In this document: piece after piece, positions 1 to 44,749 of the stretch
Layout: every line of letters begins with the position of its first letter
Numbering within the stretch: the stretch's first letter is position 1
Notes under the pieces: generated by a model
Seen by the model: only the letters and a program-made list of their open reading frames with translations
What the model was told of the DNA's origin: nothing
The model's database searches: none
Assembly (NCBI GenBank): GCA_030611415.1
Contig: JAUWPW010000007.1
Coordinates: 1 to 44,749, forward strand
Direction: 5' to 3'
Source: Candidatus Bipolaricaulota bacterium
GTDB lineage: Bacteria; Bipolaricaulota; Bipolaricaulia; UBA7950; UBA9294
DNA length: 44,749 nt
Program-made: the position numbers and the translations under genes

Positions 1-1
1 A

Positions 2-817
2 TTCATCACCGCTGGAATGGGTGGCGGAACCGGAACTGGTGCCGCTCCCGTAATTGCCTCCTTGGCTAAGGAAGCAGGGATTCTGACCATAGGAATCGTT
101 ACGCGCCCGTTCTCCTTTGAGGGACTGACAAGGGCCGAGAGAGCTGAAGCGGGAATAGCGCGTCTATCAGAGACCGTTGATGCCGTTATCACAATCGCCA
201 ATGATAGGCTCCTCAAAGTCGCTCCTTCAGATATCCCAATCACGCAAGCTTTTGCTCTAGCTGATGAGGTTCTCAGACAAGGCGTGGAAGGAATCTCTGA
301 TCTAATCACTGTTCCAGGAATGATCAACCTCGACTTTGCAGACATAGAGAGCGTATTACGAGATGCAGGCACTGCAATGATGGGCATTGGAGAAGGGGAA
401 GGAGAAAGCAAGACAAAGGATGCAGCACGCATTGCGATTTCATCACCCCTGCTCGACGGCTCAATCAAGGGTGCACGCAAGGTAATCATGAACATCACGG
501 GAGGCCCCGATCTTACCTTGGAAGCGGTTACTGAAGCAGCCTCTTTGATCCGCGAGGCAGTATCTGATCGAGCGGACATCATTTTCGGCACTGCAATCCA
601 CGATGGGATGGAAGGAGTTCGCTTAACAGTAATCGCTACAGGCTTTTCAGTCAGTTATGGCATAGAAGAAGGCGCATCTCTGGATAATGAATCAATGCTT
701 GCGCATCTACAACAAGAAAGCCGCGGTGGAATAAGCGATCTTGACATTCCTGCATACTTACGGCGAAATCACAAGTCTCAACAACATAGTCCAACGACGG
801 CCAAGAGGAACCCTTGA
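2..817 (+). CDS. ftsZ: Cell division protein FtsZ, 5'-truncated
   Basis: This is the tubulin-like GTPase that polymerises at midcell to form the Z ring. The frame is already open at the window edge and begins with the tubulin signature GMGGGTGTGAAP, so the N-terminal nucleotide-binding strands lie outside. The T7-loop region (FADIESVLRDAGTAMMGIG) and the C-terminal subdomain ending near TVIATGFS are present. The linker after that is short, about 30 residues, and is followed by the conserved C-terminal peptide DIPAYLRR, the docking site for FtsA/ZipA/SepF-type partners. A short basic tail ends the protein. The in-window ATG at base 17 is internal and not the real start. Identity is very secure. 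Confidence 0.97.
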   Translation, partial: FITAGMGGGTGTGAAPVIASLAKEAGILTIGIVTRPFSFEGLTRAERAEAGIARLSETVDAVITIANDRLLKVAPSDIPITQAFALADEVLRQGVEGISDLITVPGMINLDFADIESVLRDAGTAMMGIGEGEGESKTKDAARIAISSPLLDGSIKGARKVIMNITGGPDLTLEAVTEAASLIREAVSDRADIIFGTAIHDGMEGVRLTVIATGFSVSYGIEEGASLDNESMLAHLQQESRGGISDLDIPAYLRRNHKSQQHSPTTAKRNP

Positions 818-828
818 TAAGAGGTTAG

Positions 829-913
829 TGCCAGGGGTGGGGGTCGAACCCACACGGCCTAGAAGGCCACGGGATTTTGAGTCCCGCGCGTCTGCCAATT
901 CCGCCACTCTGGC
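829..913 (-). tRNA. tRNA-Leu (anticodon CAA)
   Basis: Read on the minus strand this folds as a class II tRNA. It has acceptor arm GCCAGAG/CCCTGGC, D-arm GCGGAATTGGCAGACGC, anticodon stem CGGGA/TCCCG with loop CTCAAAA (anticodon CAA, reads UUG), a long variable arm, and T-arm GTGGG-TTCGACC-CCCAC. The discriminator base is A and CCA is not encoded. The acceptor stem has one A6-C67 mismatch. The gene lies just downstream of ftsZ on the opposite strand. Confidence 0.95.
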
Positions 914-926
914 TCAAACACAACTT

Positions 927-955
927 ATTCTATGTTACAGTGTATTCTAGTGCAA
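927..955 (-). promoter_or_regulatory. Promoter of tRNA-Leu
   Basis: On the minus strand a -35 box TTGCAC (950-955) is separated by exactly 17 bases from a -10 box TAGAAT (927-932). The mature tRNA begins at 913, about 13 bases beyond the -10 box. This is a good sigma-70/SigA-type match. Confidence 0.7.
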
Positions 956-1029
956 GCTTGTGCTACTTGATCGATACACAGTAATTTATTGTTGTTCGTC
1001 AACTGACCCATGTCTACTAGAGGAGAAGA

Positions 1030-1794
1030 ATGCAATACGTGCGATTCTTACCTAGGGAAGGCAAAAAACCACTAGCTGGAAAGCTTTACGGGCAAGAGAT
1101 CGTCACCTCTGGGCAAAACTATGCCCTGTCTCAGGTACAGTTACTTACTCCGTGCACTCCTACAAAGATTATCTGCTTAGGACGAAACTATGCTGCACAC
1201 GCGCAAGAACTAGGGAATGAGGTACCTGTTAGACCCTTGCTATTCTTCAAGCCTCCCTCCGCTATCATCGGTCCAGAAGATAACATCATTCTTCCACCTA
1301 GCCCTCACGTAGATTACGAAGCCGAGCTTGCCATAGTCATTGGATGTCGTTGCAGAAACGTGCCAGCCAACAAGGCAATGAATGTTATCTTAGGATACAC
1401 GTGTATGAATGATGTTTCCGATCGCGAGGCGCAAGGATGGGACAAGAACTGGGTCCGGGCAAAGGGATTCGATACCTCCGCTCCTCTCGGTCCGGTAATC
1501 ATCACCAAGGATGAGATTGAGGGGCCATTTCACATCCAGTTACGACTAAATGGAGAAACAAGACAGGATGCTACGACAAGCCAGTTCATCTTTTCCATTC
1601 CAGAGATCATTGAGGAGATTACCTCATTTATGACCTTAGAAGAAGGTGACGTAATCGCTACCGGTACCCCGTCGGGTGTAGGCTCACTCTCTTCTGGCGA
1701 CTTAGTAGAAGTGGAAATCGAAGGCATAGGGACTCTGAGAAACCGTGTCTGTTCTCCCGCAAACAAAGAAATCATTGATGAGCTAGCAGGATGA
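1030..1794 (+). CDS. Fumarylacetoacetate hydrolase (FAH) family protein
   Basis: This 254-residue protein belongs to the FAH/HpcE-type family of Mg-dependent enzymes, which cleave, hydrate or decarboxylate beta-keto acids such as fumarylpyruvate, oxaloacetate and ring-fission products. Visible family motifs are GRNYAAHAQELG (51-62), the metal ligands in VDYEAEL (E97, E99) and D128 in MNDVSDRE, KGFDTSAPLGP (145-155), and the terminal GDVIATGTPSGVG loop. The start is supported by AGGAG at 1020-1024. Its stop overlaps the next gene's ATG by four bases (ATGA), so the two are translationally coupled. The exact substrate cannot be read from sequence; acylpyruvase or oxaloacetate decarboxylase are the usual activities of this size class. 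Confidence 0.9.
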   Translation: MQYVRFLPREGKKPLAGKLYGQEIVTSGQNYALSQVQLLTPCTPTKIICLGRNYAAHAQELGNEVPVRPLLFFKPPSAIIGPEDNIILPPSPHVDYEAELAIVIGCRCRNVPANKAMNVILGYTCMNDVSDREAQGWDKNWVRAKGFDTSAPLGPVIITKDEIEGPFHIQLRLNGETRQDATTSQFIFSIPEIIEEITSFMTLEEGDVIATGTPSGVGSLSSGDLVEVEIEGIGTLRNRVCSPANKEIIDELAG

Positions 1795-3281
1795 CTACCC
1801 TCACAGCTTACAAGAAGCACCTTCAAGAGATTGGTAAGCTAGAATCCGCTATTTCCTTACTTCACTGGGACCAACGTACTTACCTTCCCCAAAAAGGGCT
1901 CGCCGCGCGAGCTCTCGTACTTGGAAAACTCGCCAGGATAGCATTTGAGCTTCTGGTGTCGGACAAGCTCGGTCATTATCTGGAAGAGCTAGAAACGCAA
2001 GATGATCTCTCCTTAGAGGAACAAGCAAGCATACGCGTAGTGGGAAAGGCCTACCGTCGTCATAAGTCAATCCCGCCCGACATCTATGAGCAATTTACCA
2101 TTGCACAATCAAGAAGTGAGTCAGCCTGGGAACAGGCAAAGAAAACCTCGGACTTCGAGCTTTTCCGGCCCCATTTACAAAAGATGGTTGACTTCTCGCG
2201 ACAGTTCGCACAGCTTTATGGGTACGAAACTAATCCTTACGATGCCTTGCTTGAAGAGTATGAACCGGGGATGACCACCGAGCAGCTCCGTTCGGTGATT
2301 GAGCCATTACGCAAGAAACTCGTACCGTTTATCAAGCGATTAAGAGAAGAGGGTACTCGCCCACGCACGGAAATACTGGATGGAACATTTCCCATTGATA
2401 AACAAGAAGAACTTTCTTTGCGTGTGCTCAAAGCAATGGGCTACGACTTTTCTGCTGGTCGGCTGGACACAACCGTGCATCCATTCACCATCTCTACGGG
2501 ACCGCAAGACACCCGTGTCACAACCCGCTTCATTGGCGACAACTTGTTCTCCGGCATATCCAGCACTATGCACGAAGGAGGCCACGCGTTATACGGGCAA
2601 GGGATTCCCCCCGAGTTGCATTGGAGCGGTCTTGATGGAGGCGCCTCCTTTGGAATCCACGAATCTCAGTCACGAATGTGGGAAAACATGATTGGTAAAC
2701 AACTCCCGTTCCTAAAATTCTTCCAACCGATCCTGGCCAGTGTTTTCCCAGAATTTGCTCACACTCGGCCTGAGACCCTGTATAACGCACTGAACACAGT
2801 TACCCCTTCTCTCATCCGCATAGAAGCAGATGAAGTAACCTACAACCTACACATCATGCTTCGCTTTGAGCTTGAAGAACAATTGATAAATGGGCGAATT
2901 AGCATCACTGATTTGCCAGAGGTGTGGAAAGATGCAATGAAACGCTACCTGGGCGTTGTACCCAAGGATGACGCTCATGGGGTTCTGCAAGATGTACACT
3001 GGTCAACTGGAATGTTTGGCTACTTTCCATCATACATGTTGGGAAACTTATACGCCGCGCAGATATTCGCAAAGGTAAGAGAAGAGATTCCTGATCTCGA
3101 CGAGCAAATCGCCAATGGCAAGCTTGTCGTTCTTCTCTCCTGGCTACGAAAGCAAGTGCACCGCTTCGGTAAGACGTACGAACCACAAGAGCTCCTCCAG
3201 CGCATCACAGGAGAAAGACTGAACCCTTCCTACTTTACGCGGTATATCACCGACAAGTACAGCCAGATCTACAAGCTGTAG
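1791..3281 (+). CDS. M32-family metallocarboxypeptidase (carboxypeptidase Taq)
   Basis: This cytoplasmic zinc carboxypeptidase has 496 residues, the usual family length, and trims C-terminal residues with broad specificity. The HEXXH zinc site is HEGGH (261-265), with the third ligand in the family motif HESQSRMWEN (E292). Other M32 signatures are present: DALLEEYEPGMT (151-162) and the IEADEVTYNLH segment. The gene starts inside the stop of the FAH-family gene (ATGA), implying co-expression. No signal peptide is seen. The 190-base convergent gap before radC holds nothing I recognise. Confidence 0.95.
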   Translation: MTTLTAYKKHLQEIGKLESAISLLHWDQRTYLPQKGLAARALVLGKLARIAFELLVSDKLGHYLEELETQDDLSLEEQASIRVVGKAYRRHKSIPPDIYEQFTIAQSRSESAWEQAKKTSDFELFRPHLQKMVDFSRQFAQLYGYETNPYDALLEEYEPGMTTEQLRSVIEPLRKKLVPFIKRLREEGTRPRTEILDGTFPIDKQEELSLRVLKAMGYDFSAGRLDTTVHPFTISTGPQDTRVTTRFIGDNLFSGISSTMHEGGHALYGQGIPPELHWSGLDGGASFGIHESQSRMWENMIGKQLPFLKFFQPILASVFPEFAHTRPETLYNALNTVTPSLIRIEADEVTYNLHIMLRFELEEQLINGRISITDLPEVWKDAMKRYLGVVPKDDAHGVLQDVHWSTGMFGYFPSYMLGNLYAAQIFAKVREEIPDLDEQIANGKLVVLLSWLRKQVHRFGKTYEPQELLQRITGERLNPSYFTRYITDKYSQIYKL

Positions 3282-3471
3282 CTCTACCAAAGCGGCAAAC
3301 CAACACCCTTACTGCTTCAAGCGCGTAACCCAAGCCCACACTTACTTACAATCCTAATCATTGGGAAGCCAGAAGAAAGATAGTCGCGGCTCGAGAGTCG
3401 ACACGCAGTAATCTGTCTCTCTGAATCGTTGAGTAATGACAAGCGTTGCAAGATAGGGTATGCAATGCCCG

Positions 3472-4161
3472 TCATAGCAGGCCTTCGTTGCGAAAGCTGA
3501 ACACCTCATCCGAACAGACTATGAGGTGGTCAATGACTTCGATGTTGAGAGTCATCGCGGCAAGAATCAATGCCTTCGTAATCACTTTATCCTGTACAGA
3601 TGGTCTCACATCGCCATTTGGATGGTTGTGCGCGAAGACGAGAGCTGCTGCGCCCCGATAAAGAGCCGCCTCCATTACCCTGCGTGGATAAACGGCTGCG
3701 CGGTCAATCGTTCCTTGTGCCAGCCTTTCAATCCCATCTCGTAACAGGCGAGCGCCTGTACCCAAATAGGCTACCTCAAAGACCTCGTTTCGTAAACCAC
3801 CAAGACGCACTCGCCAGAAATCATGTAAAACCCCCGGGTCAGACATCGGCTGGCTCCCCTCTCCCTTTTGTTGGAGATAGAGGCTCGCCGCCTCACGGAT
3901 TATGCGTAGTGCGACAGGGGCAACTTCACCAATCCCCCACGTCTCACGAAGTTCATCAAGAGGAGCATCAAGTATTCCACGAAGATTACCAAACCCTCGA
4001 AGGAGCTCTTTTGCCGGTCGCTTTACATCCCTTCTTGGAATCGCAAGAGTGAGAAGGAGCTCAACAACTTCATGATCGGCAAATCCGGCAAAACCTGTCC
4101 TAAGAAACCTTTCACGAAGCCTTTCTCGATGACCAAGATAGTGAGGATGCTGAGAAACCAT
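3472..4161 (-). CDS. radC: RadC-family JAB/MPN domain protein
   Basis: This 229-residue protein has the usual RadC architecture. A helix-hairpin-helix-like N-terminal half (about 1-95, containing LDELRETWGIGEVAPVAL) precedes a JAMM/MPN+ domain. The metalloprotease-like motif HNHPNG-x4-PSVQD supplies H178, H180 and D191, with an upstream acidic residue in NEVFEVAYL. Despite the historical DNA-repair name, the family's role is unsettled and repair function has been questioned. The start has AGGTGA seven bases upstream. The gene is convergent with the M32 peptidase and followed by an S9 peptidase on the same strand. Confidence 0.93.
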   Translation of the reverse strand: MVSQHPHYLGHRERLRERFLRTGFAGFADHEVVELLLTLAIPRRDVKRPAKELLRGFGNLRGILDAPLDELRETWGIGEVAPVALRIIREAASLYLQQKGEGSQPMSDPGVLHDFWRVRLGGLRNEVFEVAYLGTGARLLRDGIERLAQGTIDRAAVYPRRVMEAALYRGAAALVFAHNHPNGDVRPSVQDKVITKALILAAMTLNIEVIDHLIVCSDEVFSFRNEGLL

Positions 4162-4268
4162 AACTCATTCACCTTGCACAACTAGCACATAACCACTTAT
4201 TCAAAAGAAAAAGCTTGACCATGTCGCATAGGAAATATCTCTAATTAATGATACCAGCATGCTAATAT

Positions 4269-6158
4269 CTAAGCAAAAAGCAGATGTTTGATTAAAAACC
4301 GCTCTATTCTCCCGTACAGACTTTCAATTGTCTCTGATTCCCGGAATCCGTGTCCCTCCCCAGCATAGAGGTAGTACTCATAGGGAACACCACGATTCTT
4401 AAGAGAGGCAACCAGCCTTTCTGACTGATCCCTAGGGACAACCTTGTCTTCCTCTCCCTGGAAAATAACAATTGGTTCAATAATCTTCTGCGCAGAGAAT
4501 ATTGGAGAACGAACACGATAAACCTCGCTCGCCTCTGGGAGGGGACCAAGCAACGAATCGAGGTAATGAGCCTCGAACTTATGGGTATCCTGGGCAAGGG
4601 TAAACAGATCAGAAACCCCGTACAAGCAAACGGCTGCCTTAAACCTACCTGGGTACTCAGTAAGAACACGAAGGACCGTGTACCCTCCAGCGCTTCCGCC
4701 CATGATCGCCAGCCTGCCGCTATCCGCACGATCGGTCTCAACCAGAAATGCTGCTCCAGAGATCACATCCTCTACATCAATGATTCCCCACTTTCCATTC
4801 AGTGCTTCCAGATACCTTCTTCCATAGCCAGTACTCCCGCGGTAGTTCACTTCAAGGACGCTGTAACCACGAGATGAAAAAAACTGTGTACCGCCATGAT
4901 ATCCAGCTGTATACTGTGAGCTTGGTCCACCATGTACCATGATAATCACCGGGGGAAGACCAATTCCCACAAAGGCCTCATTGCACGGTTGATAGTAGAA
5001 ACCGTGAACCTCTCCTCCGTCCTGGGCAAACCAGCTAACAGATTCCGGTGTGGATAACTCACCATCCGGAATAGTCGCTGCCGTGCAATACCGATGAATA
5101 CGTGGCTGTTCCTGGACGGCAAGCGTACACGTAGCTACACGAGCTGGAATCACAGCAGATTGCGCAATTACAGCGACAGCGTTTTCCGTTGGGGAAGGAA
5201 CGGGCTGGGTCAACAGGGTGTAATCGGAGAATTGCTCAAGTGGCTCTGCTGTCCCTGTTTCAATATCGACTCGCTCCAATCGATTGATCCCTCCCGAATT
5301 GACCCGACAGATAATCTCACGAGATGTATAGCTAAATCCATAGGTTCGCATCCCTTGTACCCAAGCAGGCATCGCAAGCTCTTCTTTACCTCTGGTTAGT
5401 TGGCGAGGTCTCCTCGTGGACAAGTCATACAAATACAGACTGCCAAAACCACTTTCATCAGAGATGTACGCAAGGTAGTGACCATCAGGAGAAAACTCCG
5501 GTTGAAAGATGGAAGTACTCTGTCCTCCCGCAATTATCTTTGTTTCCTTTGCGCTAGGAAGTTCTGCCTCTCTCATATCCAGTGTAGCAAGGTGAACGGT
5601 TGTTCCCTCCCAGGGCATTTGTGGATGCCTCCATGAGATCCATGCGATCTTCTCACCAGAGGGATGCCAGCATGGCTGCATGTAGAAGTCATCTCCGTCA
5701 ACTAGCTTCTGTGGCCAGTGCTTCCCTTCAACATCAACAATGACAAGCACATCCTCTACCCCATCACTGTGCACATACAACATCCAGCGCCCATCTGGCG
5801 AGACACATGGTGAAGCAGCTTGACCAAATGCCGGAGTAACAGGTTGTACCGCTCCCGCTGAGAGGGACTGGCGATAGATACGCCCATCAGCAACGAAGTA
5901 GATCATCCCATGTGAGACAGTGAAATCACCACCACCATAACCCACTCGCGCACGTACGGACAACTCACAGGTCAAATCACGTGCTGCCTTTCTCCGATGC
6001 TTCGCCACAAGCACTCCATGCCCAGCCCGCTCCTCAAGCCAGACAAGCGTCTCCCCATCTGAGTCCCATCCAAGATCAGTTATTCGAATCCCCCGGGAAA
6101 GGACATATGGAGTAATCGAGCTTTTCCAGAGGCCATACTGCTTAGCAACGCGTTTCAT
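4269..6158 (-). CDS. S9-family serine peptidase (prolyl oligopeptidase/acylaminoacyl peptidase type)
   Basis: This cytoplasmic peptidase has an N-terminal beta-propeller (about 20-370, with PD40/TolB-like repeats such as FSPDGHYLAYISDE) and a C-terminal alpha/beta-hydrolase domain. The catalytic triad is visible: Ser489 in GGSAGG, Asp571 in GEEDKVVP and His603 in GEGHGF. MVHGGPSSQY forms the oxyanion region. I chose the ATG at 6158 (protein begins MKRVAKQYG) because AAGGAGA lies just upstream; a longer frame from 6185 is possible but has no such site. The start overlaps the antiporter gene by 17 bases, so they are probably co-transcribed. Substrates are likely short or N-acylated peptides. 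Confidence 0.93.
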   Translation of the reverse strand: MKRVAKQYGLWKSSITPYVLSRGIRITDLGWDSDGETLVWLEERAGHGVLVAKHRRKAARDLTCELSVRARVGYGGGDFTVSHGMIYFVADGRIYRQSLSAGAVQPVTPAFGQAASPCVSPDGRWMLYVHSDGVEDVLVIVDVEGKHWPQKLVDGDDFYMQPCWHPSGEKIAWISWRHPQMPWEGTTVHLATLDMREAELPSAKETKIIAGGQSTSIFQPEFSPDGHYLAYISDESGFGSLYLYDLSTRRPRQLTRGKEELAMPAWVQGMRTYGFSYTSREIICRVNSGGINRLERVDIETGTAEPLEQFSDYTLLTQPVPSPTENAVAVIAQSAVIPARVATCTLAVQEQPRIHRYCTAATIPDGELSTPESVSWFAQDGGEVHGFYYQPCNEAFVGIGLPPVIIMVHGGPSSQYTAGYHGGTQFFSSRGYSVLEVNYRGSTGYGRRYLEALNGKWGIIDVEDVISGAAFLVETDRADSGRLAIMGGSAGGYTVLRVLTEYPGRFKAAVCLYGVSDLFTLAQDTHKFEAHYLDSLLGPLPEASEVYRVRSPIFSAQKIIEPIVIFQGEEDKVVPRDQSERLVASLKNRGVPYEYYLYAGEGHGFRESETIESLYGRIERFLIKHLLFA

Positions 6159-7386
6159 CGTGTCTCCTTTCTCCCGGGAGCTCACCCGCCTTCTGCAAAG
6201 CGATTTTTGAGGTGAGTGGACCGATCAGTTCGTGAATAACCGTTGCGCCGATGATCACACTCAGCAGGATGTCGCTTAGCGTAGCCAGCCCCGGAATCTG
6301 CCGTGCAATAAGGGCAAGTCCGATGACAATTCCTCCTTGCGGGATTAGACCCAGGCAAGTATAGCGACGCACTTTCTGGGGAGAGTGTGCAAGCGAAGCA
6401 CCAGCATAGGCACCGGTAAACTTCCCCAATGAGCGAAAGAGGATGAAGAACAGAACCAAAGGGAGAAACTTAAGCAATATCTGGAAATCAAGTAGCATTC
6501 CACTAATGGCAAAGAAAAGAACAAATACAAGGGGCTCAATGTAGTTCTCCGTAGCGTGGAAGATTCGATCTCGCGTGCGCCCTAGGTTAACAACAGTAAC
6601 TCCTACTGTCATCGTTGCCAGAAGCTGGTCTAATCCAAGCAAAGTAGCAACCCCGTAGCATGAAGAGAGAACGGCAATTACTGCAACAATAGATAGTCCT
6701 TCTGATTCTTCCCGTAAGAAGCGAGAAGCAGAATAGTAAATCATACCACAGAACACTCCGAGCACAATCGCCCCAACGATACCAATAATCGGTGCAGCAA
6801 ATGATGATGCGCGAAGAGCCACATTACCGGCAAAGATTGCCGCTAGGGCTGCAGCAATACTAAAGTTGATCACACCAAGCGCGTCATCCACCGCGGCAAC
6901 CCCCATAATGCTGAACGATACCGGGCCCTTTGCCCTGTACTGGTGAATAACTGCAAGGGTAGCCGAGGGGTCAGTTGGTGACGCAAGCGCTCCTAATAGA
7001 AGTGCTAACGGAAGGTATGTGGAAATGAAGCTCCCTCCCTCAATGTGAATCAAGAATGGCAGGGTGACCAGCGTACCCATTACAACAAATAGCGTGGCCA
7101 GTTCAGCCTCGCCCAATGCTATAAACGCGATTCCTTTTCCGAGCTCTCGTAAGGGCTCTAAGGCTAAGGTACCTCCTACTTCAAATGTCATGATGGCAAG
7201 GGCCATATTTGTCACCGTGCTCGTCGATTGCACAAAGTCCACTGGGATAAGATGTGACACCTGAGGGTTCAAGAAAATCCCAGCAATGATGTACCCCGTC
7301 ACCCGAGGGAGCCTAAGCTTCTTAGCTAGTTCGCCAAAGACAAATCCAACAACGATCAAGATCCCAAAGATCAATAGCGTGTTCAT
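6142..7386 (-). CDS. CPA2-type cation:proton antiporter (KefB/NapA-like)
   Basis: This 414-residue integral membrane protein is hydrophobic throughout, with about 12 predicted helices. It begins with the RLPRVTGYIIAGIFL segment typical of the Na+/H+ exchanger superfamily. The double aspartate in VAAVDDALGVINF (D167, D168) matches the electrogenic CPA2 transport site, and ASPTDPSATLAV (135-146) is the preceding conserved helix. It lacks a C-terminal TrkA-N/RCK domain, so it resembles stand-alone Na+/H+ antiporters rather than KefC. TAAGGAG lies immediately upstream of the ATG. It is the first gene of a pair with the S9 peptidase. The ion specificity is not determinable here. Confidence 0.9.
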   Translation of the reverse strand: MNTLLIFGILIVVGFVFGELAKKLRLPRVTGYIIAGIFLNPQVSHLIPVDFVQSTSTVTNMALAIMTFEVGGTLALEPLRELGKGIAFIALGEAELATLFVVMGTLVTLPFLIHIEGGSFISTYLPLALLLGALASPTDPSATLAVIHQYRAKGPVSFSIMGVAAVDDALGVINFSIAAALAAIFAGNVALRASSFAAPIIGIVGAIVLGVFCGMIYYSASRFLREESEGLSIVAVIAVLSSCYGVATLLGLDQLLATMTVGVTVVNLGRTRDRIFHATENYIEPLVFVLFFAISGMLLDFQILLKFLPLVLFFILFRSLGKFTGAYAGASLAHSPQKVRRYTCLGLIPQGGIVIGLALIARQIPGLATLSDILLSVIIGATVIHELIGPLTSKIALQKAGELPGERRHDETRC

Positions 7387-7619
7387 GTCTCCTTAATAGC
7401 CCTGTATGATATCTTGTTTGAGTATCCTTATCTGTTCCTGTTTAGGCAATAGTGTAAGGTGTTTTGCCGAGCATGACAATGCATCACTCCAGAACATAAC
7501 TGCTTCACCAAATCGCACGCAGCGCACTGGGAACTAGATCGATTCAGATAATCTCCACAAGGGAGCTTTCCATCTCCGAAGAATCCAGCGTTTATCTGCT
7601 CCTAGAATAGTTGGAATAG

Positions 7620-7648
7620 TTGACATTACACACCTTTTAGAGTATCAT
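7620..7648 (+). promoter_or_regulatory. Promoter of the lamin-tail protein gene
   Basis: A perfect -35 hexamer TTGACA (7620-7625) stands 17 bases before TATCAT (7643-7648), predicting a start near 7655 and a leader of about 50 bases. It is the only recognisable element in the 319-base divergent gap 7387-7705; I see no further gene there. Confidence 0.75.
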
Positions 7649-7708
7649 CACTTACAGGATAAGACAAGCACACCGGAACACAGACAGTAGTTTACAAAGG
7701 AGGATATG

Positions 7709-8347
7709 ATGTGTACGAAGAATCTGATAGCCATAGTGGTTACAATGGCTAGTCTTATTTTGGCGACAACGTCTGTTGCGTTGTCACAAACGGTGATCAT
7801 AAATGAAATAGCATGGGCAGGAACAGAAGCAAGTTCTTCTGACGAATGGATCGAATTATACAACCCATCAGAGGAGCCGGTAGATCTAAGCGGGTGGACA
7901 CTTACCTTTGGCAAGTGGGTGATCCGCTTCGATACTGTGGGAGAAGCAACGCTCGAAACCCGCCGTACTACAATAGCTGCCCACGGTTTCTTTCTACTTG
8001 AACGAACTGACGACGAGACAATCTTGGACATTCCAGCGGATCTGATATACAAGGGAAGCTTACCCAATAGTGGCGCCACCCTCTACTTGCTCAATCAGGA
8101 TGGTGAGGAAGTAGATACGGCAAACGCCTTCCAGGAAGAATGGATTGCCGGCAACGCTTCACAAGACGAGCCCATTTACGCTTCTATGGAGCGGGTTGAC
8201 CCAACCAAAGCGGATAGTTTATCAAATTGGCAAACTAACGACGGAATCACTCACTGCGGGTGCGATGCTGCGGGCAATTGGATAAACGGAACCCCTGGGA
8301 CAAAGAATGCAGCAGCTCTTGATACTGAGGCAAACCCAGGTAGCTAG
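7709..8347 (+). CDS. Secreted lamin-tail domain (LTD) protein
   Basis: This protein of about 212 residues has a clear N-terminal signal peptide (hydrophobic core LIAIVVTMASLILATTSVAL) followed by one lamin-tail domain. The domain signatures are VIINEIAWAG, DEWIELYNPS and VDLSGWTLT, with the closing MERVDPTKADSLSNWQ segment. Bacterial LTD proteins are exported and often linked to surface nucleases or adhesion, but this one has no additional catalytic domain, so no activity can be assigned. Two adjacent ATGs (7706, 7709) follow AAAGGAGG (7696-7703); I prefer 7709 for its five-base spacing. It is a single-gene unit with its own promoter. Confidence 0.88.
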   Translation: MCTKNLIAIVVTMASLILATTSVALSQTVIINEIAWAGTEASSSDEWIELYNPSEEPVDLSGWTLTFGKWVIRFDTVGEATLETRRTTIAAHGFFLLERTDDETILDIPADLIYKGSLPNSGATLYLLNQDGEEVDTANAFQEEWIAGNASQDEPIYASMERVDPTKADSLSNWQTNDGITHCGCDAAGNWINGTPGTKNAAALDTEANPGS

Positions 8348-8391
8348 CTACTGTTAACCCTTCCACTAGAGCTTGCTTGTCTTACAACACA

Positions 8392-8466
8392 AGGACGGCC
8401 GTCTATGAAAGTGCTTTCTCGTTATGAGGGGTCCCTCAAATCTGAGACACACAGGGCGACCGTCCT
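8392..8466. other. Cloverleaf-like inverted-repeat element between convergent genes
   Basis: A 7-bp closing stem, AGGACGG (8392-8398) with CCGTCCT (8460-8466), encloses two perfect small dyads, GAAAG-TG-CTTTC (8407-8418) and TGAGGG-GT-CCCTCA (8425-8438), plus a weak CTG/CAG pair (8442-8454). There is no T-run typical of an intrinsic terminator. It lies in the convergent gap between the lamin-tail and patatin-like genes. It may be a bidirectional terminator or a folded RNA. Confidence 0.4.
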
Positions 8467-8487
8467 GGCTCAACTTATTCCACTACA

Positions 8488-9378
8488 TCAATGAACACCA
8501 ACGGAACGATCGCGTGCTCCGCATAATTCCTTAATCTCAGACATATGAGCAATGGCCTCCTCCTTTCCAGCCTGAATTGCTTCAGAGGACTGCTCGAAAT
8601 CAAGCAGCTTGATCCAACTAACATCCGGCCTGAGAAGAAGAAAGCGGCCATTAACCTGCTTTCGCACTGCATCGAGTTGTAAGCTGGTCAGCTGGTGAGA
8701 GGTAATTCCATATGTCTGCAAGAAGATGTCAAAACTAGTGTTAATCGAGGACGCCAATGAAGCTCCAGTATCGATCGCAAGTACACTCTCAGCACCCATT
8801 TCAATCGCCAGGCTAGCTGGAATCTTGTCAATTACGCCTCCATCGATCAGAAAGTGTTTCTTGTAACGAACCGGGTGGAAGACTCCCGGAATGGCTGCAC
8901 TCGCAGCAACCGCTTCACTAAGCTTTCCTTGGTTTAGTACCACCTTCTGCCCAGTCTCCAAATCCGCCGCGACAGCGGCAAAGGGAATACTGATATCAGA
9001 AAAACTCTTGTTGGCAGTCAGAAGGGAGAAAAGTTCCCGTATGCGAGCAAGCCTCTCTGGAGTAGTCTTCTCCTCTCGTAAGCTTGTCCCTCGTACGTAT
9101 TCTACCATTCCGCGGCCTATCGCTCGCTGCATCTCCCGTGTAGTACTACTAGAGACCTGTAGCAACTCATTTAGGTCAAGACAAGAAAGAAGCCGCTCTA
9201 ACTTCTTCAAGTTTATCCTAAGGGCTCTCGCCGCTCCGATTACTGCCCCTATACTTGTCCCGGTAATTACGTCTACAGGGATCTGGTTTTCCTCTAAGGC
9301 AATAAGAACCCCCAAGTGAGCGAAACCACGCGCGCCACCTCCACCCAGCGCCAGTCCTAGTCTCAATGTGTGGTTCAA
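8488..9378 (-). CDS. Patatin-like phospholipase (RssA/YchK type)
   Basis: This Ser-Asp dyad lipid acyl hydrolase carries all patatin elements: the oxyanion loop GGGGARG (12-18), nucleophile elbow GTSIG with Ser42, and DGG with Asp179. The length of about 296 residues fits the RssA subgroup. I start the gene at the TTG at 9378 because AGGGGGGG lies just upstream. A longer frame begins with another TTG at 9411 but lacks a ribosome site. The chosen ribosome site is embedded in the groEL terminator. No signal peptide is present, so the protein is cytoplasmic. Confidence 0.9.
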   Translation of the reverse strand: MNHTLRLGLALGGGGARGFAHLGVLIALEENQIPVDVITGTSIGAVIGAARALRINLKKLERLLSCLDLNELLQVSSSTTREMQRAIGRGMVEYVRGTSLREEKTTPERLARIRELFSLLTANKSFSDISIPFAAVAADLETGQKVVLNQGKLSEAVAASAAIPGVFHPVRYKKHFLIDGGVIDKIPASLAIEMGAESVLAIDTGASLASSINTSFDIFLQTYGITSHQLTSLQLDAVRKQVNGRFLLLRPDVSWIKLLDFEQSSEAIQAGKEEAIAHMSEIKELCGARDRSVGVH

Positions 9379-9417
9379 AAAACCCCCCCTCGTGCGATCA
9401 TACTCACACAAAGGGGG
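9377..9417 (-). terminator. Intrinsic terminator of groES-groEL
   Basis: On the minus strand the stem CCCCCT (9412-9417) pairs with AGGGGG (9385-9390). An inner GTGTG/CGCAC stem (9405-9409 with 9392-9396) encloses an 8-base loop, and six Ts follow (9377-9382). It lies 28 bases past the groEL stop. The 3' arm and T-run coincide with the ribosome site and TTG start of the patatin-like gene. Confidence 0.8.
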
Positions 9418-9444
9418 AAGGACAAGTCTTAAGGTTAGGTTATT

Positions 9445-11076
9445 CTAGTAGGGCATACCTCCCATACCCCCAGGCCCAGGCCCAGGCATGGCCGGCAATT
9501 GCTCTTTTTCCTTGGTTTCTGCAACCAAAGCACCGGTAGTAAGAAGCATTCCTGCGATAGATACAGCATTTTGCAGTGCTGAGCGGGTAACCTTAGTCGG
9601 ATCAACAATCCCTGCGTCAAACATGTTGCGGTAGCTCTCGGTGAGAACATCAAGGCCAACTCCCGCCTTCTCATGCTTGACATGTTCTACGACGATCGCT
9701 CCCTCCAGCCCGGCATTGCTGACTAGCTGCCGCAATGGCGCTTCCAGAGCGTGGCGGAGAATGTTCAATCCAACTGCTTCGTCACCGTCCAGCTTGAGCG
9801 CATCAAGCGAGGCATTTGCATTCACCAGCGCCACACCACCCCCAGGAAGAATCCCCTCGTCAACGGCTGCCTTGGTAGCCTCGAGAGCATCCTCCATTCG
9901 ATGTTTCTTCTCGGAAAGCTCTGTCTCAGTGGGAGCCCCAACCTTGATCACTGCTACTCCGCCGGCAAGCTTTGCCTTCCGCTCTTCCAGCTTTTCTCGA
10001 TCATAGTCAGAATCAGTCGTCGCCATTTGAGCCTCTATCTGCTCAATTCGTCCCTTGAGAGCATCCGACGATCCTTTACCATCAACAATGGTAGTGTTAT
10101 CACTATCAATCCTTACATGTCTAGCCTGACCAAGCATGTCAAGTGTTGCATCCTTGATCTGCATCCCAGCATCCTCTGCAATCACGGTACCGCCGGTTAG
10201 AATCGCAAGATCCTCGAGCATTGCCTTGCGTCGATCCCCAAACCCGGGAGCTTTTACTGCACAACTTGTTAGTGTCCCCTTTAGCTTGTTTAGTACAAGG
10301 GTTGTCAATGCTTCTCCGGTAACATCCTTGGCAATAACCAGAAGTGGCTTTCCTGTCTGAGCTACTTTCTCTAGCACAGAGACAAGGTCAGCCGCGTTCT
10401 TCAATTCCTGATCGGTTACCAGGATATAGGGCTTCTCCAAAGACGCTTCCATCTTCTTGGGATCCGTTACGAAGTAAGGAGAGATGTATTCACGATCAAA
10501 CTGCATTCCTTCAACAACCTCATAATAGGTTTCAATCGTATCTGAGTCCTCTACAGTAATCACGCCGTCTTCTCCCACCGCTTCCATGGCATCGGCAATG
10601 ATCTTCCCAATTGACTCATCATTGGCCGAAATTGTTGCCACCTGTGCTGTCTCTTCCTTAGTTTTGAGAGCATGACTCTGCTCTTTCAGTGATACAACAA
10701 CTTTTTCTGACGCTTTCTCCAATCCTCGCTTGAGTTCCATGGGATTGGCCCCAGCAGCGACATTCTTAAACCCTTCTTCAATCATCGCATGTGCAAGGAT
10801 GGTCGCAGTAGTGGTACCGTCCCCCGCAATATCGTTCGTCTTGGAAGCAACTTCTTTTACAAGTTGGGCCCCCATATTCTCAAACACGTCTTTGTACTCT
10901 TGTTCCTGAGCGATGGTCACCCCATCGTTAGTAATATCAGGAGACCCAAACTTCTTATCAATAATCACATTACGACCACGCGGCCCAAGTGTAATCCTTA
11001 CCGCTTCGGTCAGTTTATCGATTCCCGCCTTCATCTTTCGACGGGCTTCCTCTCCAAATATGACTTCTTTTGACAT
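9445..11076 (-). CDS. groEL: Chaperonin GroEL (60 kDa)
   Basis: This 543-residue chaperonin subunit assembles into the double heptameric ring that folds proteins together with GroES in the cytoplasm. Hallmarks are the start [15 protein letters not shown], the ATP-site segment TLGPRGRN with NDGVTIAQE and [12 protein letters not shown], and the C-terminal [20 protein letters not shown] helix. The C-terminal tail is a short Gly/Pro/Met version of the usual GGM repeat ([12 protein letters not shown]). It lies 25 bases behind groES in the normal order and ends at an obvious terminator. Confidence 0.99.
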
Positions 11077-11101
11077 TGATTAACCCCCTTCTGTTTTCCT
11101 C

Positions 11102-11371
11102 TTACTTGATGACTGCTAGTATATCAGTAGACTTGACTAGCAGAAGATCTTTTTCTTCGAGTTTGAATTCTGTTCCCGCAAAGCTGGAAACGAGGATCTC
11201 GTCTCCCTTCTTTACCTCGATCTTCTCGTCTGATCCCACAGCCATTACCTCCGCACGCACGACTTTGTCACTCTTCGCGCTCTCAGGGAGAACAATCCCC
11301 CCTGCTGTCTTGCGCTCTTCTTCCTTGATTTTCTTTGCCAGGATTCTGTTCCCTAACGGTTTAATTTTCAT
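11102..11371 (-). CDS. groES: Co-chaperonin GroES (10 kDa)
   Basis: This 89-residue lid of the GroEL chamber begins MKIKPLGNRILAKK and contains the mobile loop around EEERKTAGGIVLPESAK. The conserved core VRAEVMAVGSDEKIEVKKGD and end DILAVIK are present. It is slightly shorter than most homologues (about 95). AGGAGGAG lies upstream of the ATG. The gene is first in the groESL operon and its promoter overlaps a CIRCE-like operator. Confidence 0.98.
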   Translation of the reverse strand: MKIKPLGNRILAKKIKEEERKTAGGIVLPESAKSDKVVRAEVMAVGSDEKIEVKKGDEILVSSFAGTEFKLEEKDLLLVKSTDILAVIK

Positions 11372-11398
11372 GCTGGTATCTCCTCCTCTACATTGATA

Positions 11399-11425
11399 TT
11401 AGCACTTACAGGTCTAGCCTGCTAA
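11399..11425 (-). promoter_or_regulatory. Degenerate CIRCE operator (HrcA site)
   Basis: The element reads TTAGCACTT-N9-GCCTGCTAA. The CIRCE consensus is TTAGCACTC-N9-GAGTGCTAA, so the left arm matches 8 of 9, the right arm 7 of 9, and the spacer is exactly nine. It sits between the groESL -10 box and groES, where HrcA binding would block transcription. hrcA itself is not in the window. Confidence 0.75.
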
Positions 11426-11428
11426 TGT

Positions 11429-11457
11429 ATTTTAACCGCTGGTCTATCGGACGTCAA
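11429..11457 (-). promoter_or_regulatory. groESL promoter
   Basis: On the minus strand TTGACG (11452-11457) and TAAAAT (11429-11434) are separated by 17 bases. The predicted start, near 11422, falls inside the CIRCE-like element, as in HrcA-repressed operons. Confidence 0.75.
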
Positions 11458-11581
11458 GGTAAAGACAGAGTTTCTCAAAGACTTATCACACATCAGTAAC
11501 TCCAGCGCATACCCTCAAGAAATGGCCGAGATAATCTCCTGGCGTTTACATATCTCAGGATGCATAGACCAATTACTCCGG

Positions 11582-11611
11582 TTGCGAAGAACATCTTCTT
11601 GGCTCTATAAT
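11582..11611 (+). promoter_or_regulatory. Promoter of the RlpA-like gene
   Basis: TTGCGA (11582-11587), an 18-base spacer and a perfect TATAAT (11606-11611) precede the gene. The predicted start is near 11618, directly at the ATG (11619), so the transcript would have essentially no leader. Confidence 0.6.
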
Positions 11612-11618
11612 TGAACCT

Positions 11619-12002
11619 ATGAAAGAATGGTTTTTTTATGCTCTTACCAGTATAGGCTTGGTCGTCCTGGTCATCTTCTTTCAAATGGGCAGCCCTTACT
11701 ATGAGCAAGGAATAGCTTCTTGGTATGGACCAGGATTTCATGGAAAACAAACGTCGAGCGGAGAAATCTACGACATGTATGGGATCAGTGCTGCACATAA
11801 GACCCTTCCCTTTGGCACAATCGTCAAAGTCGTCGACCTAGAAACAACAAAGAGCGTCGTTGTTACCATTAATGACCGCGGCCCCTTTATTGAGGGGAGA
11901 ATCATCGATCTTTCCAAAGGAGCAGCCGAAAAACTCGGCATCGTCAACAAGGGAATCGCCAAAGTGGGGCTACGAATCCTGGAATGGCCTCCTCAGGATT
12001 AG
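11619..12002 (+). CDS. rlpA: RlpA-like septal ring lytic transglycosylase domain protein
   Basis: This 127-residue protein consists of one N-terminal membrane anchor or signal segment (about residues 5-22) followed by a single double-psi beta-barrel domain. RlpA signatures are GIASWYGPGFHGKQTSSGE, the AAHKTLPFGT strand, and NDRGPF with GRIIDLS; the Asp in NDRGPF and the His are the residues expected in the active cleft. There is no SPOR domain, so septal targeting is not evident. In RlpA proteins the domain cleaves glycan strands lacking stem peptides. No Shine-Dalgarno sequence precedes the ATG, and moving to the next Met (residue 23) would remove the anchor, which fits a leaderless message. 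Confidence 0.9.
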   Translation: MKEWFFYALTSIGLVVLVIFFQMGSPYYEQGIASWYGPGFHGKQTSSGEIYDMYGISAAHKTLPFGTIVKVVDLETTKSVVVTINDRGPFIEGRIIDLSKGAAEKLGIVNKGIAKVGLRILEWPPQD

Positions 12003-12176
12003 GACAACTCTGCCGTGAATCCTAGCAATCGTCACTGTGGGATCCCCCATATTAGGCTACACTGAGCCAATACATCTCTTTCCAGTCACTTCGAAAGGGC
12101 TATTGCAACAAGAGAACAAAAGAAAGAGAATATAACTTGGAAAATAGAATCAGAGCTCGAAGGGAGTGATCTAGTA

Positions 12177-12737
12177 ATGGGGTTAGCTGTGAGTGAAATG
12201 AGACAAGGAATGGTCATCCTTCATGATGGAGAGCTGTATGAGATCACCAGATATGAACATTCCAAGCGAGGCAGAGGTGGAGCAATAGCTCGCACCCGAC
12301 TCCGCAATCTGAGAACAGGAAGAGCGCTTACAACCACCTTTAAGGGATCGGAGAATACGGAATCCGTATTCATGGAATCCCGCTCACTTCAGTACTTGTA
12401 TAAGAACGGTGATGAATATATATTTATGGATAGCGAACGGTTCAATCAGTTTCCGGTATCGGCCAAACTTCTTGGCTCACAGGGAGTATTCATTGTGGAA
12501 GGCATCACCGTCACTGGGTATTTCCATGACGACAAACTAGTAAAGGTAGACATCCCAAACTTCATACAATTGGAAGTAGCTACAGCCGAACCAGGCGTCA
12601 AGGGAGATACCGTTTCCAGTGTGGAGAAGGCAGCAACCTTAGAAAGTGGCGCAGTAATTCAGGTTCCTCTATTCATCAGAACTGGGGACAAAGTCAAGGT
12701 AGACACGCGAAGCGGAGAATACGTGGAAAGGCTATAA
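12177..12737 (+). CDS. efp: Elongation factor P
   Basis: This 186-residue factor binds between the ribosomal P and E sites to rescue polyproline stalling. All three OB-type domains are present: the KOW-like N-terminal domain (1-65), middle domain and C-terminal domain ending TGDKVKVDTRSGEYVERL. The loop that normally carries the modified Lys34 reads HSKRGRGGAIA, placing Arg33 at the tip, with Arg31 replacing the usual Pro. This resembles Arg-type EF-Ps (rhamnosylated by EarP in some bacteria), but no modification gene is visible here. It heads a tight plus-strand operon running to nusB. Confidence 0.96.
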   Translation: MGLAVSEMRQGMVILHDGELYEITRYEHSKRGRGGAIARTRLRNLRTGRALTTTFKGSENTESVFMESRSLQYLYKNGDEYIFMDSERFNQFPVSAKLLGSQGVFIVEGITVTGYFHDDKLVKVDIPNFIQLEVATAEPGVKGDTVSSVEKAATLESGAVIQVPLFIRTGDKVKVDTRSGEYVERL

Positions 12738-12746
12738 GGAGGAGTG

Positions 12747-13139
12747 ATGGCAGAAAAGAGCGTTAAGATCACCGACGAAGACGGCCAGATTACGATATCA
12801 GAAGAAGTGGTCACTTCCATCGCGCGCATTGCAGCAGAGAAGGTGGATGGAATTGCTCGTTCCAGTAAGACAGTGGGCGGTCTCAAGAGTTTCTTCGGCG
12901 GAGAAGACACAGCTTCAACCATCAAATCTGAATTCTCCGACGATGGTGTACATATAGAACTGACAATCGCTGTTGAATATGGGTATCCGGTACACGAGGT
13001 AGCTCAAGGGGTACAAAACAATGTGCAGAAAGACATTGAAGAAATGGCTGGAATAGATGTACTTGGGGTAGATATCTACGTAAAAAAGGTTATCCCAGTT
13101 GTAACTGAGAGAAAACAAGATAGCCCGCCGGAAAACTAA
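12747..13139 (+). CDS. Asp23/Gls24 family envelope stress protein (first copy)
   Basis: This protein of about 130 residues has one Asp23 domain: GQITISEEVVTSIARIAAEKVDGIA, a variable loop, VHIELTIAVEYGYPVHEVAQ, then VQKDIEEMAGIDVLGVDIYV. In Firmicutes such proteins are anchored at the membrane by AmaP and are linked to cell-envelope homeostasis and alkaline stress. The ATG at 12747 follows AAGGAGGAG (12736-12744); a GTG one codon earlier overlaps that site and is unlikely. It lies nine bases after efp. Confidence 0.9.
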   Translation: MAEKSVKITDEDGQITISEEVVTSIARIAAEKVDGIARSSKTVGGLKSFFGGEDTASTIKSEFSDDGVHIELTIAVEYGYPVHEVAQGVQNNVQKDIEEMAGIDVLGVDIYVKKVIPVVTERKQDSPPEN

Positions 13140-13153
13140 GAACGGAGGCCGTT

Positions 13154-13498
13154 ATGACAAAAGAGGAAGCCAGAGAAAAGGGGCATGTAAGCATCTCCCA
13201 AGAAGTTGTCACTGCAATTGCAGCAATCACCGCGTCTGAGGTCGACGGAATCTTTCACCGCGAAGAGGGGATGAAACGTTACGTCGATACTGAAGTTGAA
13301 GGAGAGAACGTCAAGGTCACTGTACGTGTCACCCTCGTGTATGGAAACTCCCTTTACAAAGTTGCCAAGGAGATTCAAACTCGTGTAAGAAGCGAGGTTG
13401 AGCAAATGACTGGACTACAAGTTAGTGGGGTCAATGTAGACATACAACGATTAGTAACTCCCGAAGAACAGCAATTGAACAAGAAGGAGGAAGAATGA
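13154..13498 (+). CDS. Asp23/Gls24 family envelope stress protein (second copy)
   Basis: This 114-residue paralogue of the preceding gene keeps the same domain pattern: HVSISQEVVTAIAAITASEVDGIF, VKVTVRVTLVYGNSLYKVAKEIQ, and EVEQMTGLQVSGVNVDIQRL. It lacks the Gly-rich loop of the first copy. AACGGAGG stands before the ATG. Its stop overlaps the amaP start by four bases, indicating translational coupling. Paired Asp23 proteins are often thought to form hetero-oligomers, but that is an inference here. Confidence 0.9.
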   Translation: MTKEEAREKGHVSISQEVVTAIAAITASEVDGIFHREEGMKRYVDTEVEGENVKVTVRVTLVYGNSLYKVAKEIQTRVRSEVEQMTGLQVSGVNVDIQRLVTPEEQQLNKKEEE

Positions 13499-14064
13499 GC
13501 GCCGCAACCCTTCTTTTCTATACAGTGTCATGTCTATTTACCGGGGGATTGGGAGTTCTGTTCATCTTGTTCGGAGCAAGAACCCTGTCTTTTGACAAAG
13601 CGGAGGTATTTCTTACCTCTGCAAGCGGAATAGCCGTACTATTCTTGTCTGGTGCTTGTCTTACTCTACTTCTGGGCTACTTCCTTTTCCTTATCTACCG
13701 TAATAGATTAGCCACAGCTCGTTTTTCCCAAGAAGGAGAACGGGGAAAGATAGAAATCTCTCCCTACGCAGTTCAGGAATTCATCAGCGGCATTCTGCAA
13801 GAGGAACTTGGAATCACGCGCTTCCGTGTTCGACTGCAACACAAGGAAGACGGGATTGCTATCTATGTGCGTATTGCTCTGTCGCCCCTGGAAAGAGTAG
13901 CTGAAGTAGGATCTAGGATCCAAGAGACACTCACCCGCCGCGTCATGGAGCGCACGGGCGTTGAAGTAAGAGAAGTCTCAGTCCTTGTGGGAAAGATTCG
14001 GCCGCATGCACAGAAGCTTCAAGAGAAAGATGAGGAAGGTGATGAAAGTGAGAACGAACTCTAA
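13495..14064 (+). CDS. amaP: AmaP-like membrane anchor for Asp23 proteins
   Basis: This 189-residue protein has two N-terminal transmembrane helices (about 7-27 and 42-66, separated by a short loop) and a cytoplasmic Asp23-like domain (ISPYAVQEFISGILQEELGI onward, ending VEVREVSVLVGKI). This is the architecture of the alkaline shock response membrane anchor AmaP. The start overlaps the stop of the upstream Asp23 gene. The 3' end overlaps the next small membrane protein gene by 23 bases. The position between the Asp23 copies and DUF2273/nusB supports the assignment. Confidence 0.85.
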   Translation: MSAATLLFYTVSCLFTGGLGVLFILFGARTLSFDKAEVFLTSASGIAVLFLSGACLTLLLGYFLFLIYRNRLATARFSQEGERGKIEISPYAVQEFISGILQEELGITRFRVRLQHKEDGIAIYVRIALSPLERVAEVGSRIQETLTRRVMERTGVEVREVSVLVGKIRPHAQKLQEKDEEGDESENEL

Positions 14065-14245
14065 ACTCCTCGGATTGCTCGGCGGCCTTCTTGCGGGACT
14101 TCTTTTAGTTCTTGTCGGCTGGAAGATACTATTCATTCTACTAGGCTTTGCCCTGGCAGGCTATTTAGTCGGAGTTTACTTCGAATCAGGGAGCAATATC
14201 ACAAACCGATTAAGGGATCTTGTAGCACGGTTTTTCCGCTCTTAA
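14042..14245 (+). CDS. DUF2273-family small membrane protein
   Basis: This 67-residue protein has two closely spaced hydrophobic helices (KLLGLLGGLLAGLLLVLVGW and ILFILLGFALAGYLVGVYF) and a basic C-terminus. Length, helix pattern and location between amaP and nusB match DUF2273. I prefer the ATG at 14042, preceded by GAGGAAGG, over longer in-frame starts deeper in amaP. The stop TAA overlaps the nusB ATG by one base. Its molecular role is unknown, though it is routinely found with Asp23/AmaP. Confidence 0.8.
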   Translation: MKVRTNSKLLGLLGGLLAGLLLVLVGWKILFILLGFALAGYLVGVYFESGSNITNRLRDLVARFFRS

Positions 14246-14661
14246 TGCATCGCAGGGAAGCACGCGAGCTCTTACTCAGGGTTCTCTATCAGCATGAATT
14301 TGTTGATACTCCATTAGAAGAACTGCTCACCGAAGCAAGCCCTGGAGAGCAATATCAGTACATAAAACACGTCTTTTCCGGGATTATCGCTCACCAGGAG
14401 GAAATTGATAAGTTGATTGCCGAACATACGCTAGGATGGCGATTTGAACGCCTAGCAGTGATCGATCGCAATATTCTTCGTCTGGGGGTATTCGAGCTTC
14501 TCTACCTTTCCGAGATCCCTCCCGAAGTGGCAATCAACGAAGCAATCGAGCTATGCAAGAAATACGGAACGGATAACGCACAATTGTTCGTAAACGGGAT
14601 ACTCGACCATCTATGGAAAGAGAATCAGAATACCAACAAATCACTAAACGACCATGATTAG
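14245..14661 (+). CDS. nusB: Transcription antitermination factor NusB
   Basis: This 138-residue all-helical RNA-binding protein partners with NusE (S10) in rRNA antitermination. Motifs are the Arg-rich start HRREARELLLRVLYQHEF, FSGIIAHQEEIDKLI, the central LAVIDRNILRLGVFELLY and PPEVAINEAIELCKKYGTDNAQLFVNGILD. The length is typical. It ends the efp operon, 14 bases from the convergent fchA stop, with no clear terminator between them. Confidence 0.96.
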   Translation: MHRREARELLLRVLYQHEFVDTPLEELLTEASPGEQYQYIKHVFSGIIAHQEEIDKLIAEHTLGWRFERLAVIDRNILRLGVFELLYLSEIPPEVAINEAIELCKKYGTDNAQLFVNGILDHLWKENQNTNKSLNDHD

Positions 14662-14675
14662 GCAAGCAAATAGGC

Positions 14676-15314
14676 TCAGCTTTGTAGCACTGTTCTCACT
14701 ACACAGATAATCTCTTTTCGCATAAGCCTTGCCTCCTCAGCTAGTTTCGCGCGCTCTTCTCGGTATTTCTTCGTATAATCCTCGTCCTTGATATAGTTGC
14801 AGTTGATATCTACATTATACAAGGCAGACTGTAGTCCGGCTTCGGCTAGCTGCACTGAAACAGCGACATCGCTCACAGCACTAGGGTTACCGATTCCTGG
14901 CAGCCTGCGATTCAGCTCAAGGACCCGATAGCAGGCTTCCGCGGTATGATAAGGAACCTCAGCAGCCTTTTTGAGTGCTTCTTGAAGCCTCTCTCTGCGA
15001 TCAGCCTGTTCCTGTTTGGTTGCTTTCGGTAAACGGTAACAAGCAATCACTCCGTTATAAGCATTGATATCGGCATCGACCGCGTCCACCAGGGTGTGGC
15101 GCAGGTCCCTAGCCTCTTCCTTGATTCCCTTTATCTCTTGTTCACTTCGAGCGAACTTCTCCTTGCCTATAGTCAAGTTACAAACCATCAATATCAACGC
15201 TGCAGCCATCGCTCCAGAAAGAGCGGCAACGCTTCCACCTCCCGGCGCAGGCGCAGCTGAAGAAAGCTGATTCAGGAACGTACTAATGCTCATACTTTCA
15301 TACTTGCTCGGCAT
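14676..15314 (-). CDS. fchA: FTCD_C-family cyclodeaminase / methenyl-THF cyclohydrolase (FchA)
   Basis: This 212-residue protein matches the cyclodeaminase family: the start has SISTFLNQLSSAAPAPGGGSVAALSGAMAAAL, with the APGGGS loop that binds the polyglutamylated folate, followed by helical segments ending LAEEARLMRKEII. Stand-alone members act as formimido-THF cyclodeaminase or as methenyl-THF cyclohydrolase (FchA) in acetogenic anaerobes. It is last in a minus-strand run rpiR, MetH-reactivation-like, fchA. The nearby methyl-THF:corrinoid methyltransferase makes the cyclohydrolase role attractive, but the amino-acid-degradation role is not excluded. Confidence 0.87.
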   Translation of the reverse strand: MPSKYESMSISTFLNQLSSAAPAPGGGSVAALSGAMAAALILMVCNLTIGKEKFARSEQEIKGIKEEARDLRHTLVDAVDADINAYNGVIACYRLPKATKQEQADRRERLQEALKKAAEVPYHTAEACYRVLELNRRLPGIGNPSAVSDVAVSVQLAEAGLQSALYNVDINCNYIKDEDYTKKYREERAKLAEEARLMRKEIICVVRTVLQS

Positions 15315-15397
15315 TCTTCTCTCCTTCTAGAGTCTGCCTAATTGGATCCTATTTCATAATCTGGTTTCGAGTTTTCACGTTTCTCTTCAGGTCTCAG

Positions 15398-16156
15398 CTA
15401 TTCCACCGCAGGACCAATGCTCTCCTCCGTGTTCTCTGCAGTAGAAGGTTCTGCTGGTTCATAGTGGTAAGCGCAGTCTATACGCTTGCATCCTTGACAG
15501 GAAAAGGGGTGGTTCCCCTGTGAGATTCTCGCACCAACTCCCATCAAGAACGACACTGTCTTGGTTGGCCACATTGATAATTGAGGACCAAGGACAACCC
15601 CTATTTCCTCTGCCGGCAAATTCGCGAATACTATCCGCTGCCTCTCAAGCGGCCAATGCCCGACTCCAGAACCTGGCTCAAACCCACGACTTGCGTTCAA
15701 TCCTTGTGCAGCAGCCCAATCAAAAATCCGATACCCCAATCGTTCACATAGCTCGGATACAGCTGCTGCTCCAAGCGCATTGAGAACCATCCAATCCAAC
15801 CATTCCCCGTTATCGTACAGCCGCTTTGCTTCCTCTTCAATAATAGAACCTACTGTACACAGGCCAAAGGCCAGCAACTCTGCACGCTGAATGGGCTTAG
15901 GGAGATCATCCTTATGCAGGTTTGCTGCTTCTCCCACCCTGCAAATCCTACTGAGAACCTGTGGTTGGGCTAGCTCACGTGCCCTAGGGATCAGTTGGTT
16001 AAGCTTCTTCAGAACGGGCTTAGACGGAGAAGCACTACCATACTCCAGATAGCGAAACACCAGCCCCTGATTGAGGGTCAGCGTGGTATGAGAGGGCAGT
16101 AGTAGCGTTTCTGACATAGTTGCGCCTGGGATTTTTCTGCCATCAAGCATTGACAT
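15398..16156 (-). CDS. Stand-alone B12-dependent methionine synthase reactivation-domain-like protein
   Basis: This 252-residue protein resembles the AdoMet-binding reactivation domain of MetH. The best signatures are RAELLAFGLCTVGSIIEEEA, SRGFEPGSGVGHWPLERQ (the RxSPGY-like AdoMet loop in variant form) and the WPTKTVSFLMGVG strand. The C-terminus has a Cys cluster, CQGCKRIDCAYH, seen in small MetH-activation proteins of anaerobes, followed by an acidic tail. In MetH this domain reductively methylates inactive cob(II)alamin. As a separate protein it may repair corrinoid proteins such as those in this window. An internal Met at 16150 has better spacing to GGAGG (16160-16164) and could be the true start. 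Confidence 0.75.
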   Translation of the reverse strand: MSMLDGRKIPGATMSETLLLPSHTTLTLNQGLVFRYLEYGSASPSKPVLKKLNQLIPRARELAQPQVLSRICRVGEAANLHKDDLPKPIQRAELLAFGLCTVGSIIEEEAKRLYDNGEWLDWMVLNALGAAAVSELCERLGYRIFDWAAAQGLNASRGFEPGSGVGHWPLERQRIVFANLPAEEIGVVLGPQLSMWPTKTVSFLMGVGARISQGNHPFSCQGCKRIDCAYHYEPAEPSTAENTEESIGPAVE

Positions 16157-16194
16157 ACACCTCCGTGATTAGTTGATCTTGATCGAGGGAAACC

Positions 16195-17046
16195 TTAGAA
16201 GAAAACCCCGCTTTCCTCCCACAATGCTTCCAGCTCTTCCAGACGGGGCCGCGTGATGCTCTCTCCTTTGATACTAACCGCGGTCGAAATAGCGCATAAC
16301 AAAGACATTGCAGCAGCAAATGAATCGATATACGACACAAGACTACATCGGGCTAGAAGCCGATACTTAGCACACTCAACCAATGGAGAAAGCTCCGAAT
16401 CCGTAATAGCAACGGTTGTAACGTTCCTCTTTCTAGCCATACAAAGATGCTGAACAACCATGTTGGTATAACGAGGAAAGGAAATAGCGATAGCTACAGA
16501 GCTCGGCGTCGCGAAAACTAATTCTTCCTCGAATAACCCGCCTCCTGCTGTAACTGCTACCGTATTGTCAATGGTCTTTTTGAGGGCCATTTGAAGGAAC
16601 TGCGCCAATGATCTTGACATCTTGTAGCCAATAATTATGACTTTGTCTGCGTTGACAAGTTTGTCAACAACGTCGTTCAGTGTCCTTACATCAAGAGAAT
16701 GCAGTGTCTCCTCCAGGTTCTTCATATCGGTCAGCAAAGATCGAATAGCCGGACTCTTGCTTGACATCAAGCGATGGCTTTCCGTAAGACGGTTAAGTGT
16801 GCTAAGTTTGCTTTGCACCTTATCCTGTAACGCATTTCGCATTGCTGGAAACCCACTGTAACCAAGGGCAGCGGCAAGTCGAATCACAGTTGGCTCACTG
16901 ACAGAGGAACGTCGAGCAAGCTCGGCAGCTGTGAGAAAGGCAGCCTCTATACAATTATCCGAGATGTATTTCGCAACCTGCTTCCTCTTGTCCGAAAGGG
17001 AAGCCTTTTTGATCAACTGCAAGATATCCTTTACTTCCTTTGCCAT
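16195..17046 (-). CDS. RpiR/MurR-family transcriptional regulator
   Basis: This 283-residue regulator has an N-terminal HTH_6 domain (about 1-80: TAAELARRSSVSEPTVIRLAAALGYSGFPAMRNAL) and a C-terminal SIS domain (about 125-250: DKVIIIGYKMSRSLAQFL, with ISFPRYTNMVV and AITDSELSPL). SIS domains usually sense phosphosugars, although RpiR members also control amine and amino-acid genes. It is divergently arranged with the glutamine synthetase gene across 262 bases that contain several inverted repeats, and lies upstream of the MetH-reactivation-like and fchA genes. It probably controls one or both units. Confidence 0.92.
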   Translation of the reverse strand: MAKEVKDILQLIKKASLSDKRKQVAKYISDNCIEAAFLTAAELARRSSVSEPTVIRLAAALGYSGFPAMRNALQDKVQSKLSTLNRLTESHRLMSSKSPAIRSLLTDMKNLEETLHSLDVRTLNDVVDKLVNADKVIIIGYKMSRSLAQFLQMALKKTIDNTVAVTAGGGLFEEELVFATPSSVAIAISFPRYTNMVVQHLCMARKRNVTTVAITDSELSPLVECAKYRLLARCSLVSYIDSFAAAMSLLCAISTAVSIKGESITRPRLEELEALWEESGVFF

Positions 17047-17110
17047 AGTATCATTCTACTTCATGGATATGTATCTTGCCAAGCATTTGCCCACACCAGA
17101 AAACACACCC

Positions 17111-17152
17111 TTCGCAATAGTAAGGTTGCGAAAAACGGTAGGTATGCACCTA
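17111..17152. promoter_or_regulatory. Operator-like inverted repeats in the rpiR-glnA divergent region
   Basis: Two dyads lie side by side: TTCGCAA-N8-TTGCGAA (17111-17132), a perfect 7-bp inverted repeat, and TAGGT-ATGC-ACCTA (17139-17152). Their position between divergent genes, one of them a regulator, suggests protein binding sites, RpiR being the obvious candidate. Confidence 0.5.
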
Positions 17153-17238
17153 TCACACATGCTAGGCTTGATATCCAGTTGCTTGTCAAGTAACTTTGCA
17201 ACAAAAGATTCATGATATGACAATATTGAAACTTCTAT

Positions 17239-17256
17239 TTCGCAAGCCATAGGTAT
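17239..17256. promoter_or_regulatory. Second copy of the operator half-sites upstream of glnA
   Basis: TTCGCAA (17239-17245) and TAGGTAT (17250-17256) repeat, four bases apart, the same two words found in the dyads at 17111-17152. This copy is 53 bases upstream of the glnA start codon, where repressor or activator binding would affect glnA. Confidence 0.4.
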
Positions 17257-17308
17257 TACTGATTTGGAAGATGACAGTCGGACAAGTGAGAATGTAAGGA
17301 GGTAACAA

Positions 17309-18676
17309 GTGTTTAGCTTCACTTCTTTGAAAGAACTAGCTACGCAAGAGAAGATTGAATTCGTCGACTTTAAGGCTACTGACTTGATCGGTTGCTGGCG
17401 ACATATCACGATCCCAATCAGTAGATTCACTCAAGAGCTGACCAAGAATGGCGTTGCATTCGACGGCTCAAACTTCGGCTACACAAATGTAGAAGGAAGC
17501 GACATGGTCTTGCGCCCAGATCTCAACACAGCTGCTATCGTCTGCTACAGTGGGGAAAGGGTCCTCTCTCTGATATGTGATATCCACCTCGCGGAGGGAA
17601 AAGGCCCATTTGTTGGCGATCCTCGCGCAGTCGCCAGACGGGCCGAGCAGTTTCTTGTCTCTGAAGGTATCGCCGAAACTGTAATGATGAGCGCGGAATT
17701 CGAGTTTTACGTTTTTTCTCAAGCCGACTACAACAGCAACGCTATCGAGGCATTCTATACGCTCAGTCCAATGAACAAGCACACTGAGCGCTCTTTCTAC
17801 CATATTTGTCCCCCCGAAGATCAACTATTCGCCCTACGCAATGAGATCTGTAGACGACTAGAAAGAATGGGAATATCTGTCAAGTACCATCATCACGAGG
17901 CTGGACCATTGGGGCAATTAGAAATAGAGTTGGGTTTTGACAGCCTGCTAAGAATGGCTGATACCACGCTTATTGTTAAGAACACCGCTCGAAATGTAGC
18001 AGTGGAATTTGGCCTAACCGCTACATTCATGCCCAAACCGATTCTTGGTGAAAATGGTAACGGTATGCATGTTCACCAGTATCTGGCAAGCAAAGGAAAA
18101 AGCATCTTCGAAAAGGATGGAGGACTCTCCGAATTAGGCCTACTCTACATAGGGGGAATCCTCTCACATGGGCGCAGCTTGTTGGCATTAACCAATCCCT
18201 CAACAAACTCCTACTGTCGCCTTGTTCCTGGATATGAAGCACCGGTTTCATTGACCTTTGGCGAGGGAAACCGTTCCGCTGCAATTCGTATTCCTAGTTA
18301 CGCAACACCGCGGCAGCGAAGAATCGAGCTAAGAACAGTGGACGCTACATGTAATCCTTACCTTGCGTATGCCGGTATACTGATGGCTGGTATCGATGGG
18401 ATCAAACATAACTTGAACGCGGAGAAGCTTGGATTTGGACCCTATAACCAAGATCTTTATGATCTATCAACCGAAGAGACAAGAAAAATCGAGCAAGTTC
18501 CTGACAATCTTGCTACTGCCCTGTCCGCCCTAGAAGAAGATCATGATTATCTCACAGTGGGCGGAGTATTCAACGTTAAACAGATTGCTCATTGGATCAA
18601 GGCAAAGAAGGACGAACTGAACCAGATCCGCAGGCGTCCGCATCCCTATGAGTTCTCACTTTACTACAATCTCTAA
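17309..18676 (+). CDS. glnA: Glutamine synthetase (GS type I family)
   Basis: This 455-residue enzyme of the GlnA fold joins an amine (normally ammonia) to glutamate using ATP. Motifs include the beta-grasp domain with FDGSNFG (Asp52, ammonia site), EGSDMVLRPD, SAEFEFYVF, the ATP segment GNGMHVHQYLA, the glutamate/phosphate loop NPSTNSYCRLVPGYEAPV, NRSAAIRIP and RIELRTVDATCNPYLAYAGI. A tyrosine is present in the DLYDLSTEE loop, the adenylylation region in enterics. The GTG start follows AAGGAGG. It is divergent from rpiR. Genuine GS is most likely, but gamma-glutamyl-methylamide synthetases share this fold, which matters beside a methylamine-like system. Confidence 0.9.
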   Translation: MFSFTSLKELATQEKIEFVDFKATDLIGCWRHITIPISRFTQELTKNGVAFDGSNFGYTNVEGSDMVLRPDLNTAAIVCYSGERVLSLICDIHLAEGKGPFVGDPRAVARRAEQFLVSEGIAETVMMSAEFEFYVFSQADYNSNAIEAFYTLSPMNKHTERSFYHICPPEDQLFALRNEICRRLERMGISVKYHHHEAGPLGQLEIELGFDSLLRMADTTLIVKNTARNVAVEFGLTATFMPKPILGENGNGMHVHQYLASKGKSIFEKDGGLSELGLLYIGGILSHGRSLLALTNPSTNSYCRLVPGYEAPVSLTFGEGNRSAAIRIPSYATPRQRRIELRTVDATCNPYLAYAGILMAGIDGIKHNLNAEKLGFGPYNQDLYDLSTEETRKIEQVPDNLATALSALEEDHDYLTVGGVFNVKQIAHWIKAKKDELNQIRRRPHPYEFSLYYNL

Positions 18677-18841
18677 CCGCAGGATCTTCTGTAACAATGG
18701 CTAACTCGTTAACTTGCCTAGCCCCAATTCCGACCCAGCCATCTTGCATTCCTTCAGTTTCAGGATATGTAAGGGTTACCGATCTTGTATCTACCCCATC
18801 TGCCCTCAGCTCTATGCGTCATTACTATCGTATATTTGCCT

Positions 18842-19639
18842 CTATTTCCCTCTTATATATTTAATATAACCTAAGCAGTGGTTATCAATCCCCATCAGGG
18901 CTTCCGAGCCTCTCAAGACATTCATCATGCCTGTATTAGTGGGGTCCATTAGCGCTGCATCGAGCCCTGACTCCATAAGCATTGCCAAGAAGGCTTGGTT
19001 GATAATCGATCTCTGTGGCAAGCCAAAGGAGACATTGCTTAAGCCAACACAGGTCTTCACTCCCTGTGCGCCCCAGCGTTCCTTGATCGCCCGCACTGCT
19101 TCAATCACTGTATGTGCCTGTTCCTGGTTACTCCCAATCGTCATCACTAGTGGATCAATATACAGCTGTCCCAGCTCCACCCCCACGGCCTGAAGACTAT
19201 CGATCAGTCGCTTGCTCTCTTCTAGGCGGTCTTCGACGGTCTTGGGCATTCCCCTAGTCCCCAAAGTGAGCCCGATAATATCAGGGTGATGCTCCTCAAT
19301 TAGGGGAGTCAACTGGCTCTGAAGTTCACGATTGTTGCTGATTGAGTTGATCATTGGCCGCGCCTTACAGAGCCCTAATCCAGCAGCTACTGCCTCAGGA
19401 TTAGGGCTATCAATGGAGAGCCGCACCTCTTCTCCCATCTCATCATAGATCAATCCAATAACCCACTCGAGATCCTCGATTTCTCGCTTCATGCTCGTGG
19501 CAGTGTTGATATCTAGTATGTCCGCCCCAGCCTCAACCTGTTCGCGAGCTAAACGACGTATGATTGCTTCATCCCTGCGATCTAGGGCCTCTCTGACTTC
19601 CTTACGCGTCGAATTCAAGACTTCACTGATAATAAGCAT
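18842..19639 (-). CDS. mtgA: Methyltetrahydrofolate:corrinoid methyltransferase (AcsE/MtgA-like)
   Basis: This 265-residue pterin-binding TIM barrel of the dihydropteroate-synthase superfamily moves a methyl group between tetrahydrofolate and a corrinoid protein. Pterin-site signatures are ADILDINTAT (39-48), LSIDSPNP (74-81), INSIS (97-101), YIDPLVMTIG (160-169) and GLSNVSFGLP (199-208, with Asn202 equivalent to the catalytic Asn of AcsE). The ATG follows TAGGAGA. It is the last gene of the minus-strand cluster containing two methylamine-methyltransferase homologues and a corrinoid protein, so here it most likely makes methyl-THF from the methylated corrinoid. The symbol is by analogy with glycine-betaine MtgA and could equally be AcsE-like. 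Confidence 0.9.
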   Translation of the reverse strand: MLIISEVLNSTRKEVREALDRRDEAIIRRLAREQVEAGADILDINTATSMKREIEDLEWVIGLIYDEMGEEVRLSIDSPNPEAVAAGLGLCKARPMINSISNNRELQSQLTPLIEEHHPDIIGLTLGTRGMPKTVEDRLEESKRLIDSLQAVGVELGQLYIDPLVMTIGSNQEQAHTVIEAVRAIKERWGAQGVKTCVGLSNVSFGLPQRSIINQAFLAMLMESGLDAALMDPTNTGMMNVLRGSEALMGIDNHCLGYIKYIRGK

Positions 19640-19780
19640 TTCTTTCTCCTATATACTTTCCTCGCAAGTAAGCTAGACATCCAAGAGATCAATTCTTGCA
19701 GAAGACCACACGCTCTACAAAACCCCTGATTACTGTGTATCCTCTCTTACCTATCTCTGCGTCTACGCTTAGACATAGAC

Positions 19781-20773
19781 CTACCCACAAGCTACCACTT
19801 CAACTAAGCTATGACTAAACTTAGCATCACTAACCCTGCCTTTCTTGACCCTCATCCTCAACTCTGTGAGTACCTGTTGTGACTTATGGATAAGACGTTT
19901 GCTCCCAAGCTCAAACAACACTTCTCGTTCGGAGTCTTGTATGTCAGCTTTTTCTATCATTGCCATCCCGACTGCGATAGTGCCTGTTCCACATGCCTCT
20001 TCACAACCCTCCTGTCGGTAATAGGGTGTGTACATTGTTGGAAGGAATCGAAACAAAAGCCTTGCATCTCCCCCGCCCTCAGGGTGTGTGTCATACAAAG
20101 CACCGTACAGAAAAGATGCCCCTAGATTGTGTTCCTCAATAAAGGCCTCATATAATCCCTTGAGCACGTCCAGGGTCGATCTATCCTTTCTCCAGAAATT
20201 AACCTCTGGGTACTTGTTCTTGAGATCATCTACGTTAAAGACAAGCCATTCCATCCTTGAAGGCTCAATACCAACGTTTACCGCATTTACACCTCTTACT
20301 TTGATACTGCGAACACCGTGTCCATAACGTTTTTCCACATACGCTTGCATGTCGGTTGTTATCTTTGTTGCAACACCATTTCTGGCATCGATTTCAATTG
20401 GGAAAAGCCCCGCTTCGGTCTCAAGCGTGAATCTCGTTCTTGGTTCACTTATCCTCATACCGTAGCGGCTACCAATATCGGTCTCGACCAGAGCTTTCCC
20501 TAGTGCCTGTGTTAATCCACCACACATGTCTATGTAGCTATTGGTGGTTATGTCTAGTATCTTAACCTTTAGGTCTCCGTCCCCGTCAGGTTTGTAGAGA
20601 ATGCCAACCTCAGTTCCTCTGAGGCTCGGCCTCCGGAGCAATGATAGACCAATCTTGAGCTCTTCTCCCTCTGGTAGTTGTACACCATGAAGGAACACCA
20701 CTTCATCCCACCCTGTATGTACCTTTACAAAATCGATTTTCTTGTCTCTTGCTCTACCTTGGCGTTGGTCCAC
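19781..20773 (-). CDS. Cofactor-independent racemase/epimerase, DapF/proline-racemase fold
   Basis: This 330-residue protein has the two-lobed epimerase fold with both catalytic cysteines: Cys84 in DMCGGLTQALG and Cys261 in EEACGTGTIAVG. These correspond to the MCG(N/H)G and CGTG motifs of diaminopimelate epimerase, proline racemase and PrpF-type isomerases. The rest diverges from all of these, so the substrate is not assigned. The GTG start overlaps the 3' end of the MttB-like gene by 20 bases, indicating coupled expression. It may invert an alpha-carbon or shift a double bond in the methylated substrate or its demethylated product. It is unlikely to be the housekeeping DapF because of the operon context and sequence divergence. 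Confidence 0.75.
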   Translation of the reverse strand: MDQRQGRARDKKIDFVKVHTGWDEVVFLHGVQLPEGEELKIGLSLLRRPSLRGTEVGILYKPDGDGDLKVKILDITTNSYIDMCGGLTQALGKALVETDIGSRYGMRISEPRTRFTLETEAGLFPIEIDARNGVATKITTDMQAYVEKRYGHGVRSIKVRGVNAVNVGIEPSRMEWLVFNVDDLKNKYPEVNFWRKDRSTLDVLKGLYEAFIEEHNLGASFLYGALYDTHPEGGGDARLLFRFLPTMYTPYYRQEGCEEACGTGTIAVGMAMIEKADIQDSEREVLFELGSKRLIHKSQQVLTELRMRVKKGRVSDAKFSHSLVEVVACG

Positions 20774-22241
20774 GCATCTTCACCTGCCCTTTTGAGGTGC
20801 TTCTGTTCACAATCTCTCTGATGGTTTGCCTAATTGATGGCTCAAGTGGTTCAGGTTGGTGATGCTCTAGAATCCACTGCACTCTTGCATTTAGTCTCTC
20901 ACCTAGCGGCTTCCCTCCTGACTTAAACCAACCATCGTAGTTATGCCGATCTAGATACTCGGGATACCAAACCTCTTCTTTGAAAAGCTTCAGGGTATGT
21001 TTGTCGCTCAGGAAGTTACCCCCCGGGCCAACCCTATTTATCACATCTACGGCCAATGTTTCTTCTGTAACCTCAACGCCTCTTAGGAACCGCTTAATCT
21101 CACCAATAACCTCATTTGCCAACACGATCGCCTCATAAGAAGCCGTGAGGCCTGACTCCAGATAACCAACATCATGAATCAAGTTGGTTCCAGCAAGTCC
21201 AACCAGCATCAAGGTAATTGCGACTTCCAAAGCAGCCTGTTGATCAAAGAGCTTAGCATCACTGACCCCTCCCTCACCAAACACCGGCAATCCGTAATAG
21301 GTAGCCATCTCCCTGATGGCCACCTCATCCAACCAGTTCTCCGGTGCTGCATAGGAAAACGTACTGGTTCGCATGTCCATAGGAGAACTTCCTCCTCCAC
21401 AAATTACGGGCGCCCCCCTATGCTTGAGTTGGCTAACAACTAAGCCGCTGAGGAATTCGGCCATGGATAGAACTACCGCACCAGCTATGGTTACAGGCGC
21501 CGAAGCCCCCATTGAAGGGCCACTGACGTAAACCAGAGGGATGCCCTTCTCAGCACAGAAAAGCAGTTGTTGAGTAGCTTCGACAGTATGTCTAAGTGGA
21601 GTAGTAGGCTCTGCATAGTGAATTACAAAGGGAGCTCTCCGGAAACTTCCAACATCTCCTGCAACCGCGATGCACATCTCATAAATATCACCCAAGCCAT
21701 CTACATCTGAGGCAGTAAAGATGATCGGTTTCGTGGTATTAGAAACCATCTGTTCAAAATGATGGCGGTCTGCTGTTACATCATTAACATCCGAGGCTAT
21801 CCCCATGGACATGACAAAGTCAATGTTGGACAGATAGTCACAGAGCAGTGCAGCGTTACCTATATCCTGCTTCTTGCTCTGTCGTCTCTTGCCGGAGAAA
21901 GGATCGATAGTGTTTGGCAGATCTGAGCCCGTTCCAAAATACACGTTGTGCCCCTCAAGAAATAAGGCAGGTTCTGCATTACGGTTGTAAACAACGATTC
22001 TTTTGGGGGCACTACGCAGGGCTTCCTCTACTAGGGAAGAGGGTATTCTCGCCAGGGTTTGACCGGTAATGTCAGCCCCAGCTTCCCCAAGTAGTCTCAG
22101 GGCTTCTGGCTCAAGAAACCTTACCCCTGTCCTCTCCAGTACATCCAAAGCAGCCATGTGTATTCTGTAGCACTGATCCTTGGACAGCAGACTGAGCTCC
22201 GGGCGTCTCTGAACACTAAAGTTTCCGTTACCGCTTCCCAT
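20754..22241 (-). CDS. MttB-family (trimethylamine methyltransferase superfamily) methyltransferase, non-pyrrolysine
   Basis: This 495-residue TIM-barrel enzyme is of the MttB/COG5598 family, which transfers methyl groups from quaternary amines to Co(I) corrinoid proteins. Family features are ERTGVRFLEPEALRLLGEAGA near the N-terminus, GIPLVYVSGPSMGASAPVT (233-251), MDMRTSTFSYAAPE (288-301), HDVGYLESGLTASYE and the C-terminal FLSDKHTLKLF with DRHNYDGW. No internal amber codon occurs. The segment where archaeal MttB carries pyrrolysine (near residue 334) is ordinary, with K330 in GGVSDAK. Non-Pyl relatives such as MtgB, MtpB and MtcB use glycine betaine, proline betaine or carnitine. AAGGAGG precedes the ATG. 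It is downstream of the MtmB-like gene and coupled to an epimerase. Confidence 0.92.
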   Translation of the reverse strand: MGSGNGNFSVQRRPELSLLSKDQCYRIHMAALDVLERTGVRFLEPEALRLLGEAGADITGQTLARIPSSLVEEALRSAPKRIVVYNRNAEPALFLEGHNVYFGTGSDLPNTIDPFSGKRRQSKKQDIGNAALLCDYLSNIDFVMSMGIASDVNDVTADRHHFEQMVSNTTKPIIFTASDVDGLGDIYEMCIAVAGDVGSFRRAPFVIHYAEPTTPLRHTVEATQQLLFCAEKGIPLVYVSGPSMGASAPVTIAGAVVLSMAEFLSGLVVSQLKHRGAPVICGGGSSPMDMRTSTFSYAAPENWLDEVAIREMATYYGLPVFGEGGVSDAKLFDQQAALEVAITLMLVGLAGTNLIHDVGYLESGLTASYEAIVLANEVIGEIKRFLRGVEVTEETLAVDVINRVGPGGNFLSDKHTLKLFKEEVWYPEYLDRHNYDGWFKSGGKPLGERLNARVQWILEHHQPEPLEPSIRQTIREIVNRSTSKGQVKMRGPTPR

Positions 22242-22536
22242 TGTACCTCCTTCTCCTTATGGCCCTGCACACAAGTACTCAACTTGTGCATTTATCTAAG
22301 TGGCGACCTAAATACACAAACATAAGGGCTACCAGGGAGTTTGTCTCCTGTCAGCCTAGTACTCTTCCTAACTATCTCCCCAAGGCATTTACCCGGAGAC
22401 TCTATGAGTCTTAGAGGTACTTCTTTTTTGCTGCCTGGGTGTGTTTCTTGGAACCTATAAGAATCTTACCTTTGACAAAGACCAGGTCAGGATTCGGTTT
22501 AGATTCTCTGAAACATTATTAAGAACCCTGGGTTCC
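22242..22536 (-). promoter_or_regulatory. Hairpin-rich 295-base spacer between mtmB-like and mttB-like genes
   Basis: This is the longest gap inside the methyltransferase cluster. It contains, in transcript order, GAACCC-T-GGGTTC (22523-22535), AGACTC-TAT-GAGTCT (22397-22411), a compound hairpin with outer stem GGCT/AGCC (22327-22330 with 22353-22356) and inner CAGGAG/CTCCCTG followed by a T-rich run, and CACAAGT-N5-ACTTGTG (22270-22288) just before the ribosome site. A further dyad, TTCCCT-AATA-AGGGAA (22533-22548), spans the mtmB-like stop codon. The arrangement suggests RNA-level regulation or processing that lets the mttB-like part be expressed separately. I recognise no known riboswitch class. 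Confidence 0.45.
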
Positions 22537-23922
22537 CTAATAAGGGAAGTCAATACCTATCTTAGCTATTTCTTCCTTTGCGCTTTCGTAAAGCGCTACA
22601 TAATCTTCTGTAGGTATCCCTTTACGAGCATCGTAGCATTCTTTAAATTCCTTTCCTAAGGGGGCATCCGCTATTTTGTCCTCGTACTTCCCTAGAAGCT
22701 TATTGACCACTTCGTTTGCCTCTTCCCTCGTCATCCCACTTCTGGCCACAGCGTGCCCTACTTCAGCCGCCAGCCTAGCCTCCAGAGGTGTGGCTCTGTT
22801 TTTGTTCTTGTTCCTCGCCGGAGCTATCTCCCACAGATTTGCCCCTGACACGGTACTGGCTATGCTATGCGCAGCCGCTTCAAAGAACAACATCTCGGTG
22901 CCCGGACCAGCATTGGCGAAGCCATTGGATACATTCACCAGCTTACTATGTCTTGCTACCGCTTGGGAATAGACGCTAACTACCCAAAGCAGTTCGCGGG
23001 TAGTGTTCGAGAAGTACTTTAGGTGATAAGGGAAGTTCATCTGGTAATGGCTTTGATACACCATCAATCCATTCAAGTGATAGGCCGTTTCAAGTACTGC
23101 GGTCCCCTCCGCTCCACCAGCATACCCACCGTAAAGCGCCCCCGTGAGGTTTGCTACATAACAACCATACTGCTGGCAATGTACTACCTTATTCATCATA
23201 GAGTTGTTGGTCATCAACTCCGTGATAGAACCAATCAAGCGGCTGTCGGTAGTTCGAACACCCCATTCAGGATCGCTTACAGAAATCTGAGAGGCATCGG
23301 ACTGCGACGTTCCTACTGCTACAAGAAAAACCCCCGGTCTTCCGACCAGCCTGGCTGCTTCCCGCAGGCTCATCGCGTGTTCCAGGCTCCCAGCCAACTC
23401 AATCGGGGTACCTGACTGAATCCTCATTCCCATAGACTCTTCAAGTATAGGGGCACAGAAACCATCCAATAGAGGTTCTTTGAGATAAGCAATGCACGCC
23501 GTAAGGAAATCCTCTTCATCGAAGATAATATCAGGGCTAAAGATCACAAACGGTGGTGTCCTATCTTCTACTCCCCTGTGTTGAAGGATCTTAGAATCCT
23601 TCCCTATCCCTACATTGTACTCACCGGCAGTGCAGCTCAAAGCTTCCAGTATCTCTTTGTCACTGAAAGTAATTCTTCTATGTGTGTCTTGATTGTATAT
23701 CCCTACATCTCTGAAGAGCTCTACGGCAGCCTCCCAAACCCTATCAGCTAGAGAATCCTGTGTTGGGATAGGAGAATGTGAGTCATATTTGATACCGTAT
23801 TTTTCTATGACCTCCTTTAGCTTGGGAACGAGAATCTTCGTCAAGAATTCTTGCTGCTCACAAAAAGGTCCCGTACTAGCCCTCTCCACAACGTCCCACA
23901 TCCTATACGGCGGGGTTGCCAT
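22537..23922 (-). CDS. MtmB-family monomethylamine methyltransferase homologue lacking pyrrolysine
   Basis: This 461-residue protein aligns along its full length with archaeal MtmB (458 residues), the TIM-barrel enzyme that methylates its corrinoid protein from monomethylamine. Shared landmarks include FRDVGIYNQDTHR, VGRPG (193-197), TTDS (224-227), YGGYAGGAEGT (264-273), NAGPGTEM, EARLAAEVG and GKEFKECYD near the C-terminus. The pyrrolysine position (202 in MtmB, four after GRPG) is Val201, and there is no in-frame amber. From memory of MtmB, Glu229 and Glu259 beside pyrrolysine correspond here to Leu229 and Leu259. The start is overlapped by the stop of the corrinoid protein gene. The fold and partner are thus MtmB-like, while the substrate must differ or be handled without the pyrrolysine chemistry. 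Confidence 0.88.
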   Translation of the reverse strand: MATPPYRMWDVVERASTGPFCEQQEFLTKILVPKLKEVIEKYGIKYDSHSPIPTQDSLADRVWEAAVELFRDVGIYNQDTHRRITFSDKEILEALSCTAGEYNVGIGKDSKILQHRGVEDRTPPFVIFSPDIIFDEEDFLTACIAYLKEPLLDGFCAPILEESMGMRIQSGTPIELAGSLEHAMSLREAARLVGRPGVFLVAVGTSQSDASQISVSDPEWGVRTTDSRLIGSITELMTNNSMMNKVVHCQQYGCYVANLTGALYGGYAGGAEGTAVLETAYHLNGLMVYQSHYQMNFPYHLKYFSNTTRELLWVVSVYSQAVARHSKLVNVSNGFANAGPGTEMLFFEAAAHSIASTVSGANLWEIAPARNKNKNRATPLEARLAAEVGHAVARSGMTREEANEVVNKLLGKYEDKIADAPLGKEFKECYDARKGIPTEDYVALYESAKEEIAKIGIDFPY

Positions 23923-24578
23923 TATTTGGTCCTCCTTTCCTCTACTAGTCTCGCAACTAGCTTCACCGCCCCAAAAGCAGTATCACTGTAACCATCAGCC
24001 CCTATCTCTTCCGCCCATTCAGGCGTAACAGGAGCACCTCCCACAATTGCGAAATACTTATCGCGAACACCTTTTTCCTTCATTATCTCTATTACCTCTC
24101 TCTGCCCTGCCATTGTAGTAGTCATCAGGGATGACATAGCAATACCGTCTGCGCCTACCTCGTCAGCCCTCTTTATGAACTCTAGCGGATCAACGTCGGT
24201 CCCAATGTTATAGACGGTGAAGCCAAATATCTCTAGCATAACAGAAACAATATCTTTGCCGATTTCATGCTGATCGCCTGCTACTGTGCCTATTACTATT
24301 CTACCTTTCGATGCGTCAACACCTGTTGACTCTTTTAATTTGGGCAAGAAGATTTTCATGATGGCTTTCATGGCATCGGCTGAAGCCATCATCTCAGGCA
24401 AAAAGATCTCCAACTGCTCAAATCTGTCACCGACCCCCTTCATCTCTTCTGTTAATTTCTTCAGTGCTAGATCAATGTCCCCGTTCGCGTGTACGAACTC
24501 CTCTGCCGTCTTGACAGCTGCATCCGTCTCACCGTCTACAACCGTTTGCACTAAGGTTCTTATCTGCTCGTCGTTCAA
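23922..24578 (-). CDS. Corrinoid methyl-carrier protein (MtmC/MtbC/MttC family)
   Basis: This 218-residue protein has an N-terminal four-helix cap (about 1-85, with GDRFEQLEIFLPEMMASADAM) and a Rossmann-like B12-binding domain. The cobalt-ligand motif DxHxxG is GDQHEIG (Asp102, His104, Gly107), followed by GIAMSSLMTTTM and VGGAPVTPEWAEEIGADGY. It shuttles a methyl group between a substrate methyltransferase and a folate methyltransferase. Its stop TAA shares a base with the mtmB-like ATG, so the two are almost certainly a cognate pair. It may also serve the MttB-like enzyme, since no other corrinoid gene lies in this cluster. Confidence 0.95.
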   Translation of the reverse strand: MNDEQIRTLVQTVVDGETDAAVKTAEEFVHANGDIDLALKKLTEEMKGVGDRFEQLEIFLPEMMASADAMKAIMKIFLPKLKESTGVDASKGRIVIGTVAGDQHEIGKDIVSVMLEIFGFTVYNIGTDVDPLEFIKRADEVGADGIAMSSLMTTTMAGQREVIEIMKEKGVRDKYFAIVGGAPVTPEWAEEIGADGYSDTAFGAVKLVARLVEERRTK

Positions 24579-24687
24579 GTGAATCCCTCCTAGTCGTTAT
24601 TCTGGTAGTTCTCTTTCGAAACGCTCCTGTATCTTCTACTCGTTCAAAGAATCGTGTTCCTCTCTCTATCACACACAGAACCTCTCC

Positions 24688-25038
24688 TCAACCATCCCGG
24701 TATTCCTTCTCTAGGCTTAGTACTTGCATTCTACTTTCCTTAATATCGCTCAGCAACTCGTGACTATTCTGACAGCTTAACGCTTTGGTCGGGCAGCTTG
24801 AAACACAGGCCGGTTCCAATCCCTTCTTTAGCCTCCCCTCACAAAATGTACAATTCTGAGCGATCGAAATCACGAAATCTGTCGCTAACCTGCCATCTAC
24901 TATTTGGGGTCCGATCTCATTTACCCTGATCCATGCTTCACCTTCTGGTAAGTTGTTCTCCTTTCTACAAGCTATTTCACAGGCGTAACACCCCACACAT
25001 CGATCTAAGTCCACAATTATAGCGTTGTACTCTGTCAT
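24688..25038 (-). CDS. 4Fe-4S dicluster ferredoxin-like subunit of molybdopterin oxidoreductase
   Basis: This protein of about 116 residues carries two cysteine motifs, CVGCYACEIAC and CTFCEGRLKKGLEPACVSSCP, sufficient for two [4Fe-4S] clusters. It resembles a shortened DmsB/PhsB-type electron-transfer subunit, which usually has four clusters. I start it at the ATG at 25038 (MTEYNAIIVDLDRC), one base past the oxidoreductase stop; a longer frame to 25119 lies wholly inside the large-subunit gene. It has no Tat or Sec signal and no membrane anchor, so the pair is cytoplasmic. It probably passes electrons between the molybdenum subunit and ferredoxin or another soluble carrier. Confidence 0.85.
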   Translation of the reverse strand: MTEYNAIIVDLDRCVGCYACEIACRKENNLPEGEAWIRVNEIGPQIVDGRLATDFVISIAQNCTFCEGRLKKGLEPACVSSCPTKALSCQNSHELLSDIKESRMQVLSLEKEYRDG

Positions 25039-25039
25039 C

Positions 25040-27142
25040 TCAAGCACTCTCCCTATATATTCTGCAGAGAAACGACCTATTTCCTGTTGCAGCTGAAATG
25101 GGACAGCGTGGCACATCATCGGTCAGTATATTATCTGGTTGTCCGCTCGCATACGGTTGCCCCCATCCATGCGCGACCATCACAACCTTTGGATGAACTC
25201 CGAGGGTGAGTTGTGCTTTAACCCTGATCTTCCCACGCGGAGACTCAACAACTACCCAGTTTCCATCGTCAATGCCGAGTTCGCTGGCTGTGTCAGGATG
25301 TATTTCTACAAAGGGATCTGGCTGTACCGAGTTCAATGATGGCAAGGTCCTAAACTGTGTATGGGTAAATTGACCGGGCTTAAGACCGGTTCCACAAACT
25401 AAGGGGTATTCCTCATATAGGTCCGGCTTGGAGTAAGGGCTCTCAGCCGGTTCTTCGAAGGTAGGTAGTGGATCATATCCATGCTTCTTGAAAGTCTCAG
25501 AGTAGAACTCAACCTTGTTCGTTGATGTGTTGAAACCGTGCTTCTCGTATTTTCTGTAAACCTGGTCACGGGCAAACCTTATCACCATTCCCTCAGGGTG
25601 TTGCCTGAGTTCTTCTGCAGTTATATCAAGAGGCTCAAGCTCGTAGTTGATAGCCTCCTCCTCATCTTCCCAAGGGAAATACTCTTCAAGGCCGACCCTC
25701 CTTGCCAATTCAAATATGAACCGGGGATCCGACCAGCTCTCACCTAAAGGCTCAACGACCTTGTTTGCTAATGCTAAGACACGGGTGTCAACGCTTGGAA
25801 CCTGTTCAGTGCCGTCCACGATATGTGGGTATTCAAAGAATGAGGCAGCGGGCAACACCATGTCTGCTAACTCCGCAGTCGCTGTCATGTACAACTCATG
25901 GACCACGATAAAGTCTAGCTCCCTCAATATGTCCCTTACCCTTAAGGTGTTTGACGCTATCGTTGCTATTGAGCTGCCCTGCGCAATCAGTGCTTTCAAC
26001 GGATAAGGCTTGCTTGTTTCGATCGTATCTAATACTTCGGGCGTAGAAACTCCCCACAGAGGGTAATACAATGGATGCGTTGAGATAGATTTACTACCAT
26101 TAGCAATAACCTTGTTTATCCTCTTACGCAAGGTGAGATCCCTCCGATTTAAGGGAAGAGGGAAGATAACACCCCCTGGAACATCAATGTTACCGGCTAT
26201 TGCGCGAAAAATTGCCATAGCACGGGTTGTCTGGACAACGTTTGTGTGCTGCTCGATACCGTTCCCATCCTCTAGAACGGCACCAGGACTCGCCGCCGCA
26301 TAAAGATCCGCCACTTCACGGATCTTATCAGCCGGAACCCATGTCATCTTACTGACTTTCGTAAGAGGGTATTCCTCGGCAAGGGCTTGTAATGCTTCAA
26401 ACCCGTGAACGTACTTGTCGACAAACCCCCTATCGTAAAGCCCCCCCTTTATGATATAGTTCAACATGCCAAGAATCATTGCACCATCGCTCCCAGGCCG
26501 AGGTTGAATAACCAGGTCTGCCTTGGCTGCAGTACTTGTAAATCTGGGATCAACAACAATCAGCTTTACCCCACGCTTAGCAGCATCAAGTATTCGCCTT
26601 CCATGGTGAGGCAACGATGTCTCCATTGGGTTGAAGCCCCACAAGATCATCAGCTTAGTATTCTCGTAGTCAGGCAATGGTTGCCCACCATAGGTATACT
26701 TGTGTCCGATCGTGCGCGGAGTGTAGCACAGGTGATCATGGGAAGCTACATTCGGCGACCCAAAAGCGCTCATGAATCTCTGTACATAGCTCCAGTTGCT
26801 CCCCCACCTAGGACCGGCTCCGCGGTGCCAGACAACGGATTCCGCACCATACTCCTTCCTGAAGCTAAGTAGTTTGCTCGCAATGGTGTCCAAAGCCTCA
26901 TTCCAAGATATCTCCCTCCATCTACCCTCCCCTCGTTCTCCTTCTCTCTTCAGAGGCTTTGTTAAACGCTTTGGATCATATTCGTACTCCACTGCGGCGA
27001 ATGCTTTCGGACAGAGTTCTCCCCCACTGGCAACATGGCCAGGCAGTCCTTCTACTCTTATGATCCTTCCATCATGCACGTAGGCTTTCATCCCACAAAC
27101 ATTATTACACATACCACAAACCGTATTGATGCACTTCGCCAT
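25040..27142 (-). CDS. Molybdopterin oxidoreductase, DMSO-reductase superfamily, cytoplasmic
   Basis: This 700-residue catalytic subunit is of the Mo/W-bis-MGD family. The N-terminus holds a [4Fe-4S] motif (Cys9, Cys12, Cys16, Cys44). Typical segments follow: WNEALDTIASKL, NPMETSLPHHGRRILDA, VDPRFTSTAAKADL, RPGSDGAMILGMLNYII, and a C-terminal dinucleotide-binding domain with TGNRSF. The expected Mo ligand is Cys139 in HDHLCYTPR, as in formate dehydrogenase, Nap and Psr/Phs types, not the Ser of TMAO/DMSO reductases. There is no Tat signal. The gene lies 29 bases behind the permease dppC and two bases ahead of its Fe-S subunit. The substrate is unknown; placement implies action on the imported methylated compound or its product. 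Confidence 0.9.
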   Translation of the reverse strand: MAKCINTVCGMCNNVCGMKAYVHDGRIIRVEGLPGHVASGGELCPKAFAAVEYEYDPKRLTKPLKREGERGEGRWREISWNEALDTIASKLLSFRKEYGAESVVWHRGAGPRWGSNWSYVQRFMSAFGSPNVASHDHLCYTPRTIGHKYTYGGQPLPDYENTKLMILWGFNPMETSLPHHGRRILDAAKRGVKLIVVDPRFTSTAAKADLVIQPRPGSDGAMILGMLNYIIKGGLYDRGFVDKYVHGFEALQALAEEYPLTKVSKMTWVPADKIREVADLYAAASPGAVLEDGNGIEQHTNVVQTTRAMAIFRAIAGNIDVPGGVIFPLPLNRRDLTLRKRINKVIANGSKSISTHPLYYPLWGVSTPEVLDTIETSKPYPLKALIAQGSSIATIASNTLRVRDILRELDFIVVHELYMTATAELADMVLPAASFFEYPHIVDGTEQVPSVDTRVLALANKVVEPLGESWSDPRFIFELARRVGLEEYFPWEDEEEAINYELEPLDITAEELRQHPEGMVIRFARDQVYRKYEKHGFNTSTNKVEFYSETFKKHGYDPLPTFEEPAESPYSKPDLYEEYPLVCGTGLKPGQFTHTQFRTLPSLNSVQPDPFVEIHPDTASELGIDDGNWVVVESPRGKIRVKAQLTLGVHPKVVMVAHGWGQPYASGQPDNILTDDVPRCPISAATGNRSFLCRIYRESA

Positions 27143-27171
27143 ATGTTTCTACCTCCACCCCTTAGGAGCCC

Positions 27172-28053
27172 TTACCTGGTTCGCGTCTCAAGAATATCGC
27201 GTAGACCATCTCCCAGAAGATTTGCTCCAAGAACCACAAGAAAGATGGCAAGACCCGGAAAAGTTGGGTACCACCACGCAGTCTTAAGATAGCTCCTTCC
27301 ACTACTTATCATAGCCCCCCATTCCGGAGTTGGAGGTTGAGCCCCCAGTCCGACGAAGCCGAGGGACGCTCCTAGCATGACTACGAAGCCAAAATCAAGG
27401 GTCACCTCCACCAAAACAGGCGAGTAACTATTCAAGAGCACATGCTTAAGAAAAACGCGCACTTCAGAGGCGCCTATTGCCCTTGCCGCCTCAACATATG
27501 TCTCTTCTTTCACTTCAACTACCTTGCTCCTGACTAATCGGGCATAAACGGTCCACCAAATAGCTACTATGGCCACCATCACATTTGTAAGCCCCGGACC
27601 TAATGATGCGGTGATTACCATGGCGAGAACAAAGACAGGGAATGCCATACACAGATCCGTAAAGCGCATCACCGCATCGTCTATCCGGCCACCGAGGAAT
27701 GCAGCTGTTCCTCCAATCAAAGATCCGATTGCTACACTAAGCCCAGTGACGATAAGTCCCAACCTAAGGGAGATCCTGGAGCCATAGACAATTCTGCTGA
27801 AAACATCTCGTCCGGCAGTGTCGGTACCGAAGAAGTGAGTCTTTGAGGGTGGCATGAGTCGATCGCTTGGGTGTATCGCGATAGGGTCGTAGGGAGCAAT
27901 AAACGGGGCAAGAACGGCAACAGATATAAACCCTACCATTATTGCTAGCCCCAGTATTGTAAGAGGGCTCCTCCTCAACGTGTATACTAAATGAGTCGCT
28001 TTTTCCCCAACCCAGACGAAAAGAGTATCACGCTCAGATTCTAGTGATCTCAT
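27172..28053 (-). CDS. ABC transporter permease, DppC/OppC family
   Basis: This 293-residue inner-membrane permease has an N-terminal cytoplasmic stretch, about six helices and the OppC-N signature (RRSPLTILGLAIMVGFISVAVLAPFIAPYDP). HFFGTDTAGRDVFSRIVYGSRISL is the usual subfamily segment. The ATPase-contacting EAA loop is EEETYVEAARAIGASEVRVFLKHVLLN. With the DppB-like neighbour it would form the channel for peptides, nickel complexes or other small amine-containing solutes. No ATPase gene accompanies it here. Confidence 0.94.
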   Translation of the reverse strand: MRSLESERDTLFVWVGEKATHLVYTLRRSPLTILGLAIMVGFISVAVLAPFIAPYDPIAIHPSDRLMPPSKTHFFGTDTAGRDVFSRIVYGSRISLRLGLIVTGLSVAIGSLIGGTAAFLGGRIDDAVMRFTDLCMAFPVFVLAMVITASLGPGLTNVMVAIVAIWWTVYARLVRSKVVEVKEETYVEAARAIGASEVRVFLKHVLLNSYSPVLVEVTLDFGFVVMLGASLGFVGLGAQPPTPEWGAMISSGRSYLKTAWWYPTFPGLAIFLVVLGANLLGDGLRDILETRTR

Positions 28054-28154
28054 AGAACACCTTCACCGGATACCTCACAGCTTGCTATGGGCTTCTTCAC
28101 GTTCACTCATCCTTCGCCTAATAGTCTGCGCCGCGAGAGGCTCTGCTCTCAATC

Positions 28155-29162
28155 TCAGGAGAATCTCACCTTAGGATTGATGTACACATATGAAACATCT
28201 ACTATCAAGTTTACTAACATGTATACAAGTGCCATGACTACGCTAAACCCGAGAACAGGCTGAAAATCAAGGTGTCTAATAGCGGTAAGTGCATATCTTC
28301 CTATCCCGGGCCACGAAAAAATCACTTCCGCCATGACTGAACTCCCCAGAAGGTATCCATACTGGATTCCAGTTATCGTCACGATTGGCAAAAGCGCGTT
28401 TCTCAAAGCATGTTTGAGAACAACGATCACCTCAGACACGCCCTTAGCCCTTGCTGTTCCGATGTAATCCTCATCCAACACTTCAAGCAAGTTAGACCTC
28501 GTCTGGCGCGCAATGATTGCAAGCGGGCAAAGAGCAAGGCACAGTGCAGGTCCTATTACATGATGAATGGCACTTCCCAAAGCAGTCCAATTACCAGTTA
28601 GCAAGCTATCCACAATATACATCCCGGTTATCCTGGTTGGCGGGTCAATAAACAGACCGATCCTTCGTCCAATAGGAATCAGTCCTAACCTATAATAGAA
28701 AAGTAGCAATATCAATAGCCCAACCCAAAACACCGGCATTGACATGCCGAATAGAGAAAGTGGGCGCACCATGAAGTCCAGTATCCCGTTCTTTCTTGCC
28801 GCGCTTATCGCACCCAAAACTATGCCCCCAACCATAGCTATCAACAGGCTCACAGTACTTAGTTCGAAAGTGGCCATAAAGTACTTCCTTATGTCAGACA
28901 TTACAGGTCTTCTGGTATAGACCGAAAAGCCCAGATCACCCTTTGCCATCTGTTTCACGTAACGAAGGTACTGTATGGGTAGTGGATCGTTCAACCTCCA
29001 TGCTTCCTTTAATCGCTCAACCGCGGCCTTGGTGGCAAGTGGCCCCAATGCTGTGGCAACGGGGTCTCCAGGGACTATATGAGATAGGGTAAAAACAATT
29101 AACGTCATCCCCAAAAGCATCGGGATAACCCAAAAAACGCGTCTTAAAATGTAGAAAATCAT
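28155..29162 (-). CDS. ABC transporter permease, DppB/OppB family
   Basis: This 335-residue permease with about six helices starts with the family sequence RRVFWVIPMLLGMTLIVFTLSHIVPGDPV. The EAA loop is DEDYIGTARAKGVSEVIVVLKHALRNALLPIVT. It pairs with the DppC-like permease 101 bases downstream. A terminator-like hairpin separates it from the binding-protein gene upstream, which should lower permease expression relative to the binding protein, a common arrangement in ABC importers. Confidence 0.94.
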   Translation of the reverse strand: MIFYILRRVFWVIPMLLGMTLIVFTLSHIVPGDPVATALGPLATKAAVERLKEAWRLNDPLPIQYLRYVKQMAKGDLGFSVYTRRPVMSDIRKYFMATFELSTVSLLIAMVGGIVLGAISAARKNGILDFMVRPLSLFGMSMPVFWVGLLILLLFYYRLGLIPIGRRIGLFIDPPTRITGMYIVDSLLTGNWTALGSAIHHVIGPALCLALCPLAIIARQTRSNLLEVLDEDYIGTARAKGVSEVIVVLKHALRNALLPIVTITGIQYGYLLGSSVMAEVIFSWPGIGRYALTAIRHLDFQPVLGFSVVMALVYMLVNLIVDVSYVYINPKVRFS

Positions 29163-29246
29163 CCCGTTCTAGACACCCCTACGTTCCATTAAGAACTTGT
29201 TGAGAATCTGAAATCAAGAATGGCCAAACTTCAGAATACAATAAAG

Positions 29247-29276
29247 AGAGGGCCTCGCTTTTGCGGGGTCCCCTCT
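29247..29276 (-). terminator. Partial terminator (attenuator) between binding protein and permease genes
   Basis: On the minus strand AGAGGG pairs with CCCTCT and, past a two-base bulge, CCCCGC pairs with GCGAGG around an AAAA loop. A T-rich stretch (CTTTATTGTATTC) follows. It sits 39 bases beyond the binding-protein stop and upstream of dppB. Confidence 0.65.
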
Positions 29277-29314
29277 GTCTCAGATCTTCGCAACGTACAG
29301 CACGCTCACTTAAT

Positions 29315-30898
29315 CTACTTCTTCTCCACCTGCCAGAACCACTCCTGGTAAGGAGGACACGAGCGGAAATTCACAATATTGTCCTGCATTGCAAATATGG
29401 GTTTCAACTGCGTTATCCAGACGTACACCGCTAGTTCGTGTGCGCGCAGGTCAATCTCTCTATACATCTGCGCCCTCTTTATCCGATCAGCGGTTGCAAG
29501 CGCTTGTGGACAGAGAACCTCGGTGGTATCATCCGTCCAATGGCTTCCTCTCCATCCCCAGGTGGGCAGATGGGAGCAATATTGCCAACGAACGGCATCA
29601 GCTGACATGGCAACACTGTCACCCGAGTATAACATCAAGCCCATCCCATAGTCGCCTTCATCTTGCATCGCGGTCTGAGTGGATAACACCACCTGTTTTA
29701 TATTTACTTTGATCCTGATTTCACTCAGGTAACTTTGTATGTACAGGGCATAGTCCTCATAGTTTGCATACCTTTCAGGGTCATACATCAAGTCTACTTC
29801 GAACCCATCTGCGTATTTTGACTCGCTCATCAACTGCTTTGCCTTCTCGAGATCATAGGTGTAGTAGCCAGCAAGTTCAGGGCTTGCTCCAAGGTAGCCT
29901 TTGGCTGGCATTCCGCACAGTTTTTCAGCGTAACCCAGGTCTATCCTGTCTATGATCTCATCGTAATTTATAGCGTAGTTTATAGCCTGCCGAACCCTTA
30001 GATCGTCGAAAGGTGGAGCAGTTATGTCCCAGAATATCATGGTCCTTCTGCTCGTGCCAGAGTACCCCTCAACCTTAATACCTTCCATCTCTTCCAAATC
30101 GGCAATCATCTCGGAAGAGAGGTCTCCTGTGAGGTCTATGTCCCCTTTCTCTAACATCATCATTCGCACTGCAGCATCAGGAACTGTGAGATAGATGAGT
30201 CTATCGATCTTGGGTGTTTTCTTTATCACCCCTCCCCAGTAATTCTCCCATTTTCTAACAACCATCCTTTCCCCTGGTTCCCAGCTTTCTAGGATGAAGG
30301 GACCTGTTCCTGCTTCATGATCGTTCAGCCATTCCATCGCGTAGGGGTCATCTGCGGTAGCATGATCCTTGATGGCAGTTGGGCTGATAATTGAACACCA
30401 TGCGGTCTGTAAGAAGTCCATCAATAGTGGAACGGCTTCTTTTAGTTCTATCTTGAGCGTATACTCATCCAGAATTTCAGTAGTTCCCGCGGCTCCCGCA
30501 TATACCATAAAAGTTGCTTCGGGAAGAACGGCCCACATATCTAGGTTAAACTTAAGGGCTTCCGCATTCCAAGGGGTATCATCGTGGAATGTAACACCCT
30601 CTCTTACGTGTACAGTCCAGGTTATGTAGTCCTCCGTCTCCCAAGCGGTCAAAAGGCCTGGGACAACGTTGAAATCCTTTTCAGAATCAACGTTAACGAG
30701 CTGATTGTAAAGCAGATTCACGCTCCTAGAGGCCCCTAGTGAAACCGCAGCTGTTATTGGATTTAGGCTTTCACCGTCCTTTGGTCTTGCAGCCACGAGG
30801 ACAATCTCATCACCTAGAGCCAATCCTCCCAGTAGACTAGCCAACAAGACACCAGCCAAAACTACCAGACATACTTTCCCGATCTTCATCCAACGCAC
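29315..30898 (-). CDS. Substrate-binding protein of a Dpp/Opp-type ABC importer (SBP_bac_5)
   Basis: This 527-residue extracytoplasmic protein has a signal peptide (MRWMKIGKVCLVVLAGVLLA followed by SLLGGLALG) with no lipobox Cys at the cleavage point, suggesting a soluble periplasmic protein. The mature protein has the family 5 layout: SLNPITAAVSLGASRSVNLLYN, TWTVHVREGVTFHDDTPWNAEALKFNLD, GTGPFILESWEPGERMVVRKWENYWG, and VRQAINYAINYDEII. Homologues bind peptides, nickel chelates, opines or other amine solutes. It is the first gene of the methyltransferase cluster, with a good promoter and AAGGAGG ribosome site, and likely decides which compound the system imports. Confidence 0.94.
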   Translation of the reverse strand: MRWMKIGKVCLVVLAGVLLASLLGGLALGDEIVLVAARPKDGESLNPITAAVSLGASRSVNLLYNQLVNVDSEKDFNVVPGLLTAWETEDYITWTVHVREGVTFHDDTPWNAEALKFNLDMWAVLPEATFMVYAGAAGTTEILDEYTLKIELKEAVPLLMDFLQTAWCSIISPTAIKDHATADDPYAMEWLNDHEAGTGPFILESWEPGERMVVRKWENYWGGVIKKTPKIDRLIYLTVPDAAVRMMMLEKGDIDLTGDLSSEMIADLEEMEGIKVEGYSGTSRRTMIFWDITAPPFDDLRVRQAINYAINYDEIIDRIDLGYAEKLCGMPAKGYLGASPELAGYYTYDLEKAKQLMSESKYADGFEVDLMYDPERYANYEDYALYIQSYLSEIRIKVNIKQVVLSTQTAMQDEGDYGMGLMLYSGDSVAMSADAVRWQYCSHLPTWGWRGSHWTDDTTEVLCPQALATADRIKRAQMYREIDLRAHELAVYVWITQLKPIFAMQDNIVNFRSCPPYQEWFWQVEKK

Positions 30899-30908
30899 CT
30901 CCTTGTGT

Positions 30909-30923
30909 ATTTGTTGGACAAAT
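30909..30923. promoter_or_regulatory. Operator-like dyad in the leader of the transporter/methyltransferase cluster
   Basis: ATTTGT-TGG-ACAAAT is a perfect 6-bp inverted repeat lying between the predicted transcription start and the ribosome site of the binding-protein gene. Its position fits a repressor site blocking early elongation. No regulator gene is adjacent. Confidence 0.45.
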
Positions 30924-30933
30924 CAACGGGATC

Positions 30934-30962
30934 ACTATAGCACATAATTTTTTGCTCGTCAA
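30934..30962 (-). promoter_or_regulatory. Promoter of the transporter/methyltransferase cluster
   Basis: On the minus strand TTGACG (30957-30962), a 17-base spacer and TATAGT (30934-30939) make a strong SigA-type promoter. The predicted start near 30927 leaves a leader of about 29 bases containing the dyad at 30909-30923. Confidence 0.75.
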
Positions 30963-31029
30963 TCGACCCACACCTCTCATCAGCAAAATCGTATCATTGT
31001 CTCTTCGATAATTGCACTCAATGCGGAGG

Positions 31030-31058
31030 TTGCTCGGCAATATTGGAAAGAGTAGAAT
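31030..31058 (+). promoter_or_regulatory. Promoter of the xanthine dehydrogenase-family gene cluster
   Basis: TTGCTC (31030-31035), 17 bases, then TAGAAT (31053-31058). The predicted start near 31065 means any ATG at 31057 cannot be a start codon. It is divergent from the methyltransferase-cluster promoter, about 70 bases apart. Confidence 0.55.
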
Positions 31059-31114
31059 GGGAAAATCAAAACAGAACAAAATAGAGAAAGAAAAAAGGAT
31101 CACGAAGGAGCCAA

Positions 31115-31281
31115 GTGGAATTAGAGTTGCTTGGCTTGGCAAGAGGTAGAAGATCGTCAACCGAAAAGGATCGTGGAAAATAAGAAACTTTGATACTGTA
31201 GGGAAAGCGAACCTCCGCAAGGATGGGATTGCACGCGTTACTGGGCAAGAACGTTACACAGTTGACATCAGCCTGCCCCAT
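31115..31281 (+). other. Displaced 5' coding segment of the first XDH molybdenum subunit
   Basis: The XDH reading frame continues upstream of its first ATG (31282) for 34 family-like residues, including DTVGKANLRKDG and VTGQERYTVDI, but has no ATG, GTG or TTG before an in-frame TAG at 31147. In the neighbouring frame a GTG at 31115 with AAGGAG four bases before it encodes 22 residues and ends at TAA (31181). A slip of one base back on the AAAA run (31177-31180) would join it exactly to the XDH frame. Alternatives are a homopolymer indel, an ATA start at 31180, or a broken gene. Confidence 0.55.
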
Positions 31282-33525
31282 ATGCTTCATGGACGCGTCC
31301 TTTCCAGCCCCTATGCTCATGCTTGTGTCAAACGCATCGATGCAACCGCGGCTGAGGCGATAGGCGCAGTTGTCATTACATTCAATGACATCCCTAGTGT
31401 ACGCTACAACGAGCGTATCATCACCATTCCTTCGGTTCTGCACAAGGATCACTACGTACTTGCCGATAAGGTACGGCGGATGGGAGAGGCGGTTGCTGCC
31501 GTCGCTGCGGAGACAGAAGAGCTTGCCGAAAAAGCGGTGCGTGCTATCAAGGTTGAGTACGACGTCTTACCTGTGCTCACTGACCCGATCAAAGCAATGA
31601 AGCCGGGTGCTACCCCGATCTACGACACAGTCCTGTGGGGCGAAAACGAGATCGAAATTGAGCACAACATCGCCTGTGCTCGTAGCATTGAACAAGGAGA
31701 TGTTGACCGGGCCTTTGCGGAGGCAGACGTTGTTGTTGAGGGAACGTTCAATCTGAGCAAGGTCTATCACGCACAGATGGAGACGAAATCAGCCATCTGT
31801 CGCCCCGAGCCAAATGGTGGGCTTACTGTATGGCCAACAACTCAGTCGATTCACAATGTGCGAATCCTACTTGGGCAAATCTTTGACATACCACTCTCTA
31901 AGGTGAACGTCAAGCGTGTACCGATCGGCGGAACCTTCGGATCAAGCATCCAGATGAACCCGCCGATTCCGATCTGTGCTGCGCTGGCCCTAAAAGCACA
32001 TCGGCCGGTCAAGCTAACGTTAACGCGAGAGGAAGATGCACACGACCATACCCGTTACGGCGAGCAAATCCACCTACAATTGGCGGCAAAGAAGGATGGC
32101 ACACTAACCGGCGCAAAGATGGAGGCGATCGTCGATATTGGAGCGCATAACATCCAAGCATACTCGTTTCTTGGGGTCACTGTCGGTTGGCTCGTCTCCC
32201 TGTACAAAATCCCCAACGTCCGCTACCATGGAACCGCTGTTTATACCAACAAGGCCCCTTCTTGCGCAATGCAGGGATTCGGCAATCCGCAGGTGACATT
32301 CGCCACCGAATCGCTGATCGAGGAACTCGCTGAAAAGCTCGACATCGATTCGCTTGAGCTACGATTGAAGAACTACGTAGGATTGGGAGACACCTTCTGG
32401 GGACAGGGCCCACTCGTTCGCTCGATCGTTGAGAGCGATGGAGTGCCCGAACTCCTTCATAGAGGAGCAGAAGCCATTGGATGGAGTGACCGCCCAAAAT
32501 CTGGCTCAGGGACAGGCCGCTTCCGGTCCGGTATCGGATTAGGGCGAGGATTCCATACCTCTAGCGCCGGCGCGCCACAGCCAGGAGACGTCATTGACTT
32601 CTCAGGGGCGATGGTCAAGCTAAATGTCGACGGTTCGGTAGATGTTATCACAGCTCTGATGGACCACGGCGGGGGAACGTTGGAGGCTCTCAACAGAATT
32701 GTCAGCGAGGCGCTTTGCGTGCCGCTAGACAAGGTGAACATGGCCCCGGCCGAGACTTGTTCCACTGTTTACGATTGTGTCACTCACGCCACCCGCGGGG
32801 TATACGCCGGAGGTGGAGCGGTTCTCAAGGCTGCAAGAACGCTACGCGAGGAGATCCTCACAACGGCGGCACACTACCTCAATGTGCAAGCACACGCACT
32901 CACCCTAAAGCTCAATAAAGACCTTGAGCAGGGTGTTGTCTATACTCCTTCGATACCGGATCGAACAATGACACTGTCAGAACTTGCGACTCGCTGCTGG
33001 AGTGAAAGCTGGAAGACGATCGCCGCGGTGGAGAGTTACAGGCCGGTCAACTGTCCTCCTGCTTATGTGACCGTCTTTGTGGAAGTCAAGGTCGACACAT
33101 GGACCGGCCTAGTACACACAGTAAAGGCAGTTATGGGAAGTGACTGTGGCACAGTGATCTGTCCAGCGATGGCGATTGGTCAGTTAGAGGGTGGTCTCTC
33201 CAAGGGTGCGGGCTACGCCCTATACGAGAGCAATGCTTGGAGCACGGATGGACAGCTCGTCTCAGGCGGCTACTGGATCGATAGCAAGACCTCTGGAATT
33301 AGTGAGACCCCACATATCGATGCTTTTACTGCTGGCTTTGCGCATACCTACGAGCCGAGCGGCCCATTTGGGGCCAAGGGGATTGGTGAGGCGGCGATAA
33401 ATCCGGTTGCTGCGGCTTATGCCAATGCAATCCACAACGCTATTGGCATTAGGTTCTATGAGCTGCCAATCACGCCGGAGAAGGTTCTTATCGCCTTGAA
33501 AAAGAAGGAACGCATACATGGGTGA
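31282..33525 (+). CDS. Xanthine dehydrogenase-family molybdopterin-binding subunit (complex 1), N-terminus uncertain
   Basis: This molybdenum hydroxylase large subunit has 747 residues from the first ATG, but homology begins at least 34 residues earlier. The catalytic Glu is kept in GAKGIGEAAINP near the C-terminus. Two cofactor/substrate motifs are altered: IGGTFGSSIQMNPP where GGGFGGKE is usual, and SCAMQGFGNPQ where AFRGFG is usual (Arg to Gln). Such enzymes hydroxylate purines, N-heterocycles or aldehydes using water. The gene overlaps the FAD/Fe-S fusion gene by eight bases. The substrate is unknown and probably not the same as that of the second complex. Confidence 0.88.
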   Translation: MLHGRVLSSPYAHACVKRIDATAAEAIGAVVITFNDIPSVRYNERIITIPSVLHKDHYVLADKVRRMGEAVAAVAAETEELAEKAVRAIKVEYDVLPVLTDPIKAMKPGATPIYDTVLWGENEIEIEHNIACARSIEQGDVDRAFAEADVVVEGTFNLSKVYHAQMETKSAICRPEPNGGLTVWPTTQSIHNVRILLGQIFDIPLSKVNVKRVPIGGTFGSSIQMNPPIPICAALALKAHRPVKLTLTREEDAHDHTRYGEQIHLQLAAKKDGTLTGAKMEAIVDIGAHNIQAYSFLGVTVGWLVSLYKIPNVRYHGTAVYTNKAPSCAMQGFGNPQVTFATESLIEELAEKLDIDSLELRLKNYVGLGDTFWGQGPLVRSIVESDGVPELLHRGAEAIGWSDRPKSGSGTGRFRSGIGLGRGFHTSSAGAPQPGDVIDFSGAMVKLNVDGSVDVITALMDHGGGTLEALNRIVSEALCVPLDKVNMAPAETCSTVYDCVTHATRGVYAGGGAVLKAARTLREEILTTAAHYLNVQAHALTLKLNKDLEQGVVYTPSIPDRTMTLSELATRCWSESWKTIAAVESYRPVNCPPAYVTVFVEVKVDTWTGLVHTVKAVMGSDCGTVICPAMAIGQLEGGLSKGAGYALYESNAWSTDGQLVSGGYWIDSKTSGISETPHIDAFTAGFAHTYEPSGPFGAKGIGEAAINPVAAAYANAIHNAIGIRFYELPITPEKVLIALKKKERIHG

Positions 33526-34990
33526 AAGTAGATACAATATGACCAATACACACCTCCTTATGCACAGGTTCGAGTACCTGCAGCCAGCAACGCTCAAAGA
33601 AGCGATTGGGCTCTTGCAAGAGTTTGGCAAAGACGCTGAGATGCTTGCCGGAGGCACCAATCTCCTCGTATGGATGAAGATGGAGCAAAGGGCGCCGCGA
33701 TGCGTTATTAATATCGTCAACCTGCCTGAACTTAAAGGGATGAATGATAAGGATGGGGTATTTCAGATCGGCGCTCTCACCACTATTCGTCAGCTCAAAA
33801 CTGCACCACAAATACAAGAGACTTACACCGCTCTTGCTGAAGCTTGTGCTTCCTTTGGCTCCACGCAGATCCAGATAATGGGAACGATCGGTGGGAACCT
33901 CTGCAATGCGTCCCCGGCCTCGGATACGGTTCCAGCACTGATGGCGTTCGACTCGGAACTCGTGCTGGCTGGCCCCCACGGAGAACGGGTCTTACCGATT
34001 GCTAAACTCCTGCTTGGGCCAGGGGAAGTTGGGCTAAAGAAAGGGGAGATCCTCACCGCTGTGCAGCTCCCTATCGCGAAACCAAATACAGGAAGTGCGT
34101 TCCTAAAATTATCACGGGTGCGCGCTGATCTTGCCAAGATCAGCGTTGCCGCGGTGATTGTTCGTGACGAACAACGCGTTGTCGATTGCCGACTAGTGTA
34201 CGGGTCAGTAGGACCAACCGTTCTACGTGCTCCAGAGGCAGAAGAGGTGCTGATCGGTGAAACATTCAATGCCGAGCTTGCCCTTAAGGCAGGACGAGTC
34301 GCATCCAAGGTGATCCTGCCAATTGACGATGCCCGTTCGAGCGCGTGGTACCGCCGCGAGGTCGCCGCGCCTTTAACCCAAGACGCCTTATGCAAAGCAT
34401 GGGAGCGGGCGGGCGAACTGCGAAAACCGAAGCCTCTTGAGGTATCCTCACTGTTTCACAAGGTACCTGTATCATTCCGAGTAAATGCTAATGGAAAGCA
34501 CTCAATTAGGGTTCTTGTCAATGGGGTAGATCACCGACTCGATGTGGCTCCAAACGAGTTGCTGCTCAGTGTGTTACGCGAACGGTTGGAGCTGACCGGG
34601 CCCAAGTACGGTTGCGGCACCGGTGAGTGTGGAGCGTGCACGGTGTGGCTCAACGGAGAACCGGTCCTTGCCTGTTTAGTGCTCGCTGTCAGCGCCGATG
34701 GGAGTGAGGTCGTGACCGTAGAGGGCCTTGCCAGGCCAAACGGCGAACTTGATCCCTTGCAACAGGCGTTTATCGATCACAATGCGTTCCAGTGCGGATA
34801 CTGTACGCCGGGGATGCTGATGATGAGCAAGAAACTCCTCGCAGAGATCCCATCTCCTACAGAAGATGAGATCCGAGACTACTTAAAGGGAAATCGTTGT
34901 CGTTGTACTGGGTATGCAAGTATAGTCCGTGCCGTAGAATCCTGCGCTAGGGGGACTAGAGAAGGAGGGTCAGATGCTGCCAGAGTTTGA
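33518..34990 (+). CDS. XDH-family FAD-binding / [2Fe-2S] fusion subunit (complex 1)
   Basis: This 490-residue protein fuses two normally separate subunits. Residues 1 to about 310 form the FAD domain (CoxM type: AGGTNLLVWMK, TIGGNLCNASPASDT, and a CO-dehydrogenase flavoprotein C-terminal part). Residues about 325-490 form the two [2Fe-2S] domains, with CGTGECGAC plus a fourth Cys in LACLV, and FQCGYCTPGM with NRCRCTGY. All eight cluster cysteines are present. The order FAD then Fe-S is the reverse of eukaryotic XDH. It overlaps both the preceding molybdenum subunit and the following FAD subunit gene. Confidence 0.93.
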   Translation: MGESRYNMTNTHLLMHRFEYLQPATLKEAIGLLQEFGKDAEMLAGGTNLLVWMKMEQRAPRCVINIVNLPELKGMNDKDGVFQIGALTTIRQLKTAPQIQETYTALAEACASFGSTQIQIMGTIGGNLCNASPASDTVPALMAFDSELVLAGPHGERVLPIAKLLLGPGEVGLKKGEILTAVQLPIAKPNTGSAFLKLSRVRADLAKISVAAVIVRDEQRVVDCRLVYGSVGPTVLRAPEAEEVLIGETFNAELALKAGRVASKVILPIDDARSSAWYRREVAAPLTQDALCKAWERAGELRKPKPLEVSSLFHKVPVSFRVNANGKHSIRVLVNGVDHRLDVAPNELLLSVLRERLELTGPKYGCGTGECGACTVWLNGEPVLACLVLAVSADGSEVVTVEGLARPNGELDPLQQAFIDHNAFQCGYCTPGMLMMSKKLLAEIPSPTEDEIRDYLKGNRCRCTGYASIVRAVESCARGTREGGSDAARV

Positions 34991-35873
34991 GCTCTTGATG
35001 CCAAGAACTCTACCTGAGGCCCTTGAGATGATGAATGAGAGCTCTAGAGTGATACCACTTGCTGGTGGGACAAGCCTTCTTGTCGACCTGCGTGGAAGGA
35101 TCTCTCGTCCTCAGATGTTGATAAACATTGGTGGATTGGATGAGTTACGTGGCGTTCGTGTGGAAGAGGGTTATGTAGTTGTTGGGAGTGCAGTAACAAT
35201 TGCAGACCTAAAGCACAATGTGCTCATCGCTAAGCACGGTCAGGTACTGCAACAGGCTACGAGAGTCTTTGCCAACCCACTGGTTCGCAACCGTGCAACA
35301 ATCGGAGGTAACCTTGCCTATGGTTCACCAGCCGCGGATGCTGCACCACCCCTCCTCGTCCTTGATGCCGAGGTAGAACTAACGTGTAAGGATGCAAAGC
35401 GCACCGTTCCGCTGAAGGAGTTCATCACAGGCGTGCGCGAGACGGTTCGTCACCCGAGGGAATTGGTAACTGCTATTCGCTGGCCGATTCTGCCCGAAGG
35501 GAGTGTCGGCGTGTTTCACAAGCTCGGCTTGCGTAAGGCGGACGCAATCTCCGTGCTAAGCATTGCCGTAATGCTACACCGCAAGAACACGGAGGATTAC
35601 GCCCAAGTACGTATCGCACTTGGAGCGGTTGCCCCCACGCCAATCCGCGTCACCCCCGCCGAGGAGCTTCTAAGTGGAGGACCCTTAACGCCAGAGGTAA
35701 TCGCCCGGGCCGCGCAGTTGGCTTCGGAGTCAACACATGCTATTAGTGATATCCGTGGATCGGCAGCCTATCGGAAACGGGTGATAACAGCGCTAGTGAA
35801 GCGTCTGCTGACAAACCTAGCCGAAGGCACGAAGGAGAAGAAACACAATGAAAGCGAAGGCTATCACTCTTAA
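34974..35873 (+). CDS. XDH-family FAD-binding subunit (complex 2)
   Basis: This 299-residue CoxM/XdhB-type flavoprotein subunit carries the FAD motifs AGGTSLLVDLRG (near residue 31) and ATIGGNLAYGSPAADAAPPLL, followed by the C-terminal domain with RIALGAVAPTPIRV. It receives electrons from the [2Fe-2S] clusters and passes them to a soluble acceptor. GAAGGAGGG precedes the ATG, which lies 17 bases inside the previous gene. The 3' end overlaps the Fe-S subunit gene by 26 bases. Confidence 0.94.
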   Translation: MLPEFELLMPRTLPEALEMMNESSRVIPLAGGTSLLVDLRGRISRPQMLINIGGLDELRGVRVEEGYVVVGSAVTIADLKHNVLIAKHGQVLQQATRVFANPLVRNRATIGGNLAYGSPAADAAPPLLVLDAEVELTCKDAKRTVPLKEFITGVRETVRHPRELVTAIRWPILPEGSVGVFHKLGLRKADAISVLSIAVMLHRKNTEDYAQVRIALGAVAPTPIRVTPAEELLSGGPLTPEVIARAAQLASESTHAISDIRGSAAYRKRVITALVKRLLTNLAEGTKEKKHNESEGYHS

Positions 35874-36333
35874 TGTCAATGGCCGCCGGCATCAGGTGAC
35901 ACTGTTTCCTAATGTAACCTTGCTTGAAGCGCTGCGGGACCTGAGCTATACCGATGTTAAGAACGGATGTGAAAAGGGAGATTGCGGAGCCTGTGCTGTA
36001 GAGCTGAATGGGAAAGTCATCAATAGTTGCCTTGTCCTCGCCTGGCAGGCAGATGGTGCGCAGATCCTCACAAATGCTGGATTAGGAACAATGGAGAGCC
36101 CTCACCCGCTACAGGAAGCCTTTGCAGATGCGGGCGCTGTCCAGTGTGGGTACTGCAGCTCAGGGATGATCATGGCAGCGAAGGCACTGCTTGATGAGAA
36201 CCCAAACCCTTCCGAGACCGAGATCCGCGAAGCGATCTCGGGAAACCTCTGCCGCTGCACCGGCTACACTCAGATCGTCAACGCAGTTCAGATGGCAGCG
36301 GAGAAGATGATGCAACAGAGGGCTCAGGAATGA
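35848..36333 (+). CDS. XDH-family [2Fe-2S] subunit (complex 2)
   Basis: This 161-residue CoxS/XdhC-type subunit has a plant-ferredoxin-like N-terminal cluster (CEKGDCGAC plus NSCLV) and a helical C-terminal cluster (VQCGYCSSGM and NLCRCTGYT). All eight cysteines are retained. AAGGAG lies 12 bases before the ATG. Its stop overlaps the start of the molybdenum subunit gene (ATGA), so complex 2 is encoded as FAD, Fe-S, Mo with every junction overlapping. Confidence 0.95.
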   Translation: MKAKAITLNVNGRRHQVTLFPNVTLLEALRDLSYTDVKNGCEKGDCGACAVELNGKVINSCLVLAWQADGAQILTNAGLGTMESPHPLQEAFADAGAVQCGYCSSGMIMAAKALLDENPNPSETEIREAISGNLCRCTGYTQIVNAVQMAAEKMMQQRAQE

Positions 36334-38657
36334 CAGTGAAGGGCAAAACACTACCCCAGGTAGATCTCCCCCCCCTTCGCCAAGTCGGGAGACCCTTGCG
36401 GCGCGTCGATGCACTCGGCAAGGCAGTAGGTGCAACCATCTACGCTGGCGATTTCACAATGCCAAACATGCTTCACGGTAAGGTCTTTCGCAGCAGTGAG
36501 CCCTCAGCGTGTATCAAGCAGCTGGATGTGAACAAGGCACGGGCCCTTCCGGGCGTGGCCTGCGTGTTGACAGCAGATGACTTGCCAGACGGGAAACTAA
36601 TCACCGACATGCCCGGCCAGACTGGACAGGAACGGCGCAAGGGATCAGATGCACCGGTGCTAGCCGCACGCAGGGTACGATTTGTTGGTGAGCCTATCGC
36701 ACTTGTCGCAGCAGAGACCCTTGCCATTGCACAACAAGCCCTCGAACTTATCAAGATTGAATACGAGCCACTACCAGGTGTCTTCGACCCACTTGAAGCG
36801 ATGAAGCCAGGCGCGCCAGTAATCCACGTGCCAGATAACATCGTCTCCAGCTGGAAGATCCGCAAGGGGAATACAGAAGCAGGATTGGCTGCAGCTGATC
36901 TAATCGTGCAGAATACCTTTCGTGTGCCGTTCCTTGATCACGCCTATATTGAACCAGAAGCCGGTGTAGCCTGGGTGGATGATCAAGATGTGATCAACAT
37001 CCGCGTCTGCACACAGGTGGTAGAACACTTCCGCTCAATTGCTCAAGCTGTGGGGGTACCACACAATAAGGTACACGTTCGAGGTACCATGATCGGAGGC
37101 GGATTTGGTGGTAAAGAGGACATTACCGTCGAGATCTTCCTGGCGCTACTAACAAAAGAAACAAGGCGCCCTGTGCGGTTGGCATACACGCGAGAGGAAT
37201 CTATCCTGGCACACTCCAAGCGCCACCCGTTCATCATTACTCACCGCACTGGCGTGAAGAAAAATGGTCGCATCACCGGCGCCGAGATCAAAATGATCTC
37301 GGATTCAGGGGCTTACCCGTATCTCAGTCCCTACGTCCTTCTCTACGCTACTGTCACCTCATGCGGCCCTTATCGAATCGAAAACCTTAAGGTTGATAGT
37401 GTCTCGGTTGCTACCAATAATCCTTTCACCAGTGCGTTCCGGGGCTTCGGAGGCGCGCAGGCTGCCGTGGCCTACGAGCAACAAATGGATGAGATGGCGA
37501 AAGCCTTAGCGATGGACCCGCTTGAATTCCGCAAGATCAACTATTTGAAGACCGGTGACTCCAACGCTATCGGTCAAGAGATCAAGAGCGCGGTCTGGCT
37601 AGAGGAAGAAGCCATGCAAGCGCTGGCAGCGTTGGGAGAGAAAGAGACCATCTCTGACGATGCAATCAAGGTAGGCCAGGGGTTTGCCACTACAATGCAA
37701 AGCTATGGCCGGATCATGTGGTTTCATGATACCTCACGTTCCTGGGTTGGTATCGAGCAAGATGGCACAGTGGTGGTGCGGTGTGGCGCGCCGGACCTCG
37801 GCGCGGGTCAGGCAAACAGTTTGTGCCAGATTGCTGCCGAAGTACTAGGTGTATCACTAACGGACGTGACCTTCTACAACTCAGATTCGGCTGTCACACC
37901 ACTGGCAGGCACAACAACTGCTACCAGGCAGCTCTATATGTCCGGCAATGCTACGCTCAAGGCAGCCAGGATGGTGCGAGAGGTGTTGCTCGATCACGCA
38001 GCGGAGCATTTCAAGAAAGAGCCCAGCAACCTGGATCTAGCCGATAACAAGGTGTTCATCAAGAGCGATCCTGAACAATGGCTTTCACTAGCGGATCTGA
38101 GCAAGATGTGCGCTGCTGATGGGTTAAAGCTGCAACACCTGGCTTTGTTTAGGGCTCCATTTACCGATAAGCTCAACCCCGAGAACCTCCAGGGAGACGT
38201 CTTCCCAGACTTTACCTTCAGCGCACACGCCATTGAGGTAGCTGTAGATACCAAGACCGGTGAGATTACGGTGCTCAAGTCCGTCGGATGCCATGATGTC
38301 GGTCGGGCCATCAATCCGATTGCCGTTGAGGGACAGATTCAAGGCGGAAGCGCCCAGGGAATCGGCTACGCTCTCATGGAAGAGGTACAGGTCAAGGATG
38401 GCGTAACCCGGACGCCTTCGTTGTCCGAGTATCTGATCCCCACAGCGAAGGATCTTCCTACCACAAAGGCGATCATCCTGGAGTCGGGGACAGGTGTGGG
38501 TCCGTTCGGTGCCAAAGGGATCGGCGAGCCTGCACTAACACCAGCTGCCCCAGCGGTTGCGAACGCTGTAGCAAACGCCATAGGTGTTCGCATCCACGAC
38601 CTACCATTGACACCACAGAGGGTCCTTGCTGCTGTTGATCGCGCCAAGAAAGGATGA
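36330..38657 (+). CDS. Xanthine dehydrogenase-family molybdopterin-binding subunit (complex 2)
   Basis: This 775-residue catalytic subunit has canonical motifs: RVDALGKAVGATIYAGDF at the start, MIGGGFGGKED (Mo-cofactor binding), SAFRGFGGAQ (substrate Arg), GAGQANSLCQIAAEVLG and GAKGIGEPALTPAAPA with the catalytic Glu. It hydroxylates an aldehyde or N-heterocycle at the MCD-Mo centre. With the two preceding genes it forms a standard three-subunit enzyme. Its conserved active site contrasts with the altered one of complex 1. The specific substrate cannot be inferred. Confidence 0.95.
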   Translation: MTVKGKTLPQVDLPPLRQVGRPLRRVDALGKAVGATIYAGDFTMPNMLHGKVFRSSEPSACIKQLDVNKARALPGVACVLTADDLPDGKLITDMPGQTGQERRKGSDAPVLAARRVRFVGEPIALVAAETLAIAQQALELIKIEYEPLPGVFDPLEAMKPGAPVIHVPDNIVSSWKIRKGNTEAGLAAADLIVQNTFRVPFLDHAYIEPEAGVAWVDDQDVINIRVCTQVVEHFRSIAQAVGVPHNKVHVRGTMIGGGFGGKEDITVEIFLALLTKETRRPVRLAYTREESILAHSKRHPFIITHRTGVKKNGRITGAEIKMISDSGAYPYLSPYVLLYATVTSCGPYRIENLKVDSVSVATNNPFTSAFRGFGGAQAAVAYEQQMDEMAKALAMDPLEFRKINYLKTGDSNAIGQEIKSAVWLEEEAMQALAALGEKETISDDAIKVGQGFATTMQSYGRIMWFHDTSRSWVGIEQDGTVVVRCGAPDLGAGQANSLCQIAAEVLGVSLTDVTFYNSDSAVTPLAGTTTATRQLYMSGNATLKAARMVREVLLDHAAEHFKKEPSNLDLADNKVFIKSDPEQWLSLADLSKMCAADGLKLQHLALFRAPFTDKLNPENLQGDVFPDFTFSAHAIEVAVDTKTGEITVLKSVGCHDVGRAINPIAVEGQIQGGSAQGIGYALMEEVQVKDGVTRTPSLSEYLIPTAKDLPTTKAIILESGTGVGPFGAKGIGEPALTPAAPAVANAVANAIGVRIHDLPLTPQRVLAAVDRAKKG

Positions 38658-38722
38658 AACCAGTCAAACCAGTGAAGAGTATTAGGTGAGAGAACAACAT
38701 TGTGAGCAGATGGAGGAATCAA

Positions 38723-40594
38723 TTGCAAACCAAGGTGTTAAGTGGCAATGAAGCCCTTGCCTATGGAGCGCTGCAGGCCGGTGTAAAGGTAGTCACCGGC
38801 TATCCAGGCACCCCCTCGACCGGCGCATTGACGAGCTTGCTGGCAATGGATCTTCCGGGTAGACATGTGGAGTGGAGCGTAAACGAGAAGGTTGCCTTTG
38901 AAATAGCCGCTGGAGCAGCGTGGGCCGGCCAGCGAGCCTTGTGTACAATGAAGATGTCGGGGTTGAACGTGGCCTATGACTCGCTAATCTCTATCGCTTA
39001 CTCCGGATGTAATGGTGGGCTGGTAATCTATGTTGCCGATGATCCGGGCGCTAGCGCGGGAATGGCTGAGCAAGACACGCGTGGATTTGCGTTGATGTCG
39101 GACTTGCCAATGCTTGAACCAAGCTCCGTAGGGGACACCTATCGGTTGACGCAGGTAGCTTTTGAGCTCTCGGAACGCGTAAAAACGCCAGTCTTCATTA
39201 GGTTGGTTGCCTCGATTGCCAATGCCAAGATAGCCCTAAAGATCGATGATTTGCTACCGCCCGCTGAACGCACACCAACCCTCGAGCGAAACATTGCCAA
39301 GTACACCAAAGCCGGCGCCGCAATCTGTATCACACAGCACCAGGATGTGATCGCCCGCCTCGAAAAGGCGAGCGAAGTTATACATGAAATGGGTCTAAAC
39401 TCTCTACAATTGGCTGAAAAACCCGGCGGCCTTGGAATTGTTGCTGTTGGTGCAGCAGCAGCATATCTAGAAGAGGCATTCGACCTTGCTGTTGAGTATG
39501 GACTCGACAAGACAGAGGTCTCGGTTTTGCGCACAGTGACAACAACTCCATTTCCAACAGTAGATGTGCAAAGGCTGTTTGCTCACTGCAATTTCATCCT
39601 TACCTTGGAAGAGTTGGAACCGTACCTTGAACGTGGTGTTTACATCCAAGCACACAGGGCCGGATTCACCGGCAAGATCATCGGCAAGCTTGATGATGGG
39701 CCCTTAAGCCGCGTGGGGGAGTACGATGTTGACCATGTGCTACAAGGGCTCAATACAGCGCTTGGATTAGGCATCCCTGTAGATCACTTCAAAGGGAATA
39801 GAGCAACAGAGACACTTGCAGCTCGACGTCCAATTACCGTCTGTGCCGGATGTCCCCACCGCGGGACCTACATGGCCATTAATCAAGCGATCCAGAATCT
39901 CAATCTTGACAAAGATAACGTGATGGTCACTGGCGACATCGGGTGTACAATCCTCGGGATGAACCCACCGTTTAACACAGTGTGGACGGAGGTCTCCATG
40001 GGAGCAAGTGTCAGTCTGGCACAAGGCTACGTTCATGGAGGGGTTAGGACACCGGTAATCGCTACTATTGGAGATTCAACGTTTTTCCACGCCGGGATTC
40101 CGGGATTGCTCAACGCGATTCAGCACCAGACTCCATTGACCGTTGTCATTATGGACAACGGGTGGACAAGTATGACGGGGATGCAGGTAAATCCAGGTAC
40201 AGACGAGACATTTCAACAGTCAGGTGGGCGCCGAATCGATCTTGCGAAGGTGATTCCAGGACTTGGCATAGACCAGTTCTTTGTCATCGATCCCTACGAT
40301 CTGAAAGGGGCAACCTCCATCATCGAAGGATGTCTCACCCTTCCGGGGGTAAAGGTTGTGCTCTCTCGTCGCGAATGTGCCATCCAAGCAATGCGGCAAG
40401 GCAAACACGCAGGAAATGTGCGCTTGATCCCCGAGAAGTGCATACTGTGCAAGCAGTGTATCACCGCCACCGGATGTCCTGCCCTGTCAATTGAGGCCGA
40501 ATCCATCGCAATCGACCCCGCCCTATGCAATGGTTGCGGACTGTGTGCTGCTGTCTGCCCAACAGGAGCCCTCGAGAAGGAGGATGGGACATGA
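38723..40594 (+). CDS. iorA: Indolepyruvate:ferredoxin oxidoreductase, alpha subunit
   Basis: This protein of about 623 residues is the thiamine-diphosphate subunit that decarboxylates aryl pyruvates to aryl-acetyl-CoA while reducing ferredoxin. The N-terminal pyrimidine-binding domain has GNEALAYGALQAGVKVVTGY and PGTPSTGAL. The TPP domain follows CAGCPHRGTYMAI with GDIGCTILGMNPP and GDSTFFHAGIPGLLNA. The C-terminus has two [4Fe-4S] motifs, CILCKQCITATGCP and CNGCGLCAAVCP. I favour the TTG at 38723, seven bases past GGAGG. A GTG at 38702 gives seven more residues but lacks a ribosome site. It is coupled to iorB by an ATGA overlap. Confidence 0.96.
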   Translation: MQTKVLSGNEALAYGALQAGVKVVTGYPGTPSTGALTSLLAMDLPGRHVEWSVNEKVAFEIAAGAAWAGQRALCTMKMSGLNVAYDSLISIAYSGCNGGLVIYVADDPGASAGMAEQDTRGFALMSDLPMLEPSSVGDTYRLTQVAFELSERVKTPVFIRLVASIANAKIALKIDDLLPPAERTPTLERNIAKYTKAGAAICITQHQDVIARLEKASEVIHEMGLNSLQLAEKPGGLGIVAVGAAAAYLEEAFDLAVEYGLDKTEVSVLRTVTTTPFPTVDVQRLFAHCNFILTLEELEPYLERGVYIQAHRAGFTGKIIGKLDDGPLSRVGEYDVDHVLQGLNTALGLGIPVDHFKGNRATETLAARRPITVCAGCPHRGTYMAINQAIQNLNLDKDNVMVTGDIGCTILGMNPPFNTVWTEVSMGASVSLAQGYVHGGVRTPVIATIGDSTFFHAGIPGLLNAIQHQTPLTVVIMDNGWTSMTGMQVNPGTDETFQQSGGRRIDLAKVIPGLGIDQFFVIDPYDLKGATSIIEGCLTLPGVKVVLSRRECAIQAMRQGKHAGNVRLIPEKCILCKQCITATGCPALSIEAESIAIDPALCNGCGLCAAVCPTGALEKEDGT

Positions 40595-41187
40595 GCTACG
40601 ACATCTATCTTGTTGGCGTTGGTGGTCAGGGTATTCTGACGCTTGCTGACCTGATTATGCGAGCAGCTGTCCACAAGGGGCATCCAGTCAGTTTCTTCCC
40701 CACGAAAGGAATGGCACAGCGTGGAGGGTTCGTAAAGGCCGAGTTGCGATTAGGGCGTGCGGGAGTAGGACCACACATCCGAGAGAGTGGGGCTCATCTT
40801 GTGCTTGCCATGGAGCGCTCTGAAGCGCTGAAGGGAGTACGGTACGCGCGGCCTGAAGGCGACTTCCTATTATATGGTCACGTGTGGGAGCCAACTGCCG
40901 TGATGCTTGGAGAAGCGCCCTACCCACCGCTCGAATCGGTGCTGGAGGCCATCCGAGTCAGTAACGCTCGACTGGTCTATCTCGATCCAAAAGAGCTTGC
41001 CAAAATCGACGGGGCATACGTAGCTGCAAACGTCTTCGTCCTTGGAGCGGCATTTGGAAACACAAGATTGGGTGAAGTGCTCAGTGCCCACGAGATGATA
41101 GAGGTTGTTCAAGCACGGTGGCCGCACAGAGCAAAGCACAATGCGGCTGCATTTGATGCTGGCCTGCGTGTCAGAGGGACATCTTGA
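40591..41187 (+). CDS. iorB: Indolepyruvate:ferredoxin oxidoreductase, beta subunit
   Basis: This 198-residue gamma/beta-type 2-oxoacid oxidoreductase subunit has the nucleotide/CoA-contacting loop VGVGGQGILTLADLI near its N-terminus and FPTKGMAQRGGFVKAELRLG. AAGGAGG (40577-40583) precedes the ATG at 40591, which overlaps the iorA stop; a longer frame from 40525 lies within iorA and is rejected. It forms the heterodimeric enzyme with IorA. Its stop overlaps the TTG start of the next gene. Confidence 0.95.
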   Translation: MSYDIYLVGVGGQGILTLADLIMRAAVHKGHPVSFFPTKGMAQRGGFVKAELRLGRAGVGPHIRESGAHLVLAMERSEALKGVRYARPEGDFLLYGHVWEPTAVMLGEAPYPPLESVLEAIRVSNARLVYLDPKELAKIDGAYVAANVFVLGAAFGNTRLGEVLSAHEMIEVVQARWPHRAKHNAAAFDAGLRVRGTS

Positions 41188-43223
41188 GCCTGGGAAAGCT
41201 CTTCTATCCTCGTGGAGTTGCTGTAATCGGTTCCACCTCCAAAGGAAAACTCGGCTATGAACTGATCCGTAAGATTGTTAACGGGGGCTACGACGATGTT
41301 TACGCGGTTAACCCTAAGAGTCAAGGCGCGCATGGAGTCCCCGGGTACGACGCAGTCTCTCACATTGATCGGTCCATTGATCTTGCTGTAATCGCCTCGC
41401 CTGCTCCGACAGTGGCAGACGTTCTTCGGGATTGTGGAAAAGCTGATGTGAAGGTCGCTGTGATCATTACCGCAGGCTTTTCGGAGGTAGGGAACACCAA
41501 AGAAGAAGCACAGATTGCAGCTGTTGCAAAGCGGTATGGAATCCGCTTGTGCGGACCAAACTGTGCCGGAATCATCAACACAAGATATCGCCTGTACCCA
41601 ACACTGGAAACCCATCCCCCACAGGGCGATGTAGCGTTTGTGACCCAAAGTGGGGCGCTTGGAGGTGCTGTCCTTTCGTGGGCTGAAGAGCAAGGGCTAG
41701 GGTTTTCGAAGTTCGTAAGCTATGGGAATGGTGTTGATCTCAACGAGATCGATTTCCTTGACTATCTTGTCGATGATTCCGATACAAAGGTTGTTGCCCT
41801 ATATATTGAAAGCGTCTCTGACGGCCGCGCGTTCATAACGGCCGCGCAACGTCTTACTCGAGAAAAGCCACTTGTAGTGATCAAAGCGGGACGTAGTGTG
41901 TCCGGCCAGCGGGCAACCTTGTCTCATACAGGATCAATAGCTGGATCGGACGCTGTGTACGATGCTGCCTTCCGCCAGTGTGGCGCGATTCGTGTGGACA
42001 CAATAGAGGAGATGTTCGACCTGTGTCGAGGGTTCGTTACGCTTCCGCCTGTAAAGGGACAACGTCTTATCATCGTTACCAATTCTGGTGGCCCTGGGGT
42101 CCTCGCAGCGGACCGGGCTGAAGCAGTAGGCCTACACCTGGATAAACCGACTCCAAAACTACAAGCAAAGCTCTCCACATTTCTTCCCCCAGTCTGTTCA
42201 CTGGGGAATCCGATCGATCTCACTGTTGAGGGAACCGAAAGTGACTATCGGAAAACACTGCGTGAAGCATTGGGAGAATATGACGCCGCGCTAGCCATCA
42301 ACGTCTGCACGCCTTATCTAGATGCTCTTCCTCTTGCGCGGGGAATCTGCGGCGCTGCTGCAGCGGTTACAAAGCCCGTTGCTGCAAACTTTATGGCCGG
42401 CAGAACGGTCGCTCTCAGTCTGCCTTATCTGAAAGAGCATGGCGTCCCCAACTTCGTTACTGGGGAACGGGCGGTGATGGTACTTTCACAGATGGCAACC
42501 TATGAGGAGTATAAGAGGAAGAATCATCTACTGCCAAAGATTCCAGTAATGATAGGGTCTCTTCCCGGTGATAGTGACGGTCCTTTGCTCGAGCCGGAAG
42601 GAATGAGGTGGTTGGCTGAAAACGGGATCCCGGTTCCGGAATATCGGCTTGCCATATCTGTGGATGATGCCGTGAGTGGAAGCCGCTCGATTGGCTATCC
42701 GGTGGTGATAAAGGTCGTGTCCCACGATATCACACACAAATCGGAGGTTGGCGGTGTCATCACTGACATTCGTACGGATGACGAAGTAGTCGTTGCATTT
42801 CACTCGATCGAACAGCGAATAGGTGAGCGCGACTTCCAAGGGGTAGTGATCTACCCAATGATCACCGATGCCCTGGAGATCCTGATCGGGTTCTCACGGG
42901 ATGCGCAGTTCGGCCCGGTGATTGCCTTTGGGATGGGGGGAATCTATACGGAGGTCCTTCAGGATATCTCACTCCGCATTGCCCCACTTGACTATGATGA
43001 GGCCAATGCGATGATCCGAGAGATTAAGGCCTTCCCTATCCTCGAAGGCACACGAGGACAGCCAACACGAGACCTAAATGCCGTGGCGAAGATCTTGGTC
43101 GACTTCTCGTGCCTTCCCTTCCTCTACCCTGAGATTGTAGAGGCCGACCTGAACCCTGTATTCGTGTTGTCAACTGGAGTCCTGGTTGGAGACGTGCGAG
43201 TGATACAAGAGAGGAGGAACTGA
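41184..43223 (+). CDS. ADP-forming acyl-CoA synthetase (acetyl-/aryl-acetyl-CoA synthetase, fused alpha-beta)
   Basis: This 679-residue enzyme converts acyl-CoA, ADP and phosphate to acid, CoA and ATP. Domain order is CoA-binding Rossmann (1-130, GVAVIGSTSKGKLG), succinyl-CoA-ligase-like domain (150-440, VTQSGALGGAVLSWA, and the phospho-His motif SHTGSIAG with His248) and ATP-grasp (460-679, GYPVVIKVVSHDITHKSEVGG, VEADLNPVFV). It starts at a TTG overlapping the iorB stop, with AGAGGG upstream. Coupling to iorAB strongly suggests that it recovers ATP from the aryl-acetyl-CoA that IorAB makes. Confidence 0.94.
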   Translation: MSLGKLFYPRGVAVIGSTSKGKLGYELIRKIVNGGYDDVYAVNPKSQGAHGVPGYDAVSHIDRSIDLAVIASPAPTVADVLRDCGKADVKVAVIITAGFSEVGNTKEEAQIAAVAKRYGIRLCGPNCAGIINTRYRLYPTLETHPPQGDVAFVTQSGALGGAVLSWAEEQGLGFSKFVSYGNGVDLNEIDFLDYLVDDSDTKVVALYIESVSDGRAFITAAQRLTREKPLVVIKAGRSVSGQRATLSHTGSIAGSDAVYDAAFRQCGAIRVDTIEEMFDLCRGFVTLPPVKGQRLIIVTNSGGPGVLAADRAEAVGLHLDKPTPKLQAKLSTFLPPVCSLGNPIDLTVEGTESDYRKTLREALGEYDAALAINVCTPYLDALPLARGICGAAAAVTKPVAANFMAGRTVALSLPYLKEHGVPNFVTGERAVMVLSQMATYEEYKRKNHLLPKIPVMIGSLPGDSDGPLLEPEGMRWLAENGIPVPEYRLAISVDDAVSGSRSIGYPVVIKVVSHDITHKSEVGGVITDIRTDDEVVVAFHSIEQRIGERDFQGVVIYPMITDALEILIGFSRDAQFGPVIAFGMGGIYTEVLQDISLRIAPLDYDEANAMIREIKAFPILEGTRGQPTRDLNAVAKILVDFSCLPFLYPEIVEADLNPVFVLSTGVLVGDVRVIQERRN

Positions 43224-43226
43224 TAG

Positions 43227-44510
43227 ATGACGCATATTAGACAACAGCGTGGGTTGAACGCCATCAAGGCATATGTGCCCGGTAAGCCCATTGATGAGGT
43301 GCAACGGGAATACGGCCTCAAGGATGTAATTAAGCTAGCGTCCAACGAGAACCCACTTGGTGCCTCGCCTAAGGCATTGGCCGCGATGAAGGAGAGCCTT
43401 TCACGCGTAAACTCTTATCCAGATGGGCAGAGCCACAATCTGCTAGAAGCCCTTGCAGAGCACCTTAGAATTAGAACTGAACAGCTAACCGTGGGCAATG
43501 GAGCCGATGGGCTCATCATGCAGACTTGCCTGGCGTACTTGGATGAAGAGAGTGAGGTAATCGTCAGTCAATCTTCATTTCCGGTCTATGATATCTATAC
43601 CCACGTCATGAGAGCGGCACTGATCAAGATACCGCTGAGAAACCTTAGTCTGGACCTCGAGGCCATGCTCCGAGCAATTAGCGATAAGACAAAGCTTATC
43701 TTTGTCTGCAACCCAAACAATCCTACCGGAACGATTGTCACCGCATCCGAAGTAGAGGCTTTCATGAACAGGGTGCCAAAGCACGTGCTTGTCATCTACG
43801 ATGAAGCCTACTACGAGTTGGTCGATTCTCCTGACTATCCGGATAGCCTGCGCTATATTCGAGATGGCTACACCAACACAATGATCATGCGTACATTCTC
43901 CAAGATTTATGGTCTGGCCGGTATCCGCTTGGGGTATGCCATTGCAGAGCCTGAAATTCTGGCGCCTCTCAATAAGGTGAAGGAACCCTTTTCGGTCAAC
44001 CTACTCGCCCAAGCTGCAGGTGTTGCGGCTCTAAAAGACAAAGCATTTCTCGAGAAAACAGTGGCAACAAATCACGCGGGACGCATCTACCTGTATGGCG
44101 AATTCGAACGGTTGAGGTTGCCATATATCAAGAGCCACACTAACTTTGTTCTCATCAAGATAGGGCCCCAAGCCGCAGCGGTCCAGGAAATGTTGCTGAA
44201 GAAAGGTGTTATTGTACGACCCTGTACCGGCTATGATCTTCCTTTGTTTCTTCGCATTACAGTTGGCAGTAAAACTCAGAACGTCCGGTTCATCGAGGCC
44301 CTTGAGTCCACCCTCCAAGATCTAGAGCGAAGTTCCTGCCCTCATAATGGCAGCCCCGGTGTTGGGATAGGAACTTACACAAGAATCGTGATACAGGCTT
44401 TGGATAATCAGTGCCGCCCTATTGAAGTAGTTTGTTTGCCAATTTTACTGCCGAGGCGGCATCGGGGGCGTAACCATCGGCGCCGATTTCATCAGCATAG
44501 CTTTGCGTAA
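43227..44510 (+). CDS. Histidinol-phosphate aminotransferase-like (HisC-type) PLP enzyme, extended C-terminus
   Basis: This class I/II aminotransferase has the PLP lysine at Lys226 in TFSKIYGLAGIRLGY, with NPNNPTGT (162-169), YDEAY (191-195) and ASNENPLGASP. The family homology ends near residue 368 (IEALESTLQDLE), yet the frame runs 60 residues further as a Pro/Arg/His-rich tail that is antisense to the corrinoid gene on the other strand. The tail looks non-native and may reflect a lost stop codon or indel. GAGGAGG precedes the ATG. Next to iorAB and acyl-CoA synthetase, it likely transaminates aromatic amino acids rather than serving histidine synthesis, since no other his genes are here. 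Confidence 0.88.
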   Translation: MTHIRQQRGLNAIKAYVPGKPIDEVQREYGLKDVIKLASNENPLGASPKALAAMKESLSRVNSYPDGQSHNLLEALAEHLRIRTEQLTVGNGADGLIMQTCLAYLDEESEVIVSQSSFPVYDIYTHVMRAALIKIPLRNLSLDLEAMLRAISDKTKLIFVCNPNNPTGTIVTASEVEAFMNRVPKHVLVIYDEAYYELVDSPDYPDSLRYIRDGYTNTMIMRTFSKIYGLAGIRLGYAIAEPEILAPLNKVKEPFSVNLLAQAAGVAALKDKAFLEKTVATNHAGRIYLYGEFERLRLPYIKSHTNFVLIKIGPQAAAVQEMLLKKGVIVRPCTGYDLPLFLRITVGSKTQNVRFIEALESTLQDLERSSCPHNGSPGVGIGTYTRIVIQALDNQCRPIEVVCLPILLPRRHRGRNHRRRFHQHSFA

Positions 44511-44749
44511 CCGGCGCACCCCCGATCATCACTTTAACCTGGGCTCGCAGCCCGGCTTCCTTAAGTGCGTCGATCACCTCAGGCATGTGGAGCATCGTCG
44601 TTGTCAGCAGGGCCGACATACCGACAATATCAGGCTTGTTTTCCTTCACCGACTGGACAAAGGTGTCGGCAGGTGTTTCCGCGCCAAGGTTTATCACCTC
44701 GAATCCAGCGCCCTCAAGCATCATGGAAACCAAGTTCTGCCCGATGTCA
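44419..44749 (-). CDS. Second corrinoid protein, 3' part, runs off the window
   Basis: The frame stays open to the right edge, where the codons read DIGQNLVSMMLEGAG. This is the end of the cobalt-ligand motif (HDIG), so the His itself lies just outside. The rest is a B12-binding domain: INLGAETPADTF, DIVGMSALLTTTM, MIGGAPVTQSYADEIGADGYAPDA. It differs in sequence from the corrinoid protein at 23.9 kb. It is convergent with, and overlaps by 92 bases, the 3' tail of the HisC-like frame. A second methyltransferase system probably follows beyond the window. Confidence 0.93.
   Translation of the reverse strand, partial: DIGQNLVSMMLEGAGFEVINLGAETPADTFVQSVKENKPDIVGMSALLTTTMLHMPEVIDALKEAGLRAQVKVMIGGAPVTQSYADEIGADGYAPDAASAVKLANKLLQ

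Follow-up and report, generated by a model that had tools for sequence, protein, structure and literature searches.

Introduction

What does a protein of the monomethylamine methyltransferase (MtmB) family do when it lacks pyrrolysine (Pyl)? In MtmB, the Pyl imine makes monomethylamine an activated methyl donor. The question is raised by an open reading frame at 22537..23922 (minus strand) of a 44,749-nucleotide stretch of DNA from a Candidatus Bipolaricaulota bacterium, here called the window, in which an earlier note had recognized an MtmB homologue without Pyl and had considered such members not established for the family. That view is outdated. Kashyap et al. 2026 (PMC13044021) state that MtmBs lacking Pyl are long known, and they present a tree of 1,061 members with and without Pyl, most of the latter without known function, together with assays of MtqB from Methanococcoides methylutens Q3c on tetramethylammonium, choline, and monomethylamine (37, 42, and 11 nmol/min/mg, respectively). 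Moreover, the most induced protein of strain DCMF grown on dichloromethane is a non-Pyl MtmB (PMC9768040). Relatives without Pyl are already known to be common, but the sub-group described here has its own pocket and its own gene neighbours. Among the many non-Pyl homologues, hardly any has a known function; in this sub-group, named V/L/L/N/F after its residues at five Pyl-site positions, informative neighbours, including a regulator of a histidine-sensing type, let the substrate be guessed.

Identification of the MtmB-family protein

The reading frame encodes 461 amino acids from an ATG start and runs through without an internal stop or TAG, as had been claimed. The gene's own stop codon is TAG (22537-22539, minus strand), with an in-frame TAA five codons later. 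The Pfam MtmB profile PF05369 covers residues 8-457 (E=3.4e-91; 306.8 bits, with the cut-off at 25; profile positions 3-450 of 450 aligned), and the M. barkeri MtmB chains in the PDB align to residues 7-459 (E about 2e-64), which bears out the full-length homology proposed earlier and places the protein in no unrelated family. PF05369 alone was matched in the Pfam profile search and the MttB superfamily profile PF06253 was not, so that assignment to the MttB family was rejected. No NCBIfam model fits the protein, and it is the sole match in its own genome whether the methyltransferase is used as a query or PF05369 as a profile. A viral-contig scan and searches of plasmid and phage collections found nothing, and AlphaFold2 run on a two-row alignment only reached a pLDDT of 32. 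Judged from its sequence, the protein is an MtmB-family methyltransferase without pyrrolysine, and it very probably does function as a methyltransferase.

Residues at the pyrrolysine site

Members of the family were gathered from whole genomes and 51 proteins were aligned, 10 of them with Pyl (an in-frame TAG, or M. barkeri). An independent MAFFT alignment against MtmB pairs Pyl202 with Val201, Glu229 with Leu229, Glu259 with Leu259, Gln333 with Asn333, and Tyr335 with Phe335, and the landmarks TDS (225-227), GGYAGG (265-270), and AGP (338-340) fall at matching numbers in MtmB; the residue correspondences and landmark numbers given in the earlier note were exact. We call these five positions a pocket on the basis of sequence alignment and not of structure coordinates.

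The combination O/E/E/Q/Y occurs in 10/10 Pyl members and in 0/41 non-Pyl members, each clade of which can be told by a five-letter code of its own. The window protein and four homologues that are 55-69% identical to it all read V/L/L/N/F. On this alignment, chance is excluded as the source of the pattern, because the Pyl and non-Pyl members separate completely and the code is invariant within the clade. The five positions thus act as a clade bar code that divides the family into groups assayable one by one. Two other homologues (L051 and L079, with codes KNTSM and KNTSI) have Lys at the Pyl202 position.

An amber mutant of a Pyl enzyme was rejected, as all pocket positions differ and the clade is conserved. 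Also very improbable is a standard monomethylamine methyltransferase able to do without Pyl. Family membership and the slight activity of MtqB on monomethylamine (PMC13044021) speak for such an enzyme, but all five of the five Pyl-site positions differ, none of the 41 non-Pyl members retains the Pyl set, and activation of a primary amine depends on Pyl chemistry. The family match and the five-position alignment support the earlier expectation that a substrate or mechanism different from that of Pyl MtmB is likely.

Phylogenetic position of the V/L/L/N/F clade

The MtmB family was found in 7/100 genomes of the window's own phylum (the window itself not counted), in 27/399 genomes sampled from the phylum to which a close homologue belongs, and in 7/43 genomes of a class inside that second phylum. 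The homologues with Val/Leu/Leu that the earlier note had proposed to seek form a clade spanning two phyla with recurring neighbour genes; it comprises the window protein, L002, L068, L069, and L026 (support 100/100), with 205 of 458 alignment columns invariant. A sister clade (L050 in genome G426 and L073 in G517), which shares 35% identity with the window protein, shows Cys at Pyl202 and otherwise L/L/N/F, and each of these two genomes carries both Cys-type and V/L/L/N/F copies.

All Pyl proteins group in a single clade (100/100) amid many non-Pyl clades of an unrooted tree, and the window protein is not nested among them. Descent from a Pyl enzyme is therefore unsupported. The earlier description of a coordinated loss of pocket residues stands in part: the difference at the Pyl-pocket positions is coordinated, but a loss is not supported for a protein outside the Pyl clade.

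A pseudogene was rejected on the open frame and the conservation of the clade. The broader idea of a decayed or non-catalytic relative draws on the absence of the Pyl residue and is most improbable, given the open frame, the 205 invariant columns in a two-phylum clade, the conserved pocket code, a good ribosome-binding site, and coupling to a corrinoid gene. Horizontal acquisition of the gene appears likely, because the family is present in 0/3 same-genus genomes and the MtmB copies of relatives share only some 30% of their residues with the window protein.

Gene organization in the window

Immediately upstream of the methyltransferase gene lies a gene for a corrinoid protein (23922..24578, minus strand) with B12-binding_2 and B12-binding domains and the motif GDQHEIG (DxHxxG). 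Its stop codon overlaps the methyltransferase ATG by one base (TAATG), with AGGAGG just upstream, and a corrinoid gene adjoins nearly all MtmB members fetched, Pyl or non-Pyl. Translational coupling of the methyltransferase to its putative cognate corrinoid protein is the best reading of this arrangement. Downstream on the same strand are an MttB-family methyltransferase (20754..22241; by profile and alignment non-Pyl, with Val at Pyl334 of M. barkeri MttB), a proline-racemase-fold protein that has both CG motifs (19781..20773; DMCGG and EACGTG; a weak match, E=1e-7) and may be an amino-acid racemase or epimerase, and, by profile matches, a methyltetrahydrofolate:corrinoid methyltransferase (MeTr; 18842..19639), presumed to act on the acceptor side. 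A gene for a RACo-type activase lies on contig C45 beside that of a second corrinoid protein; the other reading frame next to RACo is presumably FolD-like. A partial corrinoid protein at the window's end (44419-44748, minus strand) is 80% identical over 107 amino acids to the one on C45 (L090). The parts of a three-component system (a corrinoid protein with DxHxxG, MeTr, and RACo) are present, and they may function jointly.

The genome is 93% complete, and its SSU rRNA, EF-P, and GroEL mark the organism as a bacterium. A search of it for PylS gave a best match of 33.9 bits against a cut-off of 178, and CdhC/AcsB had no match in it. The Rfam model PYLIS_3, which describes the pyrrolysine insertion sequence of mttB, reaches 41.8 bits (cut-off 38) at 21167-21264 (minus strand), inside the MttB-like gene. 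This gene has no Pyl and the genome no PylS, which suggests that the model reads coding conservation.

On the other side of the corrinoid gene, a 4Fe-4S protein of a molybdopterin enzyme (24688..25119) and a molybdopterin oxidoreductase-family protein (25040..27142), both assigned by profile on the minus strand, have an uncertain link to the methyltransferase. The best solved relative of the latter is acetylene hydratase (2e7z, E=5e-98), and a short fragment with 49% identity to it over 45 amino acids lies near the homologue at L067.

The shared operon raises the prospect of a tandem whose substrate would be proline betaine or another amino-acid betaine: the MttB-like enzyme would remove the first methyl group and the MtmB-like enzyme would remove a further one, while the racemase-like protein would act on the product. 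The MttB family includes the proline-betaine demethylase MtpB, the racemase-like protein keeps both CG motifs, and the window and five related genomes (L004, L006-L009) have the corrinoid, MtmB-like, and MttB-like genes in a row; in those five, the MtmB and MttB sequences are quite different from those of the window. However, the other V/L/L/N/F clade members have no MttB-like gene in the fetched flanks and the racemase match is weak, and we regard the tandem as rather unlikely. In related genomes (L014, L016-L019), members of another MtmB clade, with the code A/A/A/S/T, have a corrinoid-protein gene on one side and an MttB-like gene on the other, and the cluster at L017 adds hydantoinase A/B, octopine-dehydrogenase-like, carbamoyltransferase-like, and ornithine-cyclodeaminase-like genes.

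Neighbourhoods of related loci

The fetched loci of the clade share a different set of neighbours. At L067 the order is GlcF, GlcD, LarA, indolepyruvate ferredoxin oxidoreductase (IOR) alpha/beta, an ADP-forming acyl-CoA ligase (ACD), an aromatic-type aminotransferase, corrinoid protein, MtmB, and MeTr. In DCMF (L086) it is a PaaK-like ligase, HutP, corrinoid protein, MtmB, GlcD, GlcF, NhaC, and a HisC-type aminotransferase, and at L056 and L087 RACo, corrinoid protein, MtmB, and a HisC-type aminotransferase, with HutP and IOR absent. The HisC-type aminotransferase occurs at 3/4 clade loci with wide flanks (two of the three being close relatives of each other) versus 0/19 wide-flank loci of other clades. 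Such genes outline what may be a pathway from an aromatic-type amino acid through a 2-oxo acid to acyl-CoA and ATP.

The window holds similar genes at 38.7-44.5 kb, namely IOR alpha-like (38702..40594, plus strand; 63% identical to one four genes from the L067 homologue), IOR beta-like (40525..41187, plus strand; assigned by sequence match), ACD-like (41184..43223, plus strand; 58% identical to its L067 counterpart), and a HisC-type aminotransferase (43227..44510, plus strand) whose relatives adjoin the methyltransferase at L086, L056, and L087. Overall, the oxidoreductase and CoA-ligase types are 55-63% identical to those of L067. These genes lie 15-20 kb from the methyltransferase gene, on the opposite strand and in another operon. 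HisC-type enzymes are common, and the one in the window scores above the HisC cut-off and may be the plain genomic HisC.

Two loci of the clade, those in DCMF and G508, also encode HutP ahead of their methyltransferase genes; it was absent from all other fetched loci and was not found in the window. The two proteins are 70% conserved and close to HutP of B. subtilis, which requires L-histidine and Mg2+ (PMC7430163); both keep His73 and His138, with Ala or Asp in place of His77. In both genomes a strong hairpin with a T-run follows hutP and precedes the methyltransferase genes, with hutP and this intrinsic terminator, ahead of the corrinoid-methyltransferase genes, at L086:8744-9345 and L088:3733-4370. 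Six UAG triplets lie in the 75 nt before the hairpin in DCMF (P about 0.009 under a first-order model), and the clustering expected of a HutP site is not significant in G508 (P 0.65). Because this test is significant only in DCMF, we put forward HutP antitermination control of the methyltransferase genes in these two genomes as a suggestion. The L067 contig, which has no hutP, shows a TTGACT/TATAAT promoter and a terminator-like hairpin before the corrinoid gene.

Proposed reaction and substrate

Taken as a whole, a Pyl-independent, corrinoid-dependent MT1 ('MtxB') enzyme of the MtmB family with an N-methylated amino acid as substrate is probably the best explanation. From the chemistry of the family, we infer that the methyl group must arrive pre-activated, because Pyl is absent and an apolar set stands in its place. 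The enzyme would bind an N-methylated substrate whose methyl group is activated by positive charge, on a quaternary or a protonated aromatic nitrogen, and would present it to the Co(I) carried by the corrinoid protein of the adjoining upstream gene. This Co(I) would attack the methyl group directly, without a Pyl adduct, as with choline or tetramethylammonium in MtqB, and the methyl group would pass to cobalt and then to tetrahydrofolate through the downstream-encoded MeTr as a putative partner, with the RACo-type activase encoded elsewhere presumably keeping the corrinoid reduced. The demethylated amino acid would then be transaminated and oxidized by the 2-oxoacid oxidoreductase and the ADP-forming CoA ligase. 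Since CdhC/AcsB was not found in this 93% complete genome, the methyl group probably exits by oxidation on tetrahydrofolate and not by acetyl-CoA synthesis.

As to the substrate itself, an N-methylated amino acid or betaine is a serious possibility, if somewhat short of an even chance. The clade neighbours point tentatively to an N-methylated aromatic or imidazole amino acid, and a histidine derivative (ring-methylhistidine or hercynine-type) is the leading, still tentative, candidate because of the HisC-type, IOR, and ACD neighbours in the clade and HutP in DCMF and G508. Several findings weigh against the preferred explanation: the lone characterized non-Pyl MtmB uses choline and tetramethylammonium and no amino acid, the window has no HutP and its amino-acid genes are distant and on the other strand, its aminotransferase is of a common type and above the HisC cut-off, L056 and L087 have neither HutP nor IOR, His77 is missing from HutP, and the UAG test fails in G508.

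The protein might instead demethylate small quaternary amines in the manner of MtqB, with choline, tetramethylammonium, or the like as substrate and the nearby amino-acid genes unrelated. MtqB, the only characterized non-Pyl MtmB, carries out exactly this reaction, the apolar Val/Leu/Leu/Phe pocket seen in the alignment suits quaternary ammonium, and an MttB-family gene adjoins. However, no choline or tetramethylammonium gene signature was found in the window or the clade, where aminotransferase and 2-oxoacid genes recur instead, and we hold this alternative to be unlikely, though deserving of attention.

Returning to the amino-acid substrate, a more speculative and less likely proposal is that the V/L/L/N/F clade consists of corrinoid-dependent methylated-histidine demethylases (for ring-methylhistidine or a hercynine-type compound), in some Bacillota under a HutP antitermination switch that would have shifted from histidine utilization to methyl metabolism. 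A literature search combining methylhistidine, demethylation, and corrinoid found no paper. If the proposal is true, energy metabolism would draw on the imidazole amino acid as well as on its methyl group. Anaerobes would thereby have a new kind of source for carbon and methyl groups, and the proposal would bear on why only simple methylamines need pyrrolysine.

Comparison with known systems

MtmB of M. barkeri (PDB 1NTH/1L2Q; PF05369) shares with the window protein full-length homology, the landmarks, and an adjoining corrinoid gene. In contrast, the window protein lacks Pyl, has L/L/N/F in place of E229/E259/Q333/Y335, and belongs to a genome without PylS. The MttB superfamily (MtgB, MtpB, MtcB, and MtyB) likewise consists of Pyl-free TIM-barrel methyltransferases that work with a corrinoid protein, although it is PF06253, a sequence family different from PF05369.

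The orthologue in 'Candidatus Formimonas warabiya' DCMF (G507:C1:5372630-5374000) is 63% identical, with the same pocket code and a corrinoid gene just upstream; unlike the window gene, it is flanked by HutP, GlcD/F, NhaC, and a HisC-type aminotransferase. We dropped the idea that it is the dichloromethane-induced Ga0180325_111810, whose gene number suits a 1.87-Mb region and not 5.37 Mb; judging from gene order, the two are probably distinct. MtqB (PMC13044021) resembles the window protein as a non-Pyl MtmB homologue adjoining a corrinoid-protein gene and, by its published description, differs from the window system in being archaeal, linked to CoM, and active on tetramethylammonium and choline.
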